NCBI GenBank assembly: GCA_023487445.1
Contig: JAMDBQ010000010.1
Span: 1 to 64,000, forward strand
Direction: 5' to 3'
DNA length: 64,000 nt
Origin: Candidatus Martarchaeota archaeon
GTDB taxonomy: Archaea; Thermoproteota; Thermoprotei_A; Marsarchaeales; Marsarchaeaceae
Part shown: piece by piece, positions 1-64,000 of the stretch
Numbering within the stretch: position 1 is the stretch's first letter
Layout of the letters: each line of letters opens with the position of its first letter
Made by a program: the position numbers and the translations under genes
The notes under the pieces: model-generated
Database searches by the model: none
Told to the model about the DNA's origin: nothing
What the model saw: the letters and a program-made list of their open reading frames with translations, nothing else

Positions 1-230
1 TGCTGATAAGGAAAGACGTTTATCCCCTTTGAGGTTGCGAGTTGTGCAGCTTGGGAAGCCGACAACATGGCGGCATATGGAGAAGCCTTTTCACGGTCGG
101 CCTTGACTACACGTCCCCCAGAACTAATTGCAACTGTTTCCGCTCCTGACAAGTCGGTTATATGAACAGTAGTGTTGTTGTATGAACTCAGTATGTGAGC
201 CAAACCCCATCTTAGGTCAAGCTGAGACAC
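1..230 (-). CDS. rps11: Ribosomal protein uS11 (partial, runs off window start)
   Basis: Minus-strand translation [58 protein letters not shown]; located directly after S4; GTG start at 230 (or TTG at 236). Confidence 0.9.
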
Positions 231-250
231 TATCAACTCACCGCCTCGCC

Positions 251-847
251 CTACTGGGCGTCAGCCGCCTGCGAAGCGGCCTTATCCTGAATCTTCTTGT
301 ATAGTGGGCTTGAAGCTCTTATAGACACCTTCTCTTCCTCAGCTGAAGAAACTAGGTACCCCGGGACATCCACGACTCTGCCGTCGATAGTAATATGGCG
401 ATGGACAACCATCTGTCGCGCCATGTGCGGCGTAGATGCGAAGCCTTTTCTGTACACTATGGTTTCGAGTCTTCTGTCAAGCACATCTTTCGCTGTAAGT
501 GAAAGTATTGCATCCGATGTTGACTCTTTATACTTTAGTAGTCCCTTGGCATAGAGTCTCTCTACAAGATCCTTTTCAACGTGGGCTCGCTCGGCCTCCG
601 TTAGCGCAAGGGTAGACCGGGCCATTTTCCTGTATCTGCGAGCGATCGATTCTGCTCTGTAGAGCTCCCTCTTGTTTCTGAGGCCATACTCACCAATTAA
701 CCTTATACCCTCGTGCAAGTCATCTGTAAGCCAAGGGTTTTTGGGGCCCTCCCACCTTGACCTTATTCTACGGGGATCACCCATTCTACTTAGCCTCCTG
801 AGGTTTTGCCGCTGCCGTTGCCTGTGCAAGAGCCTTTCTTTTAACAC
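251..847 (-). CDS. rps4: Ribosomal protein uS4
   Basis: S4 motifs ([48 protein letters not shown]); operon order S13-S4-S11. Confidence 0.95.
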
Positions 848-1277
848 CCACTGCCTGGCCTAATCGGCCGGTTGCCCTTGTCCTTTGCCCTCTGACCTTC
901 AGTCCAAGTGAATGCCTTACCCCCTTCCAGTTCTTCATCCTAATCATTGTTTCAACGTCTTTCCTTATCAGCATGAGCAGGTCTGGACCTATCACATGTA
1001 GGGAGCTTCCCGAGTAGGGGTCGTTTTGCCTGTTGAGAATCCATCCAGGTATTCCATAGTCAGCAGGTGACCTGAGCGCAGATTCTATTTTGTTAACTTC
1101 TTCCTCGGACAGAGAACCTAGGGGTATGTTCGGATCTATTGCCAATGCCCTCAGCACGGCGTTAGAATATGGAAAACCCACCCCTCTCACCCGTGGAAGA
1201 GCGTATCCAACCTTTATATTCCCTTGCAGGTCGAAGCCCGCGAGTCTAACAACCGCTCTGTAATTTGAACTTGACAA
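786..1277 (-). CDS. rps13: Ribosomal protein uS13
   Basis: RHSLGLKVRGQRTRATGR signature of S13; TTG start. Confidence 0.95.
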   Translation of the reverse strand: MSSSNYRAVVRLAGFDLQGNIKVGYALPRVRGVGFPYSNAVLRALAIDPNIPLGSLSEEEVNKIESALRSPADYGIPGWILNRQNDPYSGSSLHVIGPDLLMLIRKDVETMIRMKNWKGVRHSLGLKVRGQRTRATGRLGQAVGVKRKALAQATAAAKPQEAK

Positions 1278-1378
1278 CTAGTAAGACACCAGGTTCATTT
1301 AAGCACAAACCACATACAAGGACGTTATTTAAGTTTGTCCGTTTTACCCGAATCTCACGCCCTACGAGAGTGTGGAGG

Positions 1379-1463
1379 CGCCGGGGACGGGATTTGAACC
1401 CGCGCGGCCCAAAGGACCACGGGCTCTCCAGGCCCGCTCCCTACCAGGCTAGGAGACCCCGGC
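1379..1463 (-). tRNA. tRNA-Ser(GGA), long variable arm, no intron
   Basis: Reverse complement GCCGGGGTCTCC...CGGGC-CTGGAGA-GCCCG...GGGTTCAAATCCC...CCCCGGC; 7-bp acceptor stem, anticodon GGA, extended variable arm. Confidence 0.93.
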
Positions 1464-1572
1464 ACCACCACTCTGAGTTACGGTGATATTTTAACCTGCG
1501 TTTCACTACGGCACTACCCAAATACCCATGACCCAGCGACGCTAAACACACCCCAGATTGTTGCAGACAGTG

Positions 1573-2560
1573 CTACGCGTGAGGAATAGGATCGAGGACC
1601 CTGAGTGGTTTCGCGACTATGCCCTCCCTCATTTCGAGCATTTCCATGGCTGAAACCGTTGCGGTGGCTATCTCGACCAACTCACCGGCTTGAGAATACA
1701 CGGTAACATGGACACCAGGTTTGGTTTCCCGGTGTACGGCTACCACTCCAGGAGCCATTAACGGTGCGCCCCTGTAGAGGCTTGAGGTCGCGCTAGACCT
1801 AACTATCACTTTGGGGAGGTCGGGCAGAATCTTTTCAACCGGCGATAGTGTCGAGTACAGGTATTCATCGGAACCCCTTTTGAGCTGGTTAAACGCGTGT
1901 GTCAGGTCTCCCAGTTGTACGCATTCGTCTTCATTGAACGGGCCGTTCCTGATTCTTCTCAGCTCCACCATAGAAGCCCCCACCCCTAGGAACTCGCCCA
2001 GGTCGAAACACAGTTTCCTGATGTAGGTTCCCGCCTCGACCTTCGTCCTGAAAAGCAGGCAACGCCCGTCCCGCTCAAGTATGTCGAAAGAGTGTACTGT
2101 TCTCTTCCTTAACCTTTTTTTAACAGCCGCTTTAAGCGGAGGCGTCTGGTAAATCGCTCCGGTGAAAGTCTTGGCTGCCTGATAGACTTTTTCAGACTCG
2201 ATGTCCCCGTGCAGTTTCAGTATCCCCACATACTCTTTGTCCTCTGAAACCAACCAGTGCAGTAATCTGTTGGCGGCGTTAAGGGTGACTGTTAGGACAC
2301 CGCTTACGAGGGGGTTTCTCCGCCAAAGGCTCTAGAGTCCCCCCGTGCCCTACTTTTGCGGCACCGGCCATCTTCCCAACCCATGCCGCAACCTCATGGC
2401 TACTCGGACCTCTTGGCTTATCTATGTTCACAAAGCATCTTGAAATTAAGGCGGAGGGTGTCACATAGAGGTCGCGCGGCCCTATCTCTTCCAAGTCATG
2501 GTCAAGAATATGCAAAAGGTTCCCCGCGTCCACTTCCTTTAGTATTCGGATGTGTTCCAC
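1573..2560 (-). CDS. cbf5: H/ACA RNP pseudouridine synthase Cbf5 (TruB family), interrupted by a 16-nt BHB intron at 2316-2331
   Basis: ORFs 2279-2560 and 1573-2253 are the two halves; excising 16 nt gives [37 protein letters not shown]; (988-16)/3 = 324 codons exactly. Confidence 0.92.
2316..2331 (-). other. Predicted archaeal BHB intron (16 nt: agcctttggcggagaa) in cbf5 pre-mRNA
   Basis: Central helix CTCT/GGAG, 3-nt bulges AGA and AAA, inner hairpin GCC-TTT-GGC, outer helix ACGGGGGG/CCCCTCGT after one A-C mismatch; splicing restores GTLDP and frame. Confidence 0.85.
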
Positions 2561-2563
2561 GGT

Positions 2564-3103
2564 TCACCTTCCTCCCATCGGAATAGATAGTTTTACTCCA
2601 CGCGTAACAAATTCCAAAAGTGAGTCCAGACCCCATAGCTCCGTGTTTACTACTAGATCAAAATGCTTCAGCTGGTCAACGTCGAAACCGTATATTCTTC
2701 TGTACCTCTCCTTTTCACTGAGCTCTCTTATTCGGGTTTCGAGTAGGGCTGAGTCTATCTTGATTTTCTCTCTTTCAGCTATCCTGTGAGCTCTAACTTC
2801 CAAGGATGCGTGCAAGTAAATTTTTATGTCAGCCTCGTTAACGACCCAGCCCGTCAGGTGCCCATCTAACACGACGTTTCCCCTGCGTGCTTCTTCTATG
2901 CTCATGGCATCCACTTCCTTGTCGATGGAGAAGTCGGCCTCTGCAAGCTTATTGAGTTCAACTACACTCACTCCTCTTTTTTTCGACAACTCCCTAAACA
3001 TTTCTCCGGCTGAAACATAGCGTAACCCCAGCTCATGTGAAAGCTTCTTTGCCACTGTTGATTTGCCACTTCCCGGTGGGCCGCTAACCGTAATCGTGGG
3101 CAT
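2564..3103 (-). CDS. cmk: Cytidylate kinase (archaeal type)
   Basis: MPTITVSGPPGSGKSTVAKKLSHELGLRYVSAGEMFR; conserved archaeal neighbourhood. Confidence 0.9.
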   Translation of the reverse strand: MPTITVSGPPGSGKSTVAKKLSHELGLRYVSAGEMFRELSKKRGVSVVELNKLAEADFSIDKEVDAMSIEEARRGNVVLDGHLTGWVVNEADIKIYLHASLEVRAHRIAEREKIKIDSALLETRIRELSEKERYRRIYGFDVDQLKHFDLVVNTELWGLDSLLEFVTRGVKLSIPMGGR

Positions 3104-3114
3104 GAAAAACCTAG

Positions 3115-3726
3115 TTACTCTTGGCTGAAAAGCCTAACTATTTTAGAAGCTGCCTCCGAGGGATCTCCCTCTTTGTTTTCAATCATCATAACCGAAGCGC
3201 CCACCAAAACTGCGGATGATAGGGCGGCTGCCCTGTTTAACTCGATGACGGTTTTGATTTCTTCGACGCTAGTCTGGTCGCTCCTTTTCCGCGTTGAGTC
3301 CTTGGCCCGGTGCGCTGCGATGGTCTCAGGCGATGCCTCCAGCAACACGATGATGCTGGGTGAAAGGTTTTCTACAACCCATTTGGGTAGACCGGGCCAG
3401 AGCCCGTATGGGGTTGGCAGAACCACGTGGGTGTCCACCAAAACGTTTGTATGGGTTGTTTTGCCGGCGAGCTGCTTGGCAGTATTCGATTGGAGCCACA
3501 GCTGCCTTTCAAGAGGCATTTTCCTGAGCTGGTCCCGGTCATCGGTCCACCCTTTTTCTATCGCGAGGTTCAGCATCTCGGTTCCAAAGTTAACTATCTC
3601 TAGCCGAACGGACTTCTGGGAAGCTATGTCACGCACCATCGAGAGAACCGTGCTCTTCCCCACGCCGTTGATTCCAGCCACAACTATGAGCTTGGTTTTA
3701 AGGTCACTGGGGCGTGAACCAAGCAT
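3115..3726 (-). CDS. adkA: Archaeal adenylate kinase (AdkA type)
   Basis: LIVVAGINGVGKSTVLSMV P-loop; between cmk and secY. Confidence 0.87.
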   Translation of the reverse strand: MLGSRPSDLKTKLIVVAGINGVGKSTVLSMVRDIASQKSVRLEIVNFGTEMLNLAIEKGWTDDRDQLRKMPLERQLWLQSNTAKQLAGKTTHTNVLVDTHVVLPTPYGLWPGLPKWVVENLSPSIIVLLEASPETIAAHRAKDSTRKRSDQTSVEEIKTVIELNRAAALSSAVLVGASVMMIENKEGDPSEAASKIVRLFSQE

Positions 3727-3732
3727 TGTGGG

Positions 3733-5181
3733 TTACTCCAGTATCCTCGCGAGACCAGGATAGAGTTCTTCGATCTGTTCTTGGACAAGGATCTGGTACA
3801 TCTGATACACTATACCTATGGCGAGCAGAAGACCCATGCCTGACCCATATGCACCCAGTATATCGGCTACACCGGCTATCAGTCCAGCTATAAGCGAGCT
3901 TATGAATGTGAGCGCGTACACGGGTTTCCTCAAGACGCTCTCAATTATGCCAACTGAGCTCCTGAATCCTGCAATTTGGAGGCCGCTGTTAGCTAGTTGG
4001 TCCGCTTGGTCACGGGGACTCAGGCCGGCTATTTCCACCCACATAAACGCGAATATCACGGACAAAACCGTGAGCAACAGTGTAAACACTAGAGCACGCA
4101 CAGGCTCTCCAAGAGTCATCCCCAGGCCTATTGGGTTCTGTACATAATATGCGAGGCCGCCTATGGGTTGTATGCCTTGGCCGCTTATAGTTGTGTATTT
4201 TCCTAGTATGTTAAGGAACCACACCGAGTTGGTTGGGTCAAACCTTTTCCACAGTATCTCCGAGAAGAAGACATAGTCTGAAAAAAGTATTCCTGCCAGA
4301 AGCACTGGCACGTTGGAAACGTAGAGAAACTGTAATGGTATCTTGCTTCGGTAGCCTTGCGCCTTTTGGTAAACCACGGGGATCTCAACTTTCATACCCT
4401 GAAGGTAGATTAGAATGAGAATGAAAGCGACTGTTGTAATCAGGCCGACTATGTCGGGTGCGGGTATTGAATATTGTTGGACTGGGTACCTAATTATACT
4501 GTAGAGGGGGTCTCCCCGGAATATTGATTGTATTGCGGCTAGTATTGAGCCGTAGTCGTAGACTGGTGCTCCTGCAGGAGCTGGGGCCGGCTGATATGAG
4601 AAAGCGTCGTAGACTACTTGGAATGCTACTCCCGCGAGTATAAAGAGGCTTATACCGCTTCCCACCCCCCATCCCTTCTGAATCATCTCATCTAAGAGTA
4701 TCACGAGTAAGGTGGCAAAGATTAGCTGCCCAAAAACTAGGAGCTCCTGTGGAAACGTCAACGAGCCAAATATGCCGCCGAATACATACGCGCCCCCTTG
4801 CAGAAAGGTAAAGAGGACTGCGAAGGTTTTCTGTGCGGCGGTAAAGTCTATTCTGTCTTCAGTGCTGGATAGATCGACGTTGAGTATCTTTGAGCCAGCG
4901 AGTATTTGCATAATCATGCCGGCCGTAACGATGGGACCTATTCCAAGTTGCATGAGCGTTCCCTGTCGTGAGGCGAAGATGAGGTTTTGTATACTAAAGT
5001 TGGTACTAACCTGTGACGAGATGCCAAAAAGAGGTATATCGGCCATGACCAAGTAGGCTATCAAGGCTAAACCGGTCCAAGCTAACTTCTCTCTTAACGA
5101 AGGCTTGCCAGCAGGCTTTGCGGCAGCAGGTAAGAACTTGGCTACTGAAGCCAAGGAACTGAGAAACCTGCTGCTACCCAT
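3733..5181 (-). CDS. secY: Preprotein translocase subunit SecY (Sec61 alpha)
   Basis: 482 aa multi-TM, GIGPIVTAGMIMQ, GWGVGSGISLFI, GLSPRDQADQL motifs. Confidence 0.95.
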   Translation of the reverse strand: MGSSRFLSSLASVAKFLPAAAKPAGKPSLREKLAWTGLALIAYLVMADIPLFGISSQVSTNFSIQNLIFASRQGTLMQLGIGPIVTAGMIMQILAGSKILNVDLSSTEDRIDFTAAQKTFAVLFTFLQGGAYVFGGIFGSLTFPQELLVFGQLIFATLLVILLDEMIQKGWGVGSGISLFILAGVAFQVVYDAFSYQPAPAPAGAPVYDYGSILAAIQSIFRGDPLYSIIRYPVQQYSIPAPDIVGLITTVAFILILIYLQGMKVEIPVVYQKAQGYRSKIPLQFLYVSNVPVLLAGILFSDYVFFSEILWKRFDPTNSVWFLNILGKYTTISGQGIQPIGGLAYYVQNPIGLGMTLGEPVRALVFTLLLTVLSVIFAFMWVEIAGLSPRDQADQLANSGLQIAGFRSSVGIIESVLRKPVYALTFISSLIAGLIAGVADILGAYGSGMGLLLAIGIVYQMYQILVQEQIEELYPGLARILE

Positions 5182-5202
5182 CTTTTATGGCCCGCCTTCT
5201 AC

Positions 5203-5613
5203 CTATACAGGCGTCTTTAACTCCCCGCCAGCCTTTTTAATTTTCTCTATAGCCGACTTACTTGCACTCCCGACGTTGATGATCAAGCGCCGCTTCAAGC
5301 CCCCTCTTCCAAGAAGCTTGTCATATCCAAGTTTGGTCAAATCGACCTCGTCAAGCATTAGTCCATCAGCTATCTGCTGAACCTGATCGAGATTTACTAC
5401 CCTCACAGTTCTCTTATCCCATGGACGCTTGAACCCAGCCTTACCGTAGATATCTTGCCCGTATTTAACGGTCCAGCTCCACTTGTGCTTATGATAGCCG
5501 GACATGCCGACCCCACCTTTCGCTCCAGCCTTCCTGTGCTGACCGATTCTACCCCATCCCATAGTTCTAGTTCCCCTGAATTTTCGGGATCTTTTTTGTC
5601 TTCTCACTGACAT
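5203..5613 (-). CDS. rpl15: Ribosomal protein uL15
   Basis: RKFRGTRTMGWGRIGQHRKAGAKGGVGMSGYHKHKW. Confidence 0.94.
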   Translation of the reverse strand: MSVRRQKRSRKFRGTRTMGWGRIGQHRKAGAKGGVGMSGYHKHKWSWTVKYGQDIYGKAGFKRPWDKRTVRVVNLDQVQQIADGLMLDEVDLTKLGYDKLLGRGGLKRRLIINVGSASKSAIEKIKKAGGELKTPV

Positions 5614-5627
5614 TGTCTATTCACCGG

Positions 5628-6092
5628 TTAGACCATTTGCTCAAGCAGGGTGGCCAGTGCCTTGTGGTACCCCCAAGCTCCTCCTTGGCTAGCAGGTCTC
5701 TTCAACTCACCCTTGAATCCTCCACTTGGGGGAGTGAGTCTTAACGTGCTTGAGAAGCCTTTCCGAACACATTCCTTCAGTTTTCCGGCTTTGATGGCGG
5801 CTACTAGTTCATCAACCGTATTGAACCCCAAACTCGTCAGGTTTTCGGTTAGTCTGTGGTTACCGCGGGTCCTGCCTCTTTTAACAAGTAAGTCGGTAAG
5901 TAACTCGTCTTCCAGTTCGCCCCACGCAACATACGGCTCGACCAAGCCAAGCATGCCTTTGATTGAGGGGGTATCGTACTGGATACACATGGAGTTTCTC
6001 CTATCAAGCTTTAGGCGACGCAGTGTTTCAGCCACGTGTTTAGGTACTTTAACCGTGCCCTTTATCCTTACTATCCCAATCACATTAGCCAT
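5628..6092 (-). CDS. rpl30: Ribosomal protein uL30
   Basis: IGIVRIKGTVKVPKHVAETLRRLKLDRRNSMCIQ. Confidence 0.94.
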   Translation of the reverse strand: MANVIGIVRIKGTVKVPKHVAETLRRLKLDRRNSMCIQYDTPSIKGMLGLVEPYVAWGELEDELLTDLLVKRGRTRGNHRLTENLTSLGFNTVDELVAAIKAGKLKECVRKGFSSTLRLTPPSGGFKGELKRPASQGGAWGYHKALATLLEQMV

Positions 6093-6107
6093 ATCGAGTT
6101 ATACCTC

Positions 6108-6728
6108 CTATCGTCCCCAGTCCGCAGGCGACTTGAATTTGAGCCCGCGTCGGAGCGCGGCAACGGTAGCATAAGCCACGTTCACCATGTTCCTAGTCTC
6201 ACCTTCAGTGCTAACCCAGGCATCACTCACACCTGCTAAGCCAAGTACCTCTCTGACTATTTCGGAGGCAACTATTCCAGTACCCCGTGGTGCGGGTAAA
6301 ATGTTGACTGACACGCTCCCCGATTTACCCCTCATCTTGTATGGCACGCTGTGTTGGGTCCCGCATCTGCATTCCCAGCTACCACACCCTCTGCGTAGAT
6401 ATGTCAAGTTGGTTTTAGCATCGACCATAGACTTCTCCCTAGCTTCATTGAGCTGCCTAGCCTTACCCGCACCTATGCCGACGAAACCAGCCCTGTTACC
6501 CACTGCCGTAACTATCTTGAAGCTATTTACCTCTCCCGCGTCTGTCTGACGCTGAACCACTCCGCTGAATATTATCCTCGACTCTAAGTTGGGCAACAGT
6601 GCATCCACTATCTGGTATTCACGGATAGGCATGTTGAACTCCAGTATGTCCTTGATGGATGCGACTTTGCCATCTTTAACGAGCTTCCCAAGCTTAGTTC
6701 TAGGAATCCACTCAACTTGTTCAGACAC
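6108..6728 (-). CDS. rps5: Ribosomal protein uS5
   Basis: GNRAGFVGIGAGKARQLNEAREKSMVDAKTNL; likely GTG start inside the longer ORF. Confidence 0.94.
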   Translation of the reverse strand: MSEQVEWIPRTKLGKLVKDGKVASIKDILEFNMPIREYQIVDALLPNLESRIIFSGVVQRQTDAGEVNSFKIVTAVGNRAGFVGIGAGKARQLNEAREKSMVDAKTNLTYLRRGCGSWECRCGTQHSVPYKMRGKSGSVSVNILPAPRGTGIVASEIVREVLGLAGVSDAWVSTEGETRNMVNVAYATVAALRRGLKFKSPADWGR

Positions 6729-7323
6729 TTGTACCACCCACGATTTCGTCGAGCCTCGAACGTACATTCTGTACTAGGGAGTCCAGGTTCTCGGGTTTGA
6801 TACCCGACTCCAGCATCTTGGAAAATACCTTCTGGTACCTCGATTCGTCGGACGATTTCAACGAAGAAGCGTAGGAGGCGATGTGCTTGCCCTCAAGGCG
6901 TTCCGAACTGGGTACCATGTCCTCCGAGTGAGGTATGTCCAGGCCCGCATCCAAGCATCCTTTGACTACAGCGTAGACGTTGCTCTTGGGAACATTCGAA
7001 TACGGCCCAATGTCCAACACTGCCTCGTGAACACCTTTGGCCAGGCTTCTCTTACCAATCAGCAAGCCAGTCAGGTACGCGGCTGATGCCGAGTTTAGAC
7101 CCGCAAGATACCCGAGCTTCCCAAGCTCGCGGCTAGAGGCGCTCACGTCCACGCTGTCTCTAGCAGCCTCCGATCGAATCAGTTGAGCATAAGTGTACCG
7201 GTTTGACCTCCTAACAACAAGCCTGTGTTTTTGGGATGACAAAAGCCGTAGTCTCCGCCTGTAATTTGTGAGCTTAATGCGTCGCCGCTTCATACTTACC
7301 CTATATCTCGGACCAGTCGCCAT
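6721..7323 (-). CDS. rpl18: Ribosomal protein uL18
   Basis: MATGPRYRVSMKRRRIKLTNYRRRLRLLSSQKHRLVVRRSNRYT. Confidence 0.94.
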   Translation of the reverse strand: MATGPRYRVSMKRRRIKLTNYRRRLRLLSSQKHRLVVRRSNRYTYAQLIRSEAARDSVDVSASSRELGKLGYLAGLNSASAAYLTGLLIGKRSLAKGVHEAVLDIGPYSNVPKSNVYAVVKGCLDAGLDIPHSEDMVPSSERLEGKHIASYASSLKSSDESRYQKVFSKMLESGIKPENLDSLVQNVRSRLDEIVGGTSV

Positions 7324-7325
7324 GT

Positions 7326-7766
7326 CTATGCCCCCTTCGCAAGCGTGTTTTTAAGGGAAGATAAACTGGGGAAGACGCCTCCCTTTATCTTCATGTACAG
7401 CTGTCTATAGTCTGCGTGGCTCACTTTCCCAGCCTTGTACATTCCACGCAGAAATGCTCTCTGCTTTCTGACCCTTAGAGTCCACGACTCTTCAATCCTC
7501 CGCCTGACGTTCCTCCCGCCTTTCCTTGAGCCATGACCTTTCCTCTTACCCTTCGACTTTTTAACATGAACAAGCCGCTTCCTCCCCCGACTGGGCGTAT
7601 GGGTGGGTCGCGCCTCAATTAAACCCATCTTTATCAACGAACGCACATCATCACGTGTAATAGCTTCTTCTACGTCGTCTAAGTGTTCAGGGTCTATGTA
7701 GACGCGGCTGACGCCGACTTTAAGAATTGAGGCTGCGAGCCTGCGCTGAGTTGATAGGTCCGTCAC
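7326..7766 (-). CDS. rpl19e: Ribosomal protein eL19
   Basis: LSTQRRLAASILKVGVSRVYIDPEHLDDVEEAITRDDVR...GRKRLVHVKKSKGKRKGHGSRKG. Confidence 0.94.
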   Translation of the reverse strand: MTDLSTQRRLAASILKVGVSRVYIDPEHLDDVEEAITRDDVRSLIKMGLIEARPTHTPSRGRKRLVHVKKSKGKRKGHGSRKGGRNVRRRIEESWTLRVRKQRAFLRGMYKAGKVSHADYRQLYMKIKGGVFPSLSSLKNTLAKGA

Positions 7767-8197
7767 TTCTTGCTCCCTTCCTCGTCTTTCTCTTCCCCGC
7801 CTTCCTCCCTGTGCCCATTAAGGATAACGAAACCCTTTTCGTTTGCCGCGGATTCGATCTCCGTAGCCTTCTTCCTCCCTAACGAGGCTGAAAGAATAAC
7901 GCAGTTGGTTTTCGGATCTAGTAAGCTAAGCTCCTCTATGGTTTGAACTCTCACAGGAAGCAACCCAGACGGGTGAATGCCCCTGTACTTCTTTGGCGTC
8001 CTGTAACCTATCTTCACAGATGGTGGATAACCCTTGTATGAATGACGAACTTTATGATCTATCCCCTTAGGTCTCCTCCACGCGTCGCTCAGCTTGGATC
8101 TAGTCCAGTAATTCGGTCTATTAAACTCCGGAAGGTTCTTCCTCATAGAAAGGGATTTCTTCAGTCCATGCTCAATTTGTTTCGACAAATTTCTCAC
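7763..8197 (-). CDS. rpl32e: Ribosomal protein eL32
   Basis: PEFNRPNYWTRSKLSDAWRRPKGIDHKVRHSYKGYPPSVKIGYRTPKKYRGIHPSG. Confidence 0.94.
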   Translation of the reverse strand: MRNLSKQIEHGLKKSLSMRKNLPEFNRPNYWTRSKLSDAWRRPKGIDHKVRHSYKGYPPSVKIGYRTPKKYRGIHPSGLLPVRVQTIEELSLLDPKTNCVILSASLGRKKATEIESAANEKGFVILNGHREEGGEEKDEEGSKK

Positions 8198-8730
8198 TAC
8201 TCCACCGCGTAGATGTATACCCCGTCGGAAAACACTCGGGGGTCGTATTGCCTTATATGCGTCGCCTTTTGAATGTTAGCAGCCGTCTGGGAAACCGCCT
8301 CCTTGTCAACACCGGACACTACTACATCTTCTCCGTCTACTTTTACGTCTACCTGCCCTACGATGGCTGCAACTCGCGCTGCTCTCTCGCCTATGAAATT
8401 CTCTATCTTAACCGTGTTCTGGTCAACTTTGATGCTCAGGGGAAAATGTGCATAGACCATTTTGAGACGGTATGTGAACCCCTTTGTGACGCCAGTGATC
8501 ATGTTTCCCAAATGTGCTAGGGTCGTTCCGATCAGCGCTTTTTCTCTGAGTTTCAGATTAGTTGCTTCTACTATGACGCTGGCTCCTTCTGATCGAATAG
8601 CCAACGGTGGAATGTTGATGTCTTTCGAAACCGTTCCCTTGGGTCCCTCGACTGTCACCGTCCTACCATTCACTCGGACGGAAACGCCTTGCGGCACCGT
8701 AATAGCCTCCTGGAGGTGTGGGATACGCAC
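8197..8730 (-). CDS. rpl6: Ribosomal protein uL6
   Basis: VRVNGRTVTVEGPKGTVSKDI; HLGNMITGVTKGFTYRLKMVYAHFPLSI. Confidence 0.94.
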   Translation of the reverse strand: MRIPHLQEAITVPQGVSVRVNGRTVTVEGPKGTVSKDINIPPLAIRSEGASVIVEATNLKLREKALIGTTLAHLGNMITGVTKGFTYRLKMVYAHFPLSIKVDQNTVKIENFIGERAARVAAIVGQVDVKVDGEDVVVSGVDKEAVSQTAANIQKATHIRQYDPRVFSDGVYIYAVE

Positions 8731-8739
8731 TGTGATCGC

Positions 8740-9132
8740 CTAGTAAACGTATGCGGTTGCTATTCCGCCTATGCCTGCTGCTCTAGCCTCTGAGTGCGAA
8801 GTGACGCCCCTAGAGGTTGAGAGAATAAGGACGCCTATGTCTTTCGAAGGCAAATACTTGGTTGAAAGTCTATCCACCACATCCGCCTTAACGCTTACGC
8901 GTGGAACTATCACACCACAGTCGTTTATTCTGCCCAGCATCTGTATTCTGAATTTTCCGAGCCTACCGTCGTCAAGGTATTCGAATTCGCCGATGTAGCC
9001 GTATTTTTGCATGACGTTCAGTACGTATCCAGCGAACTTGGATGACCCATCAATTACACATGTCTTCCGACCACGTTCCTCTGTTAACTTTAACGTGTTC
9101 ATTATTGTGGCAAGGATATTCTGGGTTGGCAT
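8740..9132 (-). CDS. rps8: Ribosomal protein uS8
   Basis: YVLNVMQKYGYIGEFEYLDDGR...PSKDIGVLILSTSRGVTSHSEA. Confidence 0.94.
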   Translation of the reverse strand: MPTQNILATIMNTLKLTEERGRKTCVIDGSSKFAGYVLNVMQKYGYIGEFEYLDDGRLGKFRIQMLGRINDCGVIVPRVSVKADVVDRLSTKYLPSKDIGVLILSTSRGVTSHSEARAAGIGGIATAYVY

Positions 9133-9141
9133 ACGGGCTCA

Positions 9142-9306
9142 CTAATCCAGCTTCTTGAAGCCGAGTTTTTCGGCGACCTCTCTGAAGCATTGCCTGCACA
9201 GGTTTAAGCCATGCGACCTGATGAGGTTGCCAACACCGCCGCATCGCTCGCACTTGTATGCCCCTTTGCCGAATTTTCTAGGCTTAGCAGGCCTTGATTT
9301 ACCCAA
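9142..9306 (-). CDS. rps14: Ribosomal protein uS14 (zinc-ribbon type); below the ORF-track length cutoff
   Basis: Hand translation from TTG at 9306: [54 protein letters not shown]. Confidence 0.93.
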
Positions 9307-9837
9307 TCAGATCACCTCTGCGCCGAACTTTTCAACCATATAGCGCCTCGCTTCATCCGCTTTCACGAGATGGTTTTTACCTATCTTTGATGATTTAGAG
9401 CCGCGCTGGGATACTCTTAGGCCCCTCCTGGTAAATCTCACACACACGTCGAAACCGAATATCCCAAGTTCTGGGTCATATTTGACGCCTGGGAGATAGA
9501 TATGTTCCTTTATACCAAAACTTAGGTTGCCTCTGTCGTCAAAGCTGCTCGCCTTCACCTTATTGTTGACCGCAAGTAGGGCTGAACGAATGAATTCCTT
9601 TGCCTCGGATCCCCTAAGAGTTACCTTACAGCCGATTTCCTCACCCTTTCTTACATTCAAGTCTCTAATGCTTTTCTTGGCCTTTGTCTTAACAGGCTTC
9701 TTGTGAGTGATTCGTTCAAGAACTGCGACCGCCTTCTCCAGTCTATCCCCGGGCTCTCCAACTCCGATGTTTATCACTACTTTTTCCACAAGTATGTCAC
9801 GCATGGGGTTTTCTTGAGATACCTGTGCTTCAGACAA
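9307..9837 (-). CDS. rpl5: Ribosomal protein uL5
   Basis: VEKVVINIGVGEPGDRLEKAVAVLERITHKKPVKTKAKKSIRDLNVRKGEEIGCKVTLRG. Confidence 0.94.
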   Translation of the reverse strand: MSEAQVSQENPMRDILVEKVVINIGVGEPGDRLEKAVAVLERITHKKPVKTKAKKSIRDLNVRKGEEIGCKVTLRGSEAKEFIRSALLAVNNKVKASSFDDRGNLSFGIKEHIYLPGVKYDPELGIFGFDVCVRFTRRGLRVSQRGSKSSKIGKNHLVKADEARRYMVEKFGAEVI

Positions 9838-9838
9838 C

Positions 9839-10591
9839 TCAGGCTGCCTCCGGGAGCGAAATTATGGGCGCGTTGTCGCCGACCACATAGATATAATCAA
9901 TAATGGTCTCAAATGATTCCCCATTAGCCTTCTCTACGCGGACAAGCGTTTTACGCCTCTTGAATGACTCCACTGTTTCCTTAAGAGTTCCGTGTTCTCC
10001 GCTGTTTTTACCCTTAACAGCCAAAACGTAGGCTCCCTTCTGCATCCTGTAGTGCTCGAGTAGCTCTGTTCCCTGAACGTTAGTCTTGACAGTGTCCATC
10101 GTTGAATATTTCACGTTCTTAGCATCATACGGATTGCTAAGCGGCAGAAGTACGTTTACGCCACCTGTTAGATTGAGCTGGATTTTTAATCCGGGAACAC
10201 ACGTTTTGTTTTCAACCCTGAGCAGCCTAAAGTCTCTTTCGCCACGACTCACCTGATGGGCAATCAGCTTTCCCCTAAATGGTAAGATCCGTACGTAGGT
10301 GTCGGAGTCAGGAATCGAAATAAGGTCCATTACCCCTATCGGGAAATCTATAGTCCGCTGCACCCTACCATTTACCCTGATCCTGTTATCGTTGAGGACG
10401 ACCTTTGCCTCATGTGAACTGTCGACCACGTGCATAAGGTCTCGTAAAACTACGAGTAGTGGTAGACTGTCCGCCAATGCGTGGGGTCCTGCGGAGGGCT
10501 TGACCACCCACTTGTACTCCTTCTTGTACGTAGGCCAGTAACTTGGGGCCGCATACCTTTTAATCGCCCTGGAGCCGCCTTTACTCCCCAC
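9839..10591 (-). CDS. rps4e: Ribosomal protein eS4
   Basis: WVVKPSAGPHALADSLPLLVVLRDLMHV; KOW-type C-terminus. Confidence 0.94.
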   Translation of the reverse strand: MGSKGGSRAIKRYAAPSYWPTYKKEYKWVVKPSAGPHALADSLPLLVVLRDLMHVVDSSHEAKVVLNDNRIRVNGRVQRTIDFPIGVMDLISIPDSDTYVRILPFRGKLIAHQVSRGERDFRLLRVENKTCVPGLKIQLNLTGGVNVLLPLSNPYDAKNVKYSTMDTVKTNVQGTELLEHYRMQKGAYVLAVKGKNSGEHGTLKETVESFKRRKTLVRVEKANGESFETIIDYIYVVGDNAPIISLPEAA

Positions 10592-11189
10592 TTTGTTTTA
10601 CCTCCTCGCCGCTAAGCTGTGTGCTATCCTGGACGCCGCTCTGGGTTTCAGTGGTATCCACGCTCTTACCGGTTTGTTCACCACTTTCGCTGGAACCAGT
10701 GGAGGGTTCCGTTTTCCCCGCCGCCTCCTCTGAGGGTGGTTCGGCTGTGTTTTCTTGTTTCTGCTGGGCAAGACTTTCACTCTCAGCCTTCTGGGCTTCA
10801 AATTCGCTTTCAACCTCAGCCGTTGCAGCACCTTTGCGCTCTAAGATTGCCCTGCGCCTCTTATCGGAGAGGTCGAGCTTAGTAATTACCACATTCGACA
10901 CGTGTATACCAATCATCTTAGTTTTTCCTTTCTGAGCTTTACCAGTTATGCCTTCTATGAAAACGAGTCTACGTTTGACGTTAACTCGTGAAACTCTGCC
11001 AGAACGTGTTTTGAATCCACCGCACACAACCCTTACGTTATCTCCTGTCCTCACCGGCAAAGATCTTACTTTAAGCTTAGCTTTCAAATCCTTGGATAAA
11101 GGACATGCCATCGCCTTCACTAGCCTGTGCCATCCAGCCTGAGCCAAACGCTTCCGCTGCCGCGTCGCTTTTGTTGATATCTTATACAC
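10581..11189 (-). CDS. rpl24: Ribosomal protein uL24 with ~80-aa acidic low-complexity C-terminal extension
   Basis: KLKVRSLPVRTGDNVRVVCGGFKTRSGRVSRVNVKRRLVFIEGIT core, then E/S/T/Q-rich tail. Confidence 0.92.
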   Translation of the reverse strand: MYKISTKATRQRKRLAQAGWHRLVKAMACPLSKDLKAKLKVRSLPVRTGDNVRVVCGGFKTRSGRVSRVNVKRRLVFIEGITGKAQKGKTKMIGIHVSNVVITKLDLSDKRRRAILERKGAATAEVESEFEAQKAESESLAQQKQENTAEPPSEEAAGKTEPSTGSSESGEQTGKSVDTTETQSGVQDSTQLSGEEVKQSGE

Positions 11190-11207
11190 TGGCCTGCACC
11201 AACCAAA

Positions 11208-11633
11208 TCACACCACGGTAGTCGCTAGGCTTCCGAGTTTAGGAAACCTGTCTACAGCCTCCTTAGCAACAGCCCCTCTTACCTCAGTGCCTTTCAGGTC
11301 TCCTTCAGGTGTAACGATAACCGCTGCATTGTCTTCGAACTGAACATGGCTCCCATCACTTCGCCTGTACGGCATCCTTTGCCTTACAACTACGGCCTTC
11401 ACAATCTGCTTACGCATCTGGGGATTGCCCCTTTTTACTGAGGCGACTATTATATCACCTACGCCGGCAGCTGGGATCCGGCGCGACTTGCCCTTAAACC
11501 CTGTAAGCATAACCATCTGCAAAATTTTGGCACCTGTATTGTCAGCGCAGTTCATTTTAGCCTCATTGGGGAGGCCAGCGCTGATGTTCGGCCGATACGT
11601 TATACTTGTGTTTCGACCGCCACGCTTAACCAT
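11208..11633 (-). CDS. rpl14: Ribosomal protein uL14
   Basis: MNCADNTGAKILQMVMLTGFKGKSRRIPAAGVGDIIVASVKRG. Confidence 0.95.
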   Translation of the reverse strand: MVKRGGRNTSITYRPNISAGLPNEAKMNCADNTGAKILQMVMLTGFKGKSRRIPAAGVGDIIVASVKRGNPQMRKQIVKAVVVRQRMPYRRSDGSHVQFEDNAAVIVTPEGDLKGTEVRGAVAKEAVDRFPKLGSLATTVV

Positions 11634-11967
11634 TTACCAAACCCCTCCTACCAAGCACTACAAACGATACGGATTTACTTATTGGCCGTGTCTCCCCTAT
11701 AACCACTTTATCTCCCTCAGATATCTCCACACACGGTGATAAATGGGCTCTTAACCTTGAGCGGCGCCTTTCATATCGCTGATACTTCCTGTTGTAGTAC
11801 GCATATTCACGCTGGACTACAACCGTGTTCGAAGCCCTTTTCTGGACGACCACGGCCTCAACAATCATTCCCCTGACCCTTAGCGTACCATGAAAGGGGC
11901 AGACCGTGTCTTGACACTCTTTCTCGGGCTGCTGAATGCCCTGCACACCCACAGATTTAATAACCAT
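11626..11967 (-). CDS. rps17: Ribosomal protein uS17
   Basis: DTVCPFHGTLRVRGMIVEAVVVQKRASNTVVVQREYAYYNRKYQRYERR; start MVIKSVGVQG. Confidence 0.93.
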   Translation of the reverse strand: MVIKSVGVQGIQQPEKECQDTVCPFHGTLRVRGMIVEAVVVQKRASNTVVVQREYAYYNRKYQRYERRRSRLRAHLSPCVEISEGDKVVIGETRPISKSVSFVVLGRRGLVNG

Positions 11968-12200
11968 TAGTCTCTCCTCTTGATCCTCTTCCACGGTTTG
12001 CCCAGAAGGCTTGAGCCATTGACCACACACTCTTTTAGGATTAGCGACACTTCCCGCTTAGGCAAGCTGATGATCTTCTTGCCTACATCAACCTTTATTG
12101 TATTCGCACTCTCCGATATTATAACGCAGCAGCCGTTGAACCTCTTTGAGACAACTTTAGCTTGCATGCCAACTAACGAAACAATCCTCGAGGGAGTCAT
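11967..12200 (-). CDS. rnp1: RNase P protein component 1 (Rpp29/Pop4)
   Basis: GMQAKVVSKRFNGCCVIISESANTIKV...; conserved position between L29 and S17. Confidence 0.83.
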   Translation of the reverse strand: MTPSRIVSLVGMQAKVVSKRFNGCCVIISESANTIKVDVGKKIISLPKREVSLILKECVVNGSSLLGKPWKRIKRRD

Positions 12201-12403
12201 TTATTGCCCGCTCTGCCCTTCTCTGCTAGAAGGGTTTCGATCCGAGCAACTTCAACGCGCATCTGCCTGATTGCTTGAGTGTTTTTTGATCCACCCTTCG
12301 TAATAATGCTTGCTCTTTCTTTAAAGAGGTTAAGCCTAACCTCGGACAAGGTCTTTCTAAGTTCGTCTACACTCATTTTTCTGAGTTCTGATGCCTTCGT
12401 CAA
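12197..12403 (-). CDS. rpl29: Ribosomal protein uL29
   Basis: ASELRKMSVDELRKTLSEVRLNLFKERA. Confidence 0.92.
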   Translation of the reverse strand: MTKASELRKMSVDELRKTLSEVRLNLFKERASIITKGGSKNTQAIRQMRVEVARIETLLAEKGRAGNK

Positions 12404-13149
12404 GAAGAGCCACCTTGGTTTAAGGTAATTTTTTCGCCGGATTCTTCGGCGGTTTCCTCCGATTCATTAGGACCAGATTGTTCAACTGGGGTTGGCTCAG
12501 GTGGCTGTGCCTGAGGCGCCTCTTTTCTCTTTGGCAGAGAATCTAAGAGGGCTTGGTCTACCTGTCGAAGAGCAATCTGGGGAGTGTACGAGCCTGGAGC
12601 AGATACAAACACTTTTACCCCTATTATGCCGGGCTTCAGCAACACAGATGTAACCGCCTTGTCCACTCTTTTAGCTGGCTCTCCTGACTGGTGAATCACC
12701 CCTCTTCGCAACTTCATAAACCTAGATCGCTCAGTAGTAAGCTTGCCACGGATAGAAATCTCAACTCCTTCGGCCCCTGACTTGAGAACCGAGTCCAGTG
12801 AGGAGAAAACTATACGTTTGTGCCGAAGACCTCTCTCAAGGTAGAGTCGTATCCTGTACGCCATGACCTTTGCATTAAGCTCAGGCACATCAACCGGCTT
12901 AACCTCAACCTGGGGGTTTTCCAACCCGAACTCCTGTTCAAGGAGTAGCGACAGATCCTTAATTGAGCTACCCTTTTTACCTATTATTATGCCAGGCTTT
13001 TCTGCATAAATTACGACTTGGTGGCCAAGGGGCACCTTACTGATTGTTACGCCTGCATAACCTGCCTTCCTATAAAGCTCCTCTATTCTCTCATCTATCA
13101 TGACGTTGCGTTTACTTTCAGCCACGAACTGCCGCTGCACTGTTACCAA
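12400..13149 (-). CDS. rps3: Ribosomal protein uS3 with E/P-rich C-terminal tail
   Basis: KH motif VVIYAEKPGIIIGKKGSSIKDLSLLLEQEF; GAEGVEISIRGKL. Confidence 0.95.
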   Translation of the reverse strand: MVTVQRQFVAESKRNVMIDERIEELYRKAGYAGVTISKVPLGHQVVIYAEKPGIIIGKKGSSIKDLSLLLEQEFGLENPQVEVKPVDVPELNAKVMAYRIRLYLERGLRHKRIVFSSLDSVLKSGAEGVEISIRGKLTTERSRFMKLRRGVIHQSGEPAKRVDKAVTSVLLKPGIIGVKVFVSAPGSYTPQIALRQVDQALLDSLPKRKEAPQAQPPEPTPVEQSGPNESEETAEESGEKITLNQGGSS

Positions 13150-13150
13150 T

Positions 13151-13624
13151 CTAGTCCTTTACCTCCTTCAGACAAATCTCGACGTGAGTTAATATTTTGC
13201 GTTTGATGCTCATTTGACCCATCGCCCTCGGAAACTGTCTAGGGATAGGCCTCGCCTTTTGAGCCGCTGCATGAACAATTATCAAGGAGTCGGTACTCAG
13301 ATTTTTCTGCGAGGCGTTGTTCTCAGCATTAACGAGGGTCCTTAATATGGACCTTGCCACCCTAACGGGATAACGACCCGCGGCACCTCCTGTGCCGCCC
13401 AGTGATGCTCTGTGAGCCACCTTTCCCCGGTATCTAGTGTACTGAACTGGCGTCCTTTGATCTATCACTTCTTCAAGAAATTTTTTAGCTTGCTCGACCT
13501 TCATCCCCCCTTATAGCCTGCAAACATTCACTGCCTTCTTAAAAGAGACGGCCTGGTCTCTTCCACTAGCTATTGCCATTGTAACCGGATCGTAGTCAGC
13601 TATAGAGTAGCCATAATTTGGCAT
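13151..13624 (-). CDS. rpl22: Ribosomal protein uL22, apparently interrupted by an in-frame TAA at 13511-13513
   Basis: Hand translation MPNYGYSIADYDPVTMAIASGRDQAVSFKKAVNVCRL*GGMKVEQAKKFLEEVIDQRTPVQYTRYRGKVAHRAS; both halves are uL22 in the same frame. Confidence 0.88.
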
Positions 13625-13684
13625 TCAAAACACCCTTTCCCCGTGATGGCCCAACGCAAAATACTCAACGTTCACAATCAGCAC

Positions 13685-14089
13685 CTACTTTAGCGGTACA
13701 TACATGCTTGATCGAGTTGCGCGTAACCCCGGCTCACCGTGAACCACTTTCTTGTTTGTGACTGCGTATTCCCCGAGGAAGTGACCGAGCATTTCAGGTT
13801 TTACCTCGATTGGAACATATTCCTTGCCGCTGTGAATATTGATTGTGAGACCAATCATTTCCGGCAGTATAACAAGATCTCTACAGTGGGTTTTAAGCTT
13901 CACAGAGCTTGCGCCAACCTTCTTCGCCTTGCGAATCTTTTCAATTAGGGGTGTCTGCTCTGGCTTTATTCCACGCCTTAGCGAACGCCTAGCCCTAGCT
14001 GGAAGTATTTTGATTAGCTCATCCATGCTCATGGCTTCAATTTCCTCTAGTCTCTTTCCCCTGTAAGTAAACTTTAGAGCTTCAGACAT
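13685..14089 (-). CDS. rps19: Ribosomal protein uS19
   Basis: VIGLTINIHSGKEYVPIEVKPEMLGHFLGEYAVTNKKVVHGEPGLRATRSS. Confidence 0.95.
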   Translation of the reverse strand: MSEALKFTYRGKRLEEIEAMSMDELIKILPARARRSLRRGIKPEQTPLIEKIRKAKKVGASSVKLKTHCRDLVILPEMIGLTINIHSGKEYVPIEVKPEMLGHFLGEYAVTNKKVVHGEPGLRATRSSMYVPLK

Positions 14090-14161
14090 AGGTCAACGTA
14101 CCTCCAGCCCGCACAAAAGTGTTTCCAATTGGCCCGCGTCTTAGGTAGGAGTGTTGAGGAC

Positions 14162-14875
14162 TTATGTTCTACCAGCCCTCCTGGCAGCTATGTGACCAAC
14201 CTTTCTCCCGGGCGGAGCGTTTCTACTTATCGAGGTTGATCTACTCACAGACGGATGGTTACCCCCTCCGTGTGGATGACTGACTGTGTTCATCGCTATC
14301 CCACGGACGGCTGGATACTTCCAAGGTTTGGGCTTGGATAAATGATACTTTGAACCAGCTTTGAGAAAGGGTTTCTCGGTTCTACCTCCAGCCGCAGCCA
14401 CCCCAATGGTAGCTCTACATTCTCCACTTACCGTCTTTGTCTTGCCAGATGGCAGTGTCAAAATAGCTCCTCCTTCAGTATGTGATATGACCGTACAGTA
14501 TGCACCCGATGTCCGCGCCATATTGCCGCCGTCCCCAGGCCTAAGCTCCACATTGAATACCTTTGATCCGTCGGGGATATTGGAAAGCGGCAGTATGCAT
14601 CCGTTGCCAGGCGTGGCGTCGTTCCCTACCTGTATTCTCTGCCCGACATGGATCCCGTCAGCGGCTACAGTGTAAAAGACGCGCTCACCTGAATCTAGCT
14701 TAGCAAGAGGAACGCCTCTGCCGGGATCATGGATTATACTAGACACTGTGTACTGACTAGTCGCGTGGGACGCCGGGGGGTAACACGCGGACGCCACTCT
14801 CTTCCAAGTCGGACTAATAAATGTAGATGTGCCTCGACCCTTCCTTTGACCCAGAATTGGTTTGCCCATTTTCAA
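14162..14875 (-). CDS. rpl2: Ribosomal protein uL2
   Basis: VRGIAMNTVSHPHGGGNHPSVSRSTSISRNAPPGRKVGHIAARRAGRT. Confidence 0.95.
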   Translation of the reverse strand: MKMGKPILGQRKGRGTSTFISPTWKRVASACYPPASHATSQYTVSSIIHDPGRGVPLAKLDSGERVFYTVAADGIHVGQRIQVGNDATPGNGCILPLSNIPDGSKVFNVELRPGDGGNMARTSGAYCTVISHTEGGAILTLPSGKTKTVSGECRATIGVAAAGGRTEKPFLKAGSKYHLSKPKPWKYPAVRGIAMNTVSHPHGGGNHPSVSRSTSISRNAPPGRKVGHIAARRAGRT

Positions 14876-14886
14876 CTACTCCGTAA

Positions 14887-15342
14887 CTACAGGATGCCCA
14901 GCCTCGTTGCTATTTCCTGGGCTTTATACTCTGGATGCAGTCTTACAAACGCCTTCTTTGTATTCAGGGGTGAATTCAGCGTTCTTACTTTCTTGACCTT
15001 CACCCCGTAAAGCTGTTCGGTTGCGCGCTTCACGGCCCGCTTGTTTGCGTTTGCGTTAACAATGAAAGTTAGAGTGTTGAGGCGTTCTATCATCCCAATT
15101 GTTTTTTCTGTTGCCAAAGGTTTAATCAAGATTTTTGAAGCCTCTATTTCTGATTCGATTCTGTGTTTATCCAGCTTCTGCTTCTGAGATCTGCGTCTAG
15201 TAGACCTCTGCTGGGAGGCTGCTTTTCTGGCGTTTCCAGGTGTACGTTTTGTTGAAGTCGTTCGAGGTGATTTCTTTTTCGTTTCTCCTTCGGAGCCCTT
15301 CTTGGATGTTCCCCTCCGCTTCCTAGGTTTATCCTCACTCAA
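14887..15342 (-). CDS. rpl23: Ribosomal protein uL23 with ~65-aa basic N-terminal extension
   Basis: ILIKPLATEKTIGMIERLNTLTFIVNANANKRAVKRATEQLYGVKVKKVRTLNS core. Confidence 0.92.
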   Translation of the reverse strand: MSEDKPRKRRGTSKKGSEGETKKKSPRTTSTKRTPGNARKAASQQRSTRRRSQKQKLDKHRIESEIEASKILIKPLATEKTIGMIERLNTLTFIVNANANKRAVKRATEQLYGVKVKKVRTLNSPLNTKKAFVRLHPEYKAQEIATRLGIL

Positions 15343-16130
15343 TCGCTTTCACCAGCCAAAGCTTCAACCGAGGGCTTACTCCAAACTGTTAGACGGCCAG
15401 GTACTCCTCCTGGAGCAAGGTTGAGCACACTTAAATTGAATACTTCAACCACGTCGACACCCATTATGTTTCTAAACGCAAGGTTCGCTGGGCAGCGCTT
15501 TGATACCACAATCAGCGGCCCGACTCCGTGTCTATTCTTTCTGCCACGTTTCTTACCCGCACCCGCCCTTGTCTTAAGAGAAGATTTGACTCTGAGCACG
15601 TCCGGAGCCAATCCTGTATTTGTTAAAAATGCCCGAGCATCACTGGTCTTGGAGATGCTCTCAAGGTCCTCCGACACAATCAGGGGCAGAGAGGCGATCT
15701 TCTCAGAGTCAAAATGGTGGCCCCTTGAAGACACAAGGGACATGTTTCCGGTGGCAGCGATTGCGCTTGCAAGAGCAAGCCGCCTCTCCTTCTGGTTAAG
15801 TCTTTCATGTATGACTGTACTAACTCTTTGAGTGTGGGGCTTATACCCTCCACGTGCCATTGGAGCGAAGCCAGCCCTTCCACCCGAATGGCGCGGAAGC
15901 CTAGCCATCTCCCTTCCAGTACCAAAGCTTTCAACCGAAACTTTCTTGCCAGCCAGAGGATCCCTACCTTTAGGCTGGATGCTACTCGTGTACAAAGCGA
16001 TAAACGCTTTCCTTATCAAATCGGTTCTGACGGTCGAGTGGAACACCTCCGGCAGAGCAATTTCACCCACCTGTTCCCCCTCTAGGGAATATATGGGCGA
16101 CTTCAGGCTAGGAGTTCGCGTTGTCGACAT
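15339..16130 (-). CDS. rpl4: Ribosomal protein uL4
   Basis: MARLPRHSGGRAGFAPMARGGYKPHTQRVSTVIHERLNQKERRLALASAIAAT. Confidence 0.95.
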   Translation of the reverse strand: MSTTRTPSLKSPIYSLEGEQVGEIALPEVFHSTVRTDLIRKAFIALYTSSIQPKGRDPLAGKKVSVESFGTGREMARLPRHSGGRAGFAPMARGGYKPHTQRVSTVIHERLNQKERRLALASAIAATGNMSLVSSRGHHFDSEKIASLPLIVSEDLESISKTSDARAFLTNTGLAPDVLRVKSSLKTRAGAGKKRGRKNRHGVGPLIVVSKRCPANLAFRNIMGVDVVEVFNLSVLNLAPGGVPGRLTVWSKPSVEALAGESD

Positions 16131-16164
16131 CCATGATCACTGAACCATTTACTCGTCCTAGTGC

Positions 16165-17148
16165 CTACACTGCACCGTGTACATACTCTATTTTCGGGGA
16201 CTCTTTGGGCAGCTGTTTATAAGCTCTTACAGCCTTCCTCACGATCACCAGTCTTTTCGCAGGTCCGGGAACGGATCCTTCTATCACCAGAATTTTTGAC
16301 TTGGGTACGCCGTAGTGTTTGAATCCCGCCTTAGGTGTAGGCAGCTCACCTTTGGGATAGATCCGCACGAGAACTTTATTGAGGTCCACTCTGTTATGGA
16401 AGCCCATTTGACCAGCCCTAGGCACGGAAGACATGACGTCGCCCGGTGTTAACGGGGAGTCGGAGCCTGGGCCTCGTTTTGTTTTCTTGGCTTTCTTTTT
16501 CTGAATGGTCTTTATTCCGAATCTGGCGACGGGCCCCTCATATCCTTTACCCTTGGATACAGCTATCGCGTCAACCATTTCGGGAGGGGAAAACACATCC
16601 GTTACATCTATCTCTTTACCCAAACTATCCAAGTATTTCATCTGTTCGCTAATTGGCCCGCCAAGAGGTATTTCCACAAGTTCGGGTGTCTTCTTCCCTA
16701 AACCGCTTAGGTGTGGTTGAGTTGATACGATGATAGAAGCCCTTACCGATTTTGCTTTAGCAGCCTCATCTAATCCCTTGGAATCGTGTTTTAGTCCAGA
16801 AATCACTCTCGTGACAGTGTTTGGAGGGTTCTTTGCGCGTAACTCCCCCAGTGCGATGTATCCGCCCTCATCGGACAAGCCGTATAATCTGAACGCAACT
16901 ATGAAAACCGGTGGAGCTTCAAGTATTGTTAACGCCCTAAACACTTCCTTGCCATAAGTCGGGCTGGTGGGGTAGTTGTCAACGATTATCCCATGGGACA
17001 TGCCGACTTTATAGGTTGGAAAACCAAGTGGCTTAGGGTTAGGTGATGCCGCCCAAGCCCTTACATGAGGTATTATAGAAGCTGCTCTTTTCCTAGGCCT
17101 ATATCCGAGGGAACCGTGCCTCGGAACACTCATCTTACGGTGTCCCAT
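16165..17148 (-). CDS. rpl3: Ribosomal protein uL3
   Basis: MGHRKMSVPRHGSLGYRPRKRA...GKGYEGPVARFGIKTIQKKKAKKTKRGPGS. Confidence 0.95.
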   Translation of the reverse strand: MGHRKMSVPRHGSLGYRPRKRAASIIPHVRAWAASPNPKPLGFPTYKVGMSHGIIVDNYPTSPTYGKEVFRALTILEAPPVFIVAFRLYGLSDEGGYIALGELRAKNPPNTVTRVISGLKHDSKGLDEAAKAKSVRASIIVSTQPHLSGLGKKTPELVEIPLGGPISEQMKYLDSLGKEIDVTDVFSPPEMVDAIAVSKGKGYEGPVARFGIKTIQKKKAKKTKRGPGSDSPLTPGDVMSSVPRAGQMGFHNRVDLNKVLVRIYPKGELPTPKAGFKHYGVPKSKILVIEGSVPGPAKRLVIVRKAVRAYKQLPKESPKIEYVHGAV

Positions 17149-17349
17149 GATTCATCCCTTGTTGTTTGCCAAAGGTTTAGAGGCGCCATAAACATAAGTG
17201 TTGTTATGGGGAACTACTTTTGAAGACGGTGACATCATGGGGGCTTAATTGACAACTGATTTGATTGTTTCATTTGTGGTAAAGGTGGGGGTTCATACGT
17301 AGTACTTAACACTTATAGAGCACCCAAGGTCATATTACTGTGATTAAAG

Positions 17350-17460
17350 TTGGGTGGAAAACAGAAAACCACGATTCTTGAAGAGATATTTAAGAGGGGC
17401 GGAGGCAAGCAAGGTCAACAGCCCCAGAAGAAGCAGCCTGAAAAGGCTGGGTCGGAGTAG
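17350..17460 (+). CDS. Small basic ORF (36 aa) resembling only the N-terminal segment of eS25
   Basis: Hand translation MGGKQKTTILEEIFKRGGGKQGQQPQKKQPEKAGSE* from TTG; MGGK.K.TI start as in crenarchaeal-type S25e, lacking the wHTH core. Confidence 0.35.
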   Translation: MGGKQKTTILEEIFKRGGGKQGQQPQKKQPEKAGSE

Positions 17461-17524
17461 GTTCTATACCGTTGTTAACAATCAGATTTTCTTTGGATTT
17501 GGATGCAGGCGTTGATATAATAAT

Positions 17525-18790
17525 ATGAGAGTAGAGGGAAGGTTCCTAGGTGGAGCCCTGGAGGTAGGCAAGCAAGGGATACTACTATCAAGTGACGGTA
17601 CAGATATATTGCTTGACTATGGTAGCACTGTATCTGAAAGGGAACCGAAGTTTCCAGAACACATCAAGCCGTCCGACATAGATGCGGTTGTCTTGTCTCA
17701 TGCTCACCTAGACCATTCTGGTGCTTTGCCGTATATGTATGTGAGTGATGGGCCCGTGGTTTACGCCACGTCCGCCACGATAGACTTGTCCAGACTTCTG
17801 CTAAGAGATTTTTTGAACATATCAGGTGATTTTCTGCCCTACGAATTCCTTGAAGTGCAGAAAATGACTGACAAGGCGCGAATGGTAGACTACAGGCAGG
17901 TTGTCTCTACTGAGAAGTATTCCTTAGAATTCAGAAATGCGGGTCATATACCGGGGAGTATGATGACCACTATTGAGTTGGGCGGTAAATCTGTTCTCTT
18001 CACCGGTGACTTCAACATCGGTAACACCAGGTTACTTATTGGTGCAGACACAGGTTTTGGAGATGTTGATGCAGTAATCATGGAGGCTACGTACGCGGAT
18101 AAGGATCATCCTGATCGCGAGGATATGGAGAGGGCGCTTGTGCAGTCATGCAAGGAAGTAGTAGAGGGGGGAGGGACCGTGCTTGTGCCCGCCTTTTCAG
18201 TCGGAAGATCCCATGAGGTCATAAGTGTTCTGAGGGAAAGGGGCTTCGATAAGGAAATATTCATTGACGGCATGGCACGAAAAGCCGCTGAAATAATTTC
18301 AGACCATCCATCATTCCTTAGAGATGCTAAGCTGTTCAGGAAGTCTATGGAATCTGTTACGTGGATAGATGGGTGGAAAGATCGGAGGAAAGCTGTGGAG
18401 ACGCCGGGCGTGATAGTCTCACCTGCAGGTATGTTACGGGGGGGCGCAGCGGCGTATTACATTGAAAAGGTGGCTTTCTCTAGGAAAAACGGGATTTTCG
18501 TGGTTAGTTACCAGGCTGAACACACCCCTGGTAGAATGCTCGTTGAGCAAGGTAAGTTGCCTTGGAAGGGCAAGCAGAGGAAAGTAGAGGCTAGGGTTGA
18601 ACGCTTCGACTTTTCCTCTCATTCAGGTAAAACGCAGCTAAGGGACTTCATAAGGGGTTTGAAAGGGTCTCCCGCGGTCTACTTAATGCATGGAGAAGCC
18701 AACTCTCTCAAGTCGTTTGCCATCGAAGCGACTGAAGCCACAGGCATAACAGTGAAGGCACTAGGAAACGGAGAAGGTTTTGAGGTCTGA
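17525..18790 (+). CDS. MBL-fold/beta-CASP ribonuclease (aCPSF2-like)
   Basis: VVLSHAHLDHSGALPYMY, FTGDFNIGNTRLL, HSGKTQLRDFI motifs. Confidence 0.85.
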   Translation: MRVEGRFLGGALEVGKQGILLSSDGTDILLDYGSTVSEREPKFPEHIKPSDIDAVVLSHAHLDHSGALPYMYVSDGPVVYATSATIDLSRLLLRDFLNISGDFLPYEFLEVQKMTDKARMVDYRQVVSTEKYSLEFRNAGHIPGSMMTTIELGGKSVLFTGDFNIGNTRLLIGADTGFGDVDAVIMEATYADKDHPDREDMERALVQSCKEVVEGGGTVLVPAFSVGRSHEVISVLRERGFDKEIFIDGMARKAAEIISDHPSFLRDAKLFRKSMESVTWIDGWKDRRKAVETPGVIVSPAGMLRGGAAAYYIEKVAFSRKNGIFVVSYQAEHTPGRMLVEQGKLPWKGKQRKVEARVERFDFSSHSGKTQLRDFIRGLKGSPAVYLMHGEANSLKSFAIEATEATGITVKALGNGEGFEV

Positions 18791-18912
18791 TTGCCAACAT
18801 ATACCTGTGAACCTTGCTTCAAAAGAATTTTTGCCAAGTATAATATATAGTTCTTGGGAAAATCGTGACCTGAAACCGACACACTAAAATTTGAAACGTC
18901 ACTGGTTGTACC

Positions 18913-18985
18913 GGGGCTGTCGGCTAGTTTGGTAGGCTGCAAGCCTTGGGCGCTTGCGACTAGGGTTCAAATCCCTGCAGCCCCA
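18913..18985 (+). tRNA. tRNA-Pro(TGG)
   Basis: GGGGCTG...CAAGC-CTTGGGC-GCTTG...GGGTTCAAATCCC...CAGCCCCA; anticodon TGG. Confidence 0.93.
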
Positions 18986-19167
18986 TTACCAGGCACTTAC
19001 ATTATAGGTTAAATTTGGTGTACCTAAGTTGCAGCCAAGGATTTTAAACGCATCAATTAGGCACAGCTTTCTGCGAACTGACTCCGGCTATGTACAATGT
19101 GTGATCAATTTTACTTTGAAGGCAACACAATAAAGTTATTTGTAGGCAGTCTTGATGAAGTGTCAGA

Positions 19168-19782
19168 TTGACATTTCTTTCTACCTTTCTGGGATATTCG
19201 GCTAGTTTGTTATCAAGATGGGGATATCTAGGAGTTTTCGGACTAATGTTTCTAGAAAGCGCAAGCCTGCCCGTTCCTAGCGAACTCGTTCTCCCATTGA
19301 CAGGTTACCTAATATTTGCGGGAAAATTTCAGTTTTTTCCTTCACTGGCCTCCGCTACCCTAGGCAGTCTAGGAGGCTCTATGGTCGACTACATGATTGG
19401 AGCGTATGTAGGAAAGGAGGCCGCCATGGGATCTAAGGTTTTCAGAAGCTTGAGCGGAAATAGGTTGATAGAAGCTGAGAGATGGTTTTCCAGATATGGT
19501 TATGCCGCCGTGTTTTTGGCACGCCTAGTGCCCCTCGTCAGAACATTTATCGCTTTTCCCGCGGGTTTTGGAAGGATGCGCGTGTTCAGGTTTACGGGTT
19601 ATTCCTTCGCCGGAATCGTTCTATGGAACACTGTTTTGATTTATGTTGGAGTGGTTGCGGGGGAAAACTTCGCTAAAGTGGCCGGGACGCTGTATTCTGA
19701 TTTTACTCTGGCAGAGGCTGCGGTTTTAGTTGTTTTGACCGTTCTTCTATCGTATCATCTGGTAAAGAGAAAACACCGATGA
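19168..19782 (+). CDS. DedA/VTT-family membrane protein
   Basis: LGVFGLMFLESASLPVPSELVLPLTGYL...FLARLVPLVRTFIAFPAGFGRMRVFRF. Confidence 0.87.
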   Translation: MTFLSTFLGYSASLLSRWGYLGVFGLMFLESASLPVPSELVLPLTGYLIFAGKFQFFPSLASATLGSLGGSMVDYMIGAYVGKEAAMGSKVFRSLSGNRLIEAERWFSRYGYAAVFLARLVPLVRTFIAFPAGFGRMRVFRFTGYSFAGIVLWNTVLIYVGVVAGENFAKVAGTLYSDFTLAEAAVLVVLTVLLSYHLVKRKHR

Positions 19783-19930
19783 AAACGGTACACTGATACC
19801 AGACTTGGATTGACCTCTAGTAAATCCCTGCAAGAATTATGATCGATGAAGGGCTTTGGAAGTCCGTTGTACCCTAGATACACGCTTTTAAACCAACTTG
19901 GTTTTAGGCAAGTACTGGAGTTTAGTGGTA

Positions 19931-21163
19931 ATGGTTGACGAAACCGATTCTTATGCGAAGAAGGCAATTCAGTCCGACTTACCCCTTCACAAACTTGTTA
20001 AGCTCATAGACGGCTTAGACGAGAATAGTGTCTCCAAGATACGCGCAAGAATACTCGAGATGAGGATGAACGTTGACTTATCTAGCGTAAAGGAGCTTGG
20101 ATCGAAGATGAATTTTGCCAAGATTGTGGGTAAGAACATAGAGAATCCTGTGGGGGGTGTGTCGCTTCCAGTAGGAGTGGCTGGACCAATTCTGATTCAT
20201 GGATCAGTCGCAGACGGGAGTGTCTACCTCCCCCTTGCAACCACTGAAGGGGCCTTGGTCGCTTCTACTAACAGGGGTGCGTCGGCTACTACTGCCAGCG
20301 GTGGCATAACAACTAGTATAATAAAAGATGAAATGACTCGAGCACCCGTGTTCAAGGTTTCTTCTGTCGGAAAAGCTCTTGCGTTAAGACGCTGGGTCGC
20401 AGAGAACCTCTCTTTAATTAAAGAGGCCGCGGCGGCTACGACGAAGCATGGACAGCTGCAGTCGGCAGACTGCTACATAGTTGGAACCAATGTATTTGTC
20501 AGGCTTTCGTTCACAACTGGAGAGGCCATGGGTATGAACATGGTAACGATAGCCTCTGAGCGTGTTGCGCAGCTTATCGAAGAAAATACAGATGCTAAGC
20601 TGGTTGCGCTAAGCGGAAATATGTGTAGCGACAAGAAGGCCGCTTATATAAACTCCATTCTAGGAAGGGGAAAATCTGTTTCTGCTGAGGCTCTCATTGA
20701 TTCTAAGGTGTTGAAGGAGGTATTGAAGGTATCGAGCTCTGACGTGGTGGAAGTAAACATTAGGAAGAACATGTTGGGTAGCTCGTTTGCGGGGTCGCTG
20801 TCACAGAACGCACACTACGCCAACATTATAGCTGCATCATTTATTGCGATGGGTCAGGATGCAGCGCAAGTAGTGGAGTCAAGTCAGGGATACACGTTTG
20901 TGGAAGACAGGAATGGCAAACTCTACTTTTCTGTTACCTTGCCAAGCCTAGAAGTAGGCGTCGTCGGAGGAGGCACGAGCCTCGCGCCTCAGAGGGAACT
21001 CATGGGTTTGACCGGTGTGTACAGGTGCCAGGAGGGGAAGCGGGCCAAGTGGCTTGCTGAGGTGATTGCGGCAGGAGTTCTTTGCGGAGAATTATCGCTG
21101 CTGTGTGCGTTAGCTTCAAACCAGCTCGCTTCATCTCATAAGAAACTCGGCAGGGCGCAGTGA
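19931..21163 (+). CDS. hmgA: Hydroxymethylglutaryl-CoA reductase
   Basis: ENPVGGVSLPVGVAGP, TTEGALVASTNRG, TGEAMGMNM, GTSLAPQRE motifs. Confidence 0.94.
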   Translation: MVDETDSYAKKAIQSDLPLHKLVKLIDGLDENSVSKIRARILEMRMNVDLSSVKELGSKMNFAKIVGKNIENPVGGVSLPVGVAGPILIHGSVADGSVYLPLATTEGALVASTNRGASATTASGGITTSIIKDEMTRAPVFKVSSVGKALALRRWVAENLSLIKEAAAATTKHGQLQSADCYIVGTNVFVRLSFTTGEAMGMNMVTIASERVAQLIEENTDAKLVALSGNMCSDKKAAYINSILGRGKSVSAEALIDSKVLKEVLKVSSSDVVEVNIRKNMLGSSFAGSLSQNAHYANIIAASFIAMGQDAAQVVESSQGYTFVEDRNGKLYFSVTLPSLEVGVVGGGTSLAPQRELMGLTGVYRCQEGKRAKWLAEVIAAGVLCGELSLLCALASNQLASSHKKLGRAQ

Positions 21164-21167
21164 AGTA

Positions 21168-21797
21168 CTACCGGTTTCCGTAAAATATTACCTTGTATGA
21201 ATATACGGGACAAAAACCATAGACAAACTGCAGTGTACAATCATATGCCGACACGCTAACAGATATGGTGGCGTTCGAGCGAAACATCTGTGTGCTAACG
21301 TTACTTAAATCGAACTCAACTAACGTTTTGTTGATCAAAGTTTGCATATTTGTTGTGCAGTTACACGCATAGAACGCCAGTGCCTCATGCACAGCGACTT
21401 CCAGTGAAGCATATCTTATGGGAACAACTACCTCAGTCACCGTATAGAAAGCCAAATCAGAATATGAGGCAACTTGTTTTAGTATGTAGGAAGGATAGAA
21501 CGCTTGACTTATGGTATATGATTCGCCAAATGTACGAATCTGTACTACGGTATCCAACTGCTGGTGATTGAAGATTACAGTAGCGTTTGAAGCAAGAAGA
21601 TTTGAGATGTTGGTCATCAGCCGTGAAAAAAATGTTGAATTGATCACGTGATTACTCGCGATGAGGCTGCTCTCAACCGTACTATATACTCGCCATTCCT
21701 CATAATCTCTTATCGCTTCTACTACCGTGCCAATGCCCGGCATAAACTGACGCTCCGACGTGCGAATTTGCTCGAAGGCGCCTAGCTCCGCAAGCAA
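21168..21797 (-). CDS. Secreted/pilin-like protein; true N-terminus probably upstream (RRNGFGLTITTLVLLLVLLA to ~21858)
   Basis: Open frame upstream encodes an R-R-N-G plus hydrophobic stretch like a class III signal peptide; start codon unclear; minus operon of small secretory proteins. Confidence 0.55.
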   Translation of the reverse strand: MLAELGAFEQIRTSERQFMPGIGTVVEAIRDYEEWRVYSTVESSLIASNHVINSTFFSRLMTNISNLLASNATVIFNHQQLDTVVQIRTFGESYTISQAFYPSYILKQVASYSDLAFYTVTEVVVPIRYASLEVAVHEALAFYACNCTTNMQTLINKTLVEFDLSNVSTQMFRSNATISVSVSAYDCTLQFVYGFCPVYSYKVIFYGNR

Positions 21798-21846
21798 AAC
21801 TAGTAGGAGAACGAGTGTCGTTATCGTAAGTCCAAATCCATTGCGC

Positions 21847-22098
21847 CTAGTAGGTCACCGTCATGTTTTCAAGCGTTAAAGAGACGTTGTAGCCGACGCG
21901 GGCGAGGCCAATCGCTAACTTCGCACCGCACGCTAGTGGTTCACAGCTCGCGAACACCAAGCCTAGGTTATCATTTGCCCGTTCGGTAGATAATACCTCA
22001 GAGTAGACCACCTTATAGTTGGCGCCTATTGCTATTGAACAAGCAAGTATTCCACCTACAAGTAAAAGGGTCAAAATCAGGTCAAGGTAAACAATCAT
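21847..22098 (-). CDS. Small pilin-like / single-TM secreted protein
   Basis: MIVYLDLILTLLLVGGILACSIAIGANYK...; ATGA overlap with the upstream ORF. Confidence 0.55.
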   Translation of the reverse strand: MIVYLDLILTLLLVGGILACSIAIGANYKVVYSEVLSTERANDNLGLVFASCEPLACGAKLAIGLARVGYNVSLTLENMTVTY

Positions 22099-22256
22099 GG
22101 TATCACGGGCCTCCAGTTTTGTGAACCACTCAGCATTTTGAGAATACCCAGAAGTTCCCGTGTCGACGTAAGAATGGTATTCATGGAGGCGATGGTAATG
22201 GCGACTACGATTACGATTCCTATACCTGCTGCTAGAAATTCTAGTAATGTCGACAT
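22095..22256 (-). CDS. Small single-TM pilin-like protein (53 aa), absent from ORF track
   Basis: Hand translation MSTLLEFLAAGIGIVIVVAITIASMNTILTSTRELLGILKMLSGSQNWRPVIP*. Confidence 0.55.
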   Translation of the reverse strand: MSTLLEFLAAGIGIVIVVAITIASMNTILTSTRELLGILKMLSGSQNWRPVIP

Positions 22257-22645
22257 GGATCTCCGCCCCTGAAAAGGACCACGCCGTCCCCCATCTGAGT
22301 CAGCATTATAGATCCATTCATAATGTGACTCTCGGAAAGATTGAATGGAAAAGTTACACTCACGTTTGTTCCGTTATCGTTAAGCGATAACACATGACCG
22401 TGAGCATAGATGTCCTTTACCCAGTTGGGTAGTGCAACACAGGCAGTGATGTTATGAGCATCCACGTATTCCACGGCGTCGTAGAGGTTTTTAAGAGAGG
22501 TTAATAGGACAATCCGGTTAGATTCTAAGAGTAAACTGGCCAAAGGAACCAAAAAGTGAACCACTATGAGCGCACACGATACTAATACAAGCACAATGGA
22601 TGACACTTCAGAAATTAGCTCCGAAGGCACGGAGGATAGTTTCAT
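22241..22645 (-). CDS. Pilin-like protein
   Basis: MKLSSVPSELISEVSSIVLVLVSCALIVVHFLVPLASLLL: short polar N-terminus then hydrophobic helix; divergent from the secretion ATPase. Confidence 0.5.
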   Translation of the reverse strand: MKLSSVPSELISEVSSIVLVLVSCALIVVHFLVPLASLLLESNRIVLLTSLKNLYDAVEYVDAHNITACVALPNWVKDIYAHGHVLSLNDNGTNVSVTFPFNLSESHIMNGSIMLTQMGDGVVLFRGGDPCRHY

Positions 22646-22689
22646 TTGATGATTATAGACCAACTGGAAGGGGTATTGGTGCTAACGGG

Positions 22690-24120
22690 GTGGAGGCTTT
22701 CGGTTGTTCAAACAGTTACGTAATATTTGGTGAAGATGAACACCTCCTGCACAGCCTAGCAGCCGAATCAGAAGATGTAACCCTTGTTACCTCGTCAGCG
22801 GTCATCGCATTCGCTGGAGGTAAACTGTGGCGCATAGAGTTCATGTCGGGTATACGCATGGAGGAGTATACTATCGGTCCAGTTTCAGTGGAAATATGTG
22901 GGGAGCCTTGGCCCAGTTACTCGTGGAGAATGGACCATGACCTAGGGCTAGTGAATAAGGTGTGCCAGGATATATACAAACTTAGGCTCAAACTAGAGGG
23001 AAACGGAAATATTTTTGACGAGGTGTATTCAACCTGTCGGGAAGAAGCTCGCAGAAGACTGATCCACCTTGGATGCGAGCGTTGGCTCGATCTCTCTTCC
23101 GAAATTTGTACTTTGTCGGTTCTTGGCTTAACCCCGCTTGTATCTGCATTGATCGATCCTTTAGTGGAAGAAGTCTACCTTGACAGCCCAGGGGCGCTGT
23201 GTTACCTTGACCATGCGACCTACGGAAGGCTATGGTATCCCGCGATAGCTCTTCCCACCACGGTGCACCGACTTGGCTTGCTCGTTCAGCTTTCAACGAT
23301 GAACACATTCAACATGTCGTCCAATTCATTGAAGGGCCATCTTATGTCGGGTAATTTTCACTGTAGAGTAAGTGTAGATAGTTATCCATTATCAGTAGAT
23401 GGCGGAAGCTGTGTGATAAGAAAGTTCAATTTCAAGAAACTCGACCTCAATGAGCTACTGAGTAGGCAGACGCTAACCGTTGAATGCGCGGCACTCATGA
23501 TAGGCTGCCTTGTCTCAGGTCATTCGGTGATAATTAGTGGGTTGCCTCGTTCAGGAAAGACGACGCTGTGCAACGCCCTAATGCGTTATCTTCCTCGGGA
23601 ATGGAGGAAGCTGAGTATCGAAGAGGCAGTTGAAACAAGTGTTCCGACTCCTATTTCAAGGTTCGTCAGACTTACCACAGAGTCTGGTAAGACCACAGAC
23701 AAGCTTACGGAGATTACTAAGAGTCTTCATAGATCACCTGACTTCGTGTTCGTGGGTGAACTCCAAAACAAGGAACAGACCATTGCCGCTTCAATGCTTA
23801 TTGACGTAGGGATTCCAAGCCTGCAAACCGTTCACGCGACCGATATCGATGGCTTGGTCGCCAGATGGAGGGATATATACGGATTTCAGATAGCTGAACT
23901 CAATAAAATAATCCTGGTGGTATTCATTGTTCTTGGCCCAAGCGGTAGAAAGGTCAGCAAAATCGTTGCTATACGCAGACAAAGCGGTGCGACTAGCGTT
24001 GAACCACTCTTCAATAATGGCCGCTTGTCTATGGAAAGTGTGGACAAGTTTGGTTTGACACCATCGTTTAAGGCTGGGATGGCCCTTCTTAGCGAAAAGG
24101 CTGCGGCACAAGAGATCTGA
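22690..24120 (+). CDS. Type II/IV secretion (FlaI/PilT/TadA-like) ATPase
   Basis: VIISGLPRSGKTTLCNAL Walker A; PDFVFVGELQNKEQTIAASMLIDVGIPSLQTVHATD; start uncertain. Confidence 0.82.
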   Translation: MEAFGCSNSYVIFGEDEHLLHSLAAESEDVTLVTSSAVIAFAGGKLWRIEFMSGIRMEEYTIGPVSVEICGEPWPSYSWRMDHDLGLVNKVCQDIYKLRLKLEGNGNIFDEVYSTCREEARRRLIHLGCERWLDLSSEICTLSVLGLTPLVSALIDPLVEEVYLDSPGALCYLDHATYGRLWYPAIALPTTVHRLGLLVQLSTMNTFNMSSNSLKGHLMSGNFHCRVSVDSYPLSVDGGSCVIRKFNFKKLDLNELLSRQTLTVECAALMIGCLVSGHSVIISGLPRSGKTTLCNALMRYLPREWRKLSIEEAVETSVPTPISRFVRLTTESGKTTDKLTEITKSLHRSPDFVFVGELQNKEQTIAASMLIDVGIPSLQTVHATDIDGLVARWRDIYGFQIAELNKIILVVFIVLGPSGRKVSKIVAIRRQSGATSVEPLFNNGRLSMESVDKFGLTPSFKAGMALLSEKAAAQEI

Positions 24121-24211
24121 GGCCGGTACGTTACTTGTACTACCTCTCACGGTAGTCACGCTGAGATTCAACGTCATAGCCGCGGTCCTACTCCTAACAG
24201 TTTCGACGATT

Positions 24212-25303
24212 GTGTGGGGAACAAATGACGAGTCCCTTTTCAGAGATGCAATGCGCCAAGTGCTCCATTCTGCGCTGGTTCAAGCTGGAATCAGCGAGGT
24301 CTCTGCTACATCTATTGCAAGGGGGTGGTTCGACCCCGATTACACCCGCGCCCACCGGCTGAAGAGACGGGACTTTGTGCTTGCAAACTCACTTACCTCC
24401 AATTCAAAGGAATTTATCCTTGAAAACATAGTACCGCTGGTTGGAGGGTTTTCGAGCATAGGCCTCCTAAGTTCGTATGTTGTGACTGGTCTTTTCGAAG
24501 GTAGCCGAGGCCTGAGTACAATTCTCTCCCTAATTTGTATGGCATCGTACGTTTGTTCAATGTACACGTCGAAAAAGGTAGGCAAGTTCAGAAAGCCTAT
24601 AATGATTGAACTCGCCGGTATCGCCCTCCTAGTCGTAAGTCAAGCTGGCTTGGGCCGATCAATTCAGGAAGCCATTATCGCTTTAGGATTGATCCTGCTT
24701 TTCTACTTTGTAAAAGTGAGCGAAACCGTCAGGCTGCGAACTAAAAGTGAGCGAAAAGTAGTTGATTCAATAGTCGATTCTTTGATAGGAGACCCGTCGG
24801 GCACAGCTCAAAGAGTAGTACGAAGTTTATCTGGGCGTGGTTTGACTGTCGGGCAGATGGTGTCGGGGAAGGGGTTACCAGGGCTAATCGGGCTGATGAC
24901 CAAGACGTGCTCAACTCCCGATTTAACCGAACTTATCCATACCGTGGTCACAGCGTTGGCTGTACTCGGAGAGAGAGAAGAGTGGGTGAAGGCAATAAGC
25001 ATCATAAAGGGGGCTTCGGAAAGAACAACTGCCCACCTGTTTCAGTTGTTCTCGAAGGCTGAAATGCAGGTGAGTATAATGTTTGGCGTCGCGGCCTTCG
25101 GAGCAAGTGTTCTAGGCGGTGTCTTGCTTCCGGGCGCTAGGGTCCCGTCTTATGGCAGTACGGGTCTTAGCCCAGTTGTGGCTATTAACTGCTGCTTCAT
25201 CTTCTCCTCATATCTTTACAGGTCGTCGGCTAGATATTATGTTTTGGCGTTGATGCTTACGACGATCGAAGTTCTTCCAAGAGTCAATCACCTAGCTATT
25301 TAG
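24212..25303 (+). CDS. Multi-TM pilus platform-like protein (T2SF/TadC/FlaJ-like); N-terminus probably extends upstream
   Basis: Several TM segments; between secretion ATPase and prepilin; upstream in-frame hydrophobic segment GTLLVLPLTVVTLRFNVIAAVLLLTVSTIVW. Confidence 0.55.
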   Translation: MWGTNDESLFRDAMRQVLHSALVQAGISEVSATSIARGWFDPDYTRAHRLKRRDFVLANSLTSNSKEFILENIVPLVGGFSSIGLLSSYVVTGLFEGSRGLSTILSLICMASYVCSMYTSKKVGKFRKPIMIELAGIALLVVSQAGLGRSIQEAIIALGLILLFYFVKVSETVRLRTKSERKVVDSIVDSLIGDPSGTAQRVVRSLSGRGLTVGQMVSGKGLPGLIGLMTKTCSTPDLTELIHTVVTALAVLGEREEWVKAISIIKGASERTTAHLFQLFSKAEMQVSIMFGVAAFGASVLGGVLLPGARVPSYGSTGLSPVVAINCCFIFSSYLYRSSARYYVLALMLTTIEVLPRVNHLAI

Positions 25304-25335
25304 ACCTTAAAGTACCGTCTGACAGGGATAATTCT

Positions 25336-25575
25336 TTGTCGTTAACCAAAATTCTCCTCAAAAGGAGGCGCGGCTCGCCTCTGCTTGAAGAGGGATTGCT
25401 CGTTGGGTTAGCCCTGGTGCTGTTCGCTGTGCTGGTCTCATCTATAATGGGGGTGTTCGGATATCTGCAGGGAGCTGCTCATCCATTGAGCAGCCTAGGA
25501 AGTGGGCTGTCAACGTTGTTCAATAACGTGTTGCAAGGGTACACCAGGATCTTCAAGTATTTGACTGGGCAGTAG
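25336..25575 (+). CDS. Prepilin with class III signal peptide
   Basis: KRRRGSPLLEEGLLVGLALVLFAVLVSSIMGVFGY. Confidence 0.7.
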   Translation: MSLTKILLKRRRGSPLLEEGLLVGLALVLFAVLVSSIMGVFGYLQGAAHPLSSLGSGLSTLFNNVLQGYTRIFKYLTGQ

Positions 25576-25577
25576 GA

Positions 25578-27038
25578 TTGACTCCCAAACTAGGTTTCAC
25601 TCAATCTAATGTTGTCATTGCTAAGGATGGGGTTCGGTGGTTTTGCCTAGCGTTGGCACGGGTTTCGCTGCAAACTACAGATGAAAAATCTTCACGGATC
25701 GACGATGCTATCGATCACTTTGCTTTGGAACTAAAGGGATGCGCGAGCAATGTGGCGCTCGTGCTCTTGAATAAGAAAACCTTCATGGCACGTCCGGAGA
25801 TGTGCGCGTACATCACGTTGTTTGGCTGGGGATTTCAGAAACGGCAACTTGTGGCCAAGATAAAGGCTGAGCTTGAAAGGATACGTATGCTGGGTATTTC
25901 AACGGGTGTAGTCCTGGATAACAGCCCACAGACACGCTTCGAGGACTGGAAGACGCTTTGGAGAGTTCTTGCAAAAGCTGTCGACCTTCCAAGATTCGAC
26001 GAGGTGGACGCGGTAGGGGGAATAAGCATAGGTAGAGGCCCATCGAAAATACAGTTAACCGACCAAGAGCTGTTTAAACATTGCGCGGTAGTTGGTGAAA
26101 CGGGGTCGGGAAAATCAACTTTCGTCGCTGAAATTGCCAAAGAATGGTCTGGTCAAGCAAGGCATTTTCTTGTGTTTGATTGGCACGGGGAATATTCAAA
26201 GCTCATTCGGGACAACTCCATACTTATAATCGAGCCAGATAACGGCCTAGGGTTCGACGTCTTCGCCTATCCCCAAGGGGTTGATCCCTACATACATATA
26301 GATACGTTGATGGACATCTTCTCGGAAAGCTTTGACTTGAGCGTATCTCAGCAGTACGTGCTTAGATCTTCATTAAGAAAATTATATACGGAAAAGGGTC
26401 ACGGAATCAAGATGAGGCCCGAGAGAGTTACGATTAGTGAGCTTATAAAATACATCAATGAGGCGCGTACATTTAGTGGATGGGAGCAAGAAGCAAAACT
26501 TGCTTTGGTTAGAAGGGTGAGCAAACTGGGGGATACCGGCCTCGGTGGTATGCTTAACGCTGAACACAGTCTAGGATTGGATGAGGTACTTAACGAAAAT
26601 GTCTTGGTGGACCTTGGAAAGATACCCGATCACTATTCCAAGCTGTTCGTGGTTGAGGCCATGTTAAGGCTTCTATATGACTACAAGGTTTCTAGAAAAC
26701 TTGCTCTGCCGCATATGACAGTAGTGGAGGAGGCTAGGAATGTCGTGCCGTACAGAAGACCTGAAGAAAAGCCGAGGATTGCCGAACGGATAATCGAGGA
26801 ATTGAGGAAGTTTGGTGAATCAATGATAATAGTCACTCAGCTGCCTTCAACCGTGTCGTCCGAGGTGCTTACTGCTGCTGGCACAATCTTCGCTTTTAGA
26901 CTTAAGGGTGAAGCAGAATATGAAATACTTTCTCGCAGATGTAATCTTTCTGCTAGCTTTTGCAGGCAGCTTGCAATGCTTCGTACAGGCGTGTGTGTAT
27001 GCAGGCGTAGTGATAACACCGTTTCAGTCATCGGCTAA
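25578..27038 (+). CDS. HerA/VirB4-like (DUF87) ATPase
   Basis: HCAVVGETGSGKSTFVAEIAKEW, FLVFDWHGEYSKLI, TVVEEARNVVP, MIIVTQLPSTVSSEVL motifs. Confidence 0.87.
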   Translation: MTPKLGFTQSNVVIAKDGVRWFCLALARVSLQTTDEKSSRIDDAIDHFALELKGCASNVALVLLNKKTFMARPEMCAYITLFGWGFQKRQLVAKIKAELERIRMLGISTGVVLDNSPQTRFEDWKTLWRVLAKAVDLPRFDEVDAVGGISIGRGPSKIQLTDQELFKHCAVVGETGSGKSTFVAEIAKEWSGQARHFLVFDWHGEYSKLIRDNSILIIEPDNGLGFDVFAYPQGVDPYIHIDTLMDIFSESFDLSVSQQYVLRSSLRKLYTEKGHGIKMRPERVTISELIKYINEARTFSGWEQEAKLALVRRVSKLGDTGLGGMLNAEHSLGLDEVLNENVLVDLGKIPDHYSKLFVVEAMLRLLYDYKVSRKLALPHMTVVEEARNVVPYRRPEEKPRIAERIIEELRKFGESMIIVTQLPSTVSSEVLTAAGTIFAFRLKGEAEYEILSRRCNLSASFCRQLAMLRTGVCVCRRSDNTVSVIG

Positions 27039-27123
27039 AGCTGATTTGTTCCGCAGTCTTTGTTATTGGCTAACGAGTACTAGACTTTATTATTGTGCCC
27101 GTATACCATGTTTGCGGTTAGCT

Positions 27124-27600
27124 ATGCAGGATTCTGCTGTGGTCGAGGGTTTTCCAGCACCCAAGTTTACATTACCTGACCAAATGGGAAACCAAGTATC
27201 ACTGAACGATTTTTGCGGTAAAAAGGTGGTGCTGTATTTTTATCCAAAGGATGACACGCCTGGGTGCACCAAAGAAGCGTGTTACTTTAGAGACAGCGTT
27301 GAGCGGTTGGCTGACATGAACGCGGTCGTGCTGGGGGTGAGCAACGATTCAATTGACAGCCACGTAAGATTTGCCAACAAGTACAAATTGAATTTCAGAT
27401 TGCTCTGTGACGAGGACAAGTCTGTCTCAAAAACTTACGGGGTTTACAAATTAAAAAATATGTATGGAAGGACCATCTGGGGGATTGAAAGGTCTACGTT
27501 CATCATCGATGAAAAGGGGATTGTTAAGAAAGTATTTAGGAAAGTCAAGGTAGACCAACACCTAAAAGAAGTGGTTGAGGCCCTGTCAGCCAGGGCCTAA
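27124..27600 (+). CDS. Peroxiredoxin, Bcp/PrxQ type
   Basis: PAPKFTLPDQMGNQVSLNDF...YPKDDTPGCTKEACYFRDS. Confidence 0.93.
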   Translation: MQDSAVVEGFPAPKFTLPDQMGNQVSLNDFCGKKVVLYFYPKDDTPGCTKEACYFRDSVERLADMNAVVLGVSNDSIDSHVRFANKYKLNFRLLCDEDKSVSKTYGVYKLKNMYGRTIWGIERSTFIIDEKGIVKKVFRKVKVDQHLKEVVEALSARA

Positions 27601-27604
27601 GTGC

Positions 27605-29203
27605 TTACTCAGGAGGGATCTCCCTATAGGCATAAGATATGTCTATTCCTTTTCTTAGGTTGAGTCTCTTGGAGACTACGTATATTGCCGCCCCAAGCAG
27701 TGCTGATCCTGCCACGTAGCCGTAGGCCAGCGGGTTTCCTCCCCACACGCCTGGATTGGCCAAAAACTCATATGTGAGAAATACGAACACCGCTGCTGTT
27801 AGTACACCACATGTTTGGAGAACACGCGATGATCGCTCTCCTTTTCTACGGTGCCCGTACAAAGCCGCGCTTAAGCCAACGAACACGAAGTATATCATAG
27901 AGGCAACTATGGCGCCATATAGAGACGTGAGTGTACCATAAAAGAGTGAGGCCCCACCGATCAAGCAGAGTGTAATAGTCAAGTCTAGCAGGTGCGCAGC
28001 CACGGGAGATCCAGTTTTAGAGCTAACATAAGCCATTTTTTCTGGTAGAAATCTATCGAAGGCTTGGGCAAGAATATAACGCGAAATTACTATAATACCG
28101 TACGCCAGTATTCCTATGTCCCATATTATCCATGCAAGACCGATGAAGGCAGAAAGAATTTTGCTTGTGGATACACCCATTGCCAGCGTCCAAAAATTAA
28201 ACGAATAATTGTTGACCAAAACTGGGCTTGATAAAGCTCCGTTAATAAAGTGGAACCCCCCTACGTAGTACATCACTCCAAACGATGCGGTAACAATAAC
28301 TAGCGACACAACCGCTGATATCGGAATGCTCCACATCGCATTTCTTGACCCTCTAACCTCAGATCCAACCGCAGGCGACGCGACAAACCATGGATAAACA
28401 AACATCGCAAAGAACGGCATCATAAATATAGTAGCCCTTAAAATCAAATCAGGGCCACTTACTGTAGACGCAACACTAGAATAGTTAACACCGCTCAACC
28501 CAAGTGAGTTGATATAGGATCCAACTCCGTTTCTGCCCCAGTAAAGCAAAGACAAGTTCGCGGCGACCATACCAACTATACCTATCGCGATGGTGACCGA
28601 AACCAGCTTGTAACCATAGTTTGGGCGCACTATGTTTAGGGCGATGAGCACGGCAAATATTGCGGAACCCAGTATGAACTGAAGTAGAGGAGAGGATCCC
28701 GTCACGTTACTCGGAAGCGCCAAACCCAAGAATGAGGTGGCGCCCAATGAGAGACCAACGGATCCTATTGCAAGAACTGTCGAAATGGTTATCAACGCTA
28801 GGTAGGCCATTGTCTCCATGGTATACCCCATAAAGGATACGGTGCTTCCAATAAAGCCACCAAGTGTTCTGGAAACCCAAACATAGTCACCCCCGGTCCT
28901 AGTTATCTTTCCGGTCATCAGCATGTACATCAACATCTGTGGCAAAGAGATGGCAAATGCGATAATTGATCCCCATACCAAATTGATCCCCTCAACACTT
29001 CCCGTTGCGCTCTGAACTAGGAGCATGGTGTAACCGATCGTCGCTAGCGCAGCGCCCCCCGACATACTGCTTAGGTTCAAAGACACGGCATCAAACAGTG
29101 AAGCGGATTTTACGAGCCCAGTAGCCTCCCTCACAAACACCGACTTGGTTTCTAGTGACTTACTTTGACGGATGCCCTGCGATGCTAAGGGGTCGTCGTC
29201 CAT
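27605..29203 (-). CDS. APC-superfamily amino acid permease
   Basis: 12-TM-like, SLNLSSMSGGAALATIGYTM, GKITRTGGDYVWVSRTLGGFIG. Confidence 0.85.
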   Translation of the reverse strand: MDDDPLASQGIRQSKSLETKSVFVREATGLVKSASLFDAVSLNLSSMSGGAALATIGYTMLLVQSATGSVEGINLVWGSIIAFAISLPQMLMYMLMTGKITRTGGDYVWVSRTLGGFIGSTVSFMGYTMETMAYLALITISTVLAIGSVGLSLGATSFLGLALPSNVTGSSPLLQFILGSAIFAVLIALNIVRPNYGYKLVSVTIAIGIVGMVAANLSLLYWGRNGVGSYINSLGLSGVNYSSVASTVSGPDLILRATIFMMPFFAMFVYPWFVASPAVGSEVRGSRNAMWSIPISAVVSLVIVTASFGVMYYVGGFHFINGALSSPVLVNNYSFNFWTLAMGVSTSKILSAFIGLAWIIWDIGILAYGIIVISRYILAQAFDRFLPEKMAYVSSKTGSPVAAHLLDLTITLCLIGGASLFYGTLTSLYGAIVASMIYFVFVGLSAALYGHRRKGERSSRVLQTCGVLTAAVFVFLTYEFLANPGVWGGNPLAYGYVAGSALLGAAIYVVSKRLNLRKGIDISYAYREIPPE

Positions 29204-29240
29204 AATTTAGCTATACCAGTATATTATATAAGTATTTAGG

Positions 29241-29414
29241 TTAAAATTTTCGCACAATCATGCTAATTGGCTGGGGATGCTGACCTGACTCTTTCACAAT
29301 CCACATTATATAAGAAACGGTGCATACGCCGATGACGTATCTCATTAACCCTAGTCGCGCGCCAAACACTACATTAATGGCCGAAGAGATGAATCCCCCA
29401 ATTCTAAACGGCAC
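29241..29414 (-). CDS. Possible small membrane protein (57 aa), absent from ORF track
   Basis: Hand translation from GTG: MPFRIGGFISSAINVVFGARLGLMRYVIGVCTVSYIMWIVKESGQHPQPISMIVRKF*; downstream of coiled-coil gene. Confidence 0.3.
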   Translation of the reverse strand: MPFRIGGFISSAINVVFGARLGLMRYVIGVCTVSYIMWIVKESGQHPQPISMIVRKF

Positions 29415-29480
29415 CGCACCAATTAGGCTGTCAACCGCGCCTTCCGCACATAAACCCGAGGGTGTTCTTGAGGCAATAAA

Positions 29481-30098
29481 TTATTTGGGGCTTGTTTCCC
29501 CCACCTTCTTGAGGGCTACTTCGCCATTTTGATGATAGTCGTCAGCAAGCATAGCAGTGAGTTCGGTCAAAGCAGATGAGAGAGCCGACAGTCTCTGCTC
29601 AACTTCCTCGACCTTTTCCTCAGTTTTTTCAACAGTAAGACGCGCATCATTCAGAAGCTTTGAAAAGGATTCTATTTCCTTTTTCCTCTTTACAATGGTT
29701 TCAGTATAGTCTGACGCCGACTGGGATAAAAAATCCACCAAAGGAACCTGAACTTGGCTCAGCCATGTAACCGCTTCAGTCATCCGTTTCTTAACAAGTT
29801 CGTGCTTATGACGCTCCTTTTCAATATCTTGTCTGAAACTCCGCACTAGCTCGTCAAGGCCTGGCAACACGGCTTTGCCCAGCAATGGAGTGAACTCTTT
29901 GTTTTTTACACGGTTTACGATGCCATCAATTATATCCGGCCTCAGCTTTTGCTCAATTACAGATACGTGATCGAGAACTTCCTTACTTTGAGCCTGAATG
30001 CTTCTTGGTACATCTAAATCCGCCTTGAGGTTTTTAATAAGTGAATCCACGGTGCCCTCACGTGACGTTGCCGAAGATATGATTTTCTTGAAGCTCAT
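29481..30098 (-). CDS. Coiled-coil protein of unknown function
   Basis: Charged heptad-rich 205 aa. Confidence 0.65.
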   Translation of the reverse strand: MSFKKIISSATSREGTVDSLIKNLKADLDVPRSIQAQSKEVLDHVSVIEQKLRPDIIDGIVNRVKNKEFTPLLGKAVLPGLDELVRSFRQDIEKERHKHELVKKRMTEAVTWLSQVQVPLVDFLSQSASDYTETIVKRKKEIESFSKLLNDARLTVEKTEEKVEEVEQRLSALSSALTELTAMLADDYHQNGEVALKKVGETSPK

Positions 30099-30186
30099 AT
30101 GCGGATCTCACGCCTTCTGCAGCCAAGGCCAGCCAAGCAACGCCCCTATTCCGGTATGCGCTCGCCCGTTTTAAACACCTCTACTA

Positions 30187-31308
30187 TCAATGCGCAATTG
30201 ATCTGACATCAGATTGTTTCTTCAAGCTTTCAACTATTACTTCACTGTCAATCAGATGGTCATAGACCCACGTCCCCAGCTCCTGATTGAACAGTTCGAA
30301 GGGTATGGTATACCAGTATCTCATTCCCGGTACGGCAACACGTACCTTCATATCTCTTGTAAATGAACTAGCTTTGGTAAGAAAGTTGGCCGTAAATCCA
30401 GAGTAATGTTCGGGTGGAACACTGAACACCGCCAAATGATGTGAGCCATAGTTGTTAAGATATTCTACATTGAGGAATGGCACGCTGCGCAAGAGTGATG
30501 TGTATTCCTGGGCTTTGTGCTGTAACAAGTCTCCTTCAACGTAGACCCATAGGTCTCTAACGGTAGGAAAGTACACCCTATACCTTGAAAGCATCTTTCT
30601 GCGGACAACGTGTTCCGAAAAATGATATAGTAGCAACCGTTCGCTCAAATTGAGGTCGTTTTTGTGAAAAATGTTCTTTCTGATCTCTGGGAATGTTGCG
30701 GCCGCGTCAAGTTCAAGCTCCTTAATGATTAGGAGGTCCGTTAGGTCTGCTACCGCTTCGCGTAGATCGAATGAGGAATTTTCGGCTTTCCTATCGGGTA
30801 AACATGACCAGTCAAACGCATAGCGGCCGGTGTTCCAATCTATGGCACTCGACATCAAGCCGTACCTAAGGCGTGTGGTATACATCCTTGTTGAATAATC
30901 CGTTATTATTCCCCTATCCTTTAGGGTGGGGAATAGTTTGAGGTATTCGTGTCCCCTAAAGTCTCCTGGAACATACATGAGTCCAAATAGTGATGATGGA
31001 TCGGATGAGTCAACGGCTATCCTAGCCAGGCTTCGTAGCGTGGCGAATGCTTCAAACGCATTGTCCTTGTATTTTGTACTAGGCCTGATAGAAAAATAGA
31101 TGCTCACTAAGTTGAGCGCGTCTAGGTTCGCGGCGGCTGTACATTTCAAACCAAAGGATCTGAAGATTTTGTGATATAGTCTCACTGTCTTGCTGTAACT
31201 TATCCCCGAAACCTTTGACAAATCCTTTAGACTGCGCGGGCCTATCTCTATAATTGCGTCTATAAGCCTCCTGACCTCAGATCCTGTTTCGCTTGGTTTT
31301 CTGGACAT
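30187..31308 (-). CDS. Winged-helix DNA-binding protein of unknown function
   Basis: N-terminal HTH VRRLIDAIIEIGPRSLKDLSKVSGISYSKTVRLYHKIFR. Confidence 0.65.
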   Translation of the reverse strand: MSRKPSETGSEVRRLIDAIIEIGPRSLKDLSKVSGISYSKTVRLYHKIFRSFGLKCTAAANLDALNLVSIYFSIRPSTKYKDNAFEAFATLRSLARIAVDSSDPSSLFGLMYVPGDFRGHEYLKLFPTLKDRGIITDYSTRMYTTRLRYGLMSSAIDWNTGRYAFDWSCLPDRKAENSSFDLREAVADLTDLLIIKELELDAAATFPEIRKNIFHKNDLNLSERLLLYHFSEHVVRRKMLSRYRVYFPTVRDLWVYVEGDLLQHKAQEYTSLLRSVPFLNVEYLNNYGSHHLAVFSVPPEHYSGFTANFLTKASSFTRDMKVRVAVPGMRYWYTIPFELFNQELGTWVYDHLIDSEVIVESLKKQSDVRSIAH

Positions 31309-31326
31309 GGGTTACACATCCTCTTA

Positions 31327-31533
31327 TTAATCCGGTTGGTCGGGTCCTCGTTCTCCCATTTGTTTCACCCCCTCTTCTTGCATCCTGATACGGGCCTTGT
31401 AGAGGCTTAGGAAGGCTTCTTCCCCGCTTGCAGAGCACATAACGTTGATGCACCCTGACGGGGACGAATTATAGTTTTTGGGGGCGGCAGAACACATTTT
31501 ACAGAGACACCGAACTGCCTCGCAATATAACAC
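31327..31533 (-). CDS. Cysteine-rich small protein (68 aa), unknown
   Basis: MLYCEAVRCLCKMCSAAPKNYNSSPSGCINVMCSASGEEAF...; directly upstream and co-oriented with the HTH gene. Confidence 0.45.
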   Translation of the reverse strand: MLYCEAVRCLCKMCSAAPKNYNSSPSGCINVMCSASGEEAFLSLYKARIRMQEEGVKQMGERGPDQPD

Positions 31534-31771
31534 TCACAGAAGAATATATATTCTGAGGCTTGGCCGTATTTAGTAGGTAGTGGATCCGTAGCCGTGGTTT
31601 GTCTTCATGTGGGGCTGGGAAGCGCCTAGTATGGTCATGGGAAAACAAGGCTGAGAAGAGAATAACTAAACCGTATGCCAAATTAGATTCCATGTGATAG
31701 AAGGCGCGTTTAGTCTTTAGCCCTAAGCTAGGTCTAGGAAAGCTTTTCTATGAAGACATAGTGGTGATCGA

Positions 31772-33046
31772 ATGGCTGCCCTGCCCCAGCTTGTGTTCCC
31801 TTCGACAGACGGTGTGTTAGCCACTGTAGGAGGCGTGATCTTACTGGGTAGTCTGGCGGAGATAGCGTTTATCAGATACGGTTTGCCTGAAAGCGTCGGC
31901 CTAATGCTTCTTGGCATGTTTATGGGGCCAGTACTACACATAGTACCGTCCTCGGATATATCAATTTTCGAGGAGCTTGCGCCCGTCTTCGGGTCAGTTG
32001 CCTTGATTGTCATCGTCTTTGGGGGAGGAATAAGGCTGGATCTAAAGTCGTTGCGTGGGGCAGGCAAAGCGGGGTCGGCTTTGGCGGTTCTCGACACCGC
32101 CTTAACCATGGCCTTCGTGACACCCTTTGCATACCTAGTTTTACATTGGCCGCTTGCTATTTCCGCTTTGTTCGGCGCCCTCCTTGGGGAAACTACTGCG
32201 GCAATAGTTATACCGGTTTCTCAAGGATTGAAGCTAGATCGGACAGCCGTAGACATACTTACATTTAATTCTACGATAAACAGTATAACATGTATTCTTG
32301 CCTTCTATCTGGTTCTTGAAACCATACTGCACCCCGGCTTGTCCGGAACGTATGTTGATGCGTTACTTTATGCCAGTAGGCTACTCGGTCTCGGATTATT
32401 AATAGGAATAATCGCCGGTGTTGGATGGGTGTTCCTGCTAGACAAGGCTAGAAGGGTTTCATTCTACCGTGCTACTTTAGGACTTGTGTTTGTTATCTAC
32501 GCATTTACCGACGCAGTCGGAAGTAGCGCCGTCTTGGCCGTGCTCGTTTTTTCAATTATTGTCGGAAACTATTGGGTATATCTCACTGAACACGAATATG
32601 AATTTCCTGGTGGACCAGCTGAACTGGGAGAGCAGCTTACGGGTGTGGCCTTCCTAGATAAAGAAATCACCTTCATTGTAAAAGTCTTCTTTTACGTCTT
32701 TATCGGACTTCTGGTTCAGCTGACTTTGTATTCGGCTTTAATGGGTTTGGCTGTGTCATTTTTGTTGTTAATTCCAAGGGGCGCAGGTGTTCTTCTGGTT
32801 TCAAGGGGTAATGAACAGATTTCGGATCACATAGGCGTGTTTTTGTCTATGTATCCTAGGGGTCTAACAGTATCGGTTCTTGCTGGAATCCTTCTTAATT
32901 CACTTGTCAGCCCACCGCTAGAGGTGTATGCAGAACACATATTCAGTTTGGCGTTTATGGTGATATTGTTTACGACCATCATATCTGGCGTGGCTGTTTC
33001 AACACAGAGAAGGGCATATCCTAGCGTTTCCTCATTTGTGCCCTAG
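31772..33046 (+). CDS. CPA-type Na+/H+ antiporter
   Basis: LPESVGLMLLGMFMGP, ALLGETTAAIVIPVSQGLKLD, multi-TM. Confidence 0.85.
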   Translation: MAALPQLVFPSTDGVLATVGGVILLGSLAEIAFIRYGLPESVGLMLLGMFMGPVLHIVPSSDISIFEELAPVFGSVALIVIVFGGGIRLDLKSLRGAGKAGSALAVLDTALTMAFVTPFAYLVLHWPLAISALFGALLGETTAAIVIPVSQGLKLDRTAVDILTFNSTINSITCILAFYLVLETILHPGLSGTYVDALLYASRLLGLGLLIGIIAGVGWVFLLDKARRVSFYRATLGLVFVIYAFTDAVGSSAVLAVLVFSIIVGNYWVYLTEHEYEFPGGPAELGEQLTGVAFLDKEITFIVKVFFYVFIGLLVQLTLYSALMGLAVSFLLLIPRGAGVLLVSRGNEQISDHIGVFLSMYPRGLTVSVLAGILLNSLVSPPLEVYAEHIFSLAFMVILFTTIISGVAVSTQRRAYPSVSSFVP

Positions 33047-33087
33047 TAAGGTTTACACAGTTCCTCAGGACCCCCGCTAAGTGATTC

Positions 33088-33231
33088 ATGTCAAACTATT
33101 CCTCGAGCCCCATTTGTCCGTCTACTACATGCGAGTGCCACTTGGGAAACTATTGCACTAGGGCTGCGGATTGCCTTGTGAACAAGCATCTATGCGGGCG
33201 CGAACGGTGTGCCTCAACAACACTGTGTTAG
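33088..33231 (+). CDS. Cysteine-rich mini-protein (47 aa, 9 Cys), absent from ORF track
   Basis: Hand translation MSNYSSSPICPSTTCECHLGNYCTRAADCLVNKHLCGRERCASTTLC*. Confidence 0.4.
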   Translation: MSNYSSSPICPSTTCECHLGNYCTRAADCLVNKHLCGRERCASTTLC

Positions 33232-33739
33232 CGCACTGTAAATTGTTTCCCGTTGGGAAAAGGATGAATGCGAGGACACGGCTATGCAAATCCTATACCT
33301 TACGTGGGAGGAAAGAGTGCGAAGAGTTCCGCGCCATCTACGGCTATTAACTTGGGCCCTGTTGTCTTAATCGCGGCTATTGAGCCAGCATCCAAGTATA
33401 CCAGTGTTGATCTGCCAGAGAATGATGGGGTAATCACCATATAAGTGTGGAAATGAACGTGATCGCATAGGTGGCGAATCAGCCAACCATAACAGACCTG
33501 GGCCGGAGAAGTCAAACAATGATCAGGTACAGAACAATGGCGATGCCGTATTTGTACTATGCCTACAAGACCTAGGATACACCCTCGTCTACGGGCTATT
33601 AACGTTTTATACTGATTTATACGATGAACTACAACCACGCCATATGCGAGTAAAGAGGGTGTTCGGCCGAGCCGTACAGAGTTGGGTGGACCATGGAGGT
33701 TGATTTATCTAGACTTCATAAAAAGATAAGGAAGAGAGG

Positions 33740-33916
33740 TTATGCTTCTTTGATTGCCTTCATGAGCTTCTGTGCAAGCTCGGGAGGAACCTGACTGAGG
33801 TTGTGCATGTTCTTCGCGTGGGTTACTACGTTGCCTATGAGCTCGTCTTTAGACTGACCGGAGACCTGTACACTGCAGCCACATACTTCCTTTAAGTCCA
33901 CTTTGTATCCGTTCAT
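33740..33916 (-). CDS. DUF1059-family small protein
   Basis: MNGYKVDLKEVCGCSVQVSGQSKDELIGNVVTHAKNMHNLSQVPPELAQKLMKAIKEA. Confidence 0.85.
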   Translation of the reverse strand: MNGYKVDLKEVCGCSVQVSGQSKDELIGNVVTHAKNMHNLSQVPPELAQKLMKAIKEA

Positions 33917-34190
33917 TTTACATTCAAGAGGCCATGTACTTCTCTCATTATAAATGCGAGCGTATAACCGTTCAAGCAATTATGAACATCCCACCCTGTC
34001 ATCAGCCGGAGGAGCGTAATATCCTGTTTTGGCCATTCACGCGTCGTAGAGAGTCGACTCTCAAGGCCAGCATTCGGTGAAACTACACCCGAAGACCGTT
34101 TGATGAGGTTAAAATATCGGCTGAGTTACGGCGGTCCTATTCAAATCACAATATTTAACAACGTGGAACATTGTATCCGTTGAATAACCT

Positions 34191-35135
34191 ATGAAGGCTT
34201 TAGTCACTGGCGGCGCTGGGTTCATTGGCAGTCATTTGGTTGATAAACTGCTCGCAGACGGTTTTCACGTGACCGTCATTGACAACCTCTCTGAGGGTAG
34301 AATTGACAACCTGAAACACCATCAAGGAAACAGCAACCTGACATACATCAGGGGTGACATAAGGGATGCAGCAACGATATCCGATGCTGTAAAGGGTAAT
34401 GACGTAGTATTTCATCTCGCAGCCCACGCAAACATAAGAACGAGCCTTGTAAACCATAGGGCAGACCTAGAGCACAACCTCGTTGGCACACTGAATATTC
34501 TTGAGGCAATGCTGCACCACGGCGTACGGGACCTAGTTTTTGCGTCGACCTCCGCATTGTATGGTGAGGCTTCTATTGAACCCACTCCCGAGAGCTATGC
34601 TCCTGTCCAGACCTCACTTTACGGGGCATCCAAGCTTGCATGTGAGGCCTACGCTGAGGCTTATACCCAACTAGGAGATGTCAGGTTTTGGGCATACAGG
34701 TTTTCAAATGTGGTCGGTGAAAGGTGTAGAAGAGGGGTTATCTGGGACTTCGTCACAAAACTCCGAGACAATCCCAAAGAGTTAGAGATACTGGGAGACG
34801 GCAATCAGAGCAAGGAATACATTTACGTGGCGGACTGTATAGAAGGCATATTGACGGGGTACAGGAATGCCGCAGACAGAGTTAATATCTTTAACTTAGC
34901 GGTGGAAGAAAACAGGACACCAAACGATGTCGCTGACATAATAATACGTGAAATGGGGCTCACCGATGTAAAGAGGAGGTATACAGGTGGTAGAAGGGGC
35001 TGGATTGGGGACAACCCAATTGTTCATCTTGACATTTCAAAACTCAAATCGCTCGGCTGGAAACCTAAATTTTCAGCAGACGAGGCTATAAAAAGAACTG
35101 CTGTGTGGGCCATCAAGGAGCAAACGTCCTCGTAA
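34191..35135 (+). CDS. NAD-dependent epimerase/dehydratase (UDP-glucose 4-epimerase-like SDR)
   Basis: MKALVTGGAGFIGSHLVDKLLADGFHVTVIDNLSEG; YGASKLACEAY. Confidence 0.9.
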   Translation: MKALVTGGAGFIGSHLVDKLLADGFHVTVIDNLSEGRIDNLKHHQGNSNLTYIRGDIRDAATISDAVKGNDVVFHLAAHANIRTSLVNHRADLEHNLVGTLNILEAMLHHGVRDLVFASTSALYGEASIEPTPESYAPVQTSLYGASKLACEAYAEAYTQLGDVRFWAYRFSNVVGERCRRGVIWDFVTKLRDNPKELEILGDGNQSKEYIYVADCIEGILTGYRNAADRVNIFNLAVEENRTPNDVADIIIREMGLTDVKRRYTGGRRGWIGDNPIVHLDISKLKSLGWKPKFSADEAIKRTAVWAIKEQTSS

Positions 35136-35337
35136 AGGTGACCTAGTAAGCCAAATTCCCTGCCGGTGGCTGGTATTGCGGTAAACTCGTCTAGGTGAGA
35201 GGCTCCGGCTTATGTTAATTTTAAGCGCCGTACCCTCAGGGGATTGTTTCACTCATTATCATACGACTCTACGCAGTTTTGTTGCTTACAGGAATCAAGT
35301 ATCAATATAGTTTTGAAATTCACACTGCTTTATTTAA

Positions 35338-35715
35338 TTGATTCGGCTAGTAGGTGTGTCTGACAGTAACAGCCCGGTGGCTGATGCTTTACATGAGAAA
35401 ATGGTGGTAATGCTTGCCCATCACTTCTCTCATGGAAGGAGTGTGTTGGAAAAGGGGCTTCTGTCTGCCACTCTCAACCGTTGGGCTCGAGGACAGGGTT
35501 TCAGCGTGGCTGAGGCGCAGTCCGTTTTGAGTGAGTTGGTCAACAGTGGATGGGTCAAAACTAGGACTTACGACAAGGTGTTTGCCGTTAACGGAGTAAA
35601 AGTTGGTTTGAAGCAAACCCGACACAGTCTTAGCGAGGCGGCGTATGCGTATCTCAATAGCCTCAGGCGATCGGGTCAAGAGATGGCCCAAGGCAGTGAT
35701 GAGGCCGGAGGTTGA
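35338..35715 (+). CDS. Hypothetical protein, winged-helix-like
   Basis: 125-aa ORF with LEKGLLSATLNRWARGQGFSVAEAQSVLSELVNSGWVKTRTYDKVFAV. Confidence 0.5.
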   Translation: MIRLVGVSDSNSPVADALHEKMVVMLAHHFSHGRSVLEKGLLSATLNRWARGQGFSVAEAQSVLSELVNSGWVKTRTYDKVFAVNGVKVGLKQTRHSLSEAAYAYLNSLRRSGQEMAQGSDEAGG

Positions 35716-35748
35716 TCGTGTTTTGTGCTTGGCGGAAGGTTGGTTACG

Positions 35749-35844
35749 ATGGATTTGTTCTTGGTGACGTTGCTGGTTGTGTCGGTCGCGTCGCAGTCAG
35801 TTATGACTGCCTACCTGTGGCTGACAGGCGCCATACAAATATAG
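35749..35844 (+). CDS. Putative single-TM microprotein (31 aa)
   Basis: Hand translation MDLFLVTLLVVSVASQSVMTAYLWLTGAIQI*. Confidence 0.3.
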   Translation: MDLFLVTLLVVSVASQSVMTAYLWLTGAIQI

Positions 35845-36004
35845 AAATTCTAGTAGACAAGGCCCCTCGAATTGTGTGCTGGTCCATCTAAAGTCTTTGC
35901 ACTATTAAGGCGAATGTCCTCTAATCCCTAGCCGACGTAGATCAGTGTGCCTTTGCTGCAGAATCCTTGAGGCGAATACCGCAGATCACCCATTCGGGTT
36001 CAAT

Positions 36005-36018
36005 AAATTATATATAGA
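36005..36018 (+). promoter_or_regulatory. Putative archaeal TATA box upstream of ncRNA candidate
   Basis: aaattatatatag in a non-coding interval, followed about 25 nt later by a GC-rich structured stretch. Confidence 0.35.
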
Positions 36019-36034
36019 GTGTTAAACTCACCAA

Positions 36035-36210
36035 CCCCAGCGGACTCTGGGAGACTCGCCTAAGGCGGGCAAAGGGGTGTCGCCGCTGCGTAAGCTTATT
36101 TCGCCTGTCACATGCTACGTAGCGGGTGCGGATGCCTCGCCCAATGCAATGAACCAGAGACGAACGCGGTGACAGAGGAAGAGACTCAATTCGGTTCAAC
36201 ATCAGCACTT
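36035..36210 (+). ncRNA. Candidate structured ncRNA of unknown family
   Basis: GC-rich non-coding block; long-range CTGTCAC (36105 region) / GTGACAG (36169 region) complementarity, local hairpins GCCTAAGGC and CTCTGGGAG, AACCCC/GGGGT pairing. Confidence 0.35.
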
Positions 36211-36539
36211 GGTCATCGTTGTCCAGATACCCAAACTGGCTGAGTTCTTAGCGATTTTTGAAGCGTCTATAACAATTCCAAGAACCCTTGATAAAATAGC
36301 ACAAAGACAGCGAATGTTGCGTCACCCTGCCTCAGATAGTAGGTTCCCCGGTGGTGACCACCGAGGATCATGCAAGTTAAAGAGGGAAAGAAAGAGTTAC
36401 GTCCGAGGGACGTTGTTTTGGTTTATATGTTACTACACTAAAGGGCTTTTCTGAATAGTGACCTATTTACTAGGGTTATTGCTTCGACATGCTGGTGTAG
36501 AAGTCGAGGGTTCTAGGTGTTTCCATCAACTCCTTGTAA

Positions 36540-38186
36540 CTAAATCCCGTACCTCTTTACCTTGTCTATGTCTAGGCCCCTGTCCTTACAAATCTTTTCC
36601 ACATATTTCATCATTACCCATCCACCAAAGCGTATCATTCCTGCAGTAGCAAGCCTAGCGAAAGGGTTACCGTGGCTATCCCTCATAGCATCCCTCGAAG
36701 CCATTTTCGCTAGGTGCCTATAGCTTGCATAATAGACCGCCAACTGAGACTCGGTTAGCATTTCATGCGAGAACCTCCTACTTCTCAGCACACCTAGCGG
36801 AACGTGCTGCATCGGTGTCGCAGTAAACTCGAATGGTCTGCCCTCAACCTCCGCACAGCTCATTTTATTGATCAAAGCCACTGTGTCCCAGTTATCTTCA
36901 GGAAGCTCCTCGTCTTGACCGACCTGAACGGTGAACGCGGGCCGCCAGAAGTGCTCGTTAAAATTCCGGGTACCATCATATACTATCTGAGCCCATGAGC
37001 CGTCCGAACCGACTCTTAATGGTAGGGTCTTATTCGGCATATGTATCTTGGCAAGTCTGTCACTGCCAGTCTCAATTCCCACCTGAATACCTATCCAGTT
37101 GGACGGCCCTGCCTTCATGATTTCAGACAACTTGGCTATGAGATCCGGAAAGGCTGCTGGTATGGATATACGGCCGTGAGTGGGATTGGTTGTGATTATC
37201 CCTGGAACATTCATGACGGCTTTAAAAAGTTCAACCAAGGCCTCCTCGTTCGGTTGATACAGTGGTCCGTGCTTGTAGGCAAAGACTTCGTCCGTATGAA
37301 GCCACGCGTTTGTCTGACCGGCTTCCGCGTTAACAAGAACCTCCTGAGCAACGTGCTCAGGGGAATAGTATCGTAGTGGACGCAGTGTGACTTCACAGAA
37401 GTCGCAGCCAATCCCGCATCCGCGCATAATTTCGCTCAGACCCTTCATCGTAGGTTTCATTATCAAAGGGATTTCATCCAGAGTGGGAGCGCTCCTCCCT
37501 CCCGGGCGTCTAGAGATGAATCTTGAGTCTGGGCGGTAAAAGCGCCTAAAGTTTTCGTCAAAACTCATGTATCCCTCATAGAAAATGTTGTGGTCCAGTT
37601 TTCCTTGAGCTATTTGGCTGAATAAAAGATGCGCGATATCATCGGCTTCCCCTTGGAAGGCGTAGTCGGCTCCTGACTTTGAAAACTCTTCGGGGAGCAT
37701 GGTGAACTCCCAAACTCCAGGACCACCCACAAGAAGCTTGGCCTTCTTCCCTTTCCTAGCCCGATTTAGCCTAGCCATAAGGTCATACCACTCGTTTCTA
37801 ATCCAAGGGGAGCTATCCGATGAGAAAAGCACAGAGTAAGACATAGTAAGTGGTCCAAGACCCAGTGGATCCATCGTCGAGACGCCTATTACCTCCGTGT
37901 CCTCGTCGATAAAGTCCTCTATGAAATCGGGGTGGGGTACAGCGATGTCGTCTGCAGGGTTGTGTGCGATTAAGGCCGCCTCCAGCTTCCTTATTGAGTA
38001 CGGTGCGTAGGCTGCCTGCCCATTAGGTAAGGCGGGAGTTGGGGATCCTTTCAAGTAGTTGTACGCCGCCCTAGGTATTGCGTCGGAAGGGGCGCAGGGA
38101 AGGAAGTCAAGTAATGGAAAATTTCTGTAATTATACACAAGTGTAAAGTCGGACACCAAGACATACTTGGCCATATGTGATACCAC
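36540..38186 (-). CDS. B12-binding-domain radical SAM protein
   Basis: IMRGCGIGCDFCEVTLRPLRYYSPEHV radical SAM Cys cluster; B12-domain-like N-terminal half. Confidence 0.85.
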   Translation of the reverse strand: MVSHMAKYVLVSDFTLVYNYRNFPLLDFLPCAPSDAIPRAAYNYLKGSPTPALPNGQAAYAPYSIRKLEAALIAHNPADDIAVPHPDFIEDFIDEDTEVIGVSTMDPLGLGPLTMSYSVLFSSDSSPWIRNEWYDLMARLNRARKGKKAKLLVGGPGVWEFTMLPEEFSKSGADYAFQGEADDIAHLLFSQIAQGKLDHNIFYEGYMSFDENFRRFYRPDSRFISRRPGGRSAPTLDEIPLIMKPTMKGLSEIMRGCGIGCDFCEVTLRPLRYYSPEHVAQEVLVNAEAGQTNAWLHTDEVFAYKHGPLYQPNEEALVELFKAVMNVPGIITTNPTHGRISIPAAFPDLIAKLSEIMKAGPSNWIGIQVGIETGSDRLAKIHMPNKTLPLRVGSDGSWAQIVYDGTRNFNEHFWRPAFTVQVGQDEELPEDNWDTVALINKMSCAEVEGRPFEFTATPMQHVPLGVLRSRRFSHEMLTESQLAVYYASYRHLAKMASRDAMRDSHGNPFARLATAGMIRFGGWVMMKYVEKICKDRGLDIDKVKRYGI

Positions 38187-38293
38187 TACAGCATGTAGAG
38201 AACCAATAAATATGGCTTATGTTTGACGCCCATGGTCACCGGGACACGTAAATCGCTGTGTTTTTGAATGGGGTGGGATGGGTTTCTTTGTAA

Positions 38294-39697
38294 TTGAGTG
38301 GAAGCAGTGAAATGATGCGTTCGCCAAGAGTAATTATATCGGCTCCGGCTAGCGGAGCGGGTAAGACGACTGTGTCACTTGGACTGATGGCGGCGCTTAC
38401 TGCCAGAGGCTATAAGGTTCAGCCCTTCAAGGTTGGTCCGGATTTTATTGATCCTGGTTACCATCAGCTTGCGACGGGTAACCCCTCTAGCAACCTCGAT
38501 CTCCATATGCTCACTGAAGACGCGATCCGAGTGGTCTTTTGCGAGAGAAGTGTGAATAAAGACGTATCGATCATAGAAGGCGTAATGGGAATGTTCGATG
38601 GAATCGATGGCAAAACCAGCAAAGGAAGCACCGCCCATTTAGCGTATTTGCTTAGGTCGCCCGTCGTGCTAGTAGTCGATGCTTGGTTTAGTGCAGGAAG
38701 TGTGGCTGCCGAGGTCCTTGGATTTAAAATGTTTGACGTATCAGTGGATTTAGCTGGAGTAATACTGAATCGTGTTTCGGGTCGAACGCACGCACTCATG
38801 TGCAAGAATGCAATAGAAGACTCGGTGCATGTGCCCGTGTTGGGGTGGTTGCCTAAGCTTGACGACATAAGGCTTCCGGAACGGCACTTGGGACTCGTAG
38901 CCTACACTGAGAAATTGGAGAAAGCTCGGAGTAAGATCACTAAAATAGGTAAACTCGTTTCTGACTCGGTCGACTTAGAAAAATTCATGGATATAGCGAA
39001 AAGGGCTCCACCCATCAACCAAGCTCAGTTAACTCATGACTCACAGTCGGGGCGCAAGGAGAATTTGCGCCTCGGAATAGCTGTGGATGAGGCGTTTTCG
39101 TTCTACTATTCGGACAGCCTCCATATACTGTGTAGACTGGGTGCGGAGCTCAGACCCTTCAACACTCTTTACGACAAAGCCCTACCAGAGGTAGAGGGGT
39201 TACTTCTCGGTGGCGGGTTCCCGGAAGTGTATGCGCTAGAACTTGGTCGGAATACCGCAATGAGGTCTGCCATAAGAAAGGTGATAACTGATGGAATGCC
39301 CGTTTTGGCTGAATGCGGTGGTCTGATGTATCTGACACGCAGTATAAAGGGCACTGACGGCTCGGCTAATGCGATGGTTGGTGTATTAGAGGCTGACACC
39401 TTGATGACCAATAAGATGACTTTGGGTTACACTGAGGGAGCTGCGGTTAGATCTAATCTAATATTGAATTCCGGGGAAAGCTATGTTGGTCATGAGTTCC
39501 ACTATTCTACGCTTACGGGGGTTCCGGCCGATGCGAGGCTGACGTATGCCTTCAAGAGAGGTTTCGGAATAGTAAGTGGAATGGATGGCTGGCAGGTCTA
39601 CTCTACTCTGGCTTCGTATTCGCATACCCACTTCTACTCCAATCCGAAAATCGCTCGTAGACTAATTCAAAAATGCTTATCATATTCACGCATCTAG
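38294..39697 (+). CDS. Cobyrinate (or Ni-sirohydrochlorin) a,c-diamide synthase, CobB/CbiA family
   Basis: RVIISAPASGAGKTTVSLGLMAAL; LLGGGFPEVYA...PVLAECGGLMYL. Confidence 0.92.
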   Translation: MSGSSEMMRSPRVIISAPASGAGKTTVSLGLMAALTARGYKVQPFKVGPDFIDPGYHQLATGNPSSNLDLHMLTEDAIRVVFCERSVNKDVSIIEGVMGMFDGIDGKTSKGSTAHLAYLLRSPVVLVVDAWFSAGSVAAEVLGFKMFDVSVDLAGVILNRVSGRTHALMCKNAIEDSVHVPVLGWLPKLDDIRLPERHLGLVAYTEKLEKARSKITKIGKLVSDSVDLEKFMDIAKRAPPINQAQLTHDSQSGRKENLRLGIAVDEAFSFYYSDSLHILCRLGAELRPFNTLYDKALPEVEGLLLGGGFPEVYALELGRNTAMRSAIRKVITDGMPVLAECGGLMYLTRSIKGTDGSANAMVGVLEADTLMTNKMTLGYTEGAAVRSNLILNSGESYVGHEFHYSTLTGVPADARLTYAFKRGFGIVSGMDGWQVYSTLASYSHTHFYSNPKIARRLIQKCLSYSRI

Positions 39698-39716
39698 AAT
39701 TTCACGCATCTAGAAT
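39685..39716. repeat. Perfect 16-nt tandem duplication (ttcacgcatctagaat x2) across the cobB/cbiA stop codon
   Basis: Direct reading of the sequence. Confidence 0.95.
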
Positions 39717-40353
39717 TGTGTGTTGACACCCATTCCGTGTAGCTGATCCATGAGTATTAGCAGAACCAAGGTCTTACTCCTGCGTTCAGACATTCTATAG
39801 AGCGTCGACGCAGGGGTTCTAGCCTATGCCCTTGCAAGTGAATCTGCTGAACCCAAGTACCCAGCCACAACCAAACGTCTGAAAACTGATTTGACCAGAG
39901 ACATGTCCAGATCTCTCTGTGTGGCTCTGCCCCGGTGACTGAAAACCATGGTAGAAACTAAACGCTAAATGCTGCCTGATCCACGATCTTGAGGTAGCAG
40001 CGCTACGAGGTTTGATGGAGGTTGTGGTTATAATCCGTCGAACACAGAACTTTGCGTCCGGGGGTTAGGTTACAGCACGGAGGTCGTTCTACGAGAGCCC
40101 AGTTCGGGCTATGAATCTGAACTAGCAGATTAGGAGGGCATAAGCTTATCCGATATCCTATTTACTTCCCCAAAATGGGACAACACGGTCGTTTCTAGCT
40201 AATCAATTACAGCCACCACGATCGTAGCCTTAGTTCAACATGGATGCTCTTCAATACGGTGATGCTACCGGTGTGGGGGGTCAACGTTTCCACTGTTTGC
40301 GTAAGGTGCTACTGGTTGATCTGCGTCGATGAATATTCTATGGTTGTGCAATT

Positions 40354-40761
40354 CTATATTGCACCACCTGTCTTCTGTGTAGCGTAGAGCTCCACCCTTA
40401 GGTTTGAGGGATCGTAGAATGACGGGTTTTCTTCGTTCTCCTCATAGTTCAAGCCTAGGCGTTCAAGGCTCGAATGAACGGCTTCAAGCTTCCGTGGCGT
40501 CACGAGTAGTGCTATATGTGGTTCGTCCTCCGAATATTCTGGTTGCTTCGTGCTTATGAAGGTTATGTAGGAACCGTCATTTAAGGCATGTTCGAGGAGC
40601 ACCCCCTGTGGGGCATCCGCAGGGGTGTCGGACCACCCATTAATCGTCCTAAAGAGTTTTGCGCTGGGTATCCAGCCAAAAACCGCCTTGTAAAACTCCT
40701 CCACTAGCTGTGGGTCGCCCATAGGTAAGTCAACATGGTGTATCCGTAGGGGCATAAGCAC
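40354..40761 (-). CDS. VOC-family (glyoxalase-like) protein
   Basis: RIHHVDLPMGDPQLVEEFYKAVFGW; LRVELYATQ. Confidence 0.85.
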   Translation of the reverse strand: MLMPLRIHHVDLPMGDPQLVEEFYKAVFGWIPSAKLFRTINGWSDTPADAPQGVLLEHALNDGSYITFISTKQPEYSEDEPHIALLVTPRKLEAVHSSLERLGLNYEENEENPSFYDPSNLRVELYATQKTGGAI

Positions 40762-41075
40762 AGCTCAATTAAGGGGGATAATTTAAATTGCGTCCGAGGC
40801 GTGCTTCCATATAGAACTCGGTTTGCTCACTCCCGCTCGTCTTACAATGTGAATTGACGTGTAAGAGTGGCTTATTAGGCAGGTGCCTTAAGAGTTTCCC
40901 GCTGCGGCTCACTGGCGAAGCGGTTTATGGTTCATTGTAACCATTTCACACGGTCAGGTGCGAATGCCGCATTAGGTGGTTGGGGGTCTTGCTGGAAATG
41001 GGTGGCCCACATGTTGTCTAATTAGTCGGGGCACGGGGCGTATAGGCCAAATCTATACGGGTTCGAGGCGCAATA

Positions 41076-41150
41076 TGGGTCAGGCCGGATTCGAACCGGC
41101 GACCTCCACCGTGTAAGGGTGGCATCCTAACCGGGCTAGACTACTGACCC
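41076..41150 (-). tRNA. tRNA-Val(TAC)
   Basis: GGGTCAG...CCACC-CTTACAC-GGTGG...GGTTCGAATCC...CTGACCCA; anticodon TAC. Confidence 0.93.
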
Positions 41151-41163
41151 AGGTCAAACTGGT

Positions 41164-41454
41164 CTATTTGTATCTAAATCTTTTTAGATATCCGCAGCGA
41201 GAACACTTCCATACACATAGGCCACTCTTTAGTCTGACTTCTACACTGACACCTGGGTACGTTATATATCCACACCTTTTGCACTTAAGCATTCTGAGAC
41301 CTTTTGGAACCTTTTGGTTTGAGTGAACAGCAAGGTTCCACGCCGTATCGAAGGCTGATTCCGCTAAGGCTCTGTTGCTGCTTATGTTTTCGGTCACCAG
41401 TCGCATCAGCCTGTCTAGTTCGAAGCCGATCAGCGTACTTTGGCGATTCTTCAT
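41164..41454 (-). CDS. rnp4: RNase P protein component 4 (Rpp21/Rpr2)
   Basis: C-K-R-C...C-S-R-C zinc ribbon, LKSGLCVWKCSRCGYLKRFRYK. Confidence 0.85.
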   Translation of the reverse strand: MKNRQSTLIGFELDRLMRLVTENISSNRALAESAFDTAWNLAVHSNQKVPKGLRMLKCKRCGYITYPGVSVEVRLKSGLCVWKCSRCGYLKRFRYK

Positions 41455-42746
41455 CTTACCATCTCACCCATTAGGTGGTCAGGAGTGCACCCGGATATAG
41501 TTACCAGTAGCCTCTTTCCCAAAAGCCTCCTAGAATAGGGGAGATAAACCTTGATGTAGTTGTCTAGTCTGGCTTCTAGCCTTGACTGCCCTATACTTGA
41601 CGTCACTAAGCATTCTCTTTGGGAACCAATTAGCCTAGCATTCCTTTCCATTTGAATGTCTCTGGCTACCTGCGCGGCCAACTTACTCCTCATCTTTTTG
41701 GTTTGTTCAGGGATTTGCACAAGTTTTGCCGCAGGCGTGTGCGGTCTGGGAGTAAACCTGAAGACGTGGACTTTATCGAACACAGCAGACTCTATCAGAC
41801 GAATTGTTTCTTCGAAGGCTTCCTCGTCCTCTGTTGGATAGCCGACCATGATGTCGGTGGCAAGCGTGGTGTCCCTTACAGACTGCTTAATTCGTCCTAG
41901 GACCTTAGCCACCTCGAATGGCTCATAGTTCCTAGCCATGGTTGTGACAACCTTAACACTTCCTGATTGTATGGGGATGTGCAGAAACCGGTACATGTTG
42001 TCTGACTCGAATAAACGCGTCATATCATTAAGAAATTGCAAAGTACCCTTCGGATTCATCATCCCTATTCGTAGCTTGTAGTCTCCCTTAACTCTGTCAA
42101 TTATTCCAGCCACAAGTTGTGGCAGCCTCGTCGATGGGGGTGAAAAATAGTCGGCGTTATCCATTGATGAAAGTTGGATTTCCACTGCGCCGTTTTTAAC
42201 TGCGCGGTCGACTGCGTCTATAATCTGCGCAGCGGGTCGTGACCACATGTAAGGTCTAGCGAGCTTAGTTATGCAAAACTTGCAATTACTGGTGCATCCC
42301 TGAGCGATCTTAACTGTGTAAACCAATCCATCCGAGTTTGACGGTTCCAAGCGCTGTGAACCGTATATGACCGAGCCTTGTGCGGCAGTTAACGCGTCAA
42401 CTAATTCGGGGTTGTCTCCCCCAATAAGAAGGGTTGACTGCGGTGCCTCGGAAAGAATCTTGCCCGGCCGGGTGTTTGCTAGGCAGCTGGTAACTACAAC
42501 TCTCTTCTTATCACCGATCAGTTGCTGGATATGGGAGATAATTTTATCCTCAGTTTCGTTCCTCACAGAACAACTGAATATTACGACTGTCTGCGCGTCT
42601 CTTGTGTTAGTGATTCGGAATCCTTTATTCTCTACGTGTTGGCGCGCTGAGTCTGCATCGGCCTTATTCATAGAGCACCCGAAAACCTCGAAGGCGACAG
42701 ATGGCGTGCCGGGCCTGTCCTTGGTGCTAGTGGATCTTGACGCCAT
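41451..42746 (-). CDS. tRNA-t6A37 methylthiotransferase (archaeal e-MtaB/MiaB-like)
   Basis: FEVFGCSMNKADADSARQ; IAQGCTSNCKFCITKLARP. Confidence 0.92.
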   Translation of the reverse strand: MASRSTSTKDRPGTPSVAFEVFGCSMNKADADSARQHVENKGFRITNTRDAQTVVIFSCSVRNETEDKIISHIQQLIGDKKRVVVTSCLANTRPGKILSEAPQSTLLIGGDNPELVDALTAAQGSVIYGSQRLEPSNSDGLVYTVKIAQGCTSNCKFCITKLARPYMWSRPAAQIIDAVDRAVKNGAVEIQLSSMDNADYFSPPSTRLPQLVAGIIDRVKGDYKLRIGMMNPKGTLQFLNDMTRLFESDNMYRFLHIPIQSGSVKVVTTMARNYEPFEVAKVLGRIKQSVRDTTLATDIMVGYPTEDEEAFEETIRLIESAVFDKVHVFRFTPRPHTPAAKLVQIPEQTKKMRSKLAAQVARDIQMERNARLIGSQRECLVTSSIGQSRLEARLDNYIKVYLPYSRRLLGKRLLVTISGCTPDHLMGEMVR

Positions 42747-44601
42747 CGGTGATTTCCCTCATTATAGTGAGAAGGGAGACAGCTCCTTCTTTCTCGGCAG
42801 CTAAAAGCATTCCGTATGACACTACCCCCGCAAACTTCGCGGGCTTAAGGTTTGTCAACACGACAATGGACTTTCCAACAAGCTCTTCAGGGGCATACTG
42901 ATCGCCGATGCTTGAAACTATGGTTCGATGCTCCTCACCAATTCGAATTCTTATTCTTAAGAGCTTTCTTGTGCCACCTATTCTTTCAACGGATTTTACG
43001 TGGGCTACCCTAAGGTCAAACCTGGAAAACTCATCAATGGTTACCTCAGGTGGTGGATTCAACTCCTTGTTAAGCGTATCAACTAACGACTTTACGTTTG
43101 TCTTTGGTGTGTGAATATAGTTTCCAGGAGTCTGTTGTTTCCATTCTATTTTAAGATCTAAGGGGGACAACCACCCTGATCCAGACTCGATCTTTATGGC
43201 TTTATCATATTGTTCAGAAAGATACGGAAGTATTGGCTGGGCTGAGATGAGTAGGCTTGCAGCCACCCTCGTGGACAAATGTGTAATTTTAGCCGCCCGG
43301 GCTGGATCGCTCCTCATTACCGTCCACGGTGCACTAGTTATAAAGTAATCCATCAGTCGCTGCGCCAGGCCGACTAGGTTAGCTAACATCGCTGAAAATT
43401 CGGCAGAAAGGCCTTTTTCCCTTGAGGAAGTGAGGAGAGTCGTTGCTTCATTTACTAACCTGGTATCCGGTCCCTCGGTTAGAGATTCGACGGAAATCGC
43501 AGGGAGCCCCGCGGGGAATTTTGATTGCGCAAACTGAAGCACACGTGCAATAGGTGCTCCTATCTTCTCTTGTATATCAAGCGCTGCTTCAAGATGCTCA
43601 ATGGTTTCGCTGTGTGGGGCGATAAGCGAGGCAACCATAATGTGGTCAGGGCTTAGATGGCTACATAGATTTGTCAGTTTTGCATCTATTAGTGGCCTAG
43701 GTGGCAATGATTTAGCCGCTTGGAAGACGCGAATGCGGCCATAGAATCCGGCTGTTTCTAGAATAGCTGGTAAGATGCCGTAAGCTAGATTTGTTGGTGT
43801 TCGATGAGCGTGGTAAACAAATTCGTCTATGTTATGATCTGAGGCAAGGGTATAGGAAGTGTAGGCTGAAAGGAGGTAGCCAAAGTACTCGTTTGAATGG
43901 AATGTGTTACCGGAGTCGCGGAAGCCTATTGGTAATAGGGATTCTGCCATATCGCCGGCGGTTAACGATTCATGGTAGTTGACTACAGGTGTGGTGGTGG
44001 GTTTAGCACTCTGAAGGTTGTTAGTTACCATGACTATTCTCACGGGGTGGCGGGTGGTAGTGCCCCCACATATGTTACAGTAAACATACGGGGAATTCGA
44101 AGATACCGGTGTTCCGCATCTGGTGCATCTGGTATTGTAATCGAGGACTAAGCGTTCTCCACAGCTCCCGCAGGCCACGCTCCCCAGTTCCTTTAGGATA
44201 AATGTCTTGTCGGAGTCGCAATAGGGAATGGTTGAAGCCTGTTCAGAGACTAATCCCTTTGAGGCAAGGCTGGCTAGAACGTTACCCATGTCTTTTTCTC
44301 GCTCAGCGTAATCCTGCTCCAGAACCACTGCAGAGCCTAACATAAGTAGCTCCAACGCGCGTTGTATACTGGCTGTAACCTCCCCGCAGATTTCATCAAT
44401 ACTAATGCCTGACTTGATAGCTTCTAAGCGTATCAGCGAACTCTCTGGTAGACAGCTGGCTACGAAATGTGGGTGTGTGTCCCTGTGTGTTTGAAAGAAC
44501 CTAGAGTGGACTGCGGCAGGAATAAGTGCTTCACACGCATCCCCGAAGGTAAGCGCCCCCGCCTTCCTCACTGGCTCAGGAAAGATTAGTGATGACCCCA
44601 T
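42727..44601 (-). CDS. Methionyl-tRNA synthetase-like protein with degenerate catalytic motifs and C-terminal EMAPII/Trbp111 tRNA-binding domain
   Basis: Zn knuckles CGSC/CTRC/CNIC, MetRS-like spacing, C-terminal DEFSRFDLRVAHVKSVERI...VVLTNLKPAKFAGVVSYGMLLAA; HIGH, DEHG and KMSKS not found. Confidence 0.75.
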   Translation of the reverse strand: MGSSLIFPEPVRKAGALTFGDACEALIPAAVHSRFFQTHRDTHPHFVASCLPESSLIRLEAIKSGISIDEICGEVTASIQRALELLMLGSAVVLEQDYAEREKDMGNVLASLASKGLVSEQASTIPYCDSDKTFILKELGSVACGSCGERLVLDYNTRCTRCGTPVSSNSPYVYCNICGGTTTRHPVRIVMVTNNLQSAKPTTTPVVNYHESLTAGDMAESLLPIGFRDSGNTFHSNEYFGYLLSAYTSYTLASDHNIDEFVYHAHRTPTNLAYGILPAILETAGFYGRIRVFQAAKSLPPRPLIDAKLTNLCSHLSPDHIMVASLIAPHSETIEHLEAALDIQEKIGAPIARVLQFAQSKFPAGLPAISVESLTEGPDTRLVNEATTLLTSSREKGLSAEFSAMLANLVGLAQRLMDYFITSAPWTVMRSDPARAAKITHLSTRVAASLLISAQPILPYLSEQYDKAIKIESGSGWLSPLDLKIEWKQQTPGNYIHTPKTNVKSLVDTLNKELNPPPEVTIDEFSRFDLRVAHVKSVERIGGTRKLLRIRIRIGEEHRTIVSSIGDQYAPEELVGKSIVVLTNLKPAKFAGVVSYGMLLAAEKEGAVSLLTIMREITDGVKIH

Positions 44602-44689
44602 TTTGGTGCACTCTAGCAGGCTGACATCGGCTCAAACATGTATTTGAAGGTATTTTAGAAAGGCATAAGCCCATCTTGAGCCATTTTCG

Positions 44690-46012
44690 TTGTTCAAGTT
44701 GGTGCTAATAAGCGGAGCCTACGGTGTCGACCCAGTTAATGGATGGGTTAGGAAGAATTGGTCGATACTTGTGGAAGGGTCTGAAATAGTTGACGCTGGC
44801 GAACGTGGTTTGATGCGGACGAGGTATCCCTCTGAAGAAGAGCATCACGGTAAGAGAACTTTGCTGATGCCTGCCCTAGTAAACTGCCACACTCATCTTC
44901 CTATGGTTCTACTTAGATCCGCGAGCTCTCAGCTCACAATGGAAAGATGGTTTTCCGACGTGGTATATCCCAGAGAAAAAATACTTAGGAGTAATCCTGA
45001 ACTGGTCAAGCTGGGCTCAAAGGTTGCCTTAGCCGAGATGGTTCTGGAGGGTGTAGGTGCAGTGGTTGACATGTACTTTATGGAGGAGCAAGTTGTTCAG
45101 GCTGGGCTGGAAATTGGCGTAAAAGGCGTCTATACTTATGGACTAGCAGATGTCGGAGATGAATCAAAAATGCGTTCTGAACTAAACTCTGCAAAGTCCC
45201 TTTTCGGGATGATTAGACGCCTCGGCAAGAAGTCTGTGAAAACTGCGATCGCTCCCCATGCAATATATACTTGTTCACCGTCGCTTTTGAAGGAAGCGTC
45301 TAGATTGGCTGATGAGTTATCACTTCCTGTCCACATCCATCTAGCTGAGCGCTCGGATGAGCTAAAACTTGTTGAAAAAATGTACAACGTGCGGGCGTCT
45401 TCCTACAGCTCGTATTTAGACTCGGTTGGACTAATGAGAAGTAGTCTGTTGGGGTTTCACGGGACGCAGTTGACGCAGGAAGACATAAGTCGGTTGGGGT
45501 CAGTGGGAGCAGGCGTTGTAGCCAACCCCACTAGCAATTTGAGGCTGGGGAATGGTATCTCTCCTGTGAGTTTGTTTGCCAAGTACGGAGTCCTCCGCGG
45601 TTTTGGCACGGATGGTGCTTGTTCAAATGATGAACAATCAGTGCTGCGAGAATTAAAGATGGCTGCTTTACTATCAACCGTTCAAGGAAGTGCAGGCTTA
45701 ACAGAGTGGGAGATTTTGCGCGCAGCGGTTTCACCCATGACCTTCCTATTCGGTGACAGGGTTGGATTAGAGAGGGGGTGTGTGGCTAACATAGCCTTGT
45801 ACGAAATGGATATAGGATTTAACGCTGAATCAAATATACCTAGGGGCATCATATACTCCCCTAGTGGACTCAGGTGTACCCACACGATGATTGACGGCAG
45901 GTTTCTCGTTAGGGATGGCTCCCTCACCGATATATCCACTGATGAGCTTATGAGTGACTACTCTAAGGCGGTGAGTATCATTGAAAGCAAGGTTGGGAGT
46001 GAACAGCTATGA
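44690..46012 (+). CDS. Amidohydrolase, MTA/SAH deaminase-like
   Basis: MPALVNCHTHLPM; PHAIYTCSP; HIHLAE; GTDGACSND. Confidence 0.87.
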   Translation: MFKLVLISGAYGVDPVNGWVRKNWSILVEGSEIVDAGERGLMRTRYPSEEEHHGKRTLLMPALVNCHTHLPMVLLRSASSQLTMERWFSDVVYPREKILRSNPELVKLGSKVALAEMVLEGVGAVVDMYFMEEQVVQAGLEIGVKGVYTYGLADVGDESKMRSELNSAKSLFGMIRRLGKKSVKTAIAPHAIYTCSPSLLKEASRLADELSLPVHIHLAERSDELKLVEKMYNVRASSYSSYLDSVGLMRSSLLGFHGTQLTQEDISRLGSVGAGVVANPTSNLRLGNGISPVSLFAKYGVLRGFGTDGACSNDEQSVLRELKMAALLSTVQGSAGLTEWEILRAAVSPMTFLFGDRVGLERGCVANIALYEMDIGFNAESNIPRGIIYSPSGLRCTHTMIDGRFLVRDGSLTDISTDELMSDYSKAVSIIESKVGSEQL

Positions 46013-47208
46013 GTAGTGGGATACAGAAGATAGAGTGGGCTTCTGGTTTTATGTCCACTTTGAACACTATTTCGGAAGAAGCGGTTCTAAGGCAGGCGTT
46101 TCAGGGTTTGCGTGTGGGGCTGGTTCTCCATATCGAAGCTAAAACCGCTGTTCTTGCCTCCAGGATACAACAGGCCGGGGCTGAAGTATACGTTGCCGCC
46201 AGTAACCCCCTCACCACCCAAGACGACATAGTGGAGGCTTTGAGGTCAAAAGTGACGGCGGTGTGGGCGAGAAGAGGCGAAGACTCGGACGAATATATTT
46301 CCTCAATAAGGAACGTACTGGCTGCTAAACCTGAATTTATTATCGATGATGGTGCTGACTGTATTGTGGAATCACATAGAATCGGACTAGGCTCTGTACG
46401 AGGAGCTTCTGAAGAAACTACAACAGGAATAAACCGCGTTAAGGCAATGGAGAAGAAAAAGGCATTGAAGTATCCCGTGGTGGCTCTCAACGATGCACTA
46501 ACCAAGCACCTGTTCGACAATAGATATGGGACGGGCCAATCCGCTCTCGACGCGTTTATGAGGACTACCAACTTGCTTGTAGCAGGAAGGGTGGTTTTAG
46601 TCGTCGGGTTTGGCTGGGTGGGGCGTGGAATTGCTGAACGACTGCGGGGTATGGGTGCAAGGGTCCTAGTTTCTGAGGTAGATCCCGTCAGAGCCATCGA
46701 GGCATACATGGAAGGATTTGAGGTTCTATCCACGCTCCGCGGTGTAAAGATTGCAGATGTCGTGCTTACAGCGACGGGCTGCATCAAAGCCATAACAGCA
46801 AGCCACTTCAAAGCGGCGAAGGACGGTGTGATAATGGCCAATGCAGGGCATTTCAATGTTGAGATCGACGTCCAACACCTTGAAGAGAAAGCAGGAGGGA
46901 AGAGGCTTGTAAGACCCAATGTGGTGGAGTATAACTACAACGGAAAACGCCTATACGTGATTTCTGAAGGACGACTCCTAAACATTGCTGCAGCCGATGG
47001 CCATCCTATTGACGTCATGGATATGAGTTTCGCAGGCCAGTTCTGTGCTCTTCAATATTTGATTGAGAAAGGAGATGTGCTGGGTTCTAGACTTGTTTAT
47101 CTACCACGCCGAAAAGATTTGGCCATCGCAAAAGCTTTCCTCAGAGGGCATGGACTGAAAATAGATCGTCTATCTCGGCAACAGAGGGATTACTTAGGTT
47201 CCTTCTAG
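46009..47208 (+). CDS. ahcY: S-adenosylhomocysteine hydrolase
   Basis: NDALTKHLFDNRYGTGQSALDAFMRTTNLLVAGRVVLVVGFGWVGRGIAERLRGMGARV. Confidence 0.95.
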   Translation: MSSGIQKIEWASGFMSTLNTISEEAVLRQAFQGLRVGLVLHIEAKTAVLASRIQQAGAEVYVAASNPLTTQDDIVEALRSKVTAVWARRGEDSDEYISSIRNVLAAKPEFIIDDGADCIVESHRIGLGSVRGASEETTTGINRVKAMEKKKALKYPVVALNDALTKHLFDNRYGTGQSALDAFMRTTNLLVAGRVVLVVGFGWVGRGIAERLRGMGARVLVSEVDPVRAIEAYMEGFEVLSTLRGVKIADVVLTATGCIKAITASHFKAAKDGVIMANAGHFNVEIDVQHLEEKAGGKRLVRPNVVEYNYNGKRLYVISEGRLLNIAAADGHPIDVMDMSFAGQFCALQYLIEKGDVLGSRLVYLPRRKDLAIAKAFLRGHGLKIDRLSRQQRDYLGSF

Positions 47209-47277
47209 ACGATTACTTTCAGTGATTTTTATTTCCACTGGGAACACTTAAATTCGTTATGGTTGATACAATACGCT

Positions 47278-47395
47278 GGTCCGGTCGTATAGCCAGGTCA
47301 AGTATTCGGCCCTTTCGGGCTAAGGTAGCATGAGGCGTCTGTGTGGTTAGATACGGAGACAGGCCGAAACCCGGGTTCAAATCCCGGCCGGACCA
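47278..47395 (+). tRNA. tRNA-Glu(TTC) with 43-nt intron at 37/38 (47318-47360)
   Basis: GGTCCGG/CCGGACC acceptor, CCGGGTTCAAATCCCGG T-arm, CGGCC/GGCCG anticodon stem; BHB: central helix CTTT/GGAG, bulges CGG and ACA. Confidence 0.9.
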
Positions 47396-47483
47396 TCATA
47401 CTCGATCGTTTTATGTGGAGCGCTTCATGCTTGTAGCAAGCCGTCGATATATACACTCCCCGTTTCTAGGTAGAAGAACCTAG

Positions 47484-47801
47484 TCAATCATCAACTGCTA
47501 CTGCACGAATCACAGGTCTCTCAGTTGATGTGAATAACTTCACCTTTGAGCCCACTGGCAAATCCCCGTTTGTAGAAGCAATGACGTATACGTCCCCGAT
47601 TTTCACATATACGAGGCGATGCTTACTGAAACCTGACGGTGGAGCCTCGACTGTGGTTCTGGCAATTACTGTACCAAGGTACGCGCGCTCCAAGATAAAT
47701 TCACGAGAGCCGCACGCCTGACACACTTTCCTCGCGGGAAACTGCTTTCTCTTACATTTGGTACAAACTGTGACCTCGATGCCCTCCAAAGTCGGGTGCA
47801 T
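47484..47801 (-). CDS. DUF35 OB-fold / zinc-ribbon protein (thiolase partner)
   Basis: CTKCKRKQFPARKVCQACGSREFI...GTVIARTTVEAPPSGF. Confidence 0.88.
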   Translation of the reverse strand: MHPTLEGIEVTVCTKCKRKQFPARKVCQACGSREFILERAYLGTVIARTTVEAPPSGFSKHRLVYVKIGDVYVIASTNGDLPVGSKVKLFTSTERPVIRAVAVDD

Positions 47802-48964
47802 TATTGGTGCCTCCTATATAGAGTCGTAATAGCGTTGTTGCCGAAACCTCCCATGCTCAGAGACAGTGCTGTTTCGACAGCCACTTGCCTGGATCCTGCC
47901 TGCCCAGCGAGTTGTTGGTAGACTTCAGAGGCTTGGGCGACGCCTGAGGCGCCTATCGGATGCCCCTTAGCCTTGAGCCCGCCACTCGTATTTACGGGCA
48001 GAGAACCAGTAAGCTGCGTAACCCCTTCCATGGCAGCCCTCCAACCCGTCAAGTGAGGAAATACACCAAGTTCTTCCAGTTGTACGATTTCGAGAATTGT
48101 AGCCATGTCGTGGAGCTCCATTAATCCCACGTCCCGGATGTTGACTCCGGCCTTCTTCATGGCCCTTCCGCCTGAGACACCCACGCACTCCAGTCTCATT
48201 TGAGCAAGCCTCTCAGACACCGCATGGGTTGCTGTAGCTCCTTCCGAAGCCAAGATCTCCACGCTTGGCGATGAGAGAGTTGAGGCCTCGTCTTCAGATG
48301 TAAGAAGAACTGCGGCTGCGCCGTCGCTCACAGGACAGAAATCGTATAGTCTCAGCGGGTCTGCAACTATCGGTGATTGGAGCGCTTCCTCAACTGTTAT
48401 TTCCTTTTGAAATTGGGCATAGGGGTTTAACGACCCGTTGTGATGATTTTTAACCGCAACATGAGCGAAGGATTCTCGTGGTGCTCCTGACTGCCTTAGG
48501 TAGAGGTCAGCAAGCAATCCTGCATATGCGGGCAAAGTTACTCCGGTGTAACGCTCGGTCGGATGGCTAAGAGAGGCGATTACACTAGTTATTTCAGGGG
48601 CTTTGAGCGTGGTCATCTTTTCGCCTCCTACAACTAAAATTCTGCGCGCGAAGCCTGTCCTTACCGCTCTGTATGCGTACATAAGGGCGGATCCCCCACT
48701 CCCACTTACGTTTTCGACTTTTGTTGCATAAGCAGGTTCGAGAGACAATTCACTCACTAGCGCGTTCGCTATGCCACTAACGCCCTCAAACTCTCCTGAG
48801 GCCATGTTTGCGACAACTATCTCATCTAAACGCCTTTCACCCCCGTTCAAACCAGCTCTCTCCATACAGGCTATTGAAGCCTCTGACATCAGCTCGAGCA
48901 AAGATTCTGATCTTCTACCGAATTTCGTCAGCCCGAATGAACTCATTAGAACTCTTGAATTCAA
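47801..48964 (-). CDS. Archaeal thiolase (acetyl-CoA C-acetyltransferase family)
   Basis: NVSGSGGSALMYAYRAVRTG; VNTSGGLKAKGHPIGASGVAQ. Confidence 0.92.
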   Translation of the reverse strand: MNSRVLMSSFGLTKFGRRSESLLELMSEASIACMERAGLNGGERRLDEIVVANMASGEFEGVSGIANALVSELSLEPAYATKVENVSGSGGSALMYAYRAVRTGFARRILVVGGEKMTTLKAPEITSVIASLSHPTERYTGVTLPAYAGLLADLYLRQSGAPRESFAHVAVKNHHNGSLNPYAQFQKEITVEEALQSPIVADPLRLYDFCPVSDGAAAVLLTSEDEASTLSSPSVEILASEGATATHAVSERLAQMRLECVGVSGGRAMKKAGVNIRDVGLMELHDMATILEIVQLEELGVFPHLTGWRAAMEGVTQLTGSLPVNTSGGLKAKGHPIGASGVAQASEVYQQLAGQAGSRQVAVETALSLSMGGFGNNAITTLYRRHQ

Positions 48965-49077
48965 GTTGTCCCACTTCTCCCTGTTTGATCTATTAGCCTA
49001 CGCAGCGTAGTTGATTCGCTGATTTATTAGTCATTGGTTCCTTAAGTCTATCTAGACGCGTTCTCTTTAGGTAAAGA

Positions 49078-49803
49078 GTGGCTGGAAGACCTAAATCTGG
49101 GGGTAATTTTGATCATGTCGGTGCCTCTGACTTGGTAAAAATAGCTCCCTCAATTTTGTCACTTAACCCGCTCACGATGCTGGACGGCATCAGGCAGGCC
49201 GAAGAGGGGGGAGCAGATCTTTTTCACGTGGACGTGATAGACGGCGTATTTGCACCGAATATCTCATTCGGGCCATCATTGGTTAGAGCTCTGTACAAGG
49301 AGACGACCGTGCCCATGGATGTGCACATGATGATTACAAACCCTATGAGGTACTTGGAGACCTTCTGTGGAGCAGGAGCCAAAATGATTTCTGTTCATCT
49401 GGAAACGCTTGACAAATGGTCTTGCGCGCACTATGTCAGAATGGCCAAAGAACTAGGGTTTGAGGCGGGGGTGGCAATAAAGCCCTATACAAAGATTCCG
49501 GCGTGGCTTCGAGAGTTCTATGGGGATCTCTCTTACATAGTGCCTATGTCGGTAGAACCGGGCTTTTCGGGGCAGTCGTTTCTTAGCGATACATTAGGAA
49601 AGATCCAAGCTTTGAATGACGACCGCCGATTGGGAAAATACAACTTCCTCATTGAGGCAGACGGTGGGGTAAATTCTAGCAACGTTAAGCTACTTATGAG
49701 CAGAGGTGTAGATGTGCTTGTTACGGGGTCGGCGGTATTTGATGCGCCCAACATAAAGGAGGCCATAAGAGAGCTTAAAAAACTTGCAGAACATCAAGCG
49801 TAG
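49078..49803 (+). CDS. rpe: Ribulose-phosphate 3-epimerase
   Basis: KIAPSILSLNPLTMLDGIRQAEEGGADLFHVDVIDGVFAPNISFGPSLV. Confidence 0.92.
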   Translation: MAGRPKSGGNFDHVGASDLVKIAPSILSLNPLTMLDGIRQAEEGGADLFHVDVIDGVFAPNISFGPSLVRALYKETTVPMDVHMMITNPMRYLETFCGAGAKMISVHLETLDKWSCAHYVRMAKELGFEAGVAIKPYTKIPAWLREFYGDLSYIVPMSVEPGFSGQSFLSDTLGKIQALNDDRRLGKYNFLIEADGGVNSSNVKLLMSRGVDVLVTGSAVFDAPNIKEAIRELKKLAEHQA

Positions 49804-49853
49804 ACTACGTAGTCCCTGAAAAGCGTTAAATGTCTGGTCCAATAGTTTTCGCG

Positions 49854-49953
49854 GCCGGGGTGCCCGAGTGGTTAAGGGAATGGCCTTGAGTGACGAAATT
49901 CAAGTTAGCCATCGTCCTTCATGGACTCGCGGGTTCGAATCCCGTCCCCGGCG
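49854..49953 (+). tRNA. tRNA-Ser(TGA) with 16-nt intron at 37/38 (49891-49906)
   Basis: GCCGGGG/CCCCGGC acceptor; ATGGC/GCCAT anticodon stem; BHB central helix CTTG/CAAG, bulges AGT and TTA; long variable arm CGTCCTTCATGGACTCG. Confidence 0.92.
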
Positions 49954-50053
49954 TTAGCCTTCGAGTGGCGGAGTGAGTGACGAGTATCCAACATTTTACG
50001 CCTGCACTGCCCGACAAGCTAATATCTTGTGACGATGCAATTGCTACAGTGGA

Positions 50054-50773
50054 TTGTGCTTGCTTGAGGTCAAGATGTCTCCGGGTATTGATTTAAAAAA
50101 TAAGAGATTTATAACTGGTTTTCATGGTATAGGCTTCGTCGGTTATGTGGCCGTTAAGCATCTGATCAAGTCACTCGACGCAACCAAGATCGGATATCTA
50201 CTTACAGATTCGTTGCCACCTGTCGTTACTGGACACCGTGGCGTCATTAGGCTCCCATTTGAACTGTATAACCACGGAGACCTAGTGATTCTTCTGTCCG
50301 AATCCTTACCTCCAACACGTGAGATGCAGAAGTTCGTAAAGGGGGTTACAGAGTGGGTAGCAAATTCGGGTATGAGGGATGCGGTTCTTATAGGTGGCCT
50401 TGACCACGCCTATTCCGCAGGTAACATCGACGATGAGGCGCGGTTCATTTATACCACTAGTTTTAATCCTGAAGGTTTCGAAGGCATGAAGCCGTTAGAA
50501 GACGGGCTATTCGTTGTGGGTCCTTTGGCCTTATTTATGACCCTTTTCCAAGCTAGGGGGTTTCCTGCGGCGGCGATTCTACCATATGCGCTGCGCGACA
50601 GAGCTGATCCACGCGCTGCGGCACATGCAATAAAGTTTGTTAACAGTTACTATGGTCTCAATGTGGAGGTTCAAGAACTAATCGCGGATGCCGAAACGCT
50701 GGAGATGGAGATCAACAAACGCGCAAGTATTGATGAGCGAGGCTACGACGAGTCCCTAGGGTACATCAAGTAG
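50054..50773 (+). CDS. PAC2-family protein (proteasome assembly chaperone-like)
   Basis: ITGFHGIGFVGYVAVKHLI...AVLIGGLDHAYS. Confidence 0.82.
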   Translation: MCLLEVKMSPGIDLKNKRFITGFHGIGFVGYVAVKHLIKSLDATKIGYLLTDSLPPVVTGHRGVIRLPFELYNHGDLVILLSESLPPTREMQKFVKGVTEWVANSGMRDAVLIGGLDHAYSAGNIDDEARFIYTTSFNPEGFEGMKPLEDGLFVVGPLALFMTLFQARGFPAAAILPYALRDRADPRAAAHAIKFVNSYYGLNVEVQELIADAETLEMEINKRASIDERGYDESLGYIK

Positions 50774-52252
50774 CTTTACCGTGGATCCTAGTTTCTTTCT
50801 TAGAGCCTCGTATTGGCCTGAGCGTCTGTAGAAGTATATATGACGCAGACCGAGGTCCTTGACTGACTTGATAAACATTCTGTTGCTAAATGTTGTTCTA
50901 GAGGTTTCCGTTTGAAAAACCGGATACAGACTATAAAAAGCCGCTGGAACAATTCCGAGTTCGGGATGAATTATTACAGGATAGGCTTTTGATGTGGCAG
51001 TCGCGTTTTCAATTTCATGTTCCTGGATGGTCTTCTTTGCTTTGTAAGGTATTATGACGATGCTATCTATTTTTTTCCTAGCCATATATTTCAGTGTCCT
51101 TACCCTAAAGTTGAGAAATTCTGGCCTGGAGGAGCCGTGACTAAGTACGCCACTTTTGGTGACTCCATGAATAGCATGATTTTTAATCAGCAGCTTTCGT
51201 TGCGTCTTAAGTGATCGCATGGCCTCATGGAGAGAGGGGTGGGCAGCCGCCCTCGTTGAAATCAGGTCCCACAGAGTACCATACCTGATCGCCTGCCTAA
51301 TAGTCTTCATCTCCTGCAAAATGACCCATAGGTTGTGTTCCGCCACTAGCGCCTGTCGTGCTCTTTCTGATAACTGATTCAGTTCTCTAGGAGTGTACCT
51401 AGAACACACCGCGCACACACACGGAAATTCAGTCAAATCGTTTAGACGATAGGTCCGCGATTGTGTTAGATACCTGCCGGCCTTGGCAAACAAGGCATAA
51501 GATGCGGAGTCAAATAGATCCGCACCCATTGCAACAAAAAGTGACAACGAAGCCGGGTGCCCTGCTCCAAACAAATGTAGTGGTCGAGATGGTGGAAGGT
51601 ACCTTTTTGCAACCGCAAGCATTCCGATTATCTGACTATATTTATAGCCCTCCAGAAACTGTGTTGGACTGCCGAGGGCGTGTATATGAAAAGGCATCTT
51701 CGACATTTCTAAAGAGCATTGTTTGATTAACTCTGTGTATATGCCTCCTTGTACAGGACCAACCCACAATATGTCTTTTTTGGGTGATGTTCTTTGTACG
51801 AACTTTTTAGCATTGATGAGCGTGTTGTTCACGCCTTGGGCCACTTCATGGTAGTTTTGCGTTGCGCCTGTAGGATGATCTAGGATGACCCCTATGTCGG
51901 TGTTTATTCTTTCCTGAAACTCAATTACCTCTTCTTGTGTCACGTCGATTTCGCCAAATTCCAGTAGCTGGTATGCACCAGAATCGGTCATGACTACTTT
52001 ATCAAAGCCCAGATACTCATGCGCGTTTTCCGAGTTGACTTTCCGTTTCAGCATTAGATATGCGTTGGTTATCACCGCCTGAAACCCCATTTGTTCGATG
52101 AGTGAGGGGCTAACCAGCTGCCTCCTGGCATCCAACACGGGTAGTAGGGCAGGAGTGTCTATTTTTCCGCTCTTGGTAGTTATGCGGCCGGTGCGCCCCG
52201 CTAGGTTAGTATCCCCTACCTCGAATATTTCATCGGGCATCAGTTCTTTCAA
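50756..52252 (-). CDS. tgtA: Archaeosine tRNA-guanine transglycosylase
   Basis: ARTGRITTKSGKIDTPALLPVLDARRQLVSPSLIEQMGFQAVITNAYLMLKRK; VMTDSGAYQLLEFGEIDV. Confidence 0.93.
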   Translation of the reverse strand: MKELMPDEIFEVGDTNLAGRTGRITTKSGKIDTPALLPVLDARRQLVSPSLIEQMGFQAVITNAYLMLKRKVNSENAHEYLGFDKVVMTDSGAYQLLEFGEIDVTQEEVIEFQERINTDIGVILDHPTGATQNYHEVAQGVNNTLINAKKFVQRTSPKKDILWVGPVQGGIYTELIKQCSLEMSKMPFHIHALGSPTQFLEGYKYSQIIGMLAVAKRYLPPSRPLHLFGAGHPASLSLFVAMGADLFDSASYALFAKAGRYLTQSRTYRLNDLTEFPCVCAVCSRYTPRELNQLSERARQALVAEHNLWVILQEMKTIRQAIRYGTLWDLISTRAAAHPSLHEAMRSLKTQRKLLIKNHAIHGVTKSGVLSHGSSRPEFLNFRVRTLKYMARKKIDSIVIIPYKAKKTIQEHEIENATATSKAYPVIIHPELGIVPAAFYSLYPVFQTETSRTTFSNRMFIKSVKDLGLRHIYFYRRSGQYEALRKKLGSTVKLLDVP

Positions 52253-52270
52253 GGTAGAACATCAGATAGG

Positions 52271-52702
52271 CTAGGGTTGCTTTGATTCGCGTTGTACTTT
52301 GTCCACTATTTGTCTGACTCTGTCAGCTATGGGGCCTACTCCCTCCACTTTTCCGTCAGGGGTAATGCGCACGCGGTCAGCGATGATTATTGTTTCCGTG
52401 TCTTCCAGAAACCTGACGTTGTTTGGATATATTTTTAGAAGCTGCTCAGCCAGTGACTGCATTGGCATGCCTGACTCCTCAAGTTGCACTTCTGTTATGC
52501 TTGTGCCGTTTATTACTAACCTAGGTATTCTTTTTGCATCGGGCGTTAGTTCTTTTGCCTCGGTTAAGCAAACGTGTAGGCTCTCGGGATCTAAGGCCGC
52601 CAGAGTGCCCTTATATTTTTTCCCTGAAGACACCTTCACTGTTACCTGCTTATTCAGCATGGTTCTAGTTTCAGAGGCGATTGTGCGAAGGCCAATGCTC
52701 AT
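52271..52702 (-). CDS. Sm-like (Lsm/SmAP) protein with C-terminal extension
   Basis: NKQVTVKVSSGKKYKGTLAALDPESLHVCL...LVINGTSITEVQL. Confidence 0.75.
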   Translation of the reverse strand: MSIGLRTIASETRTMLNKQVTVKVSSGKKYKGTLAALDPESLHVCLTEAKELTPDAKRIPRLVINGTSITEVQLEESGMPMQSLAEQLLKIYPNNVRFLEDTETIIIADRVRITPDGKVEGVGPIADRVRQIVDKVQRESKQP

Positions 52703-52878
52703 TTTTCATCTTCTTGTGTAAACGCATTGCAGTATTAAGTTTGTCGCACTGATCGCGTAATAGTTTCGGTGCAGGGTGTACCCATCCAAATGTCTTTCTA
52801 AGGATTAACGAATTAAGTTAATGTGATGTTCCATATTATTTAAAGTAAGATTCATTCGAAATTTTTATTATTCATTAA

Positions 52879-53790
52879 ATGATTCTGCTTAGTATGACTG
52901 CGAACAAGTGCCCTGAATGCGGTTCAGTTCTTGTTACCGATAATTTTGGTCAGTCTGTCTGTCAAAACTGTGGCCTCATAGTAGACGAAGTTAGGTTTTC
53001 ACCCAGCGAAGAGCATTCTGAAAAGTTTTATGAAGTAAATTCTAGACTATACAGTAATTTAACCAGTCAAGTCGTTCCTGGCTCGTTTGTGAGTACCGGA
53101 TCATCAAAGTCGCTAGCCATATCAAACGTAAGATCTCTTGGCAAGGGTAGCACTTACTTACGTGGAGTGGAATTAATCCGACAGGTCTGCACTGGCTTAC
53201 GACTAAACAAAAACGTTGAAAAGAGATCAATTTATCTGTTCGGTTTAGCATTAAATGGTATAAAACGGAACGTTCAGATTACTGTAAGCTCTATAGTAGG
53301 TGGCGTAATTCTTTATGCCCTAAGAGAAGAAGGTATACCTATTTCATTTAAGGAAGTCTTTAACTATATCAAGTTTCGAGGAAAGAGAATAACCACTTCA
53401 AAAATGATAAGAGCTTACCGTGAAGTTGTTGGCATCGTTGGAAAAGAACCCCCTAGAAATTCGCCACAAGCCTTCGCAGTCCGGATAGTGAACCTGCTGT
53501 CTGAACAGATAAGTACGGATTCGGTTCAGAGAGAACTCATCATTAAAAATCTGCTTGATAAAGCATCGAAGTGCATACAACTTGTGCCAACGCAATTGAG
53601 CATTGGCAAAAATCCATATGTCTTAGCGGCAGGCGCCGTCAGGTTCACACTCATCAAAACCGGTCTAGATAAAGTGCTGGGTATAACCAGTGACGCTCAG
53701 TTTTCAGTTATCACACACGTTACAGAATACAGTTTGAAAGAATACGTGAGGGTGTTTGAGGGTTTGTCTATTTCCTTTGACGCTCATTAG
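52879..53790 (+). CDS. tfb: Transcription initiation factor B (TFB), divergent copy
   Basis: CPECGSVLVTDNFGQSVCQNCGLIVDE zinc ribbon; cyclin-like core. Confidence 0.88.
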   Translation: MILLSMTANKCPECGSVLVTDNFGQSVCQNCGLIVDEVRFSPSEEHSEKFYEVNSRLYSNLTSQVVPGSFVSTGSSKSLAISNVRSLGKGSTYLRGVELIRQVCTGLRLNKNVEKRSIYLFGLALNGIKRNVQITVSSIVGGVILYALREEGIPISFKEVFNYIKFRGKRITTSKMIRAYREVVGIVGKEPPRNSPQAFAVRIVNLLSEQISTDSVQRELIIKNLLDKASKCIQLVPTQLSIGKNPYVLAAGAVRFTLIKTGLDKVLGITSDAQFSVITHVTEYSLKEYVRVFEGLSISFDAH

Positions 53791-54100
53791 TCAGCCTTAG
53801 GACTGCACTAGCAACATCACCGTGGGCCTCAAGCAGAGCCCTCTTGGCTTCGTCGGCGGTTGTGTTTGTCTGGGAAACTACAAACTCTAGATCAGACTGA
53901 TCAACCTCATGCTCCGGGGCACCCCCGTCCTTGACCTCAGCACCACCCATTATCTGATATATTGTCTGCCCCTGTACTTGCATCTTAAGAACTTGCGGGT
54001 GGGAAATCGTAATAGAAGATCCTGCGGCATGAATTATCACGCTCTCAGCTTCAATAATTTCTTGGCCAGAAAGTCCCATTTGCCTCATAAGTCTACGCAT
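53768..54100 (-). CDS. nac: Nascent polypeptide-associated complex protein (archaeal NAC)
   Basis: Central NAC region (ITISHPQVLKMQVQGQTIYQIMG) and C-terminal UBA-like segment (FVVSQTNTTADEAKRALLEAHGDVASAVLRLT). Confidence 0.92.
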   Translation of the reverse strand: MRRLMRQMGLSGQEIIEAESVIIHAAGSSITISHPQVLKMQVQGQTIYQIMGGAEVKDGGAPEHEVDQSDLEFVVSQTNTTADEAKRALLEAHGDVASAVLRLTNERQRK

Positions 54101-54111
54101 GTCACTGTTGC

Positions 54112-54570
54112 TCAGCTTAAATGTGGACCATCTCCATACCCAATCCTCGACTTAACAGCTCTTCCCTTCTTAAAGAATTTTGCTTCTGATGGCCTAACTA
54201 CAACCATGCCGCAACCTAGAATTTCACTTACACGGGAAACCATTATTGCGTCTTCTCCGACCCAGTGCTCTCCCGTATAGGAGACTATGTGCTTGCAGAA
54301 CAGGTCCTTACCCCTCAGTATAAACTGCGACGCAACGTCGTCCACGACTATTTTCTTTGTTAAGGACACACCCTTCAAAAGAGCAAGACCGTTTCTTTCG
54401 AGTAGTAGATATCCGTCTTCACGAAATACAGCGAGTATGCGGTCATGTTTGACTAAGAAACGCGGCTTCCCAGTTGTCGGTGAATTCTTAACTCTTGGGT
54501 CAGATGAGACGATTGCCTCTCCTACAGGTTCCCAATAAAGAAAATCTAGTAGCTCTCTCGCCTGATACAA
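54112..54570 (-). CDS. PUA-domain RNA-binding protein
   Basis: RGKDLFCKHIVSYTGEHWVGEDAIMVSRVSEILGCGMVVVRPSEAKFFKKGRAVKSRIGYGD. Confidence 0.8.
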   Translation of the reverse strand: MYQARELLDFLYWEPVGEAIVSSDPRVKNSPTTGKPRFLVKHDRILAVFREDGYLLLERNGLALLKGVSLTKKIVVDDVASQFILRGKDLFCKHIVSYTGEHWVGEDAIMVSRVSEILGCGMVVVRPSEAKFFKKGRAVKSRIGYGDGPHLS

Positions 54571-54594
54571 ATCAAAACCTAAGTTTGACTCGCC

Positions 54595-55827
54595 TCATAT
54601 AAACATTTGACCGGACTTGGAAGCCTTTTCCTTATGCATAACAGTCGAAACAGCCGTTTCAAGGTCGCTGTGGCTGACAGACCTGGCTCCTCTACGAATT
54701 GCAGAAAGACCTGCCTCTAATACAATCGATCTAATGTCAGCGCCGCTTGCTCCTTCGGTTATCGATGCAAGCCTCCACAAATCTACCTCGCCTTCAGTTC
54801 TAAGTCTCCGAGTGTGCACCCTAAATATCTCCTTCCTCTCCTCTGGAGTAGGCAGGCCTATCTCAATGATTCTGTCAAAGCGCCCTGGTCTGATCAACGC
54901 TGGATCGAGTATGTCTATACGATTGGTTGCAGCCAATACTTTTACATCTCCTAAGGGATCGAACCCGTCCATTTCACTGATCAACTGCATGAAGGTGCGC
55001 TGAACTTCTCTTTCGCCACTGGTACCTATATCCATTCTTCTTGCTCCAACGGCATCTATCTCATCAATAAATATTATTGCAGGCGCCTTCTCTCTCGCCA
55101 ATTCAAACAATTCCCTAACAACCCGAGCCCCTTCACCGATGAACTTTTGGACGAGCTCAGAGCCAACTGTGCTGATAAACGTTGCCTTCGACTCAGCGGC
55201 AACCGCCTTGGCAAGAAGGGTTTTGCCGGTTCCAGGAGGACCGGATAACAAAGCCCCTTTAGGTGGCTCTACACCCACTTCCTTGAAGATTGCAGGGTTT
55301 GTCAAAGGTAACACTACTAGTTCCTTTAATAGTCTGATCTGGTCGCTGAGGCCGCCGATGTCATTAAAGGACACGTCGGGCCTGTCTATTACCTCCATAG
55401 CTTTGACATAAACGTCTTGAAGCTTGGGTAAAACCTCTATAACTGAAGAGCCTCTCTGGTTTAAAGCGACTCTAGTACCCGCCTTTAGAGCATTTGCATC
55501 CACCCCTTGGGACACATACACTATCAGATTAGGACCATTAGAACTGTGGACTACCACGCGACCGTCGGAGAGAGTTTCGACCACGCTTGCTTCGACCAAC
55601 GGTGAACTACGAACTTGCTCTAGTTCACGCCTCATATACTCTAAATCTCTTACATAGTGCTCTCTTTCTATGAGCAGAGATGCACGCTCTGCTTCGAGAA
55701 GCCTGACTCTACTCTCAAGTTCCTTTAATCGAGAAAACAGCTCTTCTCCGACTAGAGCGTCCTCACGTTTACCCCGTGACGACTGAGCGTTATCGAATTC
55801 ACTCAATGTTGTAGCCCCTTTGTGCAA
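54595..55827 (-). CDS. pan: Proteasome-activating nucleotidase (PAN)
   Basis: DIGGLSDQIRLLKELVVLPL; GPPGTGKTLLAKAVAAE; IIFIDEIDAVGARR. Confidence 0.94.
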   Translation of the reverse strand: MHKGATTLSEFDNAQSSRGKREDALVGEELFSRLKELESRVRLLEAERASLLIEREHYVRDLEYMRRELEQVRSSPLVEASVVETLSDGRVVVHSSNGPNLIVYVSQGVDANALKAGTRVALNQRGSSVIEVLPKLQDVYVKAMEVIDRPDVSFNDIGGLSDQIRLLKELVVLPLTNPAIFKEVGVEPPKGALLSGPPGTGKTLLAKAVAAESKATFISTVGSELVQKFIGEGARVVRELFELAREKAPAIIFIDEIDAVGARRMDIGTSGEREVQRTFMQLISEMDGFDPLGDVKVLAATNRIDILDPALIRPGRFDRIIEIGLPTPEERKEIFRVHTRRLRTEGEVDLWRLASITEGASGADIRSIVLEAGLSAIRRGARSVSHSDLETAVSTVMHKEKASKSGQMFI

Positions 55828-55870
55828 AACCTATTATTCAGGGGACAATATAAGGCATAAGTAGCAGTAA

Positions 55871-56368
55871 TTGTCTTACTACTGTGAGCTTTGCGGGAAT
55901 AGAGCGTCGGAGCAGTTGGTTCCGCTTATGTATTTCGGTGAAAAATTGCTCGTATGTAAAGATTGTTACACCAAGAACACGGCAAGGAGTACAAGGAACA
56001 GTGCCACATATACAAGAATGAAGGCCCAAACACCTCGTATGAGGACAACAGACAAGGTGCAGCATAGTAGAGTCGCTGGACTAGATCTGGCGAACGATTA
56101 TCAGAGAGCAGTTAAAGAAGCGAGAGAGAAAATGGGTTTAACCATCCATGATCTGGCCGCCCGTATAGGTGTAAGAGAAAGTATAATGCGTAGAATCGAA
56201 AATGGCAAGTTCGTTCCCGACGAGGAGCTGATCAAGAGGCTCGAAAAGTTTCTCCGTATCAAAATATTGGTTCCCGACGAGTCTTCAGACTCATTGACTT
56301 TACCAGGTCTCCAAAAGGAGGGGCTGGAGCTTAGACACGTTGCAAAACTCAAACATGGGGAGGACTAA
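55871..56368 (+). CDS. MBF1-like transcriptional coactivator (zinc ribbon + HTH)
   Basis: MSYYCELCGNRA...AREKMGLTIHDLAARIGVRESIMRRIENGKFVPDEELIKRLEKFL. Confidence 0.88.
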   Translation: MSYYCELCGNRASEQLVPLMYFGEKLLVCKDCYTKNTARSTRNSATYTRMKAQTPRMRTTDKVQHSRVAGLDLANDYQRAVKEAREKMGLTIHDLAARIGVRESIMRRIENGKFVPDEELIKRLEKFLRIKILVPDESSDSLTLPGLQKEGLELRHVAKLKHGED

Positions 56369-56921
56369 TGTGACAGTGGAGCCTTCACTGGTTGTTCTCA
56401 GACTTAACCATAGACCAATCAGAGACGAGCGGGTAACCACTCACCTGTGCATGGTGGCACGAGCCTTCGGAGCTGATGGCGTACTCATCGCAGATACCAA
56501 GGCTGACGAGCAGGTAAAAAAGATGAAGGAACTTTCATTGAAGTGGGGTGGCGGTTTCTGGGTTAGAGACTCTGTTTCTAGCATGGAATACATTGAGCAG
56601 TGGCATAAACAGGGTGGGCTCGTAGTTCACCTCACAATGTATGGCGAGCCCCTTGAGACAGCTCTATCCGAGATCTACTATCAATTTCATGTAAAATCTA
56701 GGCCTTTAATGGTTGCTGTGGGAGCGTCTAAAGTGCGTCCTGAGGTTTATCGTGCATCTGACTTCAACGTGTCGGTCAGGAGCCAACCACATTCTGAAAT
56801 TTCAGCACTAGCCGTCTTTATTGACAAATTGATGCCGTTCCATAACGAATTATCCACGCGTAGTCAGACATTACAGCTTAGAGCCAGATTAAGGGAGAAG
56901 GGAGGGATATCGCCACGATGA
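56355..56921 (+). CDS. trm56: tRNA (cytidine-2'-O-)-methyltransferase Trm56
   Basis: VLRLNHRPIRDERVTTHLCMVARAFGADG; LVVHLTMYG. Confidence 0.92.
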   Translation: MGRTNVTVEPSLVVLRLNHRPIRDERVTTHLCMVARAFGADGVLIADTKADEQVKKMKELSLKWGGGFWVRDSVSSMEYIEQWHKQGGLVVHLTMYGEPLETALSEIYYQFHVKSRPLMVAVGASKVRPEVYRASDFNVSVRSQPHSEISALAVFIDKLMPFHNELSTRSQTLQLRARLREKGGISPR

Positions 56922-57478
56922 AAAAACTAACGAATGACGAAATGAATATCCTTGCTCTATCCTATCGCTTGACTGGAGTCGAAGGATATTGCGTCATGAA
57001 ATATATCGCAGAGCATAGAGAGGCTACGGACGACGACCTTAGTGGGGCGTTTAAAGTTAAGCCAAATGTTATCAGACAAATCATCTACAACCTAGAACGT
57101 AATCACTTGATAAGCTTCAGAAAGGAAATAGACTTAAAGACTAACTGGGTAACATTTTACTATCAAATAAATAAGTTCTTTTTCAACAATCATACACAGT
57201 ACAAGAAGGACAAAATTATTGAAAAGGTAAGGAAGAGATACGAGTTTGAAAAAGATCATACTTTCTTTTCGTGCCCTAATAAGTGTGAAAGAATAGTTTT
57301 TGACCAGGCTGACGAGCAGAATTATAGGTGCAGTAGATGTGGTGAGGTGCTGTTTACAGAAGACAATGGACAACTTGTAGCTTTTTTGGAGGGTGTTCTT
57401 TCACGAATAATTCCTAGCCACGCGACACGGACTCAAGATCACCGTAAAGCAGTCCGTCGGTCCCAATCACATAAGTAG
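56918..57478 (+). CDS. tfe: Transcription factor E (TFE alpha)
   Basis: Winged helix plus CPNKCERIVF...YRCSRCGEVL zinc ribbon. Confidence 0.9.
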   Translation: MKKLTNDEMNILALSYRLTGVEGYCVMKYIAEHREATDDDLSGAFKVKPNVIRQIIYNLERNHLISFRKEIDLKTNWVTFYYQINKFFFNNHTQYKKDKIIEKVRKRYEFEKDHTFFSCPNKCERIVFDQADEQNYRCSRCGEVLFTEDNGQLVAFLEGVLSRIIPSHATRTQDHRKAVRRSQSHK

Positions 57479-58109
57479 TCCACTTCCGGCTGCCTCGGTA
57501 GAACTTCTTCAGAAGAGGCGCTCGATTCACTTCTATAGCTGCACCCCCGACAAAGGAGTTGAATGGAGGCATAACTATGATCTCTTCAGGCCTGCCTTTG
57601 GTCCGGGTCATAAATAACCAAGCGAAAATCCGCCTCTTTTCCAATTGGACAACGGGGTGCAGGTGGGCTGTTACAAGTACGTCACAACTATTTGCATCTG
57701 ACAAGATGCTGTCACCGTGTATGACGAGTATATTTTTCGATGCCCCCCGAGTTTTGTAGGATTTAACACAGCCGAAGGATATATACCGCTCGATGCTGCC
57801 GTCATGGTTCCCTTTGACGAGTACCGCTTCAATCGAAAGTTCTTCCAAAAGTCTGTGCAGACCCTTCAGCATTCCAATCTCAAACCCCGTAGGTATACCT
57901 ATAGAATCCTTTAAATCGCCGTTAATAACAAGTTTTTTCACATCATATTTCTTTATCATCCGTTCCAGATCCGCCATCGTTTCTTTATATATGGTCTGCT
58001 GTACCAGAGTGCCGTTTATCCCCTCTCCCAGCCCAAAGTGTAACTCCCCTACAATAAGTTCTTGAGTGTCCTCAAGCAGAATGGCCCGCTCGCTTATTAA
58101 AGGATGCAT
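57414..58109 (-). CDS. Metallophosphoesterase
   Basis: ELHFGLG, INGDLKDSI, VKGNHDG, VIHGDS, VTAHLHP motifs. Confidence 0.9.
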   Translation of the reverse strand: MHPLISERAILLEDTQELIVGELHFGLGEGINGTLVQQTIYKETMADLERMIKKYDVKKLVINGDLKDSIGIPTGFEIGMLKGLHRLLEELSIEAVLVKGNHDGSIERYISFGCVKSYKTRGASKNILVIHGDSILSDANSCDVLVTAHLHPVVQLEKRRIFAWLFMTRTKGRPEEIIVMPPFNSFVGGAAIEVNRAPLLKKFYRGSRKWTTYVIGTDGLLYGDLESVSRG

Positions 58110-58131
58110 AACATCAGCTACAATACTGTAT

Positions 58132-58461
58132 ATGGTCTACAAAGATTTAGAACTTGCCATAGAGAAGTTTGCGAAGAGTTTGGAGGAAGATGAGGACCTG
58201 TTTTGGGCAATGATACCAAAAAGCTCCGTGTCACAAGTTCGTACAATTGTTAACTCTACAAGTAAGCAATCCCCGACAAAACCCGGTCAAAAGGTTGCCA
58301 TTAATACCGGCAAAAGGACCCACACCGTGTACAAATATTATTACTGCACCTGCAACAGTTTTTATGTCCGAAATATTGGCAGAAACCGTTCTGAACCATG
58401 CAAGCACATAATAGCCGCACTATATCTCTGCTTGAAAGGAACTAAGTCTAAGACAATATAG
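58132..58461 (+). CDS. SWIM zinc-finger protein
   Basis: YYCTCNSFYVRNIGRNRSEPCKHIIAALY (CxC...CxH). Confidence 0.8.
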   Translation: MVYKDLELAIEKFAKSLEEDEDLFWAMIPKSSVSQVRTIVNSTSKQSPTKPGQKVAINTGKRTHTVYKYYYCTCNSFYVRNIGRNRSEPCKHIIAALYLCLKGTKSKTI

Positions 58462-58480
58462 ATGCCAATTCCATGCAACA

Positions 58481-58591
58481 CTATTCTTCCATTATGTCCT
58501 GAGGCTCCTTCAAAGACATGCCTATGACTACGACTATAACTAGGAACGCTAACAAAGTGCCGCCGTAATATAGTTCCGTGTAGTTAACCAT
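58481..58591 (-). CDS. Putative single-TM microprotein (36 aa)
   Basis: Hand translation MVNYTELYYGGTLLAFLVIVVVIGMSLKEPQDIMEE*. Confidence 0.4.
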   Translation of the reverse strand: MVNYTELYYGGTLLAFLVIVVVIGMSLKEPQDIMEE

Positions 58592-58639
58592 CGATTACCT
58601 ATAAGTTTAGGGATGATGCAGTAATAATTAGGTTTTTGG

Positions 58640-61375
58640 GTGGTTTACGGGTTGCTTCCTGAACGGTTATCTCCATTATTTAAAAGCGTCCTTGGAACTC
58701 GGTTTAGCTCTTTCACAAGGGTACAGCTCGAGGCGTTTGATAGTATCCTCGCCGGCGAGAACGTCGTTCTGTGTAGTGAAACAGGGTCCGGAAAAACAGA
58801 GGCTGCGTTGATACCCACTATGCAAAGGGTGGTGGATAGTAAAGGCGAAAAGGGTACCAGAATACTATACATCACACCCCTCCGCGCCCTTAATAGAGAT
58901 ATTGAACATAGAATCAAGGATTTAGCCCAGGCAATAGGATTGAGCTTAGAAACCAGACATGGCGATACAACCAAGGTTAGGAGGGCTGAGATACGGGCTA
59001 ACCCCCCAGAGCTCCTAGTAACAACCCCCGAAACTTTTCAGGCCTTGATCACCGAGCCACTGAATCTAAGGGGCCTTTCTAACCTATCATCAATAATAAT
59101 AGACGAGGCAAATGAATTATTGCAGTCCAAACGCGGAAGCCAGTTACTGCTGGCAATAAGACGGCTAGAATCATATCTAGCGAAACCTATTCAGAAAGTG
59201 TGTCTTTCGGCCACCATTAAAAGCGGTAGGGTAGTATGCGAGTTCTTTCTAGCGGGAAGCGGGAGGGTAATATACCTTGACTCTAGCAGAGTCTACGATG
59301 TATCGGTTGACGCGTGTGAGAGGCCCAACGACATCAAGTCAGCAACCGAAACGATCGCGCAGCATCTAGACGTGCGTTCAATAGTGTTTACAAACACAAG
59401 ACAAATGGCTGAGGGACTGGCAAAAACTCTCCCCGAGACTAATGTGGCAGGTAGTGGAATAGCTGTTCACCACAGTTCCTTGTCCGTGACCGAGAGGCTT
59501 TCAGTTGAGGAGAGACTTAGACAAGGTAAACTTCTCGCAGTTGTGGCGACGTCGTCTTTGGAGCTCGGTATCGACATCGGCGTTATAGATCAAGTAATAC
59601 AGGTGGGATCACCTAAAACCGTGGAAACTTTAGCACAGCGGTTCGGCCGCTCAGGACATTTTTTCGAGCGGACATCCAAAGGTCTCTTTGTAGCGCTCAA
59701 TCCGTTAGACCTACTAGAAGGACTGGTTGTTTGCCGACTGCTTAGAAAGAGATGGTTGGAAAGACCCGTTATCTTCACAAAACCACTCGATGTTCTCTCC
59801 CATCAGATAGCCGGACACCTACTAGTGGTTAGACACGCTAAACTTGACGACGTCTACCAATTAATAACTGGGGCATATCCGTATCGGTCTCTAACCAGAG
59901 ATGAACTCATGGACACCCTCAACCATCTTAGTACTATAGGGGCGGCGAAAGTCGATGGCGAAGCCGTAAGGGCTTCATGGAGGACTAAAAGCTACTTCTA
60001 CACTCACCTCAGTACAATAGTCACAAACAGGCAGTTCGCCGTAGTGAACGTTGTAACTAGGTCTAAGATGGGTTATCTGGATCCTTCTTTTGTCGAAAGG
60101 TTTTGCGAAAACGGAAAAATAATAATGCTAGGGAGACGGCCTTGGGAGATTATCTCTATCGACTATGGAACGTACAACGTAAACGTTAGACCGGGTCCCG
60201 CGGCCTCGGCCGCTGTCCCAACATGGGCGGGAGATGTTTTACCTGTCGACGACTACGTTGCCAAGGGAATGTATGATCTAATTCGATCCAGCAGGAGGAG
60301 ACGTGTCGTTAAAGGATTAAAGTTGTTTCCTAGGGCTGTTAACTCTTTGAGGGCAGTGCCCTCCGTGCCGACTCTTTCACATAGTGTTCTGGTCTTGGTC
60401 CCTGACTCTGCCCAGCCAAATGTTTTGCTTGCAATAGCCCCTCTGGGAACAAGGGGGAATCGTGGACTTGCCCTACTCATTGAGGAAATGCTTTCTGGCA
60501 GACTTGCGGAACCCACCACGTATGTTTCGTCTATCTGTGTGCTTGTCAAAAGTTCGTACAGTATCAACTGTGGTGAATTGGCCAGGGATCTAGGGAGCAT
60601 TAGCGCAGACGCTGCAAGAAAGATGATAATAAATGGTGTTCTAAAGTACGGAAAATTTACCGACCGGTTGTTTAAGGTTGCGGAACGCCTTGGTTTTGAT
60701 ACCGAACACATGATTGAGAAAATGGGGCCCAGGCGAACTCATGCAATACTTTCACATACCCTTGCAGGAAAGGAGCTTGTGAAGGAGGTACTTGACGAAT
60801 TAGTTGACCTACCAGAATTGTGTAGGCTCGTTGGGTCAAGGAAGGTGCATGTGGCGGTTCGGGGCACGGCTGAATGGAAACTTGGTGGTGCGTTAATGCA
60901 AAGCATGCGAGTAGAGGGGTCTGACCAAGGTGGTTCGTACATAATCGAAGCGGCAAGAGTCCGGTTGACTAGAAAAATGTACCAAGTAGTTTGTCTAAGC
61001 TGCTTCAAATATTCGTCAATTAGAAGGCTGTCTGAAATAGGTCCTTTCTTCAAGTGTCCTAAGTGCGGCTCCCTCTACCTTGCATTTGTTTCGCCCAGTA
61101 GACCCCATATGGATCAGGCTATAGCTTCCTTGAGACGCGGGGAAGTTTCAGCAGATCCTGAAGTAGCCTCACTAGAAAAGGAGCTAACTGATTCAGCGTC
61201 GATCTACCTCGACTACGGTCCACGCGGTATACTGGTACTAAGTGGATTTGGTGTGGGCCCAAGAACCGCCAAAAAGATCTTGAGAAAGAGGGTAGTTGAC
61301 GAGAACCAGCTGATCGTGGAGATACTAAAAGCAGAGCAGGACTTTATTAGGACTAAGGAGTTCTGGATTAGATAG
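58640..61375 (+). CDS. Lhr-type superfamily 2 DNA/RNA helicase
   Basis: CSETGSGKTEAALIP, IIIDEANELLQSKRGSQLLLAIRRL, VCLSATI, VATSSLELGIDIG, QRFGRSGH; C-terminal zinc ribbon CLSC..CPKC and HhH-like end. Confidence 0.9.
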   Translation: MVYGLLPERLSPLFKSVLGTRFSSFTRVQLEAFDSILAGENVVLCSETGSGKTEAALIPTMQRVVDSKGEKGTRILYITPLRALNRDIEHRIKDLAQAIGLSLETRHGDTTKVRRAEIRANPPELLVTTPETFQALITEPLNLRGLSNLSSIIIDEANELLQSKRGSQLLLAIRRLESYLAKPIQKVCLSATIKSGRVVCEFFLAGSGRVIYLDSSRVYDVSVDACERPNDIKSATETIAQHLDVRSIVFTNTRQMAEGLAKTLPETNVAGSGIAVHHSSLSVTERLSVEERLRQGKLLAVVATSSLELGIDIGVIDQVIQVGSPKTVETLAQRFGRSGHFFERTSKGLFVALNPLDLLEGLVVCRLLRKRWLERPVIFTKPLDVLSHQIAGHLLVVRHAKLDDVYQLITGAYPYRSLTRDELMDTLNHLSTIGAAKVDGEAVRASWRTKSYFYTHLSTIVTNRQFAVVNVVTRSKMGYLDPSFVERFCENGKIIMLGRRPWEIISIDYGTYNVNVRPGPAASAAVPTWAGDVLPVDDYVAKGMYDLIRSSRRRRVVKGLKLFPRAVNSLRAVPSVPTLSHSVLVLVPDSAQPNVLLAIAPLGTRGNRGLALLIEEMLSGRLAEPTTYVSSICVLVKSSYSINCGELARDLGSISADAARKMIINGVLKYGKFTDRLFKVAERLGFDTEHMIEKMGPRRTHAILSHTLAGKELVKEVLDELVDLPELCRLVGSRKVHVAVRGTAEWKLGGALMQSMRVEGSDQGGSYIIEAARVRLTRKMYQVVCLSCFKYSSIRRLSEIGPFFKCPKCGSLYLAFVSPSRPHMDQAIASLRRGEVSADPEVASLEKELTDSASIYLDYGPRGILVLSGFGVGPRTAKKILRKRVVDENQLIVEILKAEQDFIRTKEFWIR

Positions 61376-61377
61376 CT

Positions 61378-61620
61378 ATGGGCGGCAGAAAGAGAAGACG
61401 CAGAGTAGTAATCCATAAGAAGCGAGCCCCCCCCAAAGTGTTTAGGTGCCCTGTGTGCGAAGGCTTCCCGCTACGCATGAACCTAACACAAAGCGGTGAG
61501 GTTACAGCCAAATGTGCATACTGTGGATTCACAAAAGATTTTACAGTAAACCCGGGCAGCGAACCGATAGACGCCTATTCTAAACTTATCACCATCGTAG
61601 AGGGAGGCACCAATGTCTAA
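61378..61620 (+). CDS. Elf1-like zinc-ribbon transcription elongation factor
   Basis: MGGRKRRRRVVIHKKRAPPKVFRCPVCEGFPLRMNL...AKCAYCGFTKDF. Confidence 0.88.
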   Translation: MGGRKRRRRVVIHKKRAPPKVFRCPVCEGFPLRMNLTQSGEVTAKCAYCGFTKDFTVNPGSEPIDAYSKLITIVEGGTNV

Positions 61621-62353
61621 GGTATATGATGCCCTTTTTAAGAAAGGAAAACCCCCTCTGATAATTGGCCTGATTGATCCTGCTAAGCTACCGGTCAATA
61701 AGCTCGGAAGGATGCTTTCAGATTCCTATAACAGCTTTAACTGCCTGTTTGTGGGAGGCAGCACGAGTGTTTATCAGACGCAGGTCGAGGACACAATCCG
61801 CTTCATTAGAAAGAGGACCAACAGGCCTCTTATTATATTTCCCGGAGGATTAACAAATCTTACTCCGCTAGCAGACGCGGTACTTTTCATCTCGCTAATT
61901 AATTCCTCGAGCACTTTTTATGTGATAGAACAGCAATTCCAAGCAGCACCCTTAATCAAGCAAATGGGGCTGGAACCGATTTCTACAGCCTATATTATAG
62001 TGGGTGGCGGTGGAACGGCAGGCTATGTTGGGCATGCCCGACCAATTCCCTTCGATAAGCCGGAGATAGTGGCAGGATATGCTCTAGCCGCAGAATACCT
62101 TGGGTTCAAACTTGTTTACCTCGAGGCAGGATCCGGCTCTGAGAGCACAGTCCCGCCGGAGGTGGTTGCAGCAGTTAAAAAGGTGGTTAAGATACCTGTG
62201 CTTGTAGGGGGCGGAATCAGGACTATAGAAAAAATTAGGGAGATTATGGAGGCGGGAGCAAATGGGGTTGTTCTGGGGAATGTGTTAGAAGATCCGGCCG
62301 GTTCGAGACCCCTGCTTGAAAAGATCGAGAAACTTCTACGAGACCAGACCTAA
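61613..62353 (+). CDS. Geranylgeranylglyceryl phosphate synthase
   Basis: LIDPAKLP...CLFVGGSTSV...IIFPGGLTNLTPLADAVLFISL...LVYLEAGSGS. Confidence 0.93.
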   Translation: MSKVYDALFKKGKPPLIIGLIDPAKLPVNKLGRMLSDSYNSFNCLFVGGSTSVYQTQVEDTIRFIRKRTNRPLIIFPGGLTNLTPLADAVLFISLINSSSTFYVIEQQFQAAPLIKQMGLEPISTAYIIVGGGGTAGYVGHARPIPFDKPEIVAGYALAAEYLGFKLVYLEAGSGSESTVPPEVVAAVKKVVKIPVLVGGGIRTIEKIREIMEAGANGVVLGNVLEDPAGSRPLLEKIEKLLRDQT

Positions 62354-63178
62354 AGCCGTTCTCAACAAATCCCCGCCTCTTGAAGCGCCAACCAGCCTCC
62401 CGTCAAGGTCTGTTACCGGTAAAGAATCGGTCTCGTTCATACATAGTTTAATTGCCGCCGATGACACGCTGTCGCTCATTCTGACGGGTTCCTTCACAGG
62501 TATAACGTGCTTCTTAATTGGGGTAACAGGCAAAGAGAGAACAAGTCTATCTATATATAGTACCCCGTTTACTTCGACACCCCATTCATCCTGTTCACCG
62601 CCGGTATTTGCCTGCTCCTTTTCACTAATCCTTTCCTCACTGGACAAACGCAGGAAGTCAACAAACGTAACTCCTCCAAGCACTCTTAGTTCCCGGTCCA
62701 CAATCACCGCATAGTCTTCTCCTGAATGCCAAAGAAGTCTAGCCGCCAGCGATGCGGGGGTTTCGGACCAGATTGCGAAAACGCGTGGAGAAACCGTTTT
62801 GGCAACACTGACGGCGTCGTATTCCTTCCGGCCCAGAAGGTTACGAAGGAGGTCGCGTATATATATTATGCCGGCGTACCCCGACTCGTCCCTAACACAC
62901 ACATAGTGATGCTTGATGGCCTTCGAGACAACATCACTCGGCTGCGCGTTTATGTCAACGCTCGACTCGCATGGACGTACCAGTAATGATACCTGTTCTT
63001 GGTCAAAGTCCCGGATAAGGCTGTCAGCTGTGACTATTCCTTCGAACTGACCACTCTTATTAAAGACGGGTAGTGCAGGTAGCTTCAGGTCAGTGAACCT
63101 CTTGATCAGATCGCTTCGCCTAGTCGGAACCAAAACCCTAGGCGCCCTTTGATTTATTAGAGTAGTCGCTGTAGTCAT
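62336..63178 (-). CDS. CBS-domain protein (about four CBS motifs)
   Basis: Repeated CBS-like units (LPALPVFNKSGQFEGIVTADSLI...; DSLPVTDLDGRLVGASRGGDLL). Confidence 0.85.
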   Translation of the reverse strand: MTTATTLINQRAPRVLVPTRRSDLIKRFTDLKLPALPVFNKSGQFEGIVTADSLIRDFDQEQVSLLVRPCESSVDINAQPSDVVSKAIKHHYVCVRDESGYAGIIYIRDLLRNLLGRKEYDAVSVAKTVSPRVFAIWSETPASLAARLLWHSGEDYAVIVDRELRVLGGVTFVDFLRLSSEERISEKEQANTGGEQDEWGVEVNGVLYIDRLVLSLPVTPIKKHVIPVKEPVRMSDSVSSAAIKLCMNETDSLPVTDLDGRLVGASRGGDLLRTALGLVS

Positions 63179-63293
63179 GTTAAATAATACTTACCCTCTT
63201 AGGTGTGCGGCGGTGTGACTAATAAAGCTTTCAAGTGCACAAATGGTACATGCAAAATGAGAGTTTATATCTCTGCGTGGCAAGTATGCCCCG

Positions 63294-63461
63294 ATGAGCT
63301 CTAAGAAGAAGAAGCGTCAAGGAGCACCCATGAGCAGCGCAGGCCTCGTTCGTTTCTATGAAGAGGAAAACCTAGGTCTAAAGTTAAAGCCTGGCTATAT
63401 CATAGCCGTTTCAGCGGTCTTTGCTGTAATTGTGACGCTTGCTCATTTCGGCCTGCTATGA
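63294..63461 (+). CDS. Preprotein translocase Sec61-beta/SecG-like subunit, absent from ORF track
   Basis: Hand translation MSSKKKKRQGAPMSSAGLVRFYEEENLGLKLKPGYIIAVSAVFAVIVTLAHFGLL*. Confidence 0.9.
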   Translation: MSSKKKKRQGAPMSSAGLVRFYEEENLGLKLKPGYIIAVSAVFAVIVTLAHFGLL

Positions 63462-63979
63462 GCGACATGAACCAGGGTTCCTTCTTTAGCCTTTACCCAT
63501 GACGAGCCGTATTCGTCCCACAGTTCGAACGTGACCTTTCTCCCACCTTTAAGTACCGTCTCCAGTTCTGATTTTATCGCCAGATTGGTTGCGTTTGGTG
63601 AACTCAATGCAAAAGCTATTTCAAGAACATCCCCGAGAAAACCCTCAATCGTAGTTATTTTGGGCAGTGAATTACTTGTGGGCGTGAGCTCGATGCCTAT
63701 TTCAGGTATACGGATCTCCGCTGTCGGAGAGCGATAGAAAACCGTATTGAGGTCCTCTACGCGATTAACGTAAACCTTGTAGAAGACTGGGGGCTTCTGA
63801 ACGTCGTCGATAAGGCTTACCTCCCGATACCCGCACTTTGGGCACAATTGATTGAACAATTCAAATTTCTCCAAATCGTTGTAGATAACATGTACTGATT
63901 CAAGACTCGCCGTATTACATATTGGACATGGTCTGTCGGTGAGTGACCTTTCCGTACTTATGTGCTGCAACTCAGGCAC
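63443..63979 (-). CDS. Archaeal ZPR1 zinc-finger protein
   Basis: CPICNTASLESVHVIYNDLEKFELFNQLCPKCGYREVSLI; ITTIEGFLGDVLEIA. Confidence 0.88.
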   Translation of the reverse strand: MPELQHISTERSLTDRPCPICNTASLESVHVIYNDLEKFELFNQLCPKCGYREVSLIDDVQKPPVFYKVYVNRVEDLNTVFYRSPTAEIRIPEIGIELTPTSNSLPKITTIEGFLGDVLEIAFALSSPNATNLAIKSELETVLKGGRKVTFELWDEYGSSWVKAKEGTLVHVAHSRPK

Positions 63980-64000
63980 TAGATATATAAACGTACAACT

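Follow-up and report, generated by a model that had tools for sequence, protein, structure and literature searches.

What might a compact archaeal locus do that holds, side by side, an ATPase of the kind that assembles pili, a short prepilin and a second ATPase of the FtsK/HerA superfamily? The question is raised by a stretch of 64,000 nucleotides (hereafter the window, to which all positions refer) from a hot-spring archaeon of the Marsarchaeota, a lineage whose order has been named Tardisphaerales (PMC12542729), a name that NCBI taxonomy also carries. An initial annotation, made from the sequence alone, had proposed a combined pilus and DNA-pumping machine or a new secretion system. The window lies within a 73.5-kb contig of a genome of 603 kb that is 71% complete, and the closest kin of this genome include Candidatus Marsarchaeota G1 BE_D and G2 ECH_B_1. 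In cultured Marsarchaeota (Tardisphaera miroshnichenkoae and T. saccharovorans), a single pilus-like appendage of 10–12 nm has been seen (PMC12542729).

The genes that had been described are all there, in place or nearly so. The locus is limited to eight genes, with housekeeping genes on both flanks: four on the plus strand (the secretion ATPase E, the multi-transmembrane protein F, the prepilin and the DUF87 ATPase) and four divergent ones on the minus strand (p4, p3, p2 and p1), with a 44-bp intergenic region between the two sets (22,646–22,689) that is the expected promoter region. All six family genomes, which represent four genera, have these eight genes in an identical order, with protein identities of about 20–73% across the family loci. 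Measured against the window in the five relatives, the pilin is the most conserved of all the locus proteins (66–73%), followed by the DUF87 ATPase (45–50%) and E (43–45%); the values are about 20–37% for p1–p4 and 20–27% for F. The flanking HMGR and peroxiredoxin genes are partly conserved as well; in one genus (two genomes), the peroxiredoxin gene, which is the right-hand neighbour in the window, is not beside the locus, and the eight-gene unit is intact there.

The first gene of the plus-strand set, E (22,690–24,120; 476 aa, GTG start), had been called a secretion ATPase, and this was confirmed by a match to Pfam PF00437 (2.9e-13) and an intact Walker A motif (GLPRSGKTT). Its best NCBIfam family is FlaI (9.9e-24), ahead of VirB11 (5.9e-13), and its profile finds the same order among PDB entries (FlaI 1.5e-20, CpaF 2e-13, VirB11 3.7e-7). 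E thus fits the T2SSE/FlaI/TadA assembly ATPases of the type IV filament superfamily; FlaI is closer to it than the VirB11-type ATPases of type IV secretion systems. Marsarchaeota have further loci for pili and archaella, and the ATPases of these were among the 25 other archaeal pilus ATPases placed in a tree with the operon E ATPases. The latter, with the Marsarchaeal sequences among them, form a clade of their own (SH-aLRT 100), although long branches call for caution on the inner order.

These profiles bear on the reading of the locus as a reduced type IV secretion or conjugation machine that exports DNA or protein, with E as VirB11, the DUF87 ATPase as VirB4 and the pilin as VirB2. Such systems likewise combine a VirB11-type with a VirB4-type ATPase, but FlaI and CpaF match the E profile better than VirB11 does, and eight genes amid housekeeping genes are the whole of the locus. 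The pilin also speaks against this reading, which we regard as rather improbable: it is of class III with Glu at +5 and has one transmembrane stretch, whereas VirB2 and CedA1 have two.

The prepilin gene (25,336–25,575, plus strand; 79 aa, predicted major pilin) begins with a class III-type signal, as the initial annotation had it, in which RRRG is followed after the predicted cleavage site by SPLLEEGLL, leaving a predicted mature protein of 66 aa with a single hydrophobic transmembrane stretch. An alignment of 22 pilins from operons of this kind in Thermoproteota shows Glu at +5 in all 22, counted from a site of class III type; position −1 is Gly or Ala in 20, after a Lys or Arg, and the mature proteins are predicted to be 55–68 aa long. 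None of the six family pilins matches the Flp/Fap family (PF04964) at E ≤ 10, searches of the PDB and Pfam gave no informative match, and a profile of the six has no comparable match in the 223 further genomes of the class (best score 20 bits). A prepilin peptidase of the PibD/FlaK type (PF06847) scores above the cut-off in the window genome (G000) and in G001–G005.

For F (24,212–25,303, plus strand), proposed as a platform-like protein, the multi-transmembrane topology and the operon position were upheld, both kept in 6/6 genomes; a family relationship was not, as neither a family nor a profile match in Marsarchaeota is significant. The window protein has no Pfam match, aligns to archaeal platforms by hhalign with a probability of 1.7%, and gives a model of low confidence (pLDDT 49) without a significant Foldseek match. 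The platform role in Marsarchaeota therefore rests on position and topology. Elsewhere in the phylum, the two small proteins found in its place, F1 and F2, align in order with domains 1 and 2 of the T2SSF fold of archaeal platforms (73% and 59%, weak matches), and we consider F, a diverged single gene, a probable pilus platform. The hydrophobic N-terminus of F continues in frame back to about position 24,095 without an ATG, GTG or TTG.

Of the minus-strand genes, p4 (22,241–22,645; about 134 aa) is minor-pilin-like by topology; p3 (22,095–22,256; 53 aa) is found in 6/6 genomes, begins MSTLLEF and has an acidic residue early in its one transmembrane helix; and p2 (21,847–22,098; 83 aa) combines an N-terminal transmembrane segment (MIVYLDLIL) with a small domain that has a conserved Cys pair. 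The listed open reading frame of p1 (21,168–21,797) has 209 aa, while its homologs have 236–265 aa and an N-terminal Lys/Arg–Gly/Ala followed by a transmembrane segment; in the window, this segment (RRNGFGLTITTLVLLLVLLAELG) lies in frame upstream, to about 21,841, and lacks a canonical start. Relatives of F and p1 have ordinary start codons, and in the window the starts may be missing through misassembly or through loss, or a rare codon may serve instead. The earlier description of four small, divergent, pilin-like proteins thus holds for strand and for topology, with one N-terminal transmembrane segment each, but no family match, be it to pilins, CedA or VirB2, was returned for any of them by Pfam and NCBIfam searches.

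T2SS and Tad relatives secrete proteins. This kinship, together with the four small secreted-type genes alongside, would suit a machine for protein secretion built from type IV pilus parts, in which the DUF87 ATPase helps to move protein substrates. We consider this very unlikely: a conserved effector-like partner was not noted, and the nearest family of the ATPase acts on DNA (PMC11868833).

That family was a correction to the initial annotation, which had described the last plus-strand gene (25,578–27,038; 486 aa) as a HerA/VirB4-like ATPase with relatives in the DNA-import ATPase CedB. The protein is indeed of the DUF87/HerA type (PF01935, 5.6e-19) and kin to a Ced-type import ATPase, but that relative is CedD and not HerA or CedB. 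The best curated NCBIfam family is CedD (NF053655, 5.5e-36; HerA 1.6e-16, CedB 1.1e-6), and profile–profile comparison with hhalign agrees (CedD 1.8e-42, HerA 2e-23, CedB 4e-23; ATPase domain only). In the ATPase tree, which is unrooted and has long branches that call for caution on the inner order, the Marsarchaeal sequences are nested within a clade of operon ATPases (100/99), and crenarchaeal CedD joins this clade (97/83); HerA and CedB lie elsewhere. An identity as HerA, the NurA-linked repair helicase, was rejected, since the HerA clade (99/96) leaves the protein out and the profiles favour CedD; CedB was ruled out by tree placement and profile comparisons. By sequence, the family assignment is thus CedD-like. 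Its motor motifs do not vary within the family and include Walker A (GETGSGKS) and VVEEARN; across 23 ATPases from the operons, 37 alignment columns are conserved to 90% or more, with GxTGxGK, DWHxEY and an EEA motif among them.

The match to NF053655 covers residues 151–474 only and scores 124 bits, where the curated cut-off for an equivalog is 600 bits; this large shortfall was counted against a pilus with a DNA pump. The same holds for the N-terminal domain that precedes the translocase domain (residues 1–145), which is lineage-specific and has no hhalign match to CedD, CedB or HerA. The top Foldseek match of the ATPase model (pLDDT 66) is VirB4, a point in favour of the type IV secretion reading, and HerA structures also match, so that the model does not discriminate. 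PADLOC returned generic HerA matches only on the locus, and a plasmid origin was set aside after tblastn of the ATPase against plasmids gave hits to remote DUF87 proteins alone, with less than 80% of the query covered in every case.

A sample of 398 Thermoproteota genomes was searched with the family ATPase profile. Relatives outside the class score up to 202 bits (3.7e-60), stronger than class members outside the family. The core order across the phylum is E, one or two small membrane proteins (F), a short class III pilin and a CedD-like ATPase, and it is present in 17 of 20 loci that were fetched (E–F1–F2, or one F, then pilin and ATPase); the remaining three begin at a contig end and hence lack E (L164), hold pilin and ATPase with E absent nearby (L152), or hold the ATPase alone, with no operon partners (L168). 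In most of the 20, a convergent P-loop kinase gene comes next, and often a thermosome gene as well. In 19 of the 20 loci, the small open reading frame immediately 5′ of the ATPase gene is picked by the pilin profile, a detection that is independent because the profile was made solely of Marsarchaeal sequences. As this core operon is spread over Thermoproteota, the window locus is one form, that of Marsarchaeota, of an apparently undescribed system found phylum-wide.

When the pilin profile was broadened, a strong ATPase match and a pilin match turned up together in 42 genomes of the sample. Of these, 38, spanning 14 families, have the pilin gene as the immediate 5′ neighbour of the ATPase gene on one strand, and four have the two matches on separate contigs. 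The pair occurs in at least three genomic contexts: beside HMGR and peroxiredoxin genes (the window), beside thermosome and kinase genes (most others) and beside neighbours of the tRNA-ribosyltransferase type (L152). The proposal that a pilin and ATPases of two types belong to a single conserved unit had been staked on the HerA-like gene keeping its place beside the pilus genes in relatives, and this adjacency holds in the family (6/6) as in the phylum. That the HerA-like gene is a chance neighbour, kept by conserved synteny without function, is a reading to which the partly conserved HMGR and peroxiredoxin flanks lend something; we find it scarcely credible, given the gap of 1–9 nt on the same strand between pilin and ATPase in 6/6 family genomes and the 38 adjacent pairs in several contexts. 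Spacing, adjacency counts and varied contexts largely refute a chance adjacency of the two genes.

Other neighbours were noted in the same loci. In two families, a DNA helicase gene of the XPD/DinG type lies directly downstream of the operon on the same strand, a hint in favour of a pilus with a DNA pump. In f61 and f65, small single-transmembrane genes beside the pilin recall p1–p4 by size and topology only. A transmembrane protein considered as the platform in L174 turned out to be an M48 peptidase, and the CedD and E genes of L059 and L060, which are about 9 kb apart with unrelated genes between, were left out of the counts.

Families f36 and f43 (L178, L179, L186 and L188) have E–F–F–pilin without a CedD-like gene, and the pilus part is therefore able to exist alone, which was counted against a pilus with a DNA pump. 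This set lends some support to the main rival reading, in which the CedD-like ATPase would be a regulator or another motor of the pilus, used for retraction or to handle subunits, and the pilus would serve adhesion or motility without moving DNA; a second motor could be useful, as archaeal pili are without PilT-type ATPases, according to PMC4858521. We nevertheless think it unlikely, since relatives in the FtsK/HerA superfamily are mainly nucleic-acid pumps and CedD acts in DNA import (PMC11868833). Furthermore, Sulfolobales and their relatives keep CedD without pilus neighbours, and the ATPase is therefore able to work apart from this pilus.

As to mechanism and ALTERNATIVES, we hold with moderate confidence that the locus encodes an undescribed type IV/Tad-like pilus together with its own CedD-type DNA translocase, probably importing DNA. 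The 79-aa prepilin would be cut by the PibD/FlaK-type peptidase of the genome and polymerised by the FlaI-like ATPase on the multi-transmembrane platform into a thin pilus, of which p1–p4 may be minor or tip pilins. The pilus would bring DNA up to the membrane, and a ring of the CedD-like ATPase at the cytoplasmic face would pump it inward for recombination. Filament formation, DNA as the substrate, the inward direction and the roles of p1–p4 are what we infer from gene content and homology.

ComEC is absent from 22/22 genomes tested, in which the positive controls were detected, and neither a family genome nor any of 16 operon-bearing relatives has a CedB that passes the curated cut-off of 700 bits; all that the CedB profile matches in Marsarchaeota is the CedD-like gene or, in G001, a fragment of 40 residues. 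The absence of both was counted against a pilus with a DNA pump. More generally, archaea are without ComEC, and the DNA transporter of competent archaea is not known (PMC10133366). A conserved operon of a pilus and a CedD-type pump in many Thermoproteota is a concrete candidate for how archaea take up DNA across the membrane. The parts of the system belong to known superfamilies; a CedD-type ATPase within a type IV pilus operon is not reported in the consulted open-licence literature (excerpts of PMC11868833, PMC9905601, PMC4858521 and PMC6668835).

The operon also suggests an origin for the CedD of the Ced system. In the simplest reading, CedD and the operon ATPase would belong to a single family, and most crenarchaea would have lost the pilus genes; the tree has no root, and the reverse course, a gain of pilus genes, is therefore conceivable too. 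Tentatively, and with somewhat more doubt than conviction, we suggest that Thermoproteota share an ancestral and undescribed DNA-uptake machine whose single operon encodes a CedD-type translocase along with a short, Tad-like pilus, and that crenarchaeal CedD is the pump left after the pilus genes were lost.

Among known systems, Ced is the nearest in its motor: the ATPase domain is homologous to CedD, with a sister grouping, and thermosome and kinase neighbours are common to CedD and the phylum operons (crenarchaeal CedD often adjoins a thermosome gene, with the same kinase type also there in several genomes). Saccharolobus (S. islandicus) requires CedD to import DNA but not to export it (PMC11868833). 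Crenarchaeal CedD, however, works with CedB and CedA and has no adjacent pilus genes, and CedA1 forms a T4SS-like pilus (PMC9905601), whereas here CedB is missing and the ATPase lies inside a pilus operon and has another N-terminal domain.

Tad/Epd pili share the FlaI/TadA-like ATPase, the short pilin with Glu at +5 (mature length 55–68 aa) and, in the majority of the other phylum members, a pair of small platform genes in the manner of TadB and TadC (PMC6668835). They differ in that no TadZ/FlaH-type ATPase was noted among the genes adjoining the operon, and in the CedD-like ATPase, which is unmentioned for pilus loci in the excerpts of PMC6668835 and PMC4858521. The Ted system of Thermoproteales resembles the locus in having genes for a pilin and an FtsK/HerA-superfamily ATPase close together; its pilin TedC, however, is VirB2-like and processed by signal peptidase I, working with the TedA channel and TedB/VirB4, and a FlaI-type ATPase is undescribed as a Ted component (all in the excerpt of PMC9905601). 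In the natural transformation of Methanococcus, type IV-like pili are likewise needed for DNA uptake and ComEC is lacking, but the candidate transporter is TctA-like and no CedD-like gene is reported (PMC10133366). The Ups pili and Ced of Sulfolobales are encoded at separate loci, and the Ups pilins and ATPase are of different families; they nonetheless offer a functional parallel, in that a type IV pilus and a DNA importer act together.

Four loci (L178, L179, L186 and L188) carry the secretion ATPase E, the two-gene F1-F2 counterpart of the probable platform protein F, and the pilin in one operon from which the CedD-like ATPase gene, the candidate DNA pump, is absent. These operons are natural losses of that gene and will be helpful in telling pilus function from pump function. 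In two families, the gene immediately 3' of the CedD-like one, and in the same orientation, encodes an XPD/DinG-type helicase (L182 10812-12602; L180 11518-13308).

A distinct FtsK/HerA-type ATPase of 633-661 aa, different from the CedD-like one, adjoins type IV pilus genes in other crenarchaea (L062 5815-11510; L063 5699-14044; L064 4923-16632), together with a protein of 91-115 aa whose C-terminus is hydrophobic and which contains the motif PEPPPGI(S/G)EA. These gene sets are possibly another DNA-transfer/pilus combination, and a homolog of their ATPase occurs in Marsarchaeota G1 (L134 2927-5071). Marsarchaeota also have an archaellum-like locus and further type IV pilus loci (L138 2547-8733; L140; L141), none of which has HerA-type genes next to it.

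Family f25 has pilin relatives outside any pilus operon (L176 9829-10023; L177 9737-9937; L185 9210-9431), with unrelated neighbours, mostly tetrapyrrole-biosynthesis genes. Related matches in three further f25 genomes contain stop codons, as if these sequences were degenerating.

The in-frame N-terminal TM segments of the small divergent gene p1 (segment at 21797-21841) and of F (segment at 24095-24212) lack an ATG, GTG or TTG start in the window; both segments are conserved, with ordinary starts in five relatives. This may reflect an error in the assembly, loss of the start, or initiation at a rare codon.

In families f61 and f65, small single-TM genes adjoin the pilin gene (L183 9408-14751; L189 9423-11279), accompanied in L183 by F and E as well, and resemble the Marsarchaeal p1-p4 in size and topology.

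Follow-up and report, generated by a model that had tools for sequence, protein, structure and literature searches.

The window analysed here, a stretch of 64,000 nucleotides, comes from a metagenome-assembled genome of 603 kb in 22 contigs (71% complete, 0.3% contamination; G000 below). On its minus strand lies an operon whose first gene encodes a protein with the layout of methionyl-tRNA synthetase (MetRS), which we call pseudo-MetRS, followed by two genes for predicted tRNA-processing proteins. The features of the locus are as follows.

41075..41151 (-): tRNA-Val (TAC), just 3' of the operon
41164..41454 (-): RNase P subunit Rpr2/Rpp21 homologue, operon gene 3 (PF04032 cut-off passed)
41451..42746 (-): MiaB-like-B, predicted tRNA t6A37 methylthiotransferase (TIGR01578, 325 vs 314.7 bits)
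42727..44601 (-): pseudo-MetRS, 624 aa, MetRS fold predicted, without the catalytic motifs but with the C-terminal tRNA-binding OB domain
44539..44550 (-): HIGH position, reading TFGD (LTFGD in the alignment), residues 18-21
44440..44460 (-): (G)TDEHG position, reading ASCLPES, residues 48-54 (alignment)
44068..44220 (-): zinc-knuckle region, C128, C144/147, C159/162 and C175/178 (alignment)
43699..43719 (-): KMSKS position, reading AKSLPPR, about residues 295-301 (alignment, local register uncertain)
43204..43599 (-): anticodon-binding helix bundle, residues 335-466 (Pfam, alignment, structure model)
42730..43044 (-): C-terminal Trbp111/EMAPII-like OB domain, residues 520-624 (Pfam, model pLDDT about 93, 65% identity to the G004 orthologue)

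The pseudo-MetRS reading frame runs uninterrupted for 624 codons from an ATG at 44601 to a stop at 42727, and its end is overlapped by 20 nt by the MiaB-like-B gene. The identities that the initial annotation gave to the two neighbouring genes are borne out by the profile scores. Two further observations concern other parts of the window. An amidohydrolase gene of the MTA/SAH deaminase type, 44690-46012 (+), overlaps an adenosylhomocysteinase homologue, 46009-47208 (+), and the two could possibly form a deaminate-then-hydrolyse route for S-adenosylhomocysteine. A tRNA gene at 49854-49953 (+; Rfam 47.8 bits), in which ARAGORN reads a two-base anticodon, probably contains an intron because it is 100 nt long.

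Profile searches separate the two ends of pseudo-MetRS. The C-terminal domain is recognized without difficulty by Pfam (tRNA_bind, PF01588, residues 530-621, 7.6e-23; 80.9 bits vs a cut-off of 27) and passes the C-terminal-domain model TIGR00399 (119.2 bits vs a cut-off of 116.65). The synthetase body gives only weak Pfam matches (tRNA-synt_1g, residues 19-183, 2.3e-8; Anticodon_3, 4.9e-6) and does not reach the cut-offs of the NCBIfam MetRS models (NF001100, 163/587 bits; TIGR00398, 56/336 bits). We read the motifs as columns of a 36-sequence alignment of pseudo-MetRS and 35 other MetRS-type proteins, and this returned the same coordinates and the same replacements at the HIGH, DEHG and KMSKS positions as the initial annotation. 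These three signatures of a catalytic MetRS are absent from the protein, WGVP and VWFDA are likewise gone, and the second half of the Rossmann domain, about residues 195-305, is shortened. Pseudo-MetRS is thus presumably devoid of aminoacylation activity. The zinc region holds three CxxC motifs and a lone C128, rather than the four CxxC motifs counted earlier; all seven cysteines are common to the G000 and G004 orthologues despite 18% identity in this region. Anticodon-binding helices had also been proposed, and the bundle does retain R353 and W426, which we take to be E. coli R395 and W461, while an alanine (A349) occupies the position equivalent to N391. N391 is among the residues known to read anticodon C34.

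The source genome belongs to a family of hot-spring archaea in an order called Marsarchaeales in GTDB and Tardisphaerales elsewhere (PMC12542729). We compared it with the family genomes G001-G005, among them Candidatus Marsarchaeota G1 BE_D (G001) and G2 ECH_B_1 (G004, 93% complete). A MetRS or pseudo-MetRS gene followed by MiaB-like-B and Rpp21 occurs in 5/5 family genomes with an intact locus (G000, G001, G003, G004, G005); in G002 (78% complete) only the 5' part of the pseudo-MetRS gene is present, at a contig end. This shared order identifies pseudo-MetRS as the positional orthologue of the operon MetRS of the family, and synteny settles its origin as an intact family MetRS ablated in place. 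The full-length tree leaves both ablated proteins, whose terminal branches measure 5.25 and 2.91 changes per column, unplaced and does not reject a single clade of the five operon copies (p-AU 0.50). In a tree of the C-domain only, both ablated copies group with the G003 and G005 operon copies (97/92), and these lie near G001.

The operon copies form a series. In G001 the operon copy is the single MetRS found and every motif is intact. The G005 copy has HIDR and RMSES, the G003 copy has YIGR and DEHC and has lost the C34-reading asparagine, and on these early signs of erosion both are probably already impaired; they (G003, L067 7401-9461; G005, L068 6975-9035) would be annotated as ordinary MetRS. 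In G004, G002 and G000 the motifs are gone wherever the sequence covers them, so that the operon MetRS is ablated in two genera. The C34-reading asparagine is missing from 3/5 operon copies, and this repeated loss argues against a tRNA-Met-specific job for the predicted anticodon domain.

A canonical MetRS was found elsewhere in the source assembly (G000:C6:8052-9230, E = 7e-139), with motifs HLGN, SDHHG and KFSKS and without a C-terminal domain. The initial annotation had proposed a search for such an enzyme and had named the lack of any other MetRS, together with aminoacylation by this protein, as an argument against itself; this main objection does not apply here. Short MetRS with intact motifs and no C-domain also occur in G003, G004 and G005; none was found in G002 (78% complete). 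Hence 4/4 genomes with an eroded or ablated operon copy (G000, G003, G004, G005) also have a short MetRS, and whether a genome has a second MetRS without a C-domain matches whether its operon copy has decayed in 5/5 genomes. Misassembly or contamination was rejected as the source of the second MetRS, given the low contamination of the assembly (0.3%) and the 63% identity between the G000 short MetRS and that of G004, from the same family. The short MetRS of G000 and G004 fall inside the Thermoproteota type (support 100/99, full-length tree), to which the operon type does not belong; we therefore rejected a recent duplication of a single MetRS gene. The short MetRS of G003 (L071 4725-6407) and G005 (L072 6216-7892), with HLGH, SDDFG and KLSKS, are of uncertain origin. 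With each other they share about 95% identity, with the G000 and G004 short MetRS only 31-35%, and the other intact MetRS in the comparison are similarly distant (about 31-40%). With the short MetRS drawn from two lineages, catalysis appears to have been displaced by two unrelated partners.

The C-domain itself is kept at a nearly constant count. PF01588 has exactly one match in 9/10 genomes of the order and none in G002; in the pseudo-MetRS family the match is always on the operon copy, and the profile search of the ten genomes found no free-standing PF01588 protein in family genomes. At 71% completeness G000 could be missing such a protein, but G004, at 93%, looks alike. In the sister family, G008 encodes a 612-aa MetRS (L075 6622-8457) with tRNA_bind in an overlapping 126-aa ORF (8307-8684), either a natural split or an assembly frameshift. 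The matches listed for 200 Thermoproteota genomes show the C-domain, with few exceptions, in one of two settings: encoded alone by an ORF of about 110-130 aa, which accompanies a short MetRS, or within a full-length MetRS of about 666-712 aa. Among these same matches only a 634-aa ORF, that of G000, has the C-domain on a body that is not strongly MetRS-like, and no other ablated MetRS with a C-domain is present.

Divergence along the protein is very uneven. The ablated orthologues of G000 and G004 are most alike in the OB domain (identity 0.65). The helix bundle follows at 0.25, the zinc region and the second Rossmann half are both at 0.18, and the N-terminal Rossmann domain is at 0.14. The OB domains of the ablated copies are 0.52-0.54 identical to that of G001, below their mutual value. 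The G003 or G005 operon copy differs from G001 evenly along its length (identity 0.49-0.61). Compared over 250 codons in the degenerate N-half, the G004 and G002 orthologues give a dN/dS of 0.276 (CI 0.168-0.452), with 0/1000 resamples at or above 1, against values of 0.12, 0.12 and 0.46 for three neighbouring genes. The degenerate N-half is therefore under purifying selection, as measured on these two orthologues rather than on the G000 gene. For the G003/G005 (g4) pair, dN/dS is 0.20 in the operon copy and 0.047 over the catalytic region of the short enzyme. A neutrally evolving frame should have gathered about 20 stops by 0.5 substitutions per site, yet this one is open. A pseudogene is ruled out by the open frames in two genera, by dN/dS and by the retained cysteines, and from these sequence data we regard the window gene as a catalytically ablated MetRS that is real and under selection.

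AlphaFold2 models the window protein with a mean pLDDT of 70.8, about 88 in the helix bundle and about 93 in the OB domain, fair in the first half and poor over residues 195-305. Its top PDB matches are MetRS, led by Pyrococcus abyssi 1rqg (E = 1.5e-21, TM 0.61), and these, together with the Pfam and NCBIfam matches, support the MetRS layout with a C-terminal OB fold first proposed from the sequence. The G004 orthologue is modelled at pLDDT 85.9 and likewise has MetRS structures as its top matches (1rqg, E = 1.9e-33, TM 0.71), so that the ablated body is predicted to retain the MetRS fold, at least in G004.

We propose that the ancestor of the Marsarchaeota family had an ordinary full-length MetRS as operon gene 1, ahead of the t6A-methylthiotransferase and Rpp21, and that a second, short MetRS without a C-domain took over methionylation. 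The operon copy would then have lost its active site and been retained for its Trbp111/EMAPII OB domain, of which no second example was found in the genome and which would replace the Trbp111-like protein that most Thermoproteota encode separately. In this account the short MetRS would do the charging and pseudo-MetRS would bind the tRNA for it as a subunit in trans; the OB domain would grip the tRNA, and the inactive body, whose zinc cysteines and helix bundle are retained, would be a scaffold or docking surface. By analogy with known systems and from the sequence comparisons, we regard this trans-subunit reading as the best supported and give it roughly even chances, the physical partnership and the tRNA binding being its inferred part. 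The lost C34-reading asparagine is compatible with anticodon recognition by the partner. Several points count against the reading. The archaeal MetRS C-domain is a homodimerisation module (PMC7175363) and would pair pseudo-MetRS with itself; the short MetRS has no obvious docking site; a body of about 500 residues need not have been kept if the OB domain alone mattered, and most Thermoproteota manage with a bare 110-aa protein; and the same partner must suit two short-MetRS lineages. A bolder version is correspondingly more tentative, and we lean somewhat against it: a two-protein archaeal MetRS in which the ablated full-length MetRS is the obligate tRNA-binding subunit of two unrelated catalytic partners across genera, a counterpart of SLIMP/SerRS2α with its intermediates surviving.

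Three other explanations bear on the same data. Pseudo-MetRS might be an independent tRNA chaperone or adaptor that presents tRNAs to the t6A37 methylthiotransferase and RNase P, the short MetRS not being involved. The operon order retained in 5/5 intact loci favours this role, and the loss of the asparagine from three of the five operon copies would suit a binder less specific for tRNA-Met. But the same order is found in G001, whose operon MetRS is intact and the sole one found, so the operon is older than the loss of catalysis; moreover, sister family f2 has methylthiotransferase and Rpp21 homologues without a MetRS gene likewise adjoining them, and we consider the role unlikely. The initial annotation had suggested a tRNA-Met chaperone, an initiation factor or a regulator. 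A pseudo-synthetase with RNA-binding modules in a tRNA-processing operon is what our data describe, and nothing in them favours an initiation factor or a regulator.

Alternatively, the protein would be a relic in which the OB domain alone still matters, substituting for free Trbp111, while the 500 residues ahead of it are inert and on their way out. The great length of the two terminal branches (5.25 and 2.91 changes per column), the 14-18% identity of the front domains and the low-confidence residues 195-305 of the G000 model are what such decay would produce. Against this stand a dN/dS of 0.28 in the N-half with 0/1000 resamples at or above 1, retention of 7/7 zinc-region cysteines against an 18% background, a G004 copy modelled confidently as a full MetRS (pLDDT 85.9; 1rqg, E = 1.9e-33) and a frame that is open at a divergence where neutrality predicts about 20 stops, which make a relic rather improbable. 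MetRS-fold enzymes with other substrates are known, such as PyrN (PDB 9l8v, a fold match here), and a retargeted ligase activating a different amino acid or substrate could have been the outcome of an altered active site. HIGH, DEHG, WGVP, VWFDA and KMSKS are all gone, however, with replacements that differ between the two ablated orthologues and no new motif common to them, and G000 has a shortened second Rossmann half; we give this explanation hardly any weight.

Synthetases rank among the most conserved enzymes, and to our knowledge there are few cases of a dead tRNA-binding copy paired with a live catalytic copy, the best-studied being in animal mitochondria. Here intact, eroding and ablated stages are visible at one conserved locus in close relatives. 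These stages, together with the 5/5 agreement between decay and a second MetRS, allow a direct test, on proteins of two or three genera, of how a synthetase can give up catalysis and still be under selection. Annotation by best hit would label pseudo-MetRS as MetRS. We found no earlier report of an archaeal ablated MetRS in the open-licence literature.

Full-length MetRS with a C-domain, as in P. abyssi (1rqg) and Marsarchaeota G1 BE_D, shares the domain order and predicted fold of pseudo-MetRS, and the latter also its syntenic position, but pseudo-MetRS lacks the catalytic motifs and the C34-reading asparagine. Free Trbp111-like proteins exist (PMC7175363), and Aquifex Trbp111 and Aeropyrum Trbp (free Trbp111/MetRS beta) likewise carry the OB domain where the genome's MetRS is without one; these stand alone at about 110-130 aa, whereas here the domain is joined to a complete but ablated MetRS. 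LeuRS-I of Sulfolobaceae is also a divergent second synthetase retained in archaea without a normal charging role (PMC9437257), but it still makes leucyl-adenylate, whereas pseudo-MetRS has lost the adenylation site. The closest parallel is SLIMP/SerRS2α, in which the ablated subunit provides the tRNA-binding domain and its coiled coil is needed for charging (PMC10570016). There as here, the ablated copy holds the tRNA-binding domain, the catalytic copy lacks it, and the ablated copy evolves fast yet is retained; an ablated active site and a candidate catalytic partner without a tRNA-binding domain were found in the same genome. The systems differ in that SLIMP belongs to an animal mitochondrial class II SerRS and pseudo-MetRS to archaeal class I MetRS, and in that the putative catalytic partners here are not sister paralogues but come from two other MetRS lineages, in a heteromer that we infer. 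The ablated MetRS would be a new variant within the known pseudo-synthetase subunits.
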